A stretch of 64,000 nucleotides of DNA from Bryoerythrophyllum caledonicum (Eukaryota; Streptophyta; Bryopsida; Pottiales; Pottiaceae), in assembly GCA_963971425.1 (NCBI GenBank), contig OZ020520.1:27683535-27747534 (forward strand). The letters are read 5' to 3'. Below are positions 1 through 64,000 of this stretch, one piece after another (within the stretch, counting starts at the first letter, position 1; each line of letters begins with the position of its first letter). Below the pieces are notes generated by a model, which saw only the letters and a list, made by a program, of their open reading frames with translations, did not search any database and was not told the DNA's origin. Both the position numbers and the translations under genes were made by a program.

Positions 1-263
1 TGCGCACTAAACCCACAGGCGGCCACTTCTAGGTTAACACACATCAATCGTATTTCTCGCTGGTCTTTGCGTCGAAGGTCCATCGAGCTGTGCGAGGGTA
101 TTATGATCCTTGTTGTCTGCGTAGATTTCTCCGAGGTCAGGGTCAGATTGCGAGTTAGACTGATATTACAATGCAGAGAAGACAATCTACAAATCCGATT
201 CTAAACAGTTGTGCGTGTCTGTGTGCAGGGCAAGACAAGTGCGAGGAAAGGGACATTGAGGAC
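1..263 (+). other. 5' part of the methylase-like gene (upstream intron and leader)
   Basis: A clear acceptor (pyrimidine tract then CAG ending at 228) opens an exon at 229. From 229 to the first in-frame ATG at 264 the frame is open and acidic, so either the start codon is at 264 or coding continues from an exon left of the window. No convincing upstream coding exon is visible in 1-228. Confidence in the acceptor is good; confidence in the true gene start is low. Confidence 0.4.
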
Positions 264-3200
264 ATGGCGATATCGATGAGCAACGCTACAACAGATTGCA
301 GCGCGGAAGGTAAGTCCAATACACATTGGTGAATATGAAAAGTACGTCTAGGTTAGGGTTTTTCAATCTCGAAAAATCTAAGCTGTAGGATCGTGATGGT
401 GGTGTCACGGGCGTCCATGCCGCGCTGCCGTTGGCGGCAGTGCTACCCAAGATAGCCGGTGTCTGTGATGACACCGACCTCATCACCGCATATCTAAGTA
501 CTGGCCTTCTTCGAAGCAATGCCGGCAACGGCAGTGCTCGTGAAGTGGATTGCTTTTTTTTAGAAATTGCTCTGTACGATGCATTGCCGGCAACGGCAAT
601 GCAGTCGGAGTTGTTGGTCTTTTTTTAAACTTTGCTTTTTCGATGCACTGCCGCTGCCGGCAGTGCCATGGAAGTGCCCGTTGTCACAAATCTCATCGAC
701 CACTACATGAGCACTGCCGGCTGCGGCAGTGCTCGTGATCTGATCTGCGATAATTTATCACTTGAACTGTTTAAAGCACTGCCGTTGCCGGCAGTGCTCA
801 AGGAGTGGTCGGTATATTTTTTCATCTTTCTTTCTACGAAGCACTGCCGTTGCCGGCCGTGTCCATGAAGTTCCCGGTGTCACAATTTTAACCGAGCACT
901 TTATGAGCAGTGCCGGCAATGGCAATGCTCTTGAAATGATTTTCTATTTTAAAAACTTGGTCTGTTGAATGCACAGCCGTTGCCGGCAAAGCTCATGAAG
1001 TGCCCTGTGTCACAAATTTCACCGAGCAGTTCATGAGCTTTGCCGGCAATGGCTGTGCTGACGGGATGATTTGCTGACAGAAAGAACTTGTTTTGTTTCA
1101 TGGAATGCGGTTGCCGGCAGTACTTGTTCAGGGGTCATTTTATTTTAATCTATCCTCCTTTGAAGCACTGCCGTTGCCTGCAGGGCTCATAAAGTGCCCG
1201 GTGTCACAAATTACACCGAGCAGTTCATGAGCTATGCCGGCAACGGTAGTGCTCAAGAAATGATTTGTTGTCTTTTTAAACTTGCTCTGTTTCAAGCATG
1301 CCGTTGCCGGCAGTACTATTACGGGGGTCATTTTATTTCAATCTTTCCTCCTTCGAAGCACTGCCGTTGCCGGCAGTGCTCATGAAGTGCCGGGTTTCAC
1401 AAATCACACCGAGCACATCAAGAGCACTGCCGGCAACGGCAGTGCTAACCAAATGATTTGATAATTTTTAAAACTTGCTTTGTTTCATGCATTGCCGTTG
1501 CCGGCAGTACTTGTACAGGGGTCATTATATTTTAATCTTTCCTCATTCGAAGCGCCGGCAACGGCAGAGCTCAAGAAATAATTTGTTTTTTTTTATACTT
1601 GCTCTAATGAGAGCAATGGCGTTGCCGGCAGTGCTCTTGGAGTGGTCAATATTCTCTTTACTTTCCTCTTTCGCAGCACTGCCTTCGCCGGCTCTGTGCA
1701 TGAAGTGACTGGTGTCAGAAATCTCACCTAGCACTACAATAGCACTGCCGGCAGCGGCAATGCTTGTGATCTGATTTGCTATTTATGATTACCTGCTTTG
1801 TTCAAAGCACTGCCGTTGCCGGCAGTGCTCGTGATATGGTTGACATTTTTTTAGATCAGGCTTCATTGGAGCACTGCCGGCAACGGCAGTGCTCGTGATA
1901 TGGTTGACATTTTTTAGATCAGACTTCATTGGAGCACTGCCGGCAACGGCAGTGCTCGTGAAGTGGTCAGTTCATTTTTTTTTCTTTCCATCACCGAAGC
2001 CCTGCCGTTGACGGCAGTGCCAATGAAGTTCTTGGTGCTGCAATTCTAATCGAGCACAATCTTGGGCATTGCCGTCAACGGCATTGCTCCAGGATTGGTT
2101 TTTCTCTAATTATTTATGTCGCTGCCGTCATCACTCTGAAGCCGGTCACTCTGTTGAGAAATGCCTCGCAGTTCCACTGCCGGCAACGGCACTGCTGTCT
2201 ACATGAGGTCGATGTCTGTCCTTTATTTGTTATGTCAATATTCGTTGAAATTCATTGTTGTTAATTGAGTTTGCAGACGCAGATATGGAGAACTGTGAAC
2301 GCAACAGTGGTCATCATGAAGACGCATCAGATGAAGAGGATCGGTTGACTCAACCGGATGGTATGTTTCATCATTATAATTATTCTATTTTCATGGTTTG
2401 TGAGTTGCTTGTTTTGAGTGTGTGACCTTCACTGCAGATATTGATCAGCAAGAAGATGAGGACGAAGCCGATAAGACGTCCCCAGAATCTATGGCTGACC
2501 TTGGCAAGCAGATGAATGACCTCGTTGTCAGGGAATCGGTCAATACCAATGCTCTCCTTGACAAGCTTCGCTTTCAGCCGCGGTCGAAATCTCGGCTCCA
2601 AATCCCCCTCTGTAGGATGATTGCCCTTCCGATTGTCAGGCCATTTCTTAGAAACGATGTCATGTCGTTGGCCTCGCACTTTGTGAAGAATGGGTACATG
2701 GAGGGAGCTGGAGTATTCTACGTTGCGCTTCAGAATGATGTAGGAAATACTGTTGATGTCACTGAGGAGATTACTTCTACCTGGAACAGTGGTTGGGCTG
2801 AGGCGAATGCTGCATTTGAGAACGTCCTTCAGGCTGATGAAGACCTTCGCTTTCTTTCCGGAAGAATGTTTCATGTTTGGGATGGCAACCACCGGTTGCA
2901 GGCATGGCGACCAATTATCGACCGAGATCATTCCGATGACCCACTATGGCATGTAGCAGTTGAGTCAGTACTACTCGACGTTCAAGGAAATGTAGCGACC
3001 CTACTGACTGCACTTCATCAGGTCAATTGGTAAGCCTATTTTAAATAAACAGCTTTTCAAGCATATATTTTTTGTAGTGTTTCCTGTATTGACATCATAT
3101 TTTATGTCCACAGGAGGAATCAGAAATCGCATGTGACTACAAACCTTGTCCATAAACTTTATCGTGTTCAGGGTATCGGTTCTCAACCTTTAAAGTTTTT

Positions 3201-6200
3201 CGAGAACCTTGTATCCCAGAAGGAACTTGAAGCAGCTGATAGTAAACAGAAGTCTGCGAAACGTACCTGGTATACTCTCTCTGAGCCATCGTTGTGCTCC
3301 ATTCTTTACCAGGTACAGCCTTTTCTCATATGATCATGATCCAGATTTTGGTTATGTGCACTGCATACTCCTTAATGATCTAGTACCACCGAGTTTTGTT
3401 TAGAATAATTCTTATCAATGCACTTGCGCTGTGGTTGCAGCAAGAGATTGGAGATGCTGCAGCACAGGCTCAAGTAAAGGTTTCGGAGCGTTTTCCAAAT
3501 CCTGCTGATTGGACCTCATCGAATGCCCTTGATTTCGTTTCCAAGGCTGTTAAGAGAACAAAACTGCATTGCAGTTCTGAGCTGCGGAAGCAGCTTCCCA
3601 CGGCGGATCCGAAGCACACTCCCCGCTTTCTGGAAGAGGTGAAGAAACATTACGAGTCTCACGACGAGGATTCGGAGATGACCCAGGAGAAGCTCCACAT
3701 GATTGCAACGTCAGCTATGGAGGCTGAAATGAAGGTTAAGTGGCTCGAGCGCTGGAATCGGGATGGCCCCCTCCGCGAGGCACTGCGATTTCCGAAGATT
3801 CGTTTTCCAGACAGTGAATTTCCAGACTGGCTTCACCGTGCTACATGGTGGGCGCAGGTATTGGAACTGGAGTATTTACTTGTTGCGAGAAGATTGTTTA
3901 TTTCTTCATGAGATACTGATACGGTGAATGATTATATCTTTGCAGCTATCTTCTGAAGGAAGTCAACTGTTTGGCGATGCGATATCGGATTTGTCGGTGG
4001 AAGTTAACTACGAGCCTTTGAACGGTCCAGCAATTCCTAGGATTGATGATTATATTGAAGAGAATCGAATTCAACTTTGGGACACTGCATTCTACAGGGA
4101 GTTCAAGGAGCCCAAGGGAGTTCACAAGAATTATGCACCTAAACGGCAATTCGGTTTGGCTGAAGCTGTTCGCCGTATGGTCTATAGGTACATTAAGAAT
4201 GTTCTAATTCCTTGCAGGGCGATGGCTCGTCCTCCTCCTATTCTTGCTGGTTATTTGGACAAGGACAATCAAAACTGCATGATGTCGAAGGGGATCAAGG
4301 CTATGTGGGGGCAAGCGCACTGGGAGCGATGCGGGTGGTATCTGGACTGCCCAATCAAGAGACCTCCCTCTTTTGATCTTGATTTGCGTAATTCAATTGA
4401 GCCTGAGTTGAAGGGTATTGAGAGTGGAGGTAGCCGACCCCCAACGCCTGCTGTAATGACGAGAGTGAGGAGGAAGGCGAGCAAGGGGAAGCAGGCCGTT
4501 GAATCTCCCTTCGACGATGCTGACGTAATTGAGGTCCAAGCGCCTGCACCGATGGTACTCGTTGAGGAGGAGTCTCCTTCAAGCTCGTCACCAGTTCACG
4601 ATCCAGCTCCGGATGTCACGATGCAGCCTTCTCTCCATTCCGAGCCCTCTGCCCCTTTGCTGAAGAGAAAGGCTATTCCAGATTCGATTTCACCGACATC
4701 TGCCACAGTTCCGGTTGGAATCCGGATTGAGAATCTCTCAATCCACGATGTCATGAATGGCGGAAAGAATCACCCCGCCTTTGCTCGCTTGAACCAATTC
4801 ATGCAAAAGGTATTTACTTTGCTTCGTCTTGGTAGTATATTTGTTTTCACTCGATTTTTTCTGCACTCCTTAGAGCCCACTGCCGTCACCGGCATTGCTG
4901 TACCAAGCAGTATATTGAGAGCGTCTTTCAAATCTTGAGTCAAAATCTATAAGTACTTCCTTGCTGTTTTACCAACTGTATCCGCTAAATCTGTTTACAT
5001 TGTTCTAACTTCCTTTCACTGCGTGTATAGGTTGTGAGTGGGTCCGCAAACGAGGCGCGAAGCACCACGTGCGCTCATCGTGGCTTTAACTTAATGTTTG
5101 CTGACTTTCCAGACGGGCTCTACGTGCCTTCAATCTCTCGTGATACAAATGACATTCCTCCTTGGAATGTCTATAGTGAGAAGTCGGTTGAATCTTTCTT
5201 TGAATTCTGCGACGCCTTTCTTCATGACACTGGATCCGTGCTTGTGGTTTCTCCTGAGAACATCAGTGTACGCTCTGATGTTCGATCATATGCTGCATGC
5301 TACGACTTCAAACTTCTTCGAGAGTGGTGGGGTGTGAATGAGATGCCGCTGGCCTCGCCTATCAGTTCTTCCATGAAGGTTTGTCTTTATCTTCCAGTTC
5401 GTGTCATTTGCGCAGTCCCTTCATTCTTTCATCCAGTATGTTAATTTTATCTTCCACGTTGTATTTGTTTTTGTTTTCTCAGACCCGGCGTTTCAGAGTT
5501 TTTCTCTTCGTGCGGGTCTCGAATCCAGCGGACACGTTTCAATTCAATTCGAATCTCGAGCTTCCTCCAACGGATTGGAGCCTTGAAGAGACGGACGTAA
5601 TAGTTAATCATACTGACAAGGATTCACAATCCATGAGAGGGTCTATTCCTTGGCGTGGAGGGCGAGAAAGAAGTGTGCTCTTCTTCTTGATTCTTTTTCA
5701 AGGATTAACCAAGCCGGAAGATGTCATCGTTGATGCCTTTGCTTCCACTGGTATGGTGTTGCTTTTAATACTTTGAAGTTCAATTTTAGTTTCCTCTTTT
5801 GCTCTGACCATCTGTTTTATTCCAGGAAATTCTATTCGCGCTTGTCGTTCCATCGGACGGCATCTGGTGGCCTTTGAAGCAGATAAAGCCATCTTTGACG
5901 CGTTGTTGAGGCCCTTGTTCACACCTAAGACTCCACGACCGACCGCTGGTCCCAGTGCCAATGTTCAGCACTCTCTAGATGACGAAGCTCCCATCCGAAA
6001 GGTCGCAAAGAGGAATAGACTAAGTAAGTAAGTCATTTCGGTGTTATTCTTCATTGATTTGAACATCTTCTTCATTCTCTGATGTGCCTTTGCTTCTATG
6101 TTTGCAGCTTGATTGCAGTGGCCACCTCTCCAAATAGAAGTTTTCTACTGCCATCTTATGCGGAGGATGCGGCTGTACTTCTTGCTACTGTTTTGTCTCT

Positions 6201-6324
6201 CTCAACCGCTTCTAGTTCCTCCTCTTCCGATATCCGTGCTGAAGGTTTCCTAGACTTAGAGGCAGTCGAGGAACGCGTAGTATTATTGTCTTCTCCGGAT
6301 AGTTCATGCAGTTCTTATGCATAG
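264..6324 (+). CDS. ParB-like / beta-class DNA-methylase-like fusion protein (10 exons)
   Basis: Exons: 264-309, 2277-2360, 2438-3029, 3114-3312, 3441-3857, 3946-4809, 5031-5378, 5483-5750, 5826-6027, 6108-6324. All junctions are GT-AG and phase-consistent, giving about 1,078 aa. The acidic N-terminus is followed by a ParB-like stretch with WDGNHRLQAW at residues 191-200, which resembles the D-G-x-H/G-R-L motif of ParB/Srx-like folds. A basic and proline/serine-rich linker lies around residues 610-720. The C-terminal third has the permuted order of beta-class N4/N6 amino-methyltransferases: a motif IV-like ADFPDG (758-763) where DPPY is usual, then a motif I-like DAFASTGN (934-941) where DPFxGxGT is usual, then an acidic residue in FEAD. 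Bacterial and phage proteins combine ParB and methylase domains in this order. The degenerate catalytic motif argues for altered or lost activity. The intact splicing argues for a real host gene rather than a recent bacterial insert. Function is unproven. Confidence 0.72.
421..2200. repeat. Regular array of ~27 short palindromes inside intron 1
   Basis: About 27 copies of a 22-24 bp palindrome with arms GCACTGCCG and CGGCAGTGC around a 4-base centre, mostly GCAA or its complement TTGC. Approximate starts: 424, 520, 580, 645, 711, 777, 841, 908, 971, 1036, 1106, 1164, 1231, 1297, 1357, 1423, 1489, 1552, 1612, 1677, 1743, 1807, 1869, 1934, 2000, 2067, 2176. Spacing is 58-70 bp, usually 64-67. 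The AT-rich spacers (~41 bp) are related to each other at higher order, for example AAGTGCCCGGTGTCACAAAT recurs, so this is a satellite-type array. It lies wholly in the intron between 309 and 2277 and would be transcribed as serial hairpins; GCAA copies give GNRA-type tetraloops. Confidence 0.9.
4874..4902. repeat. Isolated degenerate copy of the intron-1 palindrome
   Basis: A single copy with the arms CCACTGCCG and CGGCATTGC lies in the intron between exons 4809 and 5031 of the same gene. It has the same arm sequences as the intron-1 array but is alone. Confidence 0.6.
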
Positions 6325-7120
6325 GACCGTGCAATTTTGAGACTCATGCATGGTGTATCGTCTCTACTGTACCTTTCTCCTTCCTTTTTAAATGCGGCAG
6401 TTGTTTTTTCTTTTACATCCATTCTCCATCTTAATTAATTTTTCACTACAATTATCACAATTACTGAACTACAATTAAGCTCATGTGCTAGGCAATTAGA
6501 TATAGTAGTGTCTTTTACATACCCGTTTATACCCTGATTGCAGTTGATACCCGTTGATACCCTGAAAGTCTTTCACTACTATCCTCGGCCATGGGTCTTC
6601 AGTTTTCAGTAGAAAAACTGTATTTTCTCACGGATATAGGTCTACTTCGTAAAAAAATTCACTTTTTTTTTTACTTTTTGAATTTCTTATTCCGTATTTA
6701 CTTTTTTTTTACCGCTCACAGCTCACAGCTCACCGCTCACCGCTCACCGCTCACCGCACGCAAGATAGCAATCCCCCCTTTTTCTATTAGGAGAACAATA
6801 AATTTATGAAAGAAGTAAAGTCTTTAATATCTATACGTTTCTTAGTAAGACAATGAGGGTTGCGAGTATCTTTTCATCACTACTATCTGCCAAAAAATAG
6901 TGGACTATTCAACTCTAAGGTAGTAATTTGGATATTGGCGACCATGCAATTTTTATCATAGAAGTCACCGTTTATAAATAGAGTTTACAAATTCTTAATG
7001 TATTTTTTTGTCAATAGTCTCTTTAGTATTTGGAAACACGTCATTTGTGACATTTTCATGTGCCTTGTGACGTTTTTACAAATACCATGTTTGTGCACAA
7101 GCTATTTTTGACATTATGCA
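6325..7120. other. Intergenic, AT-rich, with a short CCGCTCA microsatellite
   Basis: This is 3' flank of the methylase-like gene. A run of about six CCGCTCA/CAGCTCA heptamers lies at roughly 6711-6758, followed by AT-rich DNA. I see no gene here and no obvious poly(A) signal. Confidence 0.5.
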
Positions 7121-7129
7121 CATATTCAT

Positions 7130-7700
7130 AAAGCATCTACAAGAGTATGAAGTATGTGCAAATATGAAGTGTGTGCACAAGTTTCAATACATTTTTATAA
7201 TATGTAATTTATTTGATAATATACGTGATATGCTTAAGTTTTCAATAACATATTGTAATATGCACAACTTTAAGACAATATGTCAATACACTGTATAAAA
7301 ACCCAACTTTTGGACACTTTTTTTAACACTTCCTTGAAAATGCACAACGTTTTGACAATATCTCGTATTATTTACAAGTTTTCGACATTTTTTCAACACT
7401 TGTTTGCAATATGCCCAATTTTTGGACAATATGTTGAAATATGCAGAAGTATACGACAATGTTTTCGAACTTGCTTGTAATATGCACAAGTTTTAAAAAG
7501 TTGTTGTGTTATGCACAAGTTTTTGACAGTGTTTTTGACACTTGCTTGTAAGATGCCCAAGCTTTAAAAATATGTTGTAACATGCACAAGTTTTCAATAC
7601 TTTTTTCGACACATGCTTGTAACATGCACAAGTTTTTCGACACTTGCTTGTACTATGCACAAGTTTTCGACACTTTTTTTGACAATTCACAATAACTGTC
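7130..7700. repeat. Degenerate tandem repeat of ~50-60 bp units
   Basis: Units repeatedly carry TATGCACAAG, TTTTCGACA and ACACTTGCTTGTAA in the same order, about ten times, with indels. Short open frames across it come from the repeat and are not genes. Confidence 0.7.
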
Positions 7701-7711
7701 GAAAAACACTG

Positions 7712-8352
7712 TCAAAAATAGCCCAATTTGTAGTTGTGTTCAAAAAATCCATCGCCTACTTCCCGTTTCCAACTGATTTTACGTTCCTTGTATCTCCTCC
7801 TTATATTATAATGTATGTTAGTGCCCCATGCTCGTTCAGGTGCCACCGATTGTGTATATGTGAGGAATGTACAAACGGCAGTATACATTGCTATCCAACT
7901 ATAGACGCCCTCATCAATGTGCTCGTGTTGGTTCTGTTGACTCCTTAATTCTCTGGTTCTTAGCGGTGCACAAAGACAATCGAAGTTTGAATTGCAGAGA
8001 ACCGACGAACCAACAGAAAATACATGCGCGCCAAGGCCGGCAGCGCAGAGCCAGACGAAACCGGGACCCCAATGGAATTCTCTAACCCACACCAACCGGT
8101 TATCCGACCTCGTACATAAAGCCTTGTTGCAGCCCCACTTGGAGTCAAAATTGATCGTAGCTCTGGACCTGTTCATCTCCGAGTTGGCCGTCCGAATCCT
8201 GCCACACGCAATCCTACCATAATCAGTGAGGCCTTGCCAAATCACATTTTCAACCTTGTAAGGAGTCCAGCGATGTTGATTGAACACCCAATCATTTCGA
8301 GCAATCCACAAAGTCCAGATGGTGATGCCACGGAGCAACAACCAAAACCTGC
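7712..8352 (-). mobile_element. LINE (non-LTR retrotransposon) 3' coding fragment
   Basis: An open minus-strand frame from 8341 carries LWIARNDWVFNQ, typical of the region after the reverse transcriptase (zf-RVT area) of plant LINE ORF2. It is followed by KVENVIWQGL and DYGRIACGRI, which recur in a second fragment near 45.0 kb. The fragment is cut at 8353 by a Harbinger-like element and resumes in the same frame beyond that element at 11889. No intact reverse transcriptase is present. Confidence 0.7.
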
Positions 8353-8869
8353 TAAGGGCCGCTTTACACTATGGTGGAGAACTCCACCGGTCAAGAATTC
8401 AAGGGAAATGGAGCAATATGATTGGAGAAAAAATTGTTCTTCACCGGATTGGGTTTACACTACGGCCAAGACTTGACCGGTGGAGAACTTCAAGCATGGA
8501 TGAAAAAATGACATGGATGCCTATGTGGCAACACTTTTTTGAAGAGGTCTTCTCCTCTGGATTAGTTTCTTGTCCGACCTCAACCCCCCGGACAAGAAAC
8601 CAAACCACTGGAGAAGAAGAACTTACTTAAAATATTCTTCCCCCCCTGAAATTCGCAATTCCGTTGCAAATCCTCTGATACAGCTTGCATCACCAAAGAG
8701 GTGTTTCTCTTTGGCTTTGCAATACTCTGCAGAAATCTTCAGTTACCAAAGTAGTGTTGGTGAGTTCTCTAATCTTTCTGCATTAATGTTTTTTTAAAAA
8801 CCTAGACTTTTAAAAAATTTCCTGCAGATCAAGTTCTTGCTTCTTCTTCCATGAGTGTCTAATTTGAAA

Positions 8870-9760
8870 AAAAATTGTTGGGTTAGTTGCGCAATTTTTT
8901 CTAGTTTGTGTGGTACAATTTTCAAGTTGATGCAATGAGTATTGAGTGAGTTACTGACATTTTTGTGGACGGGGGTTCTGCCGAAAACATTCTGGGTCAG
9001 TTTTGAACAGTCCAATTTCGGCGTGCTGTAACTTCTTGATGGAAGGTCGTTTTTCACTGTTTGTTTTTCGGAAAGATGCGCATTTTTGTCTAGTTTCTTT
9101 ATTACAATTTTTAAGTTGATGCAATGAGTATTGAGTGAGTTACTGCCATTTTAGTGGAAGGGGGTTCTGCCGAAAACATTCTGGGTCAGTTTTGAACAGT
9201 CCAATTTCGGCGTGCTGTAATTTCTTGATGGAAGGTCGTTTTCCAATGTTTGTTTTTCGGAAAGATGCGCATTTTTGTCTAGTTTCTTTGGTACAATTTT
9301 CAAGTTGATACGATTAGTATTGATTGAGTTACTGACATTTTCGTGGAATGGGGTTCTGCCGAAAAAATTCTGGGTTAGTTTTGAACAGTCCAATTTCGGC
9401 GTGCTGTAACTTCTTAATGGAAGGTCGTTTTCCAATATTTGTTTTTTTTGAAAGATGCGCCTTCTTTTCTAGTTTCTTTGGTACAATTTTCAAGTTGATA
9501 CGATGAGTATTGATTGAGTTACTGACATTTTAGTGGAAGAGGGTTCTACCGAAAACATTCTGGGTCAATGGGTTAGTTTTGAACAGTGAAATTTTGGCGT
9601 GCTGTAATTTCTTGATGGAAGGTCGTTTTTCAATTTCTATTTTTTTCAAATATGCGCATGTTAGTCTAGTTTGTGTGAAAAAAATTTCAAGTTAGTTCGA
9701 TGATTATTGAGTGAGTTACTTGCATTTTAGTTGACGGGGGTTGTGCATATTTGAAAAATT
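8870..9760. repeat. ~190-bp tandem repeat inside Harbinger-like copy 1
   Basis: Five units, each with TCTAGTTT, CAAGTTGATGCAATGAG, GGGTTCTGCCGAAAACATTC and ATGGAAGGTCGTTTT in order. Period is about 175-197 bp. About four units of the same family lie inverted in copy 2 (27690-28330). Confidence 0.85.
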
Positions 9761-9863
9761 TTATTGATGTTGATTTTCAATTGTTCTTTAATTGTGAATG
9801 ACATGATTGTGGGGCTTGTGTTTCAGGTAGGAGTTTACTACTTGTTACTTTTCCTTTGTCAAG

Positions 9864-10229
9864 ATGGCTAATTTTCAACAACCGTTGGCTTCTAGCCAAG
9901 AGGAAGAATATGTGGGAGCTGAAAACTTTTACAGTCCTTCAATTCGAACTGAAAGTGCTTTCAGGATCTACAGTGAGCATCCTTCATTGACTACCACAGC
10001 CATGATTGGAGAAAGTGTGCCAAGGGAAAACAAGATGGATGTTGGAGAGAAGGAAGTACACGAACACGAAGATTGTCAGATTGTTGAACCCATCGCAAAA
10101 GGAAGAAGTGTAGTGTCTAAGAGGAAGACTCCAGTAAAGAAGAGAGCCAAAACAGTGAGGAAAGCCAAGACAACGAAGGTTGAAGAAGAAGACACAGAGG
10201 AGGAGGAGGAGAAGAAGATGGGCCTGTAA
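9864..10229 (+). CDS. Small basic ORF carried by Harbinger-like copy 1 (121 aa)
   Basis: The ATG at 9864 follows a possible splice acceptor (TTTCAG at about 9825). The protein has an N-terminal polar part, then a nuclear-localisation-like basic stretch (KRKTPVKKRAKTVRKAK, about residues 90-106) and a Glu-rich tail. It may be the first exon or a truncated remnant of an element protein; Harbinger elements normally encode a transposase plus a Myb-like DNA-binding protein. I see no Myb or DDE motif. Copy 2 lacks this segment through a ~500-bp deletion. Confidence 0.4.
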   Translation: MANFQQPLASSQEEEYVGAENFYSPSIRTESAFRIYSEHPSLTTTAMIGESVPRENKMDVGEKEVHEHEDCQIVEPIAKGRSVVSKRKTPVKKRAKTVRKAKTTKVEEEDTEEEEEKKMGL

Positions 10230-11888
10230 ATTACTAAAATGGGCCTATAAATTACATTGTATATTGTATATATATGAAATTTTTACCACAAAAAGTAGAC
10301 AAGTAGACGCACGTTCCCCAACAAGTCTTACTACATTTGAACTTTTAATGCAAAAGATATAGATTTTCAAAGTTGACTGTAGCCTAAAAACTCTATGCTA
10401 GATTATGTTTTTTCTACAAGAAGTAGAGTTAACCCGGTGTAAAAAATGGCTCTCAAAATTACATTGTATGTTGAATTCATGTGATCTTTTTACCACACAA
10501 ATTAGAGAAATAGGAAAAAATTCTCCAACAAGTTTTACTACATTTTTACACTTGATGTAAAATGTATAGATTTTGAAAGGTGATTGAGGCCAAAAATGCA
10601 TGGGGGACCTTATATCATTAAATAAATGGGAGGTATTTATCCTTTGTTCAAAGAAATCAAAAGCCAATTTGGAAAATGATTTTTCATGTACAAAGAATTG
10701 GCGCATTGAAGAAATGAAAAGGAAAAGACAAGATGACATTGGCAAAAAGCCGAATGGAAATTTAAAAAACAACTTATATTGATGGTACATTTTTTATTTA
10801 GAATAGTTGCTTTTGAGTTTGACCTTTTTTTTGGACATCAATTGTTGTCAAGGCATATCTTATCTTTATTTTTATTTTTATATTGAAATCTTTTGAGATT
10901 TCTTTTTCACACTCTTCCAATGTGTAAAAATCATTTCATTTCTACTAGTTGGGTCAATTATTGTCCACATAAAAAACAAAGTCCTGAAGTTTCACACTAA
11001 TTTTATTTTTTCAAATTGTGTGTTATTTTTCATATTTAATTTTTATAATTACTGTATTGAAAATATTGTATACCAACGTCATATCGTCTTTTTACAATAT
11101 GATCTCAAGAAGGATTGAAATTTGAAACAATATTGATTTTATGTCAATATTGATATGGAATGCGATTATGACCCATATGGAATCTATATGACCATAAGAA
11201 ATATATATCTCTGATATGTTTTACATATGAACAAAAGTGCCTTCTATTTTCCTTGATGTAATTTTGGTAAATAAATTTTGAACAACTAAATTGTTTTTTT
11301 TTTTGTAGTATAAAAATTGTAAAGTAGAACCCACAGTAAGCACATAGATGTGTTGTTACTTAAACTAATGTCAACATCAACAAGCCTTATGTGGTAATTG
11401 AAGAAAAGGCAAGCAAATAATTAAAAGGTTTGAAATAGATCAAGTATAACATGGTTGTGTGTGCTAACATCATGTAAATTGTAGTCATGTGAAATTTTTA
11501 CCACACAAACTAGACAAGTAGGGGCTTTTTTCCCAACAACTATTACTACATTTAGACATTTGATGCAAAAGATATAAATTTTTGTAGTTCAACGGAGCCC
11601 ATAATGTACATAATATGTCCATGGAGACCATTAGAAATTGTCGTTTTCATTGGCTAGCATAAACTTTCTTGGTGGTGAAGTTCACCGGTGGTCTTCACCT
11701 TATGAAATTGGCCGGTGGACTTCACCGTTGGGTGTTTACACTACTAACCGGTGAAGACTTCTTCATGCTTTACTTTATTCTTTTTTTGTCTTGTCCAACA
11801 TCCACCGCTCGCCTCAAATAACCATGTCTTGGCCGAGACTTCTTGACCGGCCGGTGGAGTTCTCCACCATAGTGTAAAGCGGCCCTAA

Positions 11889-12000
11889 GTTTCCCGAATT
11901 TCCGAGGAGGGTGGGAGGCAAAAAGGGCTTGCTGGAGGGTGGGGAGTCCCCATCTCTGCGTGGGGAGCTTCATCTCTGCGTGGGGAGCTTCTAATGCTAA
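11889..12000 (-). mobile_element. Upstream remainder of the interrupted LINE fragment
   Basis: On the minus strand this encodes LPTLQQALFASHPPRKFGKL, which leads in frame into the LINE segment on the other side of the Harbinger-like insertion. A ~21-bp direct duplication (CATCTCTGCGTGGGGAGCTT) sits at 11950-11990. It fades out before 12060. Confidence 0.55.
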
Positions 12001-12074
12001 ACGTGCAAATGTGAATCTGCATGCTCTGCCAAACGGAAGGTACAGTGCTGAAGCAGTTCTGTTATAAATGGAGT

Positions 12075-12940
12075 GCGCCCACGGGTCTTTCGGATTCTAA
12101 ACCTGGAGCCACTCCATTTTTTCTCCAAAAAATTGCTCCACCACCTCCCAGCTTATTTCATGTTTGTCGTATATAAGGTCCCTGTTAAGTATTTGAAATG
12201 AACAATATTTCTCATGTACAGTGGCAGATGATGCATCATGAATTGACAGAATGGAGTTAAAGCAGCTTGAGTGGAACGAACTTAGCCCTGATCTTCGCGG
12301 TCGTCTTGATGTAGTTGTTTCGTTTCTGCTCCATAAGAGCTTCTGGTGTTCGTCTCCGTGCTGTTGCCCCATGGTCGTCGTGCAAGCAATGATCTGTATG
12401 CGTCGTAGGTGAAGGATTTTTTAATAAGAAAAGAGAGTTCCCAGGGGGGTACCGAATCTGAAATCCCTTTGGAGGCATTCCTGTCGTTTTTTCAAAAAAA
12501 ACATTCACACACCCCATTCCCAACTCGTATGATGTTCCTCGTAGATCTCTTCATGTGAAAATGTTTGTGCGTACCCAGGCCCCAGTTCTAATATTCAGGT
12601 GCAGTTCATTGTATATTTACCTTCTAAATTGGGTTGCTCCAGCATAATCCTCGCCGTAGTTGCCCCTTGCAATGTCCTAAAGTTGGGGTCCTTGTTTCAT
12701 TTGAGCTCAATAGAAGCTTTTAGTGGTCCTGTGGGCTGCCATGACAAACATAAACGCCGTGCTTGAAATGGGTAGGAGAAGCGAATTTTTGAAAAAATAA
12801 AATGAAGTGATTCCAGGGGGTTTCCGGATCCGAAACCGCCCAGGACACTCTATTTTTCCAAAAATTCAGTCACACACCTCCCAGCTGATTCCCTGTTCCT
12901 CATACTTCCTCCTCCGTAGGTGAAGTATACACCAATTAGG
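12075..12940. repeat. Degenerate ~370-bp tandem repeat
   Basis: Units near 12080, 12440 and 12815 share the order: GGATTCTAAACC-like block, poly-T/A tract, CACACACCTCCCAGCTGATT, then TTCCTCGTA-like. Further units sit near 14330 and 20075, on either side of the later insertions. The open frames here are incidental. Confidence 0.6.
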
Positions 12941-13064
12941 TTATGTACAAGCTGCATGGAAAAGCTGCTTACAGCCCAGACTGCCGTACTGGACCTTGTG
13001 TTGTGGCTTTGTTACTGCTCCATTGGATCATCACCGTGATCGCCGTGCTTTACATGGTCTACAC

Positions 13065-13980
13065 GGCCGCAGGGCTAGAGCACATCTGCTCTCCGGCGGG
13101 CCCCGCCTGTCCCCTCGCCCCTCTCCTGCCCTCTCCTGCCCATGCCCGTGCTCCTTTGTTCCCTCGTTCCCCTCGCACGCGTTCCCCTTCTCCCTCATTC
13201 CTGCCGACATTGTTGGGACCCATCGTGCCCAAATCTGATCCTCCCCATTCTCCCTTCCCTTCTCTTCTCCACCTTCCCTGCGCTCGGCCAAGGAGAATTG
13301 ACCCCCTCGCTCATCCTTACCCGAGGGGGCCACGAGGTGGTGGGGCCAAACCTGGCCCCTATTTTGTTTTTGGATGGGCCCCTATTTATAGCAAGAGAGG
13401 GTCCCCTAGGATAAACAATGGACATAGGCGCCAAATTTGTCCCAAAAAATTCAAAAAAAGCCTCTAGAACCCCCCAAAACAAAAGGGCCAAAAAAATGAC
13501 CACGTGCAACTGAGACGGGCCCCACCTCAGGTAAGGACGAGCGAGGGGGTCAATTCTCCCTGGCCCCTGTGCTCCTTGTTCTCGTTTTAAATACATCTAG
13601 TAAATTTGAATTCAATACTCATAGAAATTATTGTAAATTGAGATGTAATTTGTGAGCATGCTTCTAAAAACAATAATTTTGAACAATTTCAATCAATATT
13701 AAAGAACTGATGGAGAGAATGTGGCAATAATTACAAAAACGAGAACAAGGAGCGTAGGGAAGGAGGAGAAGAGAAGGGAAGGGAGAATGGGGAGGATCAT
13801 ATCTGATCACGATGGGTCGTTTCCAACAATGTGCAATAAGAACGAGGGAGCAGGGGAACGCGTGCGAGGGGAACGAGGGAACAAAGGAGCACGGGCACGG
13901 GCAGGAGTGGGCAGGAGAGGGGCGAGGGGATAGGCGGGGCCCACGGGAGAGCATATGTGCTCTAGCCTGCAGTGTCTATA
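13065..13980. repeat. Large inverted repeat (fold-back), arms ~220 bp
   Basis: The left arm (13065-13285, continuing 13566-13595) is C-rich with CTGCCCATGCCCGTGCTCC. The right arm (13715-13970) is its near-complement. The centre is AT-rich. A Mutator-like MITE splits the left arm. Open frames rich in Pro, Arg and Gly in this area are compositional artefacts. Superfamily not recognised. Confidence 0.75.
13286..13565. mobile_element. Mutator-like MITE 1 (280 bp)
   Basis: The TIR begins GGCCAAGGAGAATTGACCCC and the other end is its complement, with homology for ~45 bp. Flanks are CCTGCGCTC (13277-13285) and CCTGTGCTC (13566-13574), a 9-bp duplication with one mismatch. The matching spot in the uninterrupted right arm of the surrounding inverted repeat has a single copy (CCTACGCTC, complement strand), which is an empty-site control. 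Confidence 0.8.
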
Positions 13981-14259
13981 TGGCCAGGGCAAATTGATCC
14001 CCTTGCTGGGACTTATCCGAGGTGGGCCCCGACTTAATTATATGGGGTCATTTTTCTGGCCCTCTTATTTTGGGGGGTCCAGAGGCTTTTTTGGATTTTT
14101 TTGGACAAATTTGGGGCAAACGGCCATTGTTTACCCTGGTGAACCCTCCTTTGCTATAAATAGGACCCCATCCAAAAACAAAACAGGGGCTAGGTTTGGC
14201 CCCACCACCTCGTGGCCCCCTCGGGTAAGTCCCAGCGAGGGGATCAATTCACCCTGGTC
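13981..14259. mobile_element. Mutator-like MITE 2 (279 bp)
   Basis: Same family as MITE 1 in opposite orientation, with GGCCAGGG and CCCTGGTC ends. The flanking 9-mer GTGTCTATA (13972-13980 and 14260-14268) is an exact duplication. The interior has a CTATAAATA-like box and GGCCCCACCACC shared with MITE 1. No coding capacity. Confidence 0.82.
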
Positions 14260-14269
14260 GTGTCTATAC

Positions 14270-14552
14270 GCGCAGCCAAATGGGTTAGGTGGATAATTTT
14301 TTGGAAAAAAGATAGAAATAAATCCTTAGAGGGGTTATGGATTCAAAACCCCTTTCGGACACTTTTCTTTTTCTTTTTCTCTTTCTTTTTCTTTTTCTTT
14401 TTCCAAAACCCACTTCACCATCTTCCAGCTGATTTTGTATTCCTTGTTTTTCCATCTGCGATAATGTTTGAAATTCCCAATTGTCCAGTTCAGCTGCAAT
14501 TGATGTGGATCTGAGGACACAATCATGTTTTCAGAGCTTCAACCATGCTCAT
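14270..14552. repeat. Further ~370-bp repeat unit with CT-rich microsatellite; copia target
   Basis: Contains TTCTTT repeats at about 14363-14402. A ~130-bp segment (about 14425-14552) is repeated almost exactly at 20075-20203 on the far side of the copia element. The target was therefore a local tandem duplication before the insertion. Confidence 0.7.
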
Positions 14553-14865
14553 TGTTGAGAGACGAAGGTGAGAGAGGGAAGAGGCGAGCAAAAGAGCAAG
14601 AGCTCCTTGTGAGGTCCAGGGTTTAATCCCTGTTGGATGGTACATTAGGAGTCCGTTCACTGGTGATAGGATCCTGGTGTCGTACCATTAGTGGTAGTTA
14701 ATCTAGTATTAAGTGTCATGATCAGGTGGTAATCCCACCACGATATGGTAATCCCACTACGATACGGTTAGGTGAACCGTACTTGGGTCTAGAGTAGGTC
14801 TAGACTAGGTTCTAGTTAGGAGAGGACCCTGGAGTGGATGGATGTGCTATCATCCTATCTCAACA
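14553..14865 (-). repeat. copia 3' LTR (in coding orientation)
   Basis: A 313-bp direct repeat of 19751-20063, preceded on the coding strand by a purine tract. Confidence 0.93.
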
Positions 14866-14926
14866 CTCCTCCTCGAACGATGAACTTCCTCATTAAAAAA
14901 CCTAAGTATTAGGAAAAAGAGTGAAT

Positions 14927-15616
14927 TCACCGTTCGCCTAATTCTTCCAGGGTTCGCATTCCGGCTGCCCTGATGAGTTTTCGATGTTGATGTGCGGGAA
15001 GTGCCTTCGTGAGTACGTCGGCTATGTTCTCCACTGAAGCAATCTTCTTTACTTGGATCTGGTTTGTATTCGTTAAGTCCTGTGTGTATCCGAAGATGTG
15101 AGGACTGATATGTTTTATTCTATCAGCTTTGATGAAGCCCGAGGTGACTTGTTCCACACACGCGGCGTTGTCCTCGAAAATTGTTGTCGGCTTGTCCGAG
15201 TTGGCGATCCCACATTGTTGAGAAATAGCCTGTTGCATCGTCCTCAGCCACACAGCCTCCCTGGACGCTTCGTGGAACGCAAGTAATTCAGCATGGTTGG
15301 TGGAGGTGGCTGTCACGGTCTGCTTGGTGGATCTCCACGAGATTGGTGCGCCATTATTCACGAAGATGTATCCCGTTTGGGATTTGCCTGTAACCGGGTC
15401 GGTCTTGAAGCCAGAGTTGGCGTAGCCAATAATATCTCTGCCGGCGCTCTTCTTAAAATGTAGACCAAGGTCTTCAGTGCCGTGTAAGTAGTGTAGGAGA
15501 TGTTTGATCCCTTGCCAGTGGCGCATTGTAGGTCGCTGGCTGTGCCTTGCTAGTACGCTAACTGCAAATGAAATGTCGGGTCGCGTGTTTGTCGCGAGAT
15601 AGAGTAGCGCTCCCAC
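14927..15616 (-). pseudogene. copia RNase H / end of reverse transcriptase
   Basis: Begins with GALLYLATNTRPDISFAV, the conserved block after the RT, and continues through a typical copia RNase H (FEDNAACV; KHISPHIFG). A single in-frame stop just upstream (about 15629) separates it from the RT piece. It is the last coding segment before the purine tract and LTR. Confidence 0.85.
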
Positions 15617-15628
15617 CGCAGCTAAGTA

Positions 15629-16270
15629 CTATGTTTTATCGACCTCCTCCTTGCCGTCATCAGCGAGTCTGTAGAGGTCATCTTCGGTCTTGCTTCGACC
15701 AATCATGGGTGCGGACAATGCATTCGCGTTTTTCATGTTGAATGTGGCCAGGAGCTTCTTAACATAGGTCTGTTGATGAAGTAGTATACTCCCATCAGGA
15801 TAGTGTTGTACCTGTAATCCAAGGCAATACGACGTGCGGCCTAATACTTTCATTTCAAAAGTTTTGGTTAGTATGCTCTCCACATGAGCGCATAAGGCTG
15901 CGGTGCCAATGGAATTTAAGTCATCGACATATACTGCCAAAATGACAAATCCTGATTCGTCCCTCAAGACAAATACACAGGGTAGTGCTGGATGATTAGA
16001 AAATCCATGTGCAAGCAGGAAACTTTTCAGGTGGTGGTACCATGCCCTACCCGCTTGCTTTAGGCCATATAGTGCTTTTTGGATTCTCAATCCGGTGAAC
16101 TTGCCGGGCTTTACGGGACTTGCAGTAGGCAAGAAATCAGGTGGCGGTTTTATATAAATTTCCGCGTCTAGATCTCCGTAGAGATAGGCTGTTACTACAT
16201 CGAGTAAGCGTGTTTCAAGCGTCATTTCGACCGCGAGGCTCAGTATGTATCTGAAAGAGGTACTGTCCAT
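15629..16270 (-). pseudogene. copia reverse transcriptase core
   Basis: Carries the copia RT blocks LLDVVTAYLYGDLDAEIY, KALYGLKQAGRAWY and the catalytic AVYVDDL. The upstream end is broken near 16300, where the frame shifts from the integrase ORF, and the downstream end is a stop near 15629. Confidence 0.88.
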
Positions 16271-16309
16271 AACTGGGGAATAAGTCTGCTCGAAATCAAT
16301 GCCTGGTTT

Positions 16310-17758
16310 CTAAGTATAACCCTGGGCTACGAGCCGGACCTTGAACCGGACCACATGTCCATGCTCATCACGTTTGCACGTGAATATAAGCCTATGTCCT
16401 ATCGGTTTGGTGTCCAGGTTTGTGATTAGTGGTCCGAAGACGCCACGTTTTCGTAGGGATTGGTATTCTGCTTGTAGGGCAGTTTCCCACTGCGGCCAAT
16501 CGGCTCTACATTTAGCCTGATCTAGGGTCATAGGGTCAGAGTCGAGGTTAGTCAGTCTCGAGACGAATATTTCTGGATCCTCCCATGGGACTCCAGTGGA
16601 CTCTATCACTATCGACGTGAGACGTCGGTCCATGTGCATGGTAGCTACATGTGCATGCGAGGTGCTAGGGGCTGGGCTAGAGTGCCGAGTTTTCCTCTTT
16701 TTTGTTGGGGCTACAGGTACTGTGTTTCCCGAACCTGGTAATGGGTTTCTGATTATACGTGGACCTGACTGAAATCCGTCTGGGATTTTCTCAGCTAGAT
16801 TCTTTAGGTTAATTATTTTTCGGACCTCTGCGTCTGCTAGCGCGGTCCGAGGATCAGGATTCAAGGTCAGGGTTTCTAAGGCTCTGAAATTTAAGTCAGG
16901 GTCTCGACTTTGGTGTAATGAACCAGGGAATTTATTTTCCACGAACTTACAATTCAGGAATCTGGCTTTGTATTTAGCATCGCTAGTTGATAATTTGTAC
17001 CGTATTATACTAGGTGTGTCATATCCTAGGTAGATGGCCTTGTGCCTGTGAGGTGCGATGGTTTTTAATTTTGGTTCGGGTAGAGGTATCCAGACCTCAC
17101 ATCCGAAAGTGCGTAGGTGCGCTATGTGTGGTGTGCGTCCTGACATTAGTTCTAGTGGGGTTTGGGTGAGCAATAAGGTTGATCTAAGTCTCAAAAGTAG
17201 AGACGCGTGTAAGACCGCATGTCCCCACATCGAGGGGGATAAACATGCATGAAGTAATAAGGGTCGAACTACGAGCTGCAGTTTCTTGATATATGCCTCA
17301 GCGAGACCATTCTGTGAGTGCTCATAGGGTACCGAGTATGTTAGGTCTATCCCTGAGGCTGTACAAAAGTCCTCGAAGGCTTGGGATTTGAACTCTATGG
17401 CGTTATCCATTCTCAGGAAACATACTTGGTTGTGAGGGAAGTGGTTCCTGAATCGCAGGATCATAGCTAAGGTTTTTGAAAATACCATGTTCCTAGTCGT
17501 TAGCAACGAAACCTCACCGTGTCTACCCGAGGCATCGACTAAAACAAGGAAGTACTTGAACTGACCTGATTGCGGTGTGATTGGGCCGCAGATGTCGCCT
17601 TGGAGGCGATACAAAGTAGTTGGCATCTCCGCCGGTAACTTCCACCGCGACGGTTGCCTTATGAGCTTGCCTTGAATGCAGGCTTCACACGCGTCCACGC
17701 GCTCCGCGTCGCTCGCGCAGAGGCCATGGCCGGTCAACATGGGAATCATCTTCCTCAT
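16310..17758 (-). pseudogene. copia integrase and start of reverse transcriptase
   Basis: About 482 codons. CEACIQGKL is the GAG-pre-integrase/zinc area. The integrase core has GDICGPI, FLRMDNAIEF and HSQNGLAEA, which supply the D, D and E positions. It ends in the start of the RT fingers. A gap of ~240 bp with no open frame separates it from the gag-protease ORF, so the polyprotein is interrupted. Confidence 0.88.
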
Positions 17759-18001
17759 GATGGTTGTCCCAGGGTGTCCAAGCCGGCGATGTCACACATC
17801 CGCTTTGCTACTTGCAACATGAAACGTTGCTTTTTCGCTTCCCTGGGACAGGCTAGGGGTACTAGCTCTTAGCCGTGAGGCCCTCGAGTGTTCGCCAGCC
17901 TCTTCTTTACTCAAATGAGCAAGGCTTGCTTCCATATCAGAGATGGTAAGCTCGTATAGGCCGTTGGCTCCCGCGTGTGCGGTGGCGAGGATCCTCGGCC
18001 C

Positions 18002-19348
18002 TCACCTGAGCACCAGCGCCTCTTCATCGTTCGCACTCGCAGTGGAAACGTGGATACGGTTCGCTCTCAAGTCTCGGTAGCTGATCAGGCTACGAGGAGC
18101 GTCCGGGGCGTACATAGCCCGTTCACAAATCAAAGGGTGTCCCCCGGGCAATGCTATTGTTGCCCGGCCCTCACGAAATCTGAAATTTCGTGGCCCTGCA
18201 ATGGTGACGATGTCACAACATTGCCATGGGTCGTTTTGATTTTTGAACTCAAAGAACCTAGAGTCCTGCAGTATGGTATGAGTTGATGCACTATCGAGCA
18301 AAGCTATTTTTGCTTTGGCCGTCTGTGATACTCTTTGAACCATGTATATCTCAGGATCTAGTTCGTAGAGCGTGAGGGATGGTGCATCAAGAGTATGCGT
18401 TTCTCTTTTCCCATCCTTCACTGCCTGGAGTTCCTTAAACATCTCAGTGAAATAGTGTGGAGCACGACATTCTTTGGCATAGTGTCCCTTTGAGCCACAC
18501 TTATGACAAGCTCCTTTAACACTTTTACTGGACGACTGGGACGACTTGTCTATTTTTGGTTTGTGTCCATACCTCTTGTGCGTTGAACGTTCACCTTTCG
18601 GTTTGTTCCATTCTCCTTTCTGTTTGCGCTTAGGTGCATCTGTGACGTGTGACTCGTGGCTGGGGTTCGGCTCCTTTTTCGTGGATGAAGTCCCCGCGCT
18701 TGGAGTTTTCGACGTCTTGTCAATCTCGCTCGCGTGAACCTCCTTGGCTGGGCGAGATTCTGCATTCTTGAGCAGTAGCTGTTGTTGCTTCTCGGCTAAC
18801 AGCAAGTATGACATTAGTTCTGAATGTTTTGTGAATTTCATGTTACGATACTGCTGAGCTAAAATCGCACAAGCAAGAGGAAAGGTGGACAACGTCTTAT
18901 CTATAAGATCGGTGTCGGTGAGCCTGTCTCCACAGAGTCGGAGTTGCGCCGCTATTCTGTGAAGCTCTGCGTTGAAGAGGAGGAAATTCGGAAAGTCCAG
19001 TACGCGGAGGTTTATCCAATCATTCCGTGCCTGGGGCAGAAATATAGTCTCCTCGTGCTTGAATCGCGCCTCCAGCGCCTTCCATAGCTCCGCAGGTTTA
19101 TCGACTTGTATGTACTGCAGTCTTAACGACGTATCAAGGTGTCGTCTAATGATGAGCAGCGTCTGCCATATGAATGGTGGTGGTAGGTCCACCGCAGTTG
19201 TCTCGTCCAGAGCTGCGATCAGTTCTTTTGCACACAAGTAGGTGCGGACGTCAATACTCCATTCGAGATAATTAGATCCATCGGGTTCCAGAGGATCGAA
19301 ATAGAGTGGTTGTGTTCGGTTCTCCCGGACTCCCGGTAGTGTAGCCAT
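18002..19348 (-). CDS. copia gag and protease
   Basis: Starts at ATG 19348 (MATLPG). Contains a gag domain (YLEWSIDVRTYL; ELWKALEARF), a CCHC zinc knuckle (CHKCGSKGHYAKEC, spacing 2-4-4) and an aspartic protease active site (LLDSASTH). About 449 aa are open. The frame ends near 18002 before integrase resumes in another frame. Confidence 0.88.
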   Translation of the reverse strand: MATLPGVRENRTQPLYFDPLEPDGSNYLEWSIDVRTYLCAKELIAALDETTAVDLPPPFIWQTLLIIRRHLDTSLRLQYIQVDKPAELWKALEARFKHEETIFLPQARNDWINLRVLDFPNFLLFNAELHRIAAQLRLCGDRLTDTDLIDKTLSTFPLACAILAQQYRNMKFTKHSELMSYLLLAEKQQQLLLKNAESRPAKEVHASEIDKTSKTPSAGTSSTKKEPNPSHESHVTDAPKRKQKGEWNKPKGERSTHKRYGHKPKIDKSSQSSSKSVKGACHKCGSKGHYAKECRAPHYFTEMFKELQAVKDGKRETHTLDAPSLTLYELDPEIYMVQRVSQTAKAKIALLDSASTHTILQDSRFFEFKNQNDPWQCCDIVTIAGPRNFRFREGRATIALPGGHPLICERAMYAPDAPRSLISYRDLRANRIHVSTASANDEEALVLR

Positions 19349-19750
19349 GCATGTAGGTTCTATCGTGACCTAATTCGTGTAGATCCTAGGATTTGAAGCT
19401 AAGTGTTGGTTCAAAGGCTCAGTCGCTAGGATCTAGATTATGGTCAACGTGTGCATGCAGTCACTGTGAGTGAACAGTCAGTGGGTTGTCTCTCTCGACG
19501 TTTACTGTTCCTCTGGACTGTATCTCTAGGTATTGACAATTGTGCCCGTGTATGCTCTCTTGACGTCCACTGTAGGCAGTATTCCTAGACGTCAGACTAA
19601 TAATGTGCTCTCCCTCTCCCTCTGCTGGTGTGCTCTCTGATCACTGTGAGAAAAAAAAAAACCTGAGACAAACATGAGGTGATCTATGGTCGATCCGCTC
19701 AGTAGAAGGGAAAAAAAATCAGGATCAGGAGCAAGAGCGTGCTGATAACG

Positions 19751-20063
19751 TGTTGAGAGACAAAGGTGAGAGAGGGAAGAGGCGAGCAAAAGAGCAAGAG
19801 CTCCTTGTGAGGTCCAGGGTTTAATCCCTCTTGGATGGTACATTAGGAGTCCGTTCACTGGTGATAGGATCCTGGTGTCGTACCATTAGTGGTAGTTAAT
19901 CTAGTATTAAGTGTCATGATCAGGTGGTAATCCCACTACGATATGGTAATCCCACTACGATACGGTTAGGTGAACCGTACTTGGGTCTAGAGTAGGTCTA
20001 GACTAGGTTCTAGTTAGGGGAGGACCCTGGAGTGGATGGATGTGCTATCATCCTATCTCAACA
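19751..20063 (-). repeat. copia 5' LTR (in coding orientation)
   Basis: A 313-bp LTR with TG/CA ends, followed on the coding strand by the candidate primer-binding site. Confidence 0.93.
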
Positions 20064-20068
20064 CTCAT

Positions 20069-20206
20069 ACTGCCCTTAGCTGATTTTGTATTCCTTGTTT
20101 TTCCATCTGCGATAATGTTTGAAATTCCCAATTGTCTAGTTCAGCTGCAATTGATGTGGATCTGAGGACACAATCATGTTTTCAGAGCTTCAACCATGCT
20201 CATTAT
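20069..20206. repeat. Second copy of the copia target segment
   Basis: Repeats about 14425-14552 almost base for base (GATTTTGTATTCCTTG ... CAACCATGCTCAT). It shows that a ~140-bp tandem duplication was present at the insertion site. Confidence 0.75.
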
Positions 20207-20229
20207 GCCCTTGGGATCTCCTTATTGAC

Positions 20230-20510
20230 CCTGGTTGAGCATTGCACCAAACCTCAGCCTCGGGTGGGTCCATCTTTCTCGCCTTGCCCGTTTTAGGAAC
20301 CTCGAGGTTTTTTTTGGATTTTTTTTGCTAAAATTGGGGCCTACGGCCACATATTACTCTCCGGAGTCCCCACATGGATCAAATTGGGTCCCAACACAAA
20401 AATAGGGGCAGGTTTTGTCCCACCCCTCCCAAGCCCTGCCGAGCCTGTGGCTCGGCTCAACGCTCGACCGGGGTCAATAGGCAAATCCCTGCCCTTAACG
20501 TCAAATTGCC
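20230..20510. repeat. Diverged relative of the GGCC MITE family
   Basis: Shares with the 13.3-14.3 kb MITEs the order GAGGTTTTTTTTGGATTTTT, GGGGCCTACGGCC-like, CAACACAAAAATAGGGGC, TTTTGTCCCACC. Ends are not clear. Confidence 0.45.
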
Positions 20511-20607
20511 CTCAACGTCAAACTGCCCTCAAGAAGAGTTCTCAAAGAGAAAAAAAGAGGGGATTTTGTAGTGAAGGTGCTACTAAGTTTTCCTTGAATA
20601 CAAATTA

Positions 20608-21117
20608 GGGCCGCTTCACACTTGGTGGTCAAGTCGAGTGGCCGTCGATTTCCACCAATGAGATTACTAGAATGGTCAAAGTCTGGACTTTGGGGCCTTC
20701 ACACTTGTGCCCAAACTCCAAAGGCCGTCGTCCTACATGGGAGCACTTTTGGGCTGTTTTGGTGCCAAAGGAACGGCCTCTCGAGCAAAATTTGGGTCAC
20801 CCATTATGGCGGACCCAAACTACAATCGAGACTCCGCCGATTTTTTTAATAAAATAATCAAAATCTGACAAGATCTCGAGCAGTAGATGAAAGAGGCTGA
20901 ATTTTTTGGCTGATTATTTTGGGCAAATTTTTTTGGCGTAATAATATGGGGTTTGGACTTTGGACTTGGACTTTGGGGCTTCACACTACGACCGGCCAAA
21001 CCTTCAATCTATATTATTTAATGTATATTTTTGGCAAAAAAGTTTGGCCTCTCGCCATAGTTTGGCCACTCATTTTGACGGACGGTCACTCGACTTGGGC
21101 ATAGTGTGAAGCGGCCC
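20608..21117. mobile_element. Harbinger-type MITE (510 bp)
   Basis: TIRs begin GGGCCGCTTCACACTTGG and end with the near-complement (CATAGTGTGAAGCGGCCC). TTA flanks both sides (20605-20607, 21118-21120), the TWA target of PIF/Harbinger. The terminal 12 bases resemble those of the 3.5-kb element, so it may be mobilised by the same enzyme. The interior has no ORF of note. Confidence 0.83.
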
Positions 21118-21254
21118 TTAGGGTTTAGAGGTTTTGAGATGAATTATGGTTTTTCTTAAAGTAGAGGGAGGTGACCCTACATCTTATGGTATTATGTTAG
21201 TCATTGGGACCACATATACATGATGACTTGGCTTGGGAAAAGGTGTGGGGGAAC

Positions 21255-21480
21255 CACTACACTAAAGATGATATTTAGTGTTAACCACACTAATTTGTTT
21301 AAAAGTGCTATAAGTTTTTACTCTTGATGAATATTTTTACCAACTATGTCAGCAATGATCACTCTCTTCAGATAGTATCGACAATTGTGCCCTCAATAAA
21401 AATCTTCTTGGAAAGTAAAAAGTTATTGCATTACCAAAAACATTAGTGTGGTTACACTAAATATCATCTTTAGTGTAGTC
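21255..21480. mobile_element. CACTA-type MITE (226 bp)
   Basis: The left TIR starts CACTACACTAAAGATGATAT and the right end is its complement for ~40 bp, with the final base changed. AAC flanks both sides (21252-21254, 21481-21483), fitting the 3-bp duplication of CACTA elements. No coding capacity. Confidence 0.75.
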
Positions 21481-21721
21481 AACTTTTGAGAACTTGGGAT
21501 ACTTAGGAGGGGCTTTAGGCTTTACCTTGCATTGGGTAGGGCCCAAGAGCATAGATTGCCATTACTACTCATGTATTTCGTTGGTGCAAGAAAAGAGAGT
21601 ATGAAATTCTAACAATTTGTTTTGTTGCATAAAATAATCTCACCATGTCTGTTAGTAAGAACTTTCACGAAAACTAATATCTTTCAAATATCGGAGCATC
21701 CTAAATCTATACCCTAAAAAT

Positions 21722-21790
21722 TGGCCAGGGAGAATTGACCCCCTCGCTCGTCCTTACCCAAGGTGGGCCCCATCTTAGTTGCATTTGCAC
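21722..21790. repeat. Solo end of the GGCC Mutator-like MITE
   Basis: GGCCAGGGAGAATTGACCCC followed by CTCGCTCGTCCTTACC matches the MITE terminus at 13.3-13.6 kb, but no matching opposite end was found nearby. From 21790 to 22240 I see only promoter-side sequence. Confidence 0.6.
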
Positions 21791-22243
21791 AAACTGTAGC
21801 TCGTGGTACTACAGTCGGTCAGCCAGCTGGGACACCATGCACTCGGACTATTAATATTGTCACTCACTAATTTTGAGTTATTGCAAAACAGGCCAACATC
21901 CCAGATCACCGCATCAATCCAAAATTGGATAGAGTGCATTTGTTCAGGATTTCTTCTGCACGAGCTATTTAGAGAATGTAGCTCATGGTCCAGGTACATA
22001 TGTTCGAGATCATGTGCAACTCCTCGACGACCTGCAGCATTGTTACAACTTTGCAACTTTCCACTGATCACTTTAGCGGTGAATTGATCGGCACTTCACG
22101 GTATTGACATTCCTCCAATTATGTTCTCATACTCTCTCTACACACAGTACATGGGTTTCGATGATCTCTTCCCCTAGATCGACTTTACACTAACGTTTGC
22201 AGTGATAATTGCCACGGCAGTGGAGAGCCGGTTGCAGTTCAGA

Positions 22244-22908
22244 ATGGCACCCACTCGTGCAGTCGGAGTGATCATCGCCACCCTTCTTGTATTCTGCGCC
22301 ATGCACATCGGTATGTGATCGATTGACCTCCTCTGTTAGTCTGTAGTTAGTTCTTACATATTTTCCCTGGTGCAGATGCCTCGCGAGTTTACAACGCGGT
22401 GGACAACTGCGGCGCTAGACGCGTGAAGTGCCCCAGCGTGCCTCACAGCGACCGCTTCTGCAAGAGCGGACGCTGCGGGTTCAGATGCAAGGGCTCGTAC
22501 AGAGATTGTGACTGCAGTAAGCGCAACGGCTGCGAGGTCGATGTGAAGAAAGACCCTCGCAACTGCGGCCGCTGTGGACGCAGGTGCCCAGTCCCCGCCA
22601 ACAGCAAACCAACCTGCAATGACGGCAAGTGCGCGTTCCTATGCAAACTCGGCTTCGTGCTTTCCAACCACTGCTGCATTGTGAAGAGATGTCCTCCTCC
22701 TCCAAGATCACCACCTCCTCCTCCAAGTTCACCACCTCCTCCTCCACCCGATTCCAATGTAACTGTCGCACCACCTCCTCCAAGTTCACCACCTCCTCCT
22801 TCTCCTAATTCCAATGTAACTGTCGCACCACCTCCTCCAAGTTCACCACCTCCTCCTTCACCCGATTCCAATGTGACTGTCGCGTCTCTCCTGCCACGCT
22901 TGAAGTAG
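22244..22908 (+). CDS. Secreted cysteine-rich, proline-rich wall-type protein
   Basis: Two exons (22244-22310, 22376-22908) joined GT-AG in phase, 199 aa. Residues 1 to about 23 form a signal peptide (basic start, hydrophobic VIIATLLVFCAM). A dense Cys domain follows (about residues 30-125) with GCEVDV, NCGRCGRRCP and KCAFLCKLGF, reminiscent of Stig1-like extracellular Cys-rich proteins. The C-terminal ~65 residues are PPPPSSPPPP blocks with three repeats ending SNVTVA, each an N-glycosylation sequon. Extracellular or wall location is inferred from this architecture. The exact family is uncertain. Confidence 0.82.
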
Positions 22909-23369
22909 GGTTGTCACTGAAATGGCTGCATTCGACGTCAGAAAGCCGGTTTTTTGCTGCCGTGATTCGAAGTTTGTGTGAAAACTTGCTAGACGGAAAT
23001 TATATGTCCGGTTCAATCAATTTTTATAATATTCTTTTATTTAAGAAAGTACTCTGTTGTGTAGATGCATGACATTTTTACTGTGTGAGTCGCGGAAATA
23101 ATTGAAATTGGATAAGTGGAAATTGCCAATGTAATGAGTATAGCCTTCTGATCTTTGTTATTGGAACTTTCAGCGTTTGTTGAAAGTCTGCGTTTACGAA
23201 AGTAAGTGGAGAAATCTCGATGCTTACATTTCCAACTGTCCGACTCAGGATATGTGTTTGATTTGCAGTTTCTTCCAAGAAACATAAGTATTGTCATGCT
23301 GGGGAGTTGTTGCTTTTGATGCGGATTATGCTATTGATGATCATTTAATCTGCCTTTATCGTGTCTTAA

Positions 23370-24170
23370 CCCCTGAAGGCCCAATGTTCCCTTGGCTGAC
23401 ATTTTGAGTTTGTGTAGGGTTCCATATTCTCAAATTTAGGCATGATTTTCTAGAATTTTTTGTTGAATGGGCAACTTTTTAGTAGCTTCCCATAGACATT
23501 ATTTTTGTAGAAATATGACTTATGGTTCAAAAGTTACAAATTCTTTTAGGTAACATTATACAAATAGCGCAGCGGTTTAGTGTGACATATAACAAATAGT
23601 GTAGTAAAACATTAATTAACTCTTAATTCTATAGAAATTCGAATTTTTGTCAATTCTAAAAAAATAAAAATTCCTCTTTGAAAGGAGATGGAAATCTTTG
23701 CATCTACCATACGGATTTTTGAGTTTCAAAAATATGAAAAGGATATAATATTTGCAAAACTTGAAGTGTATTGTTGATTCTCAGCACATAGTTGCATTGC
23801 AGGATTTTTAAGGACATCTTCCACCCTTCTTCTACTTCTAAAATTTGGTGCCCATGTGCCTAACATGATCTTTTTTAAGTTAAAATTAGAAAATCATGGG
23901 CTATAGTGCAAAAAGCTGCCATAGAAGGTGGTCAAAGTTTGTTGAAGGTGTTTAGTATGACCTAAAGAAGTGTTCATGTCTCACTTTTAGGTTGATATCT
24001 TTCAATCCATGCCGTCAAATTAACAAAATTTTTACCACATACACTTATACAATCCTAGATCCTACAGTTAGATATGTAAAAACGGTGTTTATTTGCATTT
24101 TGTGTTGAATGCATTGAAACTGGCAGTTTTTGGTGAGTTTGGGTGCTAAAATGACTTGGGCCTTTATGGC
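23370..24170. mobile_element. TTAA element, family B (801 bp)
   Basis: Flanked by TTAA (23366-23369, 24171-24174). Left end CCCCTGAAGGCCC, right end GGGCCTTTATGGC (imperfect complement). The interior is ~75-85% similar by eye to the inverted copy at 59736-60512 over the whole length. No ORF. Confidence 0.78.
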
Positions 24171-24174
24171 TTAA

Positions 24175-24860
24175 GGAGAATCAGCAAATGAATAGTTTGT
24201 ATCTGCTCCAGGTTTAGAATGTAGCTGATTTTTATGAGCTCCACCAATTCACGAACGCCATTCTTGAGCTGCTCAGTCCTCTGGGCCAACACAGCTTGCA
24301 AGGAGAAAAACACTAACCGGAATGAGTATTCAGGTTTTCTTTGTATTACCCAGAGAATTGAAATTCTCATCTCTCCACATCAAAAACCATGAAAATCCAT
24401 GACGTACCATTAATTTTTATTTCCGCTCTATCGGCTACTGGTTGTGCACATCATGAACAGTTCATTGAAAATTATACAAGTCTTCCCTTGCCATATCCAG
24501 ACAATCCACAACCGCGAAGCAAAACATTTTCGAGAATAACATGCGCAGACAAGTACAGTGAGAGTTGTCTTGTTGCAATGCCATGAATGGGAACATGATC
24601 TGTCTACATCATGGATGTAAATTTGTGCATACAGAGTCAGAATAAAGCACACGGCCAAGGGTCGGCAATTGCTCAATTCCCTATGGTCAGTTGAATTTTG
24701 CCAAATTCAATGTGGAACTCTGGTTTTGTGTGTATCCATTCGTTTTTTACCAGTATGACAAATCTGAATCATTGCCATAGCCGACCGATTCCTGCACAAT
24801 CAAGGATGCTCGAATCTGAATGCTCGAAAGAAGCAGACTCGGAGTATGCTTGGTGTTGGT
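24175..24860. other. Intergenic between TTAA element and U2
   Basis: I see no supported gene. Short open frames at 24164-24370 and 24389-24676 on both strands match nothing I recognise. Confidence 0.4.
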
Positions 24861-24864
24861 GATG

Positions 24865-24875
24865 GTGCCACACCG
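24865..24875 (+). promoter_or_regulatory. Plant USE-like snRNA promoter element
   Basis: GTGCCACACCG matches 9 of 11 positions of the plant upstream sequence element (RTCCCACATCG). It sits at about -69 relative to the U2 5' end, the usual distance. No clear TATA box is seen near -30. Confidence 0.5.
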
Positions 24876-24933
24876 TTTAGAACACGAAAAACCAGAGTGT
24901 CGTAGAGAAAGAGCGGGGCGAGAGCCCTACAGT

Positions 24934-25027
24934 AAACCTTTCTCGGCCTTTTGGCTAAGATCGAGTGCAGTATCTGTTCTTATCAGTTTAATATCTGATC
25001 GAGGGGCATCGTCTCTCATGATATTAA
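24934..25027 (+). ncRNA. U2: U2 snRNA 5' region, 3' part missing or replaced
   Basis: Near-identical to U2 over stem-loop I, the branch-site recognition region (GTATCTGTTCTTATCAG) and stem IIa, with a rearranged but still pairing IIb hairpin (GAGGGG/CTCTC) and then GATATTAA. U2 should continue with the Sm site (ATTTTTG). Instead CCCTTAAAGGACGG follows at 25028, which looks like the end of a TTAA element. This is therefore either a U2 gene broken by insertion at its own TTAA or a truncated U2-derived copy. The USE-like box upstream favours a former real gene. Confidence 0.72.
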
Positions 25028-28000
25028 CCCTTAAAGGACGGAGCTATGACCGTGGCATCAATCCCGGTTTTCATTCTAATATGTGCTCTAATTCTTCATC
25101 AAATATAAGCCGAAATATTTTTATTTCATTTTTCACAGATGACACCACATGTTTTGTTCATGTCACAAAAAACACAAGATTTTTTAGAGAAAATTCAAAT
25201 TATTGTGATTTTCTAAAGAAAATTTGAAAAATATTCATATCATATACAAATTTTACGTAAAAAATATGATAATTTCACCAAAGATGTACATTATTGTGCT
25301 GAAGCTTGTGGTGTAGATGGAACTTCCGTGTTCAGCTAAAATTAGAAAAATGGCCCTCCATGGTAATAGGCCCAGAGTTCAAATTGCAATAATTTACTCA
25401 ATTTTATGTATTTTTCAAATTTTCAAATTGGATCGGAAACTAGATTTGATAAAATTTATTTCGTTATTTCATTATTTCATTTATTTCAAAAAATATCATT
25501 TTAATGACTAAAATTCAGATTTAAAGCTAAAGCTAGAAGTTTCTAAAATACACTACGTCAAGTTCCATGTCACAAACATTTTCTTGTTTAGAGAAAAAGT
25601 TACACACTCTGTAAAGGGTATTTACAGTACATGTGGTACATGCACTCATTGACAACACCTTCACAAAAACTTGGATGAAAGTAATGTTTTATCATCACGT
25701 AGGAACATTTTACATTCTTCCGTCAACCAGATTTTGGTCGCCCCAACGTTTAAGGGATAATCTAATTTTTTCGCGGATGCGGGACCACTTGGCAACTTGC
25801 TGCCCAGCCCCGCTAGCGTCGCCTCGGTCTTGCACTGCCTCTTAAATCGCGCCCGCTGAAACTCCTCCACCCATGAGGAGCCCAATCTAAAATCTTAAGA
25901 TCAGTGGCGTGGAGTTCTTTGAACATGACTTGGGATTAGTAAGGCACTGTGATGGATTGCCTATACGGATGTGTTTACAGGTGATGCACACAGGGTGAGC
26001 AACAATCTAAGGGGGGTTTTACACTATGGTGGAGAACTCCATTGGCCGGTCAAGAATTCTCAGCCAAGACATGGTTATTTGAGGCGAGCGGTGGATGTTG
26101 GACAAGACAAAAAAAGAATAAAGTAATGTATGAAGAAGTCTTGACCAGTTAGTAGTGTAGACACCTAACGGTGAAATCCACCGGCCAACTTCATAAGATG
26201 AAGACCACCGGTGAACTTCACCACCAAGAAAGTTTATGCTAGCCAATGGAAACCACAATTTCTAATGGTCCCCATGGACATATTATGTACATTATGGGCT
26301 CCGTTGAACTACAAAAAATTATATCTTTTGCATTAAATGTCCAAATGTTGTAACAGTTGTTGGGAAAAAAGCCCCTACTTGTCTAGTTTGTGTGATAAAA
26401 ATTTCACATAAATACAATATATATGTTGTTAGCACACACAATCATGTTATAATTGATTTGTTTCAAACCTTTTAATTATTTGTTTGCCTTTTCTTCAATC
26501 ACCACATAAGGCTTGTTGATGCTGACATTAGACTAAGTAACAACACATCTATGACATTAGACTAAGTAACAACACATCTATGTGCTTACTGTGGGTTCTA
26601 CTTTGTAATTTTTATACTACAAAAAAATTGATTTGGTTGTTCAAAATTTATTTACCAAAAGTACATCAAGAAAATAGAAGGCACTTTTGTTCATATGTAA
26701 ATATATCAGAGATATCTGTTTCTTATAGTCATATAGATTCCATATGGGTCATAATCGCATTCCATATCAATATTGACATAAAATCAATATTGTTTCAATC
26801 CTTCTTGAGATCATATTGTAAAAAGACAATATGAAGTTGGTATAAAATATTTTCAATACAATAATTATTAAAATGAAATATGAAAAATAACATATAATTT
26901 GAAAAAAAAATTAGTATGAAACTTTAGGACATTGTTTTATATGTGGACAATAATTGACCCAATTGATAGAAATGAAATGATTTTTGCACATTAGACGAAT
27001 GTGTAAACAAAATCTCAAAAGATGTCAATATAAAAATAAAAATAAAAATAATATATACCTTGACATCAATTGATGTCCAAATATAAGGTCAAACTTAAAA
27101 GCAAGTATTCTAAGTATAACATGTACCATCAATGTAAGTTGTTTTTTTATTTCCTTCCCGCTTTTGCCAATGTCAACTTGTCTTTTCTTTTTGATTTCTT
27201 CAATGCGCCAACTCTTTGTAGATGAAAAATCATTTTCCAAATTGGCTTTTGATTTCTTTGAACAAAGGATGGATAATACCCATCTACTTAATGTTATAAG
27301 GTCCCCCATGCATTTTTGGCCACAATCACCTTTCAAAATTTATACATTTCACATCAAGTGTAAAAATGTAGTAAAACTTGTTGGAAAAAATGGTCCTACT
27401 TGTCTAATTTTTGTGGTAAAAAGTTCACATGAATTCAACATACAATGTAATTTTGAGAGCCATTTATTACACCGGGTTAACTCTACTTCTTGTATAAAAA
27501 ACATAATCTAGCATAGAGTTTTTGGGCTACTTTCAACTTTGAAAATCTAAGAAAGAGTAACAAGTAGTTAACTCCTACTTGGAACACAAGCCCCACAATC
27601 ATATCATTTACAATTAAAGAACAGTTGAAAATCAATAGCAATAAAAATTTGCAAATATGCAGAACCCCTTTCCACTAAAATGCACATTACTCACTCAATA
27701 CTTATGGAACTGACTTGAAATCTGTACCACATAAACTAGACAAAAATGCGCATCTTTAATGAAAACAAGCGTTGGAAAATAATCTTCCACCAAGAAGTTA
27801 CAGCACGCCAAAGTTGCAATGTTCAAAACTGACCCTGAATTTTTTGGCAGAACCCCCTTCCACTAAAATGCACGTAACACACTCAATACTTATGGAACTA
27901 ACTTGAAATTTATATCACACAAACTAGAAACAAATGCGCATCTTTAAAAAAAAACAAGTGTTGGAAAAGGATCTTCCACCAAGAAGTTACAACACGCCGA

Positions 28001-29226
28001 AGTAGCAGCGTTCAAAACTGACCCTGTAATTTTTGGCAGATCCCCCTTCCACTAAAATGCACGTAACTCAGTAAATGCTTATCTAACTAACTTGAAATTT
28101 GTACCACATAAATAAGACCAAAATGCGCATCTCTGAAAAAAACAAGTGTTGGATAAAGATCTTCCACCAAGAAGTTACAGCACGCCAAAGTTGAGTATTC
28201 AAAACTGACCCTGAATTTTTTTGCAGAAACCCCTTCCACTAAAATGGACGCAACTCACTCAATACTAATTTAACTGACTTGAAATTTGTATAAAATAAAC
28301 TATACAAAAATGCGCAACATACCCAATAATTTTTTTTAAAAATAGACACTCATGGAAGAAGAAGTATGAACTTGAATTGCAGCAAAATACAACAAATTTG
28401 GAGGGGGAAAGAATATTTTAAGTAAGTTCTTCTCCAGTGGTTTGGATTCTTGTCCGGGGGGTTGAGGTCGGACAAGAAACTCATCCAGAGGAGAGGACCT
28501 CTTCAAAAAGGTGTTGCCACATAGGCATCCATGTCATTTTTTCATCCATGCTTGAAGTTCTTCACCGGTCAAGTCGTGGCTATAGTGTAAATCCAATCCG
28601 GTGAAGAACAAATTGTTCTCCAATCATATTGCTCCATTTCCCTTGAATTCTTGGCCGGTGGAGTTCTCCATCATAGTGTAAAGCGGGCCTAAGTTAGCTG
28701 GCATGTTCTGATATAGTGCTTTGTCAATTGAAATAATTTAACAAGCAGTGATGCACATAACAACATGGAGACAGGGGGTACAATATTTGATATTTTATAA
28801 AAATATATCTACCACATAGGGTCTTTCTCAGGTTTTTAGGGCATCATTGACAAGGTCAGCACAGCCCATTTGCTTGATCAAATCCGTCTAATAGTACCTC
28901 TACAAAATTCACTAGTATTGTTGATAGTTTCCAGGAGCAGTTATTGTGCAAATTAACCCTTCTACGACGAGGCCATGCACAGGGCCTTGAAATTTCTAAC
29001 GGTTTAATAAATTCTGCACAACAACATCTATAGTATGAGTACATTTCACTGTTCACTTTTTTGAGAGAAATCATTGTAGTTCATTATTGCCTCAACCGAT
29101 TGGAGATCAGAAAGATGGGTTAGGTGAAAGAAAGCATAGTGCAAATCAATCCAATGGTTCAATCAAACGTGATTCCTCAAAAACTGGTCTCATTGGCCAC
29201 ATTCTTGTTCCTTCGTCGTTAAAGGG
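25028..29226. mobile_element. Possible TTAA element starting in U2, split by Harbinger-like copy 2
   Basis: The left end is TTAA + CCCTTAAAGGACGGAG (25024 on). A candidate right end is CTTCGTCGTTAAAGGG + TTAA (29227-29230). After removal of Harbinger-like copy 2 this would be ~1.5 kb. The pairing of the ends is my inference from partial complementarity. The body (25.1-26.0 and 28.7-29.2 kb) has no supported gene. Confidence 0.35.
26011..28689 (-). mobile_element. Harbinger-like element, copy 2 (2.7 kb, inverted)
   Basis: TIRs match copy 1 (TTTTACACTATGGTGGAG; TAGTGTAAAGCGGGCC) with TAA on both sides (26008-26010, 28690-28692). It is colinear with copy 1 in reverse, including ~187-bp tandem repeats at 27690-28330. 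It lacks copy 1's 9864-10229 ORF through a deletion near 27.57 kb. Many point differences show that it is old. Confidence 0.85.
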
Positions 29227-29230
29227 TTAA

Positions 29231-30020
29231 GCAGCATGCTAAGCTCCCCTTGTATTCTACTGAAGTGCCGTACATACTACTTGGTTGGACGATCTTCTTA
29301 TATGAGGATCCTCAGCTTTTGGATTTGGAAGCATGGCCATTATTTGGTCTATGGCATTCATAATATGTTTCATTTTACTAGCGCTGTCCATTTGTAACTT
29401 CTAGAATTAGAAGATGTGTTGGTGCGTTGTTGGAGGTTTCTATATGATTCAAGGTACTATGACATTAAGAATAAGTTGTGGTTGGTTCAAACAATGGGAT
29501 TTATATTATATCCATAGATAATTTCTTTTGATTGATATATTTAAAGAGATGAACTTTTTGAAAGTTAAGAGTACGAGGGATATAACAAAATGTCATTTCA
29601 TAGCCTTATTCAACTAGCTAAATATTATCTACAATGATAGAGGCAATAAAAGTCCAAAATATCACCCATCTAGATATAATTTTACATTAGTTTAAATTCA
29701 AATTTATTAGTTTTGAATGGAATCTCTAACCTTTTTCGATAACTCCAACATTTCACGTATACTTTCATATCTAATGCATTACGCCAGTAGAAGATTATGT
29801 TGTATACGTCTCAATGTCATGATTTTGATAATAAATTCTTAAGAAGGAATGTGCAAAAATCCCCTAGGTTACCTTTTATCAAGTTACAAGTCTAACAAAA
29901 CAATTAATTTCTATTATCAAGAGTTGATTGGGCATCGCAAAACACATTGCCAATTGTTGTCAAACTTGTCAAAATCCTCCAATGATAATAAATAAAAAAA
30001 TTGCAAACTTGAAGACCATC
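29231..30020. other. AT-rich intergenic DNA
   Basis: No gene, repeat ends or RNA gene that I can support. Confidence 0.4.
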
Positions 30021-30024
30021 TTAA

Positions 30025-30932
30025 CCCCTAAAGGACCAAATCCCCTTGGGGGGACGTTTCTCATTTTGGGCATGTACCTAAAATTCTTTTGAAATTTTTA
30101 TACTAGATTTTCCGTGATGAGAGCTTTGTGAATAAATTTTTATTATTATTTTTGGATTCAAGGTTCGAAAGTTAGTACCACTCAAAGATAGAAATGGGGA
30201 CTCCTCGCAACTCCAAAGTTTTGGTAGAAGTTTCTATAAACACCAATTCCTTTCATGCATATAGAGAATATTTATTACCTTCTTTGAAAATGTCAAAAAA
30301 AAATTCTTGTCTTTAGTGAAAAAAACATTTAAACTCAAGTCAAAAAATTTACACATTTCGTGCAAGCAGGGAAAATACTTCCTCTTTTCTACATAAAACC
30401 TAAAGATCTTCATATTCTTTAATTTCTATTTTTTCAAAAAAAAAACGTGGTGGAAACCTTCTAAATTGACCTTTTGGATTATCATTCTAGAACATATTGA
30501 GTTCACAAAAAAATAAAACTTGAATTGGCAGTTTTTGAACCTCCACTCCTTGCACACTTGATTTGAATATGCTCTATCCCTTCTCTACCTCTAAAAATTG
30601 GTGTTTAGGGAACATACATCATGCTTAACACAATGGTAATAGATTTAGACCTTGTGTAGTGCAAAAATTTGATACCAAGTGAAGTCAAAGTCTGCTGATC
30701 CAATGATAGCAGGGACGGAAATGAACCATTTTCTTGAATTCAAACTCCATAATCTTTCAATCCGTGTGGTCAAAGATTTTGAAATTTTGAGAGTATACTA
30801 CCTAGGAAGTCTTAATTGAGATCCTACGGTCAAAATTATAAATAAAAGGTTTTGTTTTCTTCCATACTCATTGCACTAGAATCAACAAATTTGAAGTGTT
30901 TTTGTTCTGAAATTGTCATAGTCCTTTAGGGG
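30025..30932. mobile_element. TTAA element, family A (908 bp)
   Basis: TTAA on both sides (30021-30024, 30933-30936) with a perfect 12-bp TIR, CCCCTAAAGGAC. The interior matches the outer element at 58916-60641 and the truncated copy at the window end. No transposase ORF. Confidence 0.85.
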
Positions 30933-31573
30933 TTAACATAAAGGCAACCTTTGATTATTAGAGATAACCTTCCTCTTCCTAACCACTACAATTATGGGCT
31001 GAAACATTGTCTCAAGTTTCTGATGATAGATATTGCAATGTTCAACAAAACACTGACAAGTGACAACCATACACAAGACTTCGGCAACAAGATTACAATG
31101 CCTAGACTCTCTGATCAACGTCCTGAATCTCAACCTGCATCACTTTCGAAGTACCTAAAACTTACTTCTCAACAGATTGAGAGCGCGCTTGTACAGTACA
31201 ATCAACTCATGGGATTAACAGTCTTATACATGCGGTGGGCGGTCAATTAGAAACCCCCCCAAATCAAATCTGAGAATAGTACCTAATGATCCTGACCTGG
31301 CTAATAGTATAATATAGTATGTGCAATATCATGTGATCCAAGACTCAGAACGAGAACTTTGTATAAAGGTAGCAGCTAAATGTGACCTGCACAATAATGG
31401 TCAGTCTTGATGCCTTCAGCCTTATCTCACCCTTGAATCGGAGGACCAGCTGAAGCTATCAACACCGGGCAGATGAGTACGTGACGCCATGGATCATCAT
31501 GTCATGCATAAGAGGGGCAGAAACAAGCTGATCTTGCAGACCAGTCCCCTGAAAAATGATTATAATCATACTC

Positions 31574-34204
31574 CTACGCACTTGGTTCCAGCTCCTGCGA
31601 CAGCTCCGACAGATCCATGCCGTTGTAATTATTCGGAGTCGCATACATCCAGTAGTCGTCCGACTTCAGCAACTGCTCACAGGTAACAATATTATCATCA
31701 GCCAAAACATTCAGTCAAAATATTGCCCAAGTTGTCATCTAGATACCGATGAGATACCCCACTTTTGGTTTATTATTACTCTATTTGCGAGCCATCTTGA
31801 GATTGAGGAAAGAGTACGCTTGAAATACACTACTGAATAGTAGCTGCCTCTGAGGTGGTTTCAGGTTGATTGAGAACTATTTAGAGCGAAGTTTAATCAA
31901 TTTGAAAGTGAAAATACAAGGAGTATCTTGTTGAAACTCAGGGTGGCCTCATAAATGACTAGGATCGTGTCTGTTTCAGGCGTTACCTCGACTTGGTTTT
32001 GCAGGAACTTGACGTAATGGATGGCTTCGTCCAGCATCGTGACTATATCAACCTTGGCGCCATTCGGCACAAGATTCTGTAGATTCTTCAAGCGCCCATT
32101 GGTTTTTTCTCGTCGATGCTGCGAATCACATGAGTTATGTCAGATTAAAACGGTAAAACAGAGGAACTGGCTTCATTTCTCAGGTATAAAGAACTTACTC
32201 TGGCATAGACGCTCTGGGGATCAGTTGCGGAGCTGCGGCGAGCACGAGGCTTCCCATTAGTGTTGAGCGCAGGCCCAATGGCAGTAATGTCCATGGCCTG
32301 CGATGCTAATCTGGCGACCCCGGACGCAGGGCAGTACCTCTGAATATTGCTCCATGACTGCAACAATTTCGTCTCCTCCACCTGCACAAGTATCCACGAT
32401 TAGTCCAGCTTGCAGGCAAAGTTTTACATTGAAGATCCTTAACTTCACGGAAATATAGGAAAAGTAGAATCCCTTGGGCAGAGCTATTTTAAACATTAAG
32501 TGACGAGTTAAGGTGATTTGATTTGTGTTTTCGGAGGTTGTTCCTGCAATTAAATCTTTTGCCCAAAAACAAAGAGAGTGACAAGCCTTATCGAGGGAGC
32601 GTCTTACAGATTTGACAGTCTTGGCCCGCTTCAGGAGAGGTTGGTCTGCTTCAGCGTCCACGAGCTCTAACAATTCCAGGCGGTGTTTCCTGGGCCAAGT
32701 CGTCGTCACGGTGGAATCAATATCCGCAATCTGGGGCCTCCTGTGGCAATCCGCAAGCATGCCAGCCATGGTAACCGCGCTGCTGGAATTTGTTGCAACG
32801 CAGCTTAAATCCTCCTTACTTCCCAGATCAACCAGTGACCCAATCTCTCGAGGGTCGGCGCAGCTGGTTACCTCCCCTGCTTCACGCAACGACGCCATGG
32901 GCACTATCGACGCCACCTTCACCTCCTCGGATCGATCGAACAGCAATTGCGGTGTCCAGTCGCCAGGCGTCGCCGACTCGAACGTCCCGTTCGGCCCAAT
33001 GAAGACATCAGTGTGCCGCGGCTTGGGGGTGATATCCTCCAGATGCTCCACTGCCGCGGCAGAGTTATCGACAAAGAACAAGCCCCTGGCACTGGTCCAC
33101 TGGCCGTACCAGGGGTCGCCCAGTTGGTTGAGCAGCCCGTTGTGGATGGCTAGCGGCGACGACGGCGACAGGGGACCCAGCGCGCGCAGCAACTGACGCG
33201 GGACGCCATTGGTTTTGGACTCGTACACGAGCGGCAGGGCGTCTGCATCGAAGGGGTGGTCCAGGTCGTGCATGTAAGACGGCTGGTGGTCGATAGGGTC
33301 GGCGGTGGGCGTGAGCGGTTTTTGAAACGGAGTTCCGTAAGGGACTCTCAAAAGAGTCAGAGGAGGAGAATTAGAAGAGGAAAGACCTAGTTGGTGGAGT
33401 AACCAGACATGTTTCACCAGGTTTGAGAAGTGGGCATAGCTGTTCCCGGCACCTCTTAACCTGCCAAACTCATTGCGGTCCGCATTCTCCTGCAACCGAC
33501 AGAGGTCTTGCACCCACCATTCTGGAAAAATCTCGACGTACTTCTTGGTGCAAAGCCGCTGGCCGAAAGTCATCAGGCAATACTCGTATTTCCGCCATCG
33601 TCGCACGAACGGCTCAAGAACCGAGTTAAAGTCACGGGACGAGTCTAAAGTCCGAAGGGTGAAGTGGAATTCTGAAGGACTATCTGAAGAGGTGGAAGAG
33701 CCATCTTGCTCCTGCTCCGGCAGCACCTGGGCTCTTAGGGTTTCCAACTCAAGCCTCAGCGCCAGATTCTCCTCCTCGCGGCGGCGAAGAAGCTCCGCCG
33801 TCTTCCGCTTCTCGGAGGAGTGCGCAGCCTGCATGCGCGACATTCTCATCGCCGCGAGCCCTCTCTCGATCTCCTGCTTCTCCCGGAGCACCGTGATCAT
33901 CCTTAGGGAGATCGCGGCGAGAGACTGCAGAGTGGCGCCCGTGTCTTCGCCCTGGCCAGCGGCCACCATCTCCAGCATTTCCTCCAGCGCCAAACCCTGC
34001 ATGTCATCACTCTCCCGGAAATTTACATAGCATCATTGCATTACCTGTCCTCAAGGAAAATAATCACAGGGGCACCATCGCATGTACACACATGATCATT
34101 ACCTGGTCGTAGTCTGGCGGAGGCGGAGAGGAATTCGACGCTCTCCGCCTTCGTAGTTGTAACGCGGCATCGTCGCGCTTCCGCTTCCGCGCGCTCAGCG
34201 TCAT
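31574..34204 (-). CDS. RSL/RHD6-type bHLH transcription factor with a GIL1/IRKI (DUF641)-like N-terminal part
   Basis: Exons (minus): 34204-34103, 33996-32608, 32381-32199, 32118-31987, 31672-31574. All introns are GT-AG and in phase, giving 634 aa. Residues 62-125 are coiled coil. Residues 178-237 ([29 protein letters not shown]) resemble the C-terminal part of GIL1/IRKI-type DUF641 proteins. Residues 541-602 are a class VIIIc b[20 protein letters not shown], then [11 protein letters not shown] and the helices [20 protein letters not shown] and [12 protein letters not shown]. The last exon has the RSL-type tail [10 protein letters not shown] and NGMDLS. RSL factors drive root-hair and rhizoid development. 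The bHLH call is firm; the DUF641-like call is by eye. The start at ATG 34204 was chosen because an in-frame stop lies upstream with no other ATG. Confidence 0.88.
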
Positions 34205-34517
34205 GCTCGGCTTCCACCGCAACGCACCACACTCGTCTTCAACTAGGCTGTCCGTGCTCCGTGATCTCCTGTGCCGCAATCTACAGCCGAAAACCCGCAA
34301 CGATTCTAAGGCTTTACCCTTAACCTTCAAACGCCAGAAGGTGCCACTACACTAAAATTTATGTTTAGTGTAGTGGTACAAATAGTGTACTTACCCTAGT
34401 ACACTAGTTGTAAAGAAGTTGACAATTGGTGTCAGCTGCCAATGTCATTAATGTAACCCTCGCTCAAATCCCAATAAAACCCCAATCATTCCAGCCCATG
34501 CTTTTTTCTCATTTGCA

Positions 34518-34668
34518 ACTTTCAAATGGCCATAAGTCATTCAAATTTTGTCGGAATTGGGCATATGAGTTGTTTTTTGGCATCTAAATTTTCTGTAGAT
34601 GCCAAAAAAACACCTCATATGCTCAATTAGGATAAAAATTGAGTGAGTTATGGCGATTTGAAAGTTGC
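34518..34668. repeat. ~150-bp fold-back (hairpin core), copy 1
   Basis: Arms AACTTTCAAATGGC ... ATTTGAAAGTT with complementarity through GGCATATGAGNTGTTTTTTGG to a centre of TTTTCTGTAG. The same hairpin occurs at 36818-36970 and 55104-55253. Confidence 0.75.
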
Positions 34669-34819
34669 TGATGAGATACTATAACAGCCCTCGACTTCTG
34701 GACCTTTTTCTTCACTTGTACTATTGATACACTAAATGTGCACAAGTGAAGAAATAATTTTAATATTTTTACCAAAATTGACAAACAAATTTGCAACCAT
34801 GGAAATATGCCGGAGATTT

Positions 34820-36780
34820 GCAAAAGCCCACCTCTGGACTTTTTGCATTGAAAGATGATATTCTAAATTTACTTTCTTTTTATATATAAGTTAGTACAAT
34901 TTCCCAATATTCTTCTACCATAATTTTTTTTCCTTAAGATGCAATTTCTTTTTCCTCCCATTTGTAAGTTTTTTAAACATATTCATGAAAAGTGCACATT
35001 GAGAAAAAATTTGGGCTAATAAAATGGATTCATAATATAGGAATTTTGTTGTATAAAAGTCAAAGTTTGACAATTCCACCTCAAATTTTCTACCTCATAA
35101 TATTAAATTTAGAAGTAGGCAATTTGTTGAAGCCCAACATCTCTTTCAAATTTTCTCTTTTTGGTACAAAATATTTAAAATTTTAAAAATCATTTGAAAT
35201 TTTGAAATATAGAGTTAATAGGAGTTAGACTTAAGCCTGACCCCCTCCCCTCTTTCAAAATTGCACTCTTTTAGGAATCATAACAAAATGTTACAATTCA
35301 ATAATAATTCATGTAATTATTATTTTGAAATATAATGGTGGAGGTTAGGCTTGAGCCCGATTGGCCCCCTACGTTCCAACATTGCACTCTTTTATTATGA
35401 TTTACAAGTTGTTCTACAAGGATTATGTACCATGTTAGAATGTATCACTTAAAACACATTATTTAAGAAAATGTCACATAGCATATGAAAATGACACAAA
35501 TGACGATCAACATAGTATTTGTGGAATGTCACAAATGAATACAATTGATACCAACCAAAAATAGACATACAAAAAAAGTTTAATGACAGATTTGTATAAA
35601 ACAAAATATACATATTAACATCTCATGATTTGCACATGAAGTCAATTATAGTTGGCTTGTACAAAAAAATGTCACATGCGCATGTGACATTTTTACAAAT
35701 ATTTAAATATTTTTATTTTCAACTTCAATGTCAATTTCTATGTAACGAAAGCCTAATGAACATAAATTGTCAAAATTCTAAACATGTGGACTTTATTGTA
35801 GAATCAATTATAGTAAAATTTTGAAGCTTTACATAGATAGTGCAACTTTATGGGAGGAGGGTCGGGCTTGAGCCTAACCCCTCACACCTTGATATTTGGT
35901 ATTTTGAATTTGTTATAAAAATTTAAATTTGGAAATAAAGTGTTAAAAATGAAAATTTGAAATGGAAGGGGAAGGTTTGGGCTTAAACTAACCCCTCAAC
36001 TTTCATATTTAAAATTTGAGTTGTAGAATTTGTTATGAAATTATAGAAATGGTGTCAAAGAGTTAGATAGTGCAATTTTAACCTTTAAACTTTGATTTGA
36101 AGTATTTGTTATGAACTTGTAATCTTCCGCATTTCATATTAGGATGTCATAAGTGCATTATGAACTTATGATATAATATCAAGATTCAAAATTAGATAAA
36201 CATTAGATTTACAAATTTGAATTGTGCCTAAGCGCACATATAATTTCTATTAGAATACATTTAGCAGCTTATATGGTGACGTTTACTGATTATTCGTGCA
36301 TGTAGATTGATGTAAAACAAAAGTGCACATGTCTATGTGCACTTTTTTTGAATATGGTATTAATTTATTATGTTCTCCAATATTTTTCTTCCATTTTTTT
36401 TCTTTTTTCTTAGGAGTACACTCTTCCTTTCCTTCCATGTCTATATTCTCATTGTCACAAATGTTTCTCTTTTCTGAAGTTGTAATTTTTTTAATAAAAA
36501 TTTCTAAGTTCTTCTTTACCCAATATTTTTCTTTCGAATATTTCTCTTTTTTCAAGTTGGAATTTCACTTTTCCTCCATATGCACGATTTTTTTTCAATA
36601 TATTTGTTGCAAATTGTTGAATTCCAAAAGTACTCAAAACCTACATTACTTTCAATGCACTAAATGTCCACAAGTAAATAAAAATGATAATGCAATCGTT
36701 AATAGAAATGTCACAATATAAGCTTCACCATATATTTGTGCAAGCACAATACAATCTTTATTACAAATGTGCTTAAACTT
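34820..36780. repeat. AT-rich satellite with ~115-bp units
   Basis: Units carry GGTTAGGCTTAAGCCC-like palindromic blocks followed by CAAAATTGCACTCTTT (about 35225, 35345, 35860, 35960). The same satellite is at 61270-62230. Short open frames across it are incidental. Confidence 0.65.
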
Positions 36781-36817
36781 TGATTTTCAGCCAAGATTTC
36801 CATGATTCTCCTCAGTC

Positions 36818-36970
36818 ACAACTTTCAAATGGCCGTAACTCATTCAACTTTTGGCCGAATTAGGCATATGAGGTGTTTTTCGGCATCTACATTTTCTGTA
36901 GATGCCCAAAAACACCTCACATGCCGAATTTGGATAAAAAATGAATGAGTTATGGCCATTTGAAAGTAGC
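36818..36970. repeat. ~150-bp fold-back, copy 2
   Basis: Near-perfect hairpin around TACATTTTCTGTAGATG, with long arms. Same family as 34518-34668. Confidence 0.78.
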
Positions 36971-37224
36971 TGAGAAGATTCTCTGGCAGCCCTCGACTTC
37001 TGGACCCTTTTCAGCCCTGGAGTGCTGGACCTTTCTTTGTACTTCTACTGTTGATACACTAATTGTGCACAAGTGAAAAAAAATATGCTGAAATCTTTAT
37101 TAGAAGTGACAAATAGTGTATAAATTGACATTTAGTGTATGGTTTTGTCACTACACTAAATGCCTTCACAACAATTGGTGTATGAGTTCGCATTTAGTGT
37201 ATACTACACTAAACATAAATTTTA

Positions 37225-37900
37225 GTGGCCACAGTATTCTACATGTATGGTGTCGTATTTGAACATGATAAGATTATGATATTGAAATGATCTCCAAATG
37301 AAAGTTAGTTGAAGAATCTACAATCTATAGTTGAAATTCGTGCTAAACTTGAATCAATTTTATGTATTCTAGAGAGTAAAATATGTGCCCATATATATGA
37401 TTCCCGGTAGATGTTTAAGGGTTAAATGTCATAAGGTGCCACTGGTGGCCACAGTATTCTACATGTATTATATCGTATTTAAACATCATAAGGTACAAAT
37501 ATTGAGATGACCTCCAAGTGAAATATGTTAGTTGAAAGAGGCTTCAATCCAAAGGTGTAAGTTTTGCTCAACTTTTATACAATTTTTGTATCCTACAAAG
37601 GAAATACGTGCTTGTATATATGGTTCTAAACTGATGTACAAGGGTTAACCCTTGAATGTCATTTGTTAACCGTAATATACAGGAGCGTATTTTACTATGT
37701 AAAATGCAAAAAATGTTTTGAAGTTTAGCAAGAGTTACACCTTTGGATTGAAGATTCTTCAACTAACATCTATCGTTTAGAGGTCATTATCAATATCTAA
37801 ACCTAATCATTTTCAAATACGACACCCTACATGTAGAATATTGTAGCTACCAGTGGCACTTTATTACGTTTAAAGGTTAAAAACAAATCCCAAGGTAGCT
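37225..37900. repeat. Three ~215-bp repeats (two direct, one inverted)
   Basis: Blocks near 37225 and 37440 share GTGGCCACAGTATTCTACAT and run in the same direction. The block at 37680-37865 is their complement, ending CATGTAGAATATTGTAGC. TTAACCCTTGAATGTCAT at about 37645 resembles TTAA element ends. Confidence 0.65.
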
Positions 37901-40400
37901 TGAAATTCTGTGGCTTAGGCTTCGCTCTGAAGCGGGTCCGTCGTCATCATCTATCTCATCACTCTAACACATGACGTTATCACCTTTAACGTCAAATCAT
38001 AACAAGATTGTTAATGGTACTTAAAAATTAACACTAGACACAACTAGTGATCAAACAACAAAATAACTTTGTTTAGACTTTTTAACCTTAAATTAAGCGG
38101 TCCATGTTATATACCCTAATTTCCAAACAAATTTGGTTTAATTCCTTTACTTCTCTTAACAATGAAAACTTCCCTACATCATTCCAAGTTGAAACCTTTG
38201 CAACTATCCCCTTGATTTCTATGGAGAGATATCTAGACGTTAGAAAAGATGGTCAAGCTCAGTGGATGTGGTGGAAAAGCTAAGTCCAAGACATTTGCTT
38301 ACAAGGCCAACTACAACAATCCTCATTGAGAGAGGAGGGGAATTAAAATGAAGGTGTGTGAATGAAGATGACGAGCGTTATTGAAAGAGTGAGGGGTGCG
38401 ATAATATACGCCCTCTATCTTTAAGTTGGATGGGGCCTTTATCTACAAGAAGAATCTGAAGAAGAACTCCGGTCCTCGCAAGGGGGCTGGAGTGAATAAA
38501 GTGTCTGTTCGATCCACCACTGAACCAATGTCCACAAGATATAGGTATTATCTACTACATATACAAAAGAGGAGGGGCCAATACATGGTTGGTATCCATG
38601 CAATCCATTTCGCCACACGGCGATATCCTGCCTACCTCAATATTGGCCTTCCTTGACACGTAGCAATAGCTAGGTAAAAGAGAAAGGGGCATACCTGGCA
38701 ATGAAAACCAGGGTTACCAAGGTAATACCCGCCGTAGGAGGCCGCGACATGTATCATTTACTTTTATTATTTTTACCTTTCCTTTTACTTTTACAATTTT
38801 AGTTAACTTCCCTAAACTTACATTATCCATTGGAGACAACGGGTCGGTATACTAGTCTACTCTATTTATATTATAAAAGAGCAAGGCCAATAACTAGACC
38901 GATACTTAGGCATCCTAAAATGGGCCAAGTGGCAATATCTGGGTCACTTTTACTTTATATAGGTAGGATATCCGGGTATCTAAATAATATATTTACTTTA
39001 TTGAGGAATATCATTTACCTTGTTGGGACAATGGGGTGTCCACTAATCTCTCTACATAAAAAGAGCCTTAATGGATACCAAGAATACTTAGGTGATATCC
39101 ACCGTAGGAGGCAGCAACACATGGCATGACTAGGTATCCGATAGGGCCAAATGGTTTCTAGACTCTAGTTACAGAGCATGTCAAATTCTCAACAACTCAT
39201 TTGTGCTGGCCTAGGTATCTCGGGGGTATGTGAGAGGATTTGAGAGAACGTCAGGTGTCGCATAGAGTGGTGCTGAGGAATCGTCTACCTCTCCACCCCT
39301 GAACGCCAACCCGGTCCACGCTAGGCCGAAGTTGCAGGGGTGGAGCTCGCACAAAACGGAGCGTGCATTTTTTCGTCACACAGATTGAACGGAAAGTAGA
39401 ATAGATGGGTTGCCAGCTTTGCCGGCAAGTGACGCTACCCAGTTGAGAGGACCTGGGCGGACACATGGAAAAACATATGGAAAAAGTCAACTTCATTTAC
39501 AAAGAGAGAAAAGTGCATTGATATTGTCGCAACCACTCATGCTGCCACGGGGCAACAGAGGAGTGGCTGTTGAAAATGGGGAATTCAATGGATGGGATAG
39601 CATAGTTCGTGCTTTCCTTGTTTGGGAGGCTAGACGGATTGGGCCCTGCGGAGTGGGTTACCGCTTTACAGTCCACGGTGTGGGTAGATTCTTCATATTT
39701 CACGCTATCTGGGCAAATCTCTCGGGGCTCCATGCCCCGGTGGAGATGCTCTAACGCAGAAGTAAACCTGCGCTGCACAATTTGGTATTCCAAGGATATT
39801 AGGGAGTGCAGAGGTATCCCAAGGATAGCAGGGAGGGCACAAACAACACATGTTTTGGCTTGATTACTTCTTTTTGTTTGTTTTTTTAATAGTATATTAA
39901 CATAAGTTACAATTTTAGTTTACGTCCTCTTTTACTTTTGGTACTTGAAAATTGGAATATGATTGCATAGAGGACTTTTGCTTGAACATAAATATTGCTT
40001 GAAGTTTTGCTATAATATATTTTTAATTAATTGGGCTTGGTGATATCATGGACAATCTTCAAACTCACAAAAATGAATTGGCGCTTGAACAACGTGCCAG
40101 ACCCATGGCCATCCTTCAAACTCAGAGAAATGAGGTTACGCAAAAATGACGTGCCATTTGCATGGATCTCCTTTGGACTTCCAAGAATCAAACGCTTCAG
40201 GATTTACCGTTGGCGCACTGTGTACTTAGTAGGGTCTCTGGCAGTCTTCAACATCAATTGTAGCAAATCATAAATGACTTTGTGTTGTCGGTACCATAGT
40301 GCATTGCCTCGAGAGGTTCTATCACAGACAATCCACTTTTCAATATGTGTTGTGTTTATAGAAAAGTTGACCTTCCCCCACTAAGGACGCCTTCTCAGCC
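37900..40400. other. Repeat-rich intergenic DNA without a supported gene
   Basis: Contains a duplicated segment with CCGTAGGAGGC (about 38730 and 39102) and a low-GC stretch with TATCCGGGTATCTA-like words. From 39240 to 39860 there is GC-richer DNA with incidental frames on both strands. I recognise no protein. Confidence 0.4.
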
Positions 40401-40411
40401 ATTGCGGAGCT

Positions 40412-40777
40412 TTGCTGAAAAATGACACACAAGAAGCAAAAAACTTCATGGAATCAATTCAAATGTATAATAGCGCTTTGGCATTTACATCTCTAGGAGC
40501 TAAGATTGATCCGCGGCTAGCCCAAGGTAGGAGCTACACCTTCCAATGTCAAGGCCAGTTGTATTATAAAATGGGCAACCTTTTGCCTGTAGAAGAGGAG
40601 AATTGCAAGTTTGCGCAATTATATACAATGGATATCCAAGCTCTGAATCATCAAATGAATATTTTTCCAAATTTAGACCGCAATACAAAAAGTTGCTTCA
40701 AAACATGTTACAGGAGCACAATTCTTTCCAAACGGGCATCAAGGATGGTCCTTAAACATCCCATTCAGAGGTTGTGA
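40412..40777 (+). pseudogene. Helitron-like N-terminal domain fragment
   Basis: An open frame of ~120 codons matching the Helitron_like_N region: NSALAFTSLGAKIDPRLAQG, a FQCQGQLYYKMGNLLP block and KFAQLYTMD. Downstream blocks lie in other frames. The first codon is not a convincing start. Confidence 0.75.
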
Positions 40778-42958
40778 TGCCTAAGGCTTCATCTTTACAG
40801 GAGTACATCTAGATGCTATAAGAAGTAGGGGCAAATCAATGATAGTGACACAAATGCACTTTTACACGTACATGCTTTACCAGCATGATTGGGACGACCA
40901 CATATTCTATGGTGGTTGTTTGTTGCAGCATTACATGGTGGATGCATTGCCATACGTTAAGGAGATCTGCTTGAAATTTTACAAAGATAATCAGACAACA
41001 TTGCGAAGAGAACTTTAAATCGAAATGATTGTCACTTTCCATGGTGGCAACCATGATGCGGCACAGGTCGGCCAAAGATTCATCTTGCCATCATCATTTT
41101 TGGAAGGCCGGCGTCAAATGAAAGAACTTATAAGGACGCCATGACCATTGTTTGCACGTATGGATGGTTAGACCTTTTTGTGACGTTCATGTGTATCCTG
41201 AGATGGCATGAGATAACAACAAAATCACAGCGCGGATAGACATCACGAGACCAACCAGAATTAGTCGCACTTGTTCAACTTAAAATTCAAAGAGCTGATA
41301 GAAGATTTGAAGGACCGCAGTGTGTTTGACAAAGTGTTGGAATAGAGCTGGGTGATTGAATCTAGAAGAGGGGCCTACAACACGCACACGTCATGATGAT
41401 TTTGAACAAATAGTCAAAATGGAGTCCAAATGATATCCACTATGGAGTAAGTGCAAACTTTCTGATTTGATCGCTCACCCCTACGCATACGAGACAATGC
41501 AATGATGTTCAGTTCACGGGCCTTGCGGCATGCAAAACCATAGGTCGTCTTGTATGGAAGGTGGTTAATGTACCAAGCGATATCCTTGCAGGTTTACAGA
41601 TGAGACATTCGTGGACGGAGACGGCTATCCACTACACGAGAGGAGGGATGACGGTTGTTTTCTTGTTGACCACAAAGGACTTTGAGTTGATAATTTTTGG
41701 GTTGTACCGCACAAACTATATTTAGTGTCAAAGTACAAGGCGCATATAAACATTAAGGTAAGCTTTTTGTGTCGCCCTTCCATAGAGATTTCAAGGTCTA
41801 CTTAGTAATTTATTGATTATTTTTAGCTACATGTATGTTTGTTGATAGCCACTGTGAAGTGTATTTTTCAATGAGTATACAAAGGTCATGAACATGTAAC
41901 TGTGGTCTTGGAAAACCAAAAAAATGAGATACAACAATGTCACTGATGCTCACTACGTTTTTTGCATTTGAGGCAACGTGGAGGCTATTTGGGTTTTCAA
42001 TACACAAGTCATTTTCAACAGCTTTGCGTTTGCAAGTTCATCTACCCAATGAACATGTAATGCAAACAAAGATCAAGCCGATATCCTTAACACACATGAA
42101 GTAAGGAAGACAACTCTGATTGAACGGTTCAGGGCAAATGAAGACGACATTCCACTTGCTAGAAAGACATCATATGTGAACTTCCTCCCTTTCTTCACAT
42201 GGCAGCGACCAAATCACTGGACAATCTACAAGAGGGGATTTGCACTAGGATGTCTCTACTTTGTCAATTCTTTCGCAAGCAAGAGATACTTTCCCCACGC
42301 ACTTTTTACACGGGTGAAAGGCGTGACAACTATGAAGACCTGCATATGTTAAAGACCATCTCTATCAGACTTTCAAGGAGACATGCCTTGCACATGGACT
42401 TTATAATAACGACAAAGAGTGGGTGGAACTCCTTTGTGACGCTACAAAGATGCAATCAGACTTTCAGCTTCGAGCGTTGTTTGCAACCATCTTGACACAT
42501 AGACCGCAAAAAATCCATGACAACTGTGGGAGATGTTCCATGAAATTTTATTAGACGATTGCAAAAATCAGCTGCAACGAGATGGAGTGGAACAACCATT
42601 AGAGGAGCAGATTCAGAATCTTGCTTTGGACGACATTGCTCAATAGCTTGCACAAAATGAAAAGTTGTTGGAAAATTTCAATTTGCAACAACTTACAATT
42701 TCCATGCATAGATTGCATGGAAGTTGACTTATTCTAGAGGAGCTTGACAGCAATGCCGCGTAATTGAGGGAAGAATTTCAATAGCAAGTTGGAACTTGAA
42801 CAACGAGTAGTGTAATTATTTACTTCAGAATTGCGACTAACACCAGTGGAAGGGACTATTAGAGCAGTTGCATTTTTCTTGTAGCACAAAACAAAGATGT
42901 AGGAAAAGTCAACGTTGTTGGCTTGACAAGGTGCTTAGGGAAAGTTGAACTTTCTTAA

Positions 42959-44070
42959 CCCCTAAGAGCCCAAGTGTACGTGGGGCGTACGTTTTGGATT
43001 TTAGGCATGTACCTTTGAGTGGAAAAACACTCCGATTCTTATGAAAAATTTACACTACATTGTCTTTGATGAAATCTATATGGGGAACTTTTCAAATTTG
43101 ATTTTGGACTTTTGGATCAAAATTATTAGTCATCAAAGGTCAAAATGGGGAGTCTGGACTATAGGGGCAGCCAAGTCAACCAATGCAATTTGAGGAGGAA
43201 AATGGGGCAGAATTTTGGTACAAAAGAGGCGAGGAAAGGAGTCCAGACTTCTATGCACGAAGTCCAAGTGGAAAAAGCTTTGAAAATTATCAAAAGAGAT
43301 TTTAAAATAATTTTAAAAAAATAGCAAACAACCAGCCGTCAGCTGGCCCGCTAGTGTCCCGCACTAGAAGCGGGCCCGCCGAGATTTTTTTATATAATTT
43401 TTTTTAAAATTATAATTTTTTTTTTCCGTCCAGTTGCGAGGGCTGTGAATAGGGGGACAAATTGGCCACCCAATTTCCAGCTCTGCCCTTTCCCATATTG
43501 CTTTATTTATTCCATATATTCATGAAAATTATGGATTTTGCTCATTTTAATTGTTTCTTTTTCTAAAATTAGTGAAAAAATAAATTGAAAGTTTCCACCA
43601 TTGGGATTCTCAAATGCAACAACTTGTATGAAACAAACAGTTTCATATCACTTATGTAGTAATTGTCATCATTTTGTACCCCCTTTTACTAAAGTATATA
43701 TTTTTACATCTATTTCCCCTCAAATTGACCTCAAATTTTTCACACAAATAGCTAACAACATATAAGTCATATCGGTAAAAGATTTGATCACATTTCAATG
43801 TAAAAACTAGAAGATATGCCTAGTCAAAGTAGGCTGACCTTGCCGGGCAAGGGGGAAAAAATACTTTTTCTTGCACTTCAAACGCTATAATCTTCACATC
43901 CGTGCGGTGGATAGCAACCAATTTGTATTGTAAGTTCATATACATGTCTATTTTAAGATTGTAGGGTTGAAAGTCTAAAATTAGACTTTGATGTTAGATT
44001 TTGTTGCCACTTATTGATGATGGTAGTTTTGGAGTGTTTCATGAGGGAAAATGCCTTGGGCTTTTAGGGG
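42959..44070. mobile_element. TTAA element, family C (1,112 bp), inside the Helitron
   Basis: TTAA flanks (42955-42958, 44071-44074). TIRs are CCCCTAAGAGCCCAAG and, complemented, CCCCTAAAAGCCCAAG (15/16). The interior near 43800-43930 (GCACTTCAAACGCTATAATC) is shared inverted with 56.2-56.3 kb. No transposase. Confidence 0.83.
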
Positions 44071-44077
44071 TTAAGCA

Positions 44078-44540
44078 TTGACAAAGTGGGACAATGAAAA
44101 TGATGCCAATGTGATCCCAATGGAGCACTTGAATACGTTGGAAGTGAATGGGTGGCCACCGCATGACCTTAAGCTTAAAGTTGGTACATGGGCGATGCTT
44201 TTGCACAACTTCGATGCATCAAACGGACTATGCAATGGCACTACTCATCATCTACCGCTACTCGACCCTAGTAATTGAGGCAGAGGTCCTCACATATGAT
44301 TGTGCAAGGTACCTTACATTCATACCACGAAATTCCTATGGTTGCTCAAACCTTTGGACTTGAATTCTCAATAGGTCGCAATGAGTTTCCAATTCACATT
44401 GCATATGCCATGGCTATTAACAAGTCATATGGACACGCCTCTCAATGTTGGGATCTACCTAACATTTTTTTGCATGGACAATTATATGTTGCAATTTTAC
44501 ATGCCACTACTCCTGAAAAGATTTGGTGCTTTTGGAAGGA
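44078..44540 (+). pseudogene. Helitron helicase C-terminal fragment
   Basis: Two overlapping frames (44078-44278, 44275-44544) together cover the final Pif1-type helicase motifs: PPHDLKLKVGTWAMLL, SNGLCNGT, FPIHIAYAMAINKSYGHAS, FLHGQLYVAI. A frameshift near 44275 separates them. Confidence 0.78.
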
Positions 44541-44689
44541 TTAGCGCATAGAGAAGAGAAATTAATGCGCATTGTAGAATACAACAAAGCACTTCTGTAA
44601 TCGCATTTCTATCAGAATTAATTAAACGATTCAATTTCTATTTTTTAAATTTTTTTCTGACACAAGCAAAGAAAAACCTTAACTACAAA

Positions 44690-45013
44690 GGAAGGGGAGA
44701 GAAAACAAGGGGCCGGGCAGCCCCCGCCAGGTCCGGCAAGGACGGTAAAGCACCCAGACCAAAATTAGTTGTTAGTGGGGGTGTTAGACCTAGTGTCAAA
44801 CCTAAACGAACAAGGAGACAAATTCCACCGTGGTTTCTCATCAACACACGAAGCCAAGACTTCCTTACAGCACCAAAGGTTCTTGAACCTTTTAGAAAAC
44901 TTCGAGTTCTTCTCCGAGGCCAAGGTGCTCCTAGCTTGAACTTTAGACCAGGCAACACGCCCATAATCGATAAGTCCAAGCCAGACATTCAATTTCAATT
45001 TGTAAGTCAACAT
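44690..45013 (-). mobile_element. LINE 3' coding scrap
   Basis: The minus-strand frame carries LNVWLGLIDYGRVAW, matching NVIWQGLTDYGRIAC in the LINE piece at 7.7-8.3 kb, so it is a second, more decayed fragment. The flanking DNA at 45020-45230 (CACCATGG ... AAGCCCCATGGG) resembles 61080-61200. Confidence 0.55.
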
Positions 45014-45582
45014 TACAGCCCTTTCCCCATTGGGAACAAGAGGTATACCTAGTAAAAAAATAAAAACACTTCATTAGTGCTTAAATCACCATGGTGCCAA
45101 GGCCACAAGGGAAACTTGGCCACATGCCACAAATTTGGAATAATTTTGCCAAAAACAAACCTCTAGAGCGCCTACTTTGGGGCCAGCAAAATAAGCCCCA
45201 TGGGCGCAACTCAAAGAGTTAAAAATAAGGAGAGGTGATATTATTCTTGAGTGCGGACCCGGTTACATTTGACAACTTTCCTGGTAACTGTGTCATAGGT
45301 TGAATCGTTCTGCAGCTAGTTGCAAGCGCTCCATGAAGAGAAGGACGAGCATGGCGTGTGGGGCGCAACGCATGTAGTACGTCCCAAACCCTCTGTGCAC
45401 GCAACCAAATCATCAGATATGAGCACTTTTATATAACCTCTTGATAGTCGCGGTGAAACCTCTCTCAAATCTTTTAATCTGTGTCAATCACACGGCATGG
45501 ATGTGCAAATCCAGAGCCAAATCTGTGCACAGACTGCAGAGAAATACCTGTAGAAAGTGGCAAACCCCTCCTGTCTTAGAAC

Positions 45583-47559
45583 CTGAAAAGGACCAGCCAA
45601 TGCTCCCATGAGTGATCACAGCATGATAGCCTTTGAAGACAGTCCACACTTCATTCTAAAAGGGAAAGCTTTCTGGGCAAGATGTATGCACTCCGTTCAC
45701 GCAGCTACCTTCAATTTTCCGAAGATCATTTCGAAATGCTAGGGGCAGTTAGAGTGGGACGATTTCTAACTAGCGAGATCCAAGCCAGGAGATATGAGAA
45801 GTCAAACAAACTCCTTTCTGAATGAAGTGCAACTTAGCCATGCATGCAATTATACCTTGCGTGCACAGTCGAGTGCGTTGCGGTATCGCATCGAACCATC
45901 CGGCAAGGGCTTCATTTTCTGTATGCGCGTCTTCACAAAATCGAACGGCAAGCTGCACATGAGCATACACCATTCGAAAGAAACGTCATTGAAATGAATA
46001 AAACTAGAGTCGGTAACAAAAACCAAGCATGGGGTCTAATCCAGCATTCTCTAGCAAGTTCCCACATCGCTTATACTTGAGAAATGTAACAGACCTGAAA
46101 GCAGCTATTGAGAATCCAGACACGGAACTAGCCCCCACTTGAGTCAGAAACGAATCAGTATGCGTCCAGTGCTGAATGATGGCCTGCAATCAAAACAATC
46201 TTCACATTCTGCTATTCCTTTTGCAAGATACCTCCGCAGACAACTAAGATCTGGATTGCACTAGGAATTGCTAACAACGCATGGGGTTGAGAATATTTGA
46301 CCTCTTTTGCATGATCGTATGTAGCAAGCATGGCTACCTGCAAGTTCATTTCCACCACCAACAACAACAATCTCAGCATGATACGAGGACACATCAAACA
46401 AACTGCTGATCTCAAGATCGGCTAGTTCACACCACGCGGAATTCTTCACAAGGAAAATTATCACAGAAAAGACGGAATGAATACGTTGACAGCCATGGCC
46501 CTTGTGACAGTCGGCCCTGCTCCACGCCACAAACGCAACACGCCTTCCTCTCTCACAATTCGTTGCAGAGCATGAAATGCGTTTCTGCCACAAACGATAA
46601 AAAAAAAAACTCACAAACCGGATTCCTGACGGTTACATGGCAGATCAATCAAACATGAACGTACCTGTAGTGACGGCGCTGCTCCGGAGGAAGGGATCCA
46701 TCAGCTTGCATACGAAGAAGGGCCAAATCCGCTGGATTGCCCACAAAAGAGCCCAAAGCTCCTGCAACCTGAGCAACATCAAAGAAAGACATTCAGTTAT
46801 TGAGAAAAGAGAGTTTAGAAGGGTTTGTCTCATTCCAACATCAACCAAGCACTTGGTTTCTCACCAGTCCACACCCTGCTTTCTTGTAGAAGGGCAACGG
46901 CTGGCCATCTTGCGACAAAGCATCGCTCATCGATCTGAAAATCCCTGTCCAATGAAGCCAAGTTAGTGAACTCCACAGAATACAGAATACATGACCAATG
47001 TCACAGTACATGCGGAGAAAAAAGGTACCCATCCGTGCAGTGGTGTAGGTCGCTTGCCGAAGAAGCGCCGCCGAGAGGCCTGTGTACATGATGCGCACTC
47101 CTTCATTTCTAATCTACACCCACATAAGTAAAATTTACCAGAAAATCGCATCTTCAACCCTTCAATCAACTAGTTGCTTCTTTTATAATAATTTAATCTA
47201 AGGTGCACACATCTTTCTGACAGAGACTCACAATGGTTGGTGCCAGTTTTAGAACGGAAGGCTGCGCAACCATGGTTCCCTCGCCGATCAACTGCAATCG
47301 CACCTGCAACAACAACAACCCAAATATCCTAAACTCAATACACCAAATTAACCACTTCTGAAGAACAAATGACGTTAAACAAAACATTCAATTCTGCACA
47401 TACACTAAGCAATAGCAAGAATGGGGCATGAGGTACCTTGAAAAAATCTAGGGGCTGGATAATGGAAGTGGCCATCATTCCGGCCATGCCGCCGAACACA
47501 AACGGCTTCGCGGATTCCCACACAGATCGCCCACTTTTCTGCTCCATCTTGTCACCCAT
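45583..47559 (-). CDS. Mitochondrial dicarboxylate/2-oxoglutarate carrier (DTC-like)
   Basis: Exons (minus): 47559-47437, 47303-47232, 47113-47029, 46944-46865, 46768-46665, 46584-46485, 46337-46302, 46183-46095, 45952-45856 and probably 45655-45583. All are GT-AG and in phase. The three carrier signatures are present: QPLDFFK (exon 1), NPADLALLRMQ (exon 5) and LPFDFVKTRIQ (exon 9). GLSAALLRQATYTTARMG and GPTVTRAMAVN are diagnostic of plant DTC-type carriers of the inner mitochondrial membrane, which exchange dicarboxylates and tricarboxylates. The start at ATG 47559 gives the usual short N-terminus. Exon 10 (FKGYHAVITHGS) is diverged from the usual FYxGFxxYxVRIAPH, and the end of the protein beyond 45583 is unsettled. 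Confidence 0.88.
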
Positions 47560-48000
47560 CTCGCACAATCTCTTCTCAATTCCACTGCCAGACACTTGCT
47601 AGATCGTCGATCATCTCACGACATTCTCGATTACAGCTGATGCATCTCAAAGGCAACAAATCCAACTCGATTGGGAGCAGATCTAAGCCTTCTACGCTCG
47701 CTCATGAAATAAGGAAACCCAACACTCATCCACCGAACTATCAAAGCGATGAACTCATCCATGGATGGTGTCTTCCTCAAGGATTGGAGCCACCACCTCT
47801 CCTCGATCCCCGATTTAGAATACTTTATTGACATTGCCTGATCCGTGACAGCCTTGCACGTTTCTTAATTGAAGCCAAGATCAATTTTTTCTCAGAAAAT
47901 TTCTAGCTCACATGAAGGTCATGTTCCACGTTTGATGCTAGAATGTCGTGCTTGTAATTGAATGCATGTGCTTCAACCATTCCCTCCAAGGTTTTAGGGC
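47560..48000 (-). other. 5' leader / promoter region of the carrier gene
   Basis: Open minus-strand frames here (47595 by GTG, 47834) match nothing and probably lie in the leader or promoter. A head-to-head spliced transcript may start from this region on the plus strand. Confidence 0.35.
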
Positions 48001-48049
48001 TATGGGTTGAGCATTATAGGTGTTTGCCTTTTCTTTGAGGGTTCGGTGC

Positions 48050-49045
48050 TGTGTTCTCTTTCTTTTGATGTGCGACTGATGCTGATGTGTTTTCTTTTGT
48101 GCAGATCCGGGATTAGGGTTTCGCCATAGCTAGGTCGAAGGTGGTGAGGGACCCGAGGTTTAAGGTTGTTGATGTTGCTCACATGATGCGCATCGTACAC
48201 TCTTACATCTTACATCTTACAACTCCTCGGCACTTGTAGCACCTGCTGTGTATGTCGCAATCAAGGCACGCATTTTCTTATGATTGTATTCATGTTAGAG
48301 TATAGGTTTTAGGGTTAATTGCAGTCATTATTCTCTGCAGTTGTTCAACAGTTCACAGATGCCGTTGGTTGTTCCGAGCTTTTGGCACCACATTTCTCTG
48401 ACTTTTGGGATGCAGCTGATGGACACAATTTTCATGATTTGCTGGAGGTTGGTCATTTAAACCTACTTGTGTGTGCTGCTTTAGGGTTGGTAAGAGAGGA
48501 ATGTGGATGGCCTCTATTTTAGCACTGGTTCATGCCCTTGTGAGTGATTTTTCCGATTTGTGAGTGCTTTTGGAATAGTTGATAGGTCGGAAACATACAG
48601 GAGCCTCATCACATTGAAGATTCAGTAGCGTTGTTGCTCATCAAGGGTTGTTTGGCAGATGGTGGATGATGTCAAAGGGTTGATGACATCAAGCTGCAGC
48701 TATAGAAGCTCAAGTGCACATGTGAGTACCCTATTGGATTTATATTTGATGCCATGAGTTTGTCTTGTTTTACTGCAAGCTTTGCACTTCTTTTTACAAA
48801 AGATCTTTCAGATTTTCAATTTGCACATGCCTTTGCGGCATTCTATTTGGGGTCCTAATAGAAGTTGGTGGTAACATGAATGCAATTTTAGTGAGCTTCC
48901 ATCAGCCGCCATGGAAGCTCACCCTTAGAAGCCTAACTCATCCTTGTTGAAAATTCAGGCTTTGCAAATGGTTTCTTAAGGCATAAGAGATATCCTTCAA
49001 GGTTACGAGTGAGGCGGCGAGAATCACGAGTTGCAAAGACAAGGT
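48050..49045 (+). other. Putative spliced transcript of unknown nature
   Basis: Several acceptor-donor bounded segments are seen: after TTGTGCAG at about 48105, CTGCAG/48340 to GAG/GTTGGT near 48448, GGCAG/48658 to CACAT/GTGAGT near 48720, and CAG/48958 to AAG/GTAAAT near 49044. The middle one encodes HFSDFWDAADGHNFHDLLE in one frame. I recognise no family, and no continuous frame could be built. It could be a long non-coding RNA or a decayed gene. Confidence 0.25.
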
Positions 49046-52000
49046 AAATGTTACTATTCAAGATCATCACTGGCTATTATATGTACATTGATGCCTCTAG
49101 GAGTATGCCTTTAGGAGCATAGGTACCAACAAACACCATTAATGCGTAATCAAACTCACAGCCACTTTTTGGAATCTCTACGATGGTCTTCCTGGAATTC
49201 TTCTGAATCAAACTTGGCAATGAAAAATCTTCAATCCGTATCCATTCAAAAGAGTTGACTACACCATTCCTTTCTTTCACTAGTTCGTTTATTGCGGCTC
49301 AGTTTATAATATATGAATGCTTCTTGCTGACTTGAAGGTGGGCGGAGGAGGAAACATTGATTAAGTGCTGAGTGTACGAGAGATATGGCTCAAGGAATGC
49401 AACTGCATGCGGTTGCAGAGATAATATCTCGTTTTCATGTGGAGGTCCCACCGCTCCTTTAAGCCATATAACAAGATTTCTATCATCAGGTTGCCCGCTT
49501 TCTCCTCATTGTGTGCATGAGTTGACTCCCCAAGTCATTCCCAGTTCAAGGGTTGAATTCTATGAATTAATGTATTTCTAGAATATCCTGTATATAACCA
49601 TGTACGATGATGTGGGGATGATGTCAGCTGGTTATATTCATTATTCCTAAGTATATAACCATGTACAATGATGAATTAATATTCATCCTGTATATATCCA
49701 TGTACGATGATGTGGAATGATGTCAGCTGGTGTTAAGCTTGAGGTTTTTTACGACTAGATTTTGTGCTGAGAAACCTTACGTAAGGAAATTAAAATAATA
49801 TTCTCTTAGGTTTGATTCTCATGCTTGACTTCCTGTGAGTCTTTTAGTCCCCGAAATATGAATGTATGAGGACCGTGCTGTTTCTTATAATATTAACAAC
49901 TTGGGAGGATTAATGTCACCACTAAGTTGGAATCATGGTGTTGGATCTCGACGACAAAATTACTTGCTGCGTGCAAAGATCTGAGTCGGAGATGATGAGG
50001 TCCACTTCAGACTAGTGACTGGACGATATAGATATCTACTACAAATGTAATCTATGCAGAGCACATTCGGATTGCGTCTGATCCCGGGTCTGATTCTGCG
50101 AGGTACCCAGGGAACATGTCAAAGCAATCAGAGTAGGTACAACAAATGGAGGATGGATGAATATTTATCAACAGATGCGAATCTGCACAAGTAGATTAAT
50201 GAAAGTTGTGTCATAAACTAAATCCAATAAATGGTAGAATGGATGAGTGATAACTAAGGATAAAATACAGCCTATATGGATGTATTTTATTGATTATTAA
50301 TGGTTACTGGATGGATCAACGATGAATGGCCAGTGGTCAGTGTCCGGAAACTTACTCTCGAGGTGCAAATTGTGGTGCTGTTGGTGCGGGAGTTCGTCCT
50401 TATGCTCGTATTAGCTCATGATATCAAGGCATCTAATCCAGCTTAAAAACAGAGGAGTGGCATTCATTGCACGCTAACTTTGATCCGCAACAGTGCTTTC
50501 ACACAACAGTGATCGCAATGGCGCGGGAGGGAGAGGAACTCACTGAGATGCTCTGGTCCACCACCAGTGTCGTCTCTCTCGTCGACTCCACATGTTTTTT
50601 TTTCATTTCCCCAGCTGCAACAGGGAGTCTCATGTTTTATTCGAATTTTTTTCCTTTGTTGTCCCCCTACTTGACAAGAGTAAAAATAGAGCGCGCGCAT
50701 GTAATCATCACAGCTTCCTGATCAGACACAATCTGCTTTTCGATCAGCACTTTCGGGCCGCGTGCAGTCTCGAGGACTGTGCCGTGGGTTTCCTGTCGTT
50801 TGCAGACACCATAGCCTTCGCTCTGCGACGCGCAAGAGTCACCAGGATATGGTGCTCAGAGACACTACTTGGTGCAATGTAAGTTAGACTGCATGAGAGA
50901 AAGTCAGATTCCCTACACATAGTGACTCGCATGGCATGATATAATCTGCTTTTGCGCGTCCACACTGGTAGAGAGCTCTCCTCTTTCCAGCCATTAGCTT
51001 TCTAGAGTATTAGAAAGGCTCTAGACTCTAGGCCTTAAACCCGAACCCCGAACCCCAAACCCTAATCTTGGTGATTACTTGGTAATATGGCTGCCATCTT
51101 ACCAGTAGATAATTTTTTAGACACTAAACAGTTTCACTGAGATGATCACTAGAGCAAATATATGGCAGGTTTCATAATGTGGCACTGAAATAATTGTATT
51201 CACATGCAGCCCTGAACTCTTAAACCCTAAACCATGACCTGGATGGTACGTTAGATACTGCTACATGAACACTGATACTGGATGATACGTGAGTTCCCAC
51301 TAAGAACACTTCTCTAATTAGTCGATAATCACTAGATTAATAGCAGATTTAAACAGTGGTACTGGTGTGATAGAATAAACACACTGCTTATGATTCTGAT
51401 AAATCAGGTACATCATCATCGTCAGACTTTCAAAATAAGCCACTGGTTATGTGACTAATACCAGATTCACCTTCCACCTTCGATCTGGAGTCTAAGAACG
51501 CGGCTGCCATTGACTACGTACGAATAATATCAGCTCATGAATAAGATGTGATCTCAAACGAACCAGCGTGAGTCAAAATTGCAATGTTGAAAGCCACATG
51601 ATATTCAACTCCGTGGTTCATGGTAGATTGTCCATTCATGACTTTTATAGAAGAGGACTGCACCGATTTCTCTAGAATAAAAAGGAGACTACGAAAGTTC
51701 TTCAATCTCGGCTGATCAGTAAGGTTGGAAGAGGTGAGTTCCTGCTGCTTGGAATACATCCTCGCATGTGACATGCCTTCTACAGCAAGGGGGAAGAAAG
51801 GAAGTCAAATGTCGGTTGAGAGCCAGCCAGTGTAGCAACCTCTCTCCAGGAACCCTGCTGGAGTTCCGCAATTAGAATGAGAATTGCGCCCTTTACAACA
51901 AGTGGCATGAGGATCCAAATTAAACATAGTGGCGTGCCTGCATTGACTTTGTGCCGGAATTTTAATTTAAAATTTTTTTTGGACACAATTTAAACCAAAC

Positions 52001-52420
52001 TTTAATTCCAAGAAAAGAACCAAGAAACAACAAACATGCCAAAGCCAGCCACGGAAGAGACCAGAAAAGACCCCTAGTGGAGCTCACTAACCCAAATCAC
52101 TCGGTCCAATTGGCGTCCAAATGGGTGGTGGTTTCAATCCTACTTTGATCGGAGTTGGCCGTCACCACACCCCAGTCACATGACACTCTAACCTTTGTGC
52201 CAGAGTTGTGGGCAGCAATGAGTTGGCCTTGTGAGTTTGCTCAAGTCTGGAGATGTTTCCATTTCACCGTTGCTTTCAAAAATGAGGTTGTTAAACTTTT
52301 AGTTCCCACTAATTTTTTGAGGTCTTGTAATGTAGAGTGTGCTTCAAAAATTTGTGCCATACTCATTATCTATATGCTAGGGAATTTAAGTAGATTTTTT
52401 GTTTTGATTTGTTTTTGGAT
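49046..52420. other. Intergenic DNA with minor repeats
   Basis: A TATATAACCATGTA/ATGATGTGG segment is repeated two to three times at 49588-49730. Telomere-like words occur at 51037-51066. No protein or RNA gene is supported. Open frames near 50.5-50.9 and 51.5-52.0 kb occur on both strands and match nothing. Confidence 0.4.
51037..51066 (+). repeat. Short interstitial telomere-like tract
   Basis: About four imperfect C-rich heptads (CCCGAAC, CCCAAAC, CCTAA) resembling the plant CCCTAAA telomere repeat. Too short and degenerate to mark a chromosome end. Confidence 0.4.
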
Positions 52421-52426
52421 CTTTAA

Positions 52427-53262
52427 TCCCTAGAGGGCCGTGACTATGTTTCACCAAAACCACCCTCAAATTGCCTCTGTGAGGTGAGATATTATGAGAT
52501 TAATCCAAACAACTTTTTACTACTATCAACATTAGGAACTAGAACCTTGATACTACAAGAACACACCCAAAAAAATATGTACACTTTGACCACGTAGATT
52601 GAAAGATACATGCATTTGAAGGGTGCAATGTTGTTTTTCCATTCCCTACAGAGACTGGATCATCATACTTTGACTCAAGGATAATGGCTATTTTTCCACT
52701 ACCCATTGCAAGAAAATCATAAAACTAGGTTGTACCATATGTTAGGTCACTGCTAACCAAAAATTGCAAGTGATAGATGCGTTTAGGATAAGGAAAGAGG
52801 TCTTGCAATGACTAGGGGTATAGAACATATCCATTTATTGGCATTGCTATTTTATTCTTAAATACAAAATATTTGTTGGATCTACAATCCAAACAGTGAA
52901 CAAGATTATTGTCATACCTTCTTCTATTAGTAGAGAAAAAACATGAAAAAAGTAAAATCTCTACACATTTTTTAACAAAAACCAATGAGTGTTGCCAAGA
53001 AATTTCCTTCACTCTTGCCCGTGCCCAAAAAATTGTACTATTTAGCTTTACAGCACCCTACCTCAATGGCCAAGAGTCGAGCTTTTGATGTTCGATGCAC
53101 CATAACTTTCTCTTTCTAAATCAAAAAATATATGAAATCAATATTTTTAAAAAATCCTTGAAGTTAACATGTGTTTCTATCTTCAGTATAGGTTAAATCA
53201 ATAAATCATCTCCAAATTTTTATTTTTAGCAACCTTGCCCATAACCAATTGTGCTTTAGGGG
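52427..53262. mobile_element. TTAA element (836 bp)
   Basis: TTAA flanks (52423-52426, 53263-53266). Left end TCCCTAGAGGGCC, right end GTGCTTTAGGGG. No ORF. Confidence 0.7.
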
Positions 53263-53292
53263 TTAAACCATGAATCACCTTGGGGTGCTTAA

Positions 53293-54213
53293 CCCCTAAA
53301 ATTCTTTGCGATTTTCTTGTCAAAAACACTTCAAAACTGCATATTCTAGTAAAAGAGAAGGTAAGAGTAAAAAAAAATCTTCCATTACTATTTTTAACCT
53401 TAAGATATTAATTTAGAGTATGACAAAAACAAGTGGTAATTTTCTCAAATTTTTTCACCATATGAATTAGAAGATTATAGTATTTGAAGTGAAAAACATA
53501 GTCGTTTTGGGACCATTCAAAATAGGATCAGCACACTTTGTTTCCTCATGAAAAAATATCTCTTGCATCTTTTCTTTTGAGGAGATTTTACCAAATAAAA
53601 ATAGACCATATAAGCTATACTTTCCCCAAATTTCAAATGAAATAATAGTGTGTAGCATTCTCAAATTAGTATTGCAAGTAGAAGGGGTATAAAACTTGCT
53701 TATTTTCATTTTATTTTTTTGTAAATTGTGGATCTTGAAAATTCAAAATCCAAACGGTGAAATCAAAGTTTCATACTCCTTTTCAAAGTAGAAAAAATTA
53801 AAAGTACAAAAAAACAAAATCTCTATCTTTTATATGGCAAAGAAGAATTTTTTTTGGCTCCTTGCCCGAAAAGGTGTGAGAACTTTGATTCTCTTTTTAA
53901 AATTGACATCAATTCCAAAAGTAGTTTTTTTTTCAAAATCTCCAAATAGTATAATATTAGCTTCTTGTAAAAAAAAATCATAAATAATGGAGTGTTTTTG
54001 CTATGTTGCCCGAGGTGCCCGACGAGTAGGAATTTTTGCTTTGGGCATCATATTTTTCTTTTCCAATGTCCAAATGATGAATAAATTAGATCCCCATGAA
54101 GCTCTAACATTACCACACCTTCAAAAAAAGTTTCAATAAAATATATCTAAAATTGACATCATAGGAACCTGCCCAAATTCTCAAAAAAATTTGGGACAAT
54201 TGTCTTTTAGGGA
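53293..54213. mobile_element. TTAA element (921 bp), 26 bp from its neighbour
   Basis: TTAA flanks (53289-53292, 54214-54217). Ends CCCCTAAAATTC and TGTCTTTTAGGGA. Interior word order (TTTTGCCCG, GAAGTGAAAAACATAG) is related to family C. No ORF. Confidence 0.7.
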
Positions 54214-54869
54214 TTAAGGTGTTCATGTAAGTTCTTGAAGTGCAAAGATGCAAGGACTTGGTCTCACAGAATTCCAAGTTATAAGTTATGGGGAAAGAGG
54301 CACTCCCTCTAGTCTGAAACTGAGCACCTCTTTGACTCCTGGAATTTTCAACAAATATGGATTTTAGAAGTCAAATGGGTGCGTCAGAATATACATATTA
54401 TCAAAGTATTTTTAACATGGTTAGCTGTCCAATTCAACATTTTAAACTTTTTTTCAAGTGAAAAAATATCATTACGAGTAATAGTTTTAATTTGATGAAA
54501 ATGTCACCATTTGGAAAATTCTTTTGAAAATGGTGTGGAGTAGGAATACATGAGCCCCATGTCAAACCTTGGATTGGCAATATGAATTTCTGTCAAGATT
54601 AAAGAGGGAAAAAGAATAATAAGACCAATTTTGTTGACTTGTATGCAAAAAAAAGTCTTTTGGAGATGGAACTACTACCTAGACCACTAAAGGGTGCCAC
54701 ACATTATAAATTTCTCAAACTTCATTGGCATCACAATAATCATTTAACACGTTTGGTAGTAAAAAAACTGGTATGAGTGGACCAATTACACTGAATTTCT
54801 TAATGATTAAATCTTTTACACAGGGATGTTTATGGATATTGTATCACTTGAGGTCTATTCATACTAGTA

Positions 54870-55432
54870 CTACACTAAAATTTATGTTTAGTGTAGTATA
54901 CACTAAACGCGAACCCATACACCAATTGCGAACGAGGCATTTAGTGTAGTGACAAAACCCTACACTAAATGCCAACTACTATACTTTGTCAATTTTAGTA
55001 AAGATTTCAACATAATTTTTTTCACTTGTGCACATTTAGTGTATCAATAGTAGAAGTATTAAAAAGGTCCAGCAGTCGAGGGCTGTCAGAGTATCTTATC
55101 AACAACTTTCAATTGGCCACAACTCATTCATTATAAACCCGAATTGGACATATGAGGTGTTTTTTGGCATCTACGAAAAATGTAGATGCTATAAAACACC
55201 TCATTTGCCCAATTTGGACAAGTTTTGAATGAGTTATGACCATTTGAAAGTTGCAAATGAAGGGAAGCATGGGTTGGAATGATTGGGGGATTGATTGGGG
55301 TTTGAGTGATGGTTACATTAATGACATTGGTAGCTAACACCAATTGTCAACTTCCTTACAAATAGTGTACTAGGATAAGTACATTATTTGTACCACTATA
55401 CTAAACATAAATTTTAGTGTAGTGTCAAGACT
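54870..55432. mobile_element. CACTA-type element, compact copy (~560 bp)
   Basis: TIRs ACTACACTAAAATTTATG and complement, ending TTTTAGTGTAGTG, with many subterminal TTTAGTGTA repeats. The ~150-bp hairpin core lies at 55104-55253. Reverse of the copy at 34345-37230. The target duplication is not clear. Confidence 0.7.
55104..55253. repeat. ~150-bp fold-back, copy 3
   Basis: Arms AACTTTCAATTGGCC ... GGCCATTTGAAAGTT-like, with centre ACGAAAAATGTAGATG. Same hairpin as in the 34.3-37.2 kb element. Confidence 0.75.
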
Positions 55433-55726
55433 TGTTGTCTCCAAAAGGACAAGGACAATTTCCATTTAAATAAACCTATGTATATGAAAAAATTAAATGT
55501 ACCCTTTATCTATCCGTGATATATACCTCTTATTTACTTTTTGTAGTGTTATTTACTTCAGATACTCTTTCCTTACTTTATATATTATCCATCATTTTAC
55601 ATTATATACGTGTCATTTACTATGGTTCCTCCATTACCCCCGATGGAGCAAGGACAATCTTTAGCTAAGTAATTGCATATAAATGCAAAATTCAAATGAA
55701 AGTCAAGTCTTAAGCAAGCTTATTAA

Positions 55727-55931
55727 CCCCTGTAGGACCAAATGCATGGGGAGTACCAAAAATTTCACTTTGACTGCAATTTTCTTCTAATCAAAATTCA
55801 CAAAATGTTTACCACGTCATCTCATATAAGTTTAGAAAAAGATCGTACAATGACATTCTCAAAATGTTCATCTTATCAATTTTTAATCAATGGAGTATAG
55901 ATTCCTCTAAAACGCCTTCGTCTTTTAGGGG
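55727..55931. mobile_element. Very short TTAA-type element (205 bp)
   Basis: TTAA at 55723-55726, left end CCCCTGTAGGACCAAATG, right end CGTCTTTTAGGGG followed by ATTA (one change from TTAA). The interior is deleted relative to the ~900-bp members. Confidence 0.65.
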
Positions 55932-56073
55932 ATTACAGTAGAAATTCACCTTGAATATTTGTCAAGAAAGTATTGATGCAATAGGTCATTTACATATTGT
56001 AAGGTAAATGTTGTTCATTGAGAAGGTGTAATATACCTAATCAAGATATAGGCTTATCTAAACCATGTTTTCA

Positions 56074-57245
56074 CCTCTAAAGGACCACGTCCAATTTTGG
56101 TCAAAAACTAGTCCAAAATTGCCACTGTCAATAAGAGGCATAAAATTACATTTTTAAAGTGAAATTTTGGACTTTCAACAATAAGATTTTAAAAAAGAAT
56201 TCTATATGAACATGCCATATTTTTGTGGTTGCAATCCAGTGCACAGATATGAAGATTCTAGCGTTCGAAGCGCAAGAAAAGGTTTTTTTCCCCTTACCCA
56301 ACAATGTGTGAAGTTTTTCGACTTGGGTTTAATTATTTTTTTACACTAAAGATAAGAAATGCTTTTTGACATCTTCAAAGATGGCAATACTCTTTATGTG
56401 CATGAGAAATCTTAATCTCAATAGATACTTCTGGGTGAAAGTCCACTAAGTTGGTATATTTATAGTGTCACAAATCGTTTTTGAAAGAGTCACGAACCTT
56501 CTATTGCTGCATAGTGCGAATGTGGGACCAATCTTGGAATTATTCTGATGGAATGTGATAGTTTCCTTTATTTGAAGTACAAGAACCCCAAAAATGTTGA
56601 ATTCTGGCTTTTAGTTTGGCCAGTATAGGTATATCTTTCATCAGTAAATACATGTCACAAGTATATGACATTTATATAATATACTTATTTTGAGAGTTCA
56701 AGGAGCTAAATACTTCAAAAAATTGGAGCACATTCATGGCACAATGTGTTCATAAATTAGAATTGAAAACTCTAGATCGGGAACTAATTTTCACTTTTTT
56801 TGTTAAAAAACAAGATATTTCTTCAAGGCTCCCAAAATAGGGATCAATATTGATTATTTCTTTGATTTTTTACCCAATCATATATATCATGCTTAGATCT
56901 TTCTTGAAACATACTTTTTTCTTAAGAAAAACATTTTTTCCATTAATTTGGGCAAAATCAAGTTTTTTTTTGCCCAAAAAAATATACTTTCTGGTACCTT
57001 TTTTTTCCCCAAAAGTGAGTAACCCTAGTTGACTTCTACCCTTCTAGCAAAATTTTGGATATGATCGGACTCTTCAATTTTGCACTTACAATAGCATAAC
57101 TTCCTTTTTAAATATGATTTTATTATAAAAACAATCATATTTTCACAAAGGTACTACTATATTGCATCTTCATAAAAAATCCAAAAATTCATGATAAAAA
57201 TTGAGACTGTAGGAAAATGCAAAAATAGAAGTGGTCATTTAGAGG
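56074..57245. mobile_element. TTAA element (1,172 bp), left target decayed
   Basis: Left end CCTCTAAAGGACCACG (preceded by TTCA rather than TTAA); right end GGTCATTTAGAGG + TTAA (57246-57249). The interior shares blocks with family C in reverse (GATATGAAGATTCTAGCG; GCGCAAGAAAAGG). A further TTAACCCTTTAGTGCC at 57246 may open another element. Confidence 0.65.
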
Positions 57246-57622
57246 TTAACCCTTTAGTGCCTGATTGTTAACTCTAAAGTCCACAATTTTCATTACTAGT
57301 ATACGGTATCTTTAAACACTATAATCTATTCCATCAACCTTCGAGTGTTGTGCAAAATTTTTCCAAAGTTTAGGTCATGGGTTGAGTTCAACTTTACAAG
57401 ATTGGATACCAACATTAGGCAGTATATTTCCATCCAAGTTAGTTCAAAGAAAAATAATCAGCATATAACTTGGTTTTAGAGAAACATGACCTAGGTGCTA
57501 AGCATCATGTCCCATGGGACCATACACCTGTAGATGATGCCACATACACTGCAATGAAAGGCTCTAGAAGGCTCCTTTTGTTCTCGGTTCCCATTTTGCA
57601 ATCAACTTTGTTTGTTTTTTGC

Positions 57623-57680
57623 ACAAACAAAACAAACAAACAAACAAACAAACAAATCAATACAAATCAATACAAATGAA
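57623..57680. repeat. (CAAA)n microsatellite
   Basis: About ten AAAC/AACA units followed by AATCAATACA repeats. Confidence 0.8.
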
Positions 57681-58911
57681 CAAAAATAGAAAATAGAAAG
57701 AAAGAAGAAGGAAGAAAGGCTATTGAAGGCATGAAAGTTACTACTGTACGGACTCCAGCCTGGCACCTCACCTGATACCTGGCCTTGTACAAGACCCTGG
57801 TGGGTGGATCTCGACCACCGGGTATCAGATGTTTTCTTTTATAGTTTAGTAGAGATATTAGAGTTATTCGCAATGTACCCCAAATCCTCAGTTTCTGACG
57901 TGTTAAATGGAAAAGCCAGGGTCGCCAAGTCCACTGGCAGGGTTTTATTGTAGACCTTGAATAGAACAGTGGACAGATAAGTTTTTGAGCCTCAGAATTC
58001 TGAAACTCCAATTTGAACTTGGCTTTTATTGAGCGCCGAGTGTTGTCACATGGTACACACTATTCAAGTCAGCCATGTCAGCAACATTTTGATTTTGTAT
58101 GCGCCAGACTTGTTCAATCAACCATGTCAGCGAATTTGCTGAATATGCATACCACACTGGTCTAATCAGCCAACACTGTTCAACAGTGTTTTTATTTGTT
58201 TTGGGGAGATTTGTGCCATTTGTGGTGACTGACACCTCCATAAAACCTGAATTTATTTCACATGATTACTTTGCGGCTACACTCAAATACACGTTAGATT
58301 TTCATTTCCATGAAAAAAGGAGGACAAAAGACCGGTTCCCTTTACAAATAACTATATTATCCAAGTTATATTCATAATATTCATACTATCTTTTATTAAA
58401 ATGATACATCTTATGAATGATGTATGGAGCTCGGCCCATATGATGAAATAGAAGATGGCCATGATGTATGTTATCAGTATGTTGGCCTATAACTAGTATG
58501 TGGCCTATTACTAGTATGTTAGCAGATATTCTGTAGAGGTCCTTTGGGCCGCAAATTGTGCTGCCAAACTATTGACAAGCTGTGTGAAACTAGCAAAATT
58601 ACATGATGAAAGCTACACTGCCACTGCATGATGTAGAAACATGTCAACTCTGTTGACATTCGGGTGCTATTTTCTTAATAGCATTGACATTTTAGCATCA
58701 CCCATTTTATCACTCAAGAGGCAAAGACGTACGTAAAGCTCGTGATCTTTGTTTGTTGTTTGTCATCATTTACACTTGTGATTAAGACCCATACTTTAAC
58801 CCTTTAGGGACATGCGGACTTTGGACAATGGGAGAATCTATGAGTGTCATAGATTATGCAAAACATCAAGGCAGTGAATACATTTTTCTTTCTGCCCATG
58901 TTCGCTCGTCC
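57681..58911. other. Intergenic DNA between TTAA elements
   Basis: Open frames at 57667-58011, 58026-58241 and 58099-58377 match no family I know and lie on both strands. A TTAACCCTTTAGGGACATGC word at 58797 resembles a lone TTAA-element end. Confidence 0.35.
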
Positions 58912-58915
58912 TTAA

Positions 58916-60641
58916 CCCCTAAATGAAAAAGTCCCAAGGTGGGCTTTTGCAAACTTGGGAGCGTTCCCATGGTTGCAATTTATATTTTCAATTCTTGAAA
59001 GTCTGTCTGGAGATGCAAGAAGACAAGATGTACATGGGAGTATAATTTTTAATCTCATTGGACTTATAGAAATTAATTTGTGCCATCTTCACAAAAAATT
59101 TGTCTAGTGCGGGCACATTGGGCAACTTCAAAAACTTTTGCTAGGACACTCTATCCAATATTCCAATGAGACTTTCAATACTGGAAAATAATATTATTTC
59201 CTCTAATATTGACAGAAGATATTTCTTGTCTTTAGTGAAAAAAAACATATTTTATCCCAAGTCGAAGATTTTTACACATTGACGGGTAAGGAATCAAAAA
59301 ATTCTTCTTTTCCACATAAAACTCAGAGATCTTTATTTTCTTTTACTTGTTTTTTGTGCTACAAGATGTGGTGTAAACCTTCCTATTGACCATTCGGATT
59401 ATGATTCTAAAACAAATTGAGTTCACAAAAAAACAAAACGTGGAGTGGCACTTCTTGAACCTTCACTTCTTGCACAATTGATTTGAATATGCTACATCCC
59501 TTCTCCACCTCTAAACATTGGTGTACAAGGAGCTACTATCATGATCAACATGATTGTAAGAACTTTTGACCTTGTATAATGCAAAAATTTGACATGAAGT
59601 GAAGTCAAAGTTTGTTGATACCCTCAATGCAAGGAAGAAAATTTACCGTTTTTTCTACTTCAAATACTATAGTATTTTAGTCTTTGCAGTCAACTTTGAT
59701 GTAATTTTGCGAATATGTTAATTTGTAAGTTTTAATTCCTAAAGACGGAAGGCATTTTAGCACCCAAACCCACTGAAAATTGCCAGTTTTAATGCATTCA
59801 ACACAAAATGCAAATAAATCCAATTTATTCATATCTAATTGTAGGATCTTGCACTAAAATTGTACAAGTGTATGTGGTAAAAATTTGTTCAGTTTGACCG
59901 CACAGATTGAAAGATATTGGCCTTTGAAGTGAGACATAAACTCTTCAACAAACTTTGACCACCTAGTATGGTATTTTTTTGCACTACGCTCCATGATTTT
60001 CTAATTTTAAATTAAAAATGATCATGTTAGGCACAAGTGCACCAAATTTTAGAAGTAGAAGAGGGGTGTAAGGTGTCCTTAAAATGCAACTATGTGCTGA
60101 GAATTAACAATACACTTCAAGTTTTGCATATATCATATCCTTCTCATATTTTTGAAATTCAAAAATGCACACAATAGATGCAAAGAATTCTATTTTCTTT
60201 CTAAGAGGAATTTTTCCTATTTTTAAATGGACAAAAATTCAAATTTCTATTGAATTTAGAAATAATTAAAGTTTTGCTACCCTATTTGTTATATGTCAAA
60301 CTAAACTGCTACACTATTTGTATAGGTTAATGGAAATTTTTTTTGTAACTTTAGGACCGTAAGTTGGAATTCTACAAAAATCAGGTCTTTGAGAAGCTAA
60401 TAGAAAGTTGCCCATTCAAAATTCAAATTAAAAAAAATCATGTCTAAATTTGAGAACGTGGTACCCTATCCAAAATCAAAATGTCCCCATGGGGACATTG
60501 GGCCTTTAGGAGTTAATTTAGATCCTACAATTAAAATTAGAAGTAAAAGCTATTGTTTCCTACCTTACTCATTGCAGTAGAATTATTTTCTTTGAGGAGT
60601 TTTTTGGGGGAAATTGTCAAGAAAATTTAAGGATTAGAGGG
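58916..60641. mobile_element. TTAA element, family A, interrupted by a nested family B element
   Basis: Left end TTAA (58912-58915) + CCCCTAAATG; right end GGATTAGAGGG + TTAA (60642-60645), decayed. Body segments 59220-59640 and 60517-60641 follow the 30025-30932 element in order. The block between them is the family B insertion. Confidence 0.78.
59736..60512. mobile_element. Nested TTAA element, family B (777 bp)
   Basis: The reverse of 23370-24170 over its whole length. TTAA is on both sides (59732-59735, 60513-60516). The matching position in the uninterrupted family A copy has a single TTAA at about 30815, so the target duplication is TTAA. Confidence 0.87.
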
Positions 60642-60759
60642 TTAATCAAGAATTATGATTCAATATCCCATATGATATTTTGGCTTTGTTCCGGCTTGTC
60701 ATATTCTAGTGTTACAAGTTTTTCTAGAAGGAGGAGGTGTGGACGGAACCCTATGTTTT

Positions 60760-61210
60760 GGTGGCACGAGCTTCTTCCAGGAGGTTGGCTGAATAGCCCT
60801 TGTGTTAATGGCATCTTCTCCTTTTTTGGCCCTCTTGTTTTTGGGGGTCTAGAGGTTTTTTTTAATTTGGCAAATTTGGATCTACGGCTACAAATTACTC
60901 TCATAGGCCTCTATTTTTAAAAATAGGTTATCTATCCAAAATAAAATAGGGGCCAAGTTTTACCCCACCCCTGCCAGAAGCTCGTACCACTAAATTGTAG
61001 AGATCTAGTGTGGACAAAACCTGGTCCTATTTTCATAGTAGGGTCCTTTCTAAAATATAAAAACCTCCCAACAATGTTTAAATCACCATGTTTGGGCTCC
61101 CCATGGATGAATAAGACCATATGCTTCAAATTTGGCCAATTTTTTTTCCAAAACAAGCCTCTACATCCCTATAATAAAAGAAATGAGCCCCATGGGCTTT
61201 TTTGCCATTA
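60760..61210. repeat. Diverged GGCC-MITE-like repeat, inverted pair
   Basis: Two facing halves (about 60800-60980 and 61010-61200) share words with the 13.3-14.3 kb MITEs (TTTTTGGGGGTCTAGAGG; TAGGGGCCAAGTTTTACCCC). Ends not resolved. Confidence 0.45.
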
Positions 61211-61269
61211 AGACAAGTATTCATCTTTTGAATAACTCTTAGCACTAAAATAAAGAGATGTTGTCAATT

Positions 61270-62230
61270 TATAATTGGAAAGTTGACATAAGCCCAACAC
61301 CCCTTCAAAATTGTACTTTCTAATTCACCTACTTAAAATTTGACAATTTCATAGCAAATTATCTGATTCAAAATATATAATGTACAAGTGTGCGAAGGAT
61401 TACACTCAAGTCCGACCTCCTTCAAAATTGCCCTTTCTAACTTTACAACATACAATTTGACAATTCCACAATAAATTCTCTAACTCAACATAAATAAGTT
61501 GGAGGTGTGTTGAGGAGGTTAGGCTTAAGCCCAACTCCACCCTTAAAAATTGCACTCTTTAATTCACCATCACAATACTTTACAATTTCATAATAATTCA
61601 CCTAATTCAAAATATAAAATTTAGAGGTGGGATAAGGCTTTAGCCCAAACCCCCCCCCTTCTAAAATTCCACGTTCTAACTCACAACACAAAATTTGACA
61701 ATTCCTAATAAATCATTTAAGTTTGACCAAAAAAATTGGCAATCTAGAACAAAGTTTAAAATTTAAAATTTAGATGTGTGTAGAGGGATATAAGCTTAAG
61801 CCAGACCTTCTCTTTTTTCAAAATTGCACTCTCTATCACATTAACTTCAATTATTTAAGTTCATAACAAATTCTAATACTCAAAGTTCAAAGGTTAGAAG
61901 TGGAGGGGGACCAGCTTAAGCCCGACCCCCCTTTCAAAATTGCACTCTAAAACTCTTTACTCCAATTTTCTAAGTTCATAACAAGTTCTACAACTCAAAG
62001 TTGAGAGGTTAGAAGTGGATGGGGTCCGGCTTAAGCCCGGCCTCCTTCCTTTCCAAAATTGCACTATCAAACTCTTTAACTCCAATTCTATAACTTCATA
62101 ACAAATTCTACACTCTTTGTTTTTAGGTTAGGAGTAGTGGGTGTCAAGCTTAAGCCCCCCCCATTTTAAATTTGCACTCTCTTACCCTTGAAAACCAATT
62201 CTATAGTTTCATATTAAATCATTGAATTCT
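61270..62230. repeat. ~100-120-bp satellite array
   Basis: About eight units, each with GGCTTAAGCCC-like palindromic block, AAAATTGCACTCT and CAATTTCATAA words. Same family as 34.8-36.8 kb. An inverted fragment reappears at 63470-63515. Confidence 0.75.
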
Positions 62231-63515
62231 ATAATATGTTCATTTGGATTTAAGTTCTATTAAAGCCATTACACATTAATTGACATGGAAGTTAAAAAAC
62301 TCAATATTAAAGTGATGTATTTTGTAATGGTATAATGCCCTTCTTGAATGACTTGTAAATTAGATGAGCCAAACTTGCGTGAAAAAACATATTTTACAAA
62401 CCCTATACTTGCTTAAAAGAAATATTTACAAACTCTAAACTTGCTCACAAGATTGATAACCTCCCTACTTCACAAACTTACTTCATGTCTTCTCACATAT
62501 TCCACCATAACTTCCTTTCTTGCTACGCATCTTGTTTCTACTCTCTTCACTTTGTTCAAGCAACTTCACCATCTTCACATACAACCTCTTAAGCAAGCCT
62601 TCTTCACTACGTTCACAAGATAGTTTTACGAGCTTCGAGAGTTTTCCTTCCTCTTACCTCATGTCCGCCTTAGATGCAATTCCAAACCCTTTTTACTAGC
62701 ACAAGATCCAAACTCCATATTGAGAGAAAGTAGAAGAGAAAGTAGATTAGGGTTTGATTGTGCGAGTTTTTGGATCTAACGGGAGTTGAGGGCGAGATCT
62801 AGATCTAGATCTAAATGTGTGCAAACAACTATAAAGTCATAGTTGACATTGGCATTAGGGCGGACTCGCCTTGATTGACCTTGAAATTAGGGTTTAGAAG
62901 GATTTGGGTTAGAGAGTTGGCTTGACTTGGCATTTTGAGAAGGGAACTCTTGCTTTTCATATTTGCTTGTATGTAATGGTATAGTTTCTTGGATTCTTCC
63001 AACATTTGTATTCTTGGATTCTCTCTTCATAAATTAAGAGATAGCTTGATTAGTTGTAGTAATGATCTTGGATCATTTTTGTAGCAAGAATCATGCTTTC
63101 TAATTATTGAGGGTTGAGATCTAGTGTGCTTTAAAGAACATTTTTTTGTATACTCCATCACAAATTTAAAAGGGTCTTGTCAACTTTTGAGGATTTGAGA
63201 AACTGGAAATTCAGTCCTTTGAGGTTGTTAAATCCTTTCCTGAGATCATGGTTAAACTTTGATTTTAAAAACCAACATATCAATTGAAAGAAAGGAGGTC
63301 CGTTGGAGCTTAGGTCTAACCCTCTTTCACTACTAGACCTAAACTCTTGCTTAGAAAAGTTAAAGAATCCAACTTTGAAATGGAGAGGTTGAACTTAAGC
63401 CGGGTCTCTTCTACTTTGAACCTAAAACCTTCGATATATAGAATTACTTATGAACTTACTGAATTGGACTAAAAGATTTAGAGAGTGCAATTTTGAAAGG
63501 AGGGGGTTGGGCTAA
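62231..63515. other. AT-rich DNA after the satellite
   Basis: Contains ATCTAGATCTAGATCTA-type short repeats at about 62797 and pieces of the satellite near 63280-63510. No gene supported; a leader-like region with TAGGGTTT words at 62745-62895 has no coding exon I can recognise. Confidence 0.35.
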
Positions 63516-64000
63516 ACCCATAAAGGCCTAAGAGTCCCCTCGAGGTACTCTAGAAGGTTTGGCCAGGTTCCTATGGTGTCAATTTATAACATTACTCTTT
63601 GAAATTTCTACTGTACATGGACATTACTAAAAGCTATGTGTGAGTCCAATTTTTTCCTAAATCCGACATTTTATGAAAAAGTTATAGGAATTTGAATTTC
63701 AAATAGGGAGATTGGGCACGTCGGGCAACTCCAAAAACGTTTTTGCTAGGACAATCTATTGAATGTGAGACTTTCAATACTAGCATACAATATCATTTCC
63801 TTTCATATTGTCAAAAAAATTATCTTGTCTTAAGTGCAAAATAGCATAATAATCTTAAGTCAAACATATTCACACATTGTGACACATTGTTGGGTAAGGT
63901 ACCAAAAAAACTTCTTCTTTTCCACATAAAACTTAGAGATCTTCATATTTCTTACATTTTAATTTTTTCTATTACAAGATGTGGTGTAAAACTTCTTGTT
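63516..64000. mobile_element. TTAA element family A, truncated by the window end
   Basis: Begins CCCATAAAGGCCTAAG after CTAAA, then follows family A: GGGCACGTCGGGCAACTCC, GAGACTTTCAATACTAG, TTCTTTTCCACATAAAACTT, CAAGATGTGGTGTAAA. Continues past 64000. Confidence 0.7.

Follow-up and report, generated by a model that had tools for sequence, protein, structure and literature searches.

A palindrome array in an intron of a Mutator-like transposon provides candidate target sites for an element-encoded ParB/sulfiredoxin-like protein

What is the role of a dense and evenly spaced array of short palindromes within an intron? The question is raised by a locus near the left edge of the window (the whole 64-kb stretch of DNA analyzed here), where 27 palindromes on either strand match AGCACTGCCG-GCAA-CGGCAGTGCT between positions 421 and 2196 (≤8 mismatches to the 24-mer, in which two 10-bp arms enclose GCAA or TTGC). 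The step from one palindrome to the next is 60 to 67 bp in 24 of 26 cases; the exceptions are gaps of 94 and 108 bp at the edges, the longer one containing one degenerate palindrome. Five mononucleotide shuffles of a 20-kb stretch gave 0, 1, 0, 0, and 0 palindromes at the same threshold, which bears out the count of ~27 palindromes and the ~65-bp period given in the initial annotation. Tandem Repeats Finder detects the 65-bp period together with a higher-order period of ~193 to 196 bp, i.e., three units, and some of the spacers carry inverted sequence (971-1058; 39-nt arms, 90% complementary). Of the TGCCG-N4-CGGCA cores in the window, 17 are in the array, and the only other one is in a later intron. 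The CpG observed/expected ratio is 0.87 in the array, 0.79 in the rest of the element, and 0.67 in the window; hence, there is no CpG depletion of the kind left by cytosine deamination in the array. An Rfam scan of the window gave no match to the array. The palindromes referred to below are:

421..2196, no strand assigned: palindrome array, core TGCCG-N4-CGGCA, ~65-bp period, asymmetric center GCAA/TTGC, both orientations
4876..4899, plus strand: lone extra palindrome in intron 7 of gene R
L009:6628-6651: lone extra palindrome in the transposase intron (L009 is the stretch left of the window)

The array is real and not an artifact; its sites lie in an intron of a transposon that carries two genes and was active recently. 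The boundaries of this element are as follows:

1..6776, no strand assigned: right part (6.8 kb) of a Mutator-like DNA transposon of 12,386 bp, boundary shared with seven other full-length copies
L009:4391 (G000:C8:27677925): left end of the transposon, 5.6 kb left of the window
6752..6776, minus strand: right terminal inverted repeat (TIR), GGGGATTGCTATCTTGCGTGCGGTG
6777..6786, plus strand: right 10-bp target-site duplication (TSD), CCTTTTTCTA; left copy at L009:4381-4390

The left end reads GGACGAAGCTATCTTGCGTGCGGTG. The TIRs are 25-bp ends in which the first 7 bases are partly mismatched and the following GCTATCTTGCGTGCGGTG is identical, and GTGAGCGGTGAGC-like subterminal repeats lie inward of the right TIR. 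We compared nine other loci with both flanks, one with one flank, and the stretch left of the window; the similarity between the copies and the window locus begins and ends sharply. Eight full-length young copies are 12,325 to 12,582 bp long and share the ends GGACGAAGCTATCTTGCGTGCGGTG and, on the opposite strand, GGGGATTGCTATCTTGCGTGCGGTG (one base is changed in one copy). Each of the eight is flanked by a perfect 10-bp TSD, the sequence of which differs at every locus. The seven copies other than the window element are 98.5 to 99.7% identical to it in aligned blocks, and outside the array the eight differ by only 0.18 to 0.38%, which indicates that they moved recently. Three more copies (C1, C7, and C12) show 89 to 96% identity in long alignable blocks. 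MULEs have a TSD of 8 to 11 bp and TIRs of 14 to 500 bp (PMC6446971); the 10-bp TSD fits this criterion, and the 25-bp TIR is short for a MULE yet within the range. The copies and TSDs also reject the idea that the array lies in an intron of a host gene. The initial annotation compared the layout to CRISPR; the spacers are related, the locus is a transposon, and nothing CRISPR-like was seen.

Other features of the region were noted in passing. Directly left of the transposon (L009:3200-4300) is a long low-complexity repeat with long frames of one- or two-residue runs, and just right of it (7304-7684) is a 71/141-bp AT-rich tandem repeat with CAAGTTTTCGACACTT units. Two arrays 18 kb apart (8888-9746 and 27659-28316) appear by eye to have the same ~189-bp unit in opposite orientation, and a guess would be that they mark the two ends of another element. 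On the minus strand, 14927-19348 contains open reading frames of Ty1/copia type (CCHC zinc knuckle, integrase, and RVT_2). The single Rfam match in the window, at 24935-25033 on the plus strand, is U2 snRNA-like (84 bits; 99 bases against a 192-position model) and is perhaps a fragment or a retrocopy.

Two divergent genes, a transposase gene and a gene here called R, flank the center of the element. The transposase gene lies on the minus strand left of the array; its two-exon model encodes 1,184 amino acids, and the frame is open in three of the eight copies. A search with residues 260 to 800 gave 59 relatives (E values from 2.9e-279 to 1.1e-81), and a C-x2-H motif (C528 and H531) is nearly invariant. 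In IMG/VR, no relative of the transposase was confirmed. One relative, P0058, was modeled with confidence in some parts only (mean pLDDT 56.5); in Foldseek, this model comes closest to the transposase of ISCth4, an IS256-family element (E 5.6e-4, prob 1.00, TM 0.12 on the query). A Pfam scan of the transposase gave no MULE match, and a SWIM-type zinc finger (PF04434), a frequent though not universal part of MULE transposases, scored E=0.2, below the cut-off. The ISCth4 structural match, the C-x2-H motif, and the 10-bp TSD are the basis for predicting a Mutator-like transposase.

Gene R is encoded on the opposite strand, and its model is built from the open frame and GT-AG sites only:

L009:9523-9739: R exon 1
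229..309, plus strand: R exon 2
310..2276, plus strand: R intron 2, which contains the array; GT-AG, with an open frame across the join
2277..2360, plus strand: R exon 3
2438..3029, plus strand: R exon 4, ParB/sulfiredoxin (Srx)-fold domain, motif DGNHRLQAW
3114..4809, plus strand: R exons 5-7 (3114-3312, 3441-3857, 3946-4809)
5031..6324, plus strand: R exons 8-11 (5031-5378, 5483-5750, 5826-~6020, 6108-6324), N4/N6 DNA-methylase-like C-terminus; last junction uncertain

This model places the array in intron 2 and not, as first annotated, in the first intron. The end of exon 2 and its GGTAAGT donor are conserved in the four diverged copies aligned, and by eye the join between exons 4 and 5 matches an uninterrupted relative, P0147. 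Exon 4 is ParB/Srx-like by fold, with scores that are individually weak and consistent across the family. The C-terminus matches PF01555 over 41 residues (E=0.001; 19.6 bits against a curated cut-off of 26.7) and DpnA at E=0.017, and its methylase-like catalytic motif looks non-canonical or altered. A search with the spliced R protein scored 8000 candidates, none at E≤0.001, perhaps since the relatives are predicted exon by exon; searching with a single exon gave 91 relatives. No relatives of exon 4 were confirmed in bacterial or archaeal genomes. In its own genome, the exon-4 protein search gave 1,773 first-look candidates, 150 of which were scored. The family is very large, and near-identical groups at ~63% identity to R suggest, on sequence, other recently active families.

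How closely is the array tied to R? All 20 of the best exon-4 loci (83-100% identity) have 10 to 20 palindromes in their flank. A search of the assembly (437 Mb) for the 22-mer gave at least 510 matches with ≤3 mismatches and none for the reversed control; the exact matches listed form 24 clusters, several of which share internal offsets across different chromosomes. Twenty of these 24 listed clusters coincide with the R loci, which argues against an ordinary satellite at unrelated loci, the alternative raised in the initial annotation. The four exceptions (C1:43747759, C1:50695710, C7:93353, and C15:6972696) lack a nearby R match among those listed, as judged from the 150 scored of 1,773 candidates. 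At C1:43747759 (L008:1500-1864), four GGCACTGCCG-N4-CGGCAGTGCC-like palindromes stand in one orientation with steps of 102 to 126 bp, and the nearest R match among the matches listed is >700 kb away; they would be a stray or degraded array. Within the eight young copies, there are 18 to 21 exact cores per element, all intronic by the gene model, and none in the 114,009 bases that flank these copies. The lone, non-tandem palindromes in two other introns are retained in all eight. In four diverged copies that could be aligned, the 14-base core of the transposase-intron palindrome is unchanged, and the one in R intron 7 is half lost in one diverged copy (C1).

Twelve of the 20 loci were analyzed further; 11 of them have the same majority 22-mer and the twelfth is one base off, at R exon-4 divergences of up to 17%. 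In the four most diverged of these 12 loci, G..C has replaced A..T as the outermost pair, a symmetric change, and one more locus is changed on one side. Two further R loci extend the comparison, such that the core TGCCG-N4-CGGCA is common to three diverged R lineages. At L049 (R 63% identical; the lineage has seven copies with equal score among the matches listed), two perfect palindromes, GGGGGTGCCG-CTGT/ACAG-CGGCACCCCC, lie 128 bp apart, and their arms are fully palindromic (GGGGG..CCCCC). At L050 (R 68% identical) there are seven sites, four of them exact, with steps of 64, 97, 95, 64, 64, and 97 bp; here, the core is palindromic and the outer arms are not. In the 1.5 kb upstream of exon 4, the exact core is found twice at L049 and four times at L050, against 0.002 and 0.0025 expected under a first-order Markov model. 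With two mismatches allowed and 50 shuffles, L050 exceeds the shuffled maximum (seven sites against three), and L049 does not (two against two). On inspection only, both sets lie between stretches resembling the exons around R intron 2. Their outer arms or centers differ from those of the window array, and the core is kept. The candidate cognate palindromes are:

GCACTGCCGGCAACGGCAGTGC, for the R of this element; GGGGTGCCGACAGCGGCACCCC, for the R of the L049 lineage

Conservation within the units gives further information about what might recognize them. The information content, computed from 79 distinct units of four element copies, is 1.44 bits in the arms and 1.39 bits in the center, relative to 0.46 and 0.42 bits in the flanks (20 bases on each side of the palindrome). 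This bears out the suggestion that selection or gene conversion acts on the palindrome, in the sense of constraint or homogenization. The value for the center depends on turning each unit to the consensus (0.71 bits unturned), and random centers turned alike give 0.14 bits (maximum 0.25); 51 of 81 centers read GCAA. Arm positions 1 and 5 are about equally lax on both sides. Among 150 changed arm pairs, 130 are changed on one side and 20 on both, and eight of the changes are complementary, compared with 6.1±2.2 by shuffling (P=0.25). Judged in this way, the arm changes follow the pattern of a putative dyad DNA site and not of a hairpin.

These numbers bear on the possibility that the array acts as RNA, with intronic GNRA-like tetraloop hairpins as small-RNA precursors or splicing modulators. 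The perfect arms with GCAA centers in one orientation would suit such hairpins, as would the symmetric A..T to G..C change of the outermost pair in four of 12 loci and the fully palindromic L049 arms. However, compensatory changes show no excess, and because the arm changes are non-compensatory, hairpins or pairing between neighbors as the selected feature, as first proposed, can be rejected. Moreover, both orientations of the center are used, so about half of the copies would form TTGC loops, and the outer arms of L050 are not palindromic although its core is. We therefore regard an RNA element as very improbable.

Do the arms stay while the spacers drift, as the initial annotation stated? 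Over long times this holds, since in older interval pairs the arms level off near 0.15 and the spacers reach 0.5. It does not hold at short range: in 76 close intervals (spacer divergence ≤15%), the ratio of arm to spacer change is 1.08 to 1.25, and the young copies show variation in 14 of 609 palindrome columns and in 14 of 1089 spacer columns, with five of the 14 variable palindrome columns clustering near a deletion junction in one copy. The center differs more than either arms or spacers, because it is present in both orientations. That arms are as variable as spacers in close pairs argues against simple purifying selection, and the comparison suggests that the arms mutate and that selection or conversion brings them back to the consensus over time.

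The short-range behavior is also what would be expected of a neutral minisatellite, that is, a palindrome-prone 65-bp unit that expanded by slippage and unequal exchange and was carried along by transposition, with gene conversion between units conserving the palindrome. The higher-order period fits this idea, as do the array lengths of the young copies, which differ by exactly 196 and 63 bp: a 196-bp stretch, equal to three units and about three sites, is absent in three of the eight copies, and 63 bp distinguish one copy (the other array gaps are one of 15 bp and one of 1 bp). Slippage and conversion explain less well why the 10-base core with N4 recurs upstream of exon 4 at R loci of 63 to 68% identity with otherwise different arms, and why the majority site is unchanged in 11 of 12 loci at R divergence up to 17%. 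The persistence of lone copies in two other introns of all eight young copies, with an unchanged transposase-intron core in four diverged copies (though in C1 only half of the site in R intron 7 is left), likewise speaks against it. We consider the neutral minisatellite rather improbable.

The information content, the shared core, and the majority 22-mer favor a protein-binding array, as the initial annotation had listed among its options. Which protein would bind? The sites are dyad-symmetric, dense, and confined to the non-coding parts of the element, and their outer bases change by lineage; these properties point to the target of a protein that the element itself encodes. A transposase end-binding array was rejected, because the array lies 4.6 to 6 kb from the element ends and is unlike the TIR repeats in sequence. 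The ParB/Srx-type fold is that of proteins loading onto clusters of palindromes. This fold, and the fact that R lineages track the array, make R the natural candidate. We infer that the palindromes are sites for an R dimer in a Mutator-like transposon with a VANC-like anti-silencing system, a reading to which we give about even confidence. In this model the array would be a cis element of 27 dyad-symmetric sites in the middle of the element, in R intron 2 and between the divergent genes, on which a dimeric DNA-binding protein, most likely R, would load densely. Loading would mark the element as self and would most likely protect the promoter and intron region from silencing by the host, much as VANC protects VANDAL elements. 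Arrays would grow, shrink, and homogenize through whole-unit exchange; between R lineages, the outer arms and center would change and the core would stay.

For R, binding alone is the safer claim because the catalytic motif looks altered. If retained, adenine methylation by R would suit anti-silencing; in several unicellular eukaryotes, adenine methylation accompanies transcriptional activation (PMC12695648). A more specific version, which we put forward only tentatively, is a ParB-type self-recognition center: R on parS-like palindromes would coat or modify the element and shield it from silencing, R and palindrome would co-diversify throughout the very large R family, and the site spacing would come in ~32-bp quanta, about three helical turns.

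A dimer-type site could also be read by other proteins. The array may be an autoregulatory or enhancer array at which a host transcription factor or the transposase binds and sets the divergent promoters, with intron-mediated enhancement invoked and R and silencing uninvolved. Its place between two divergent genes and the lone sites in introns of both would be explained. On the other hand, the site follows the R lineages and its outer bases change between them, which is easier to reconcile with a partner encoded by the element than with a conserved factor of the host. We judge an autoregulatory or enhancer array unlikely.

How does the proposed R-array pair compare with known systems? In bacterial ParB-parS and Noc-NBS, helix-turn-helix, CTP binding, and spreading are known, whereas the context here is a eukaryotic transposon; to our knowledge, the parS sequence is unlike the site described here. 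In CACTA/En-Spm elements, TnpA-bound subterminal repeats near the termini serve end synapsis. The array resembles these in its many short direct and inverted repeats and in the predicted binding by an element-encoded protein, but it is far from the ends, which carry other repeats.

The closest functional parallel is with VANC. VANC21 binds YAGTATTAY arrays in the VANC21 and VANB21 introns and upstream of VANA21 (PMC5735166), motif density matters for its localization and VANDAL21 arrays evolve by tandem duplication, and both binding and demethylation have been demonstrated for Arabidopsis VANDAL systems (PMC5735166; PMC10398659). The shared features are a Mutator-superfamily element with a transposase and extra genes, a short motif densely arrayed within introns and in non-coding DNA farther upstream, the dynamics of tandem repeats, and a target sequence that differs between related elements. 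In contrast to the 9-bp motif in one orientation, the site here is a 14- to 24-bp palindrome in both orientations with a ~64-bp period, and binding by R is predicted from sequence. VANC has DUF1985/DUF287, for which R exons 1-10, scanned in pieces, gave no Pfam match; the accessory protein here is ParB/Srx-methylase-like. Since it comes from another family, the array stands outside the VANC system proper.

With regard to the protein, the best parallel is Sola1-1_Ec32 of Ectocarpus, in which, in the available part of the account, an opposite-strand accessory gene encodes ParB-like and N4C/N6A methyltransferase domains, and the authors propose that ParB-methyltransferase proteins bind and modify their own transposon (PMC12477816). 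Both accessory proteins are ~1,100 amino acids long, carry a ParB-like domain (in R followed by the weakly methylase-like C-terminus), and are encoded on the strand opposite to the transposase, which is Sola in that element and Mutator-like here; the same part of the account names no cognate DNA array (PMC12477816). Our literature search, a weak negative covering titles and abstract openings, found no report of a palindrome array beside a ParB-methylase-type gene. Accessory genes of the R type, encoding ParB-methylase proteins, have been described in algal transposons before; what looks new, as far as these sources go, is the candidate cognate array. The array offers a concrete candidate target sequence for ParB-methylase accessory proteins, which the available accounts describe without a known target. 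If R binds it, transposons would have arrived at VANC-like anti-silencing on at least two occasions with unrelated proteins, in one case with a fold familiar from DNA partition in bacteria. Each R lineage would then come with a matching site, and such pairs could be used to study the evolution of specificity and perhaps also to steer chromatin marks.
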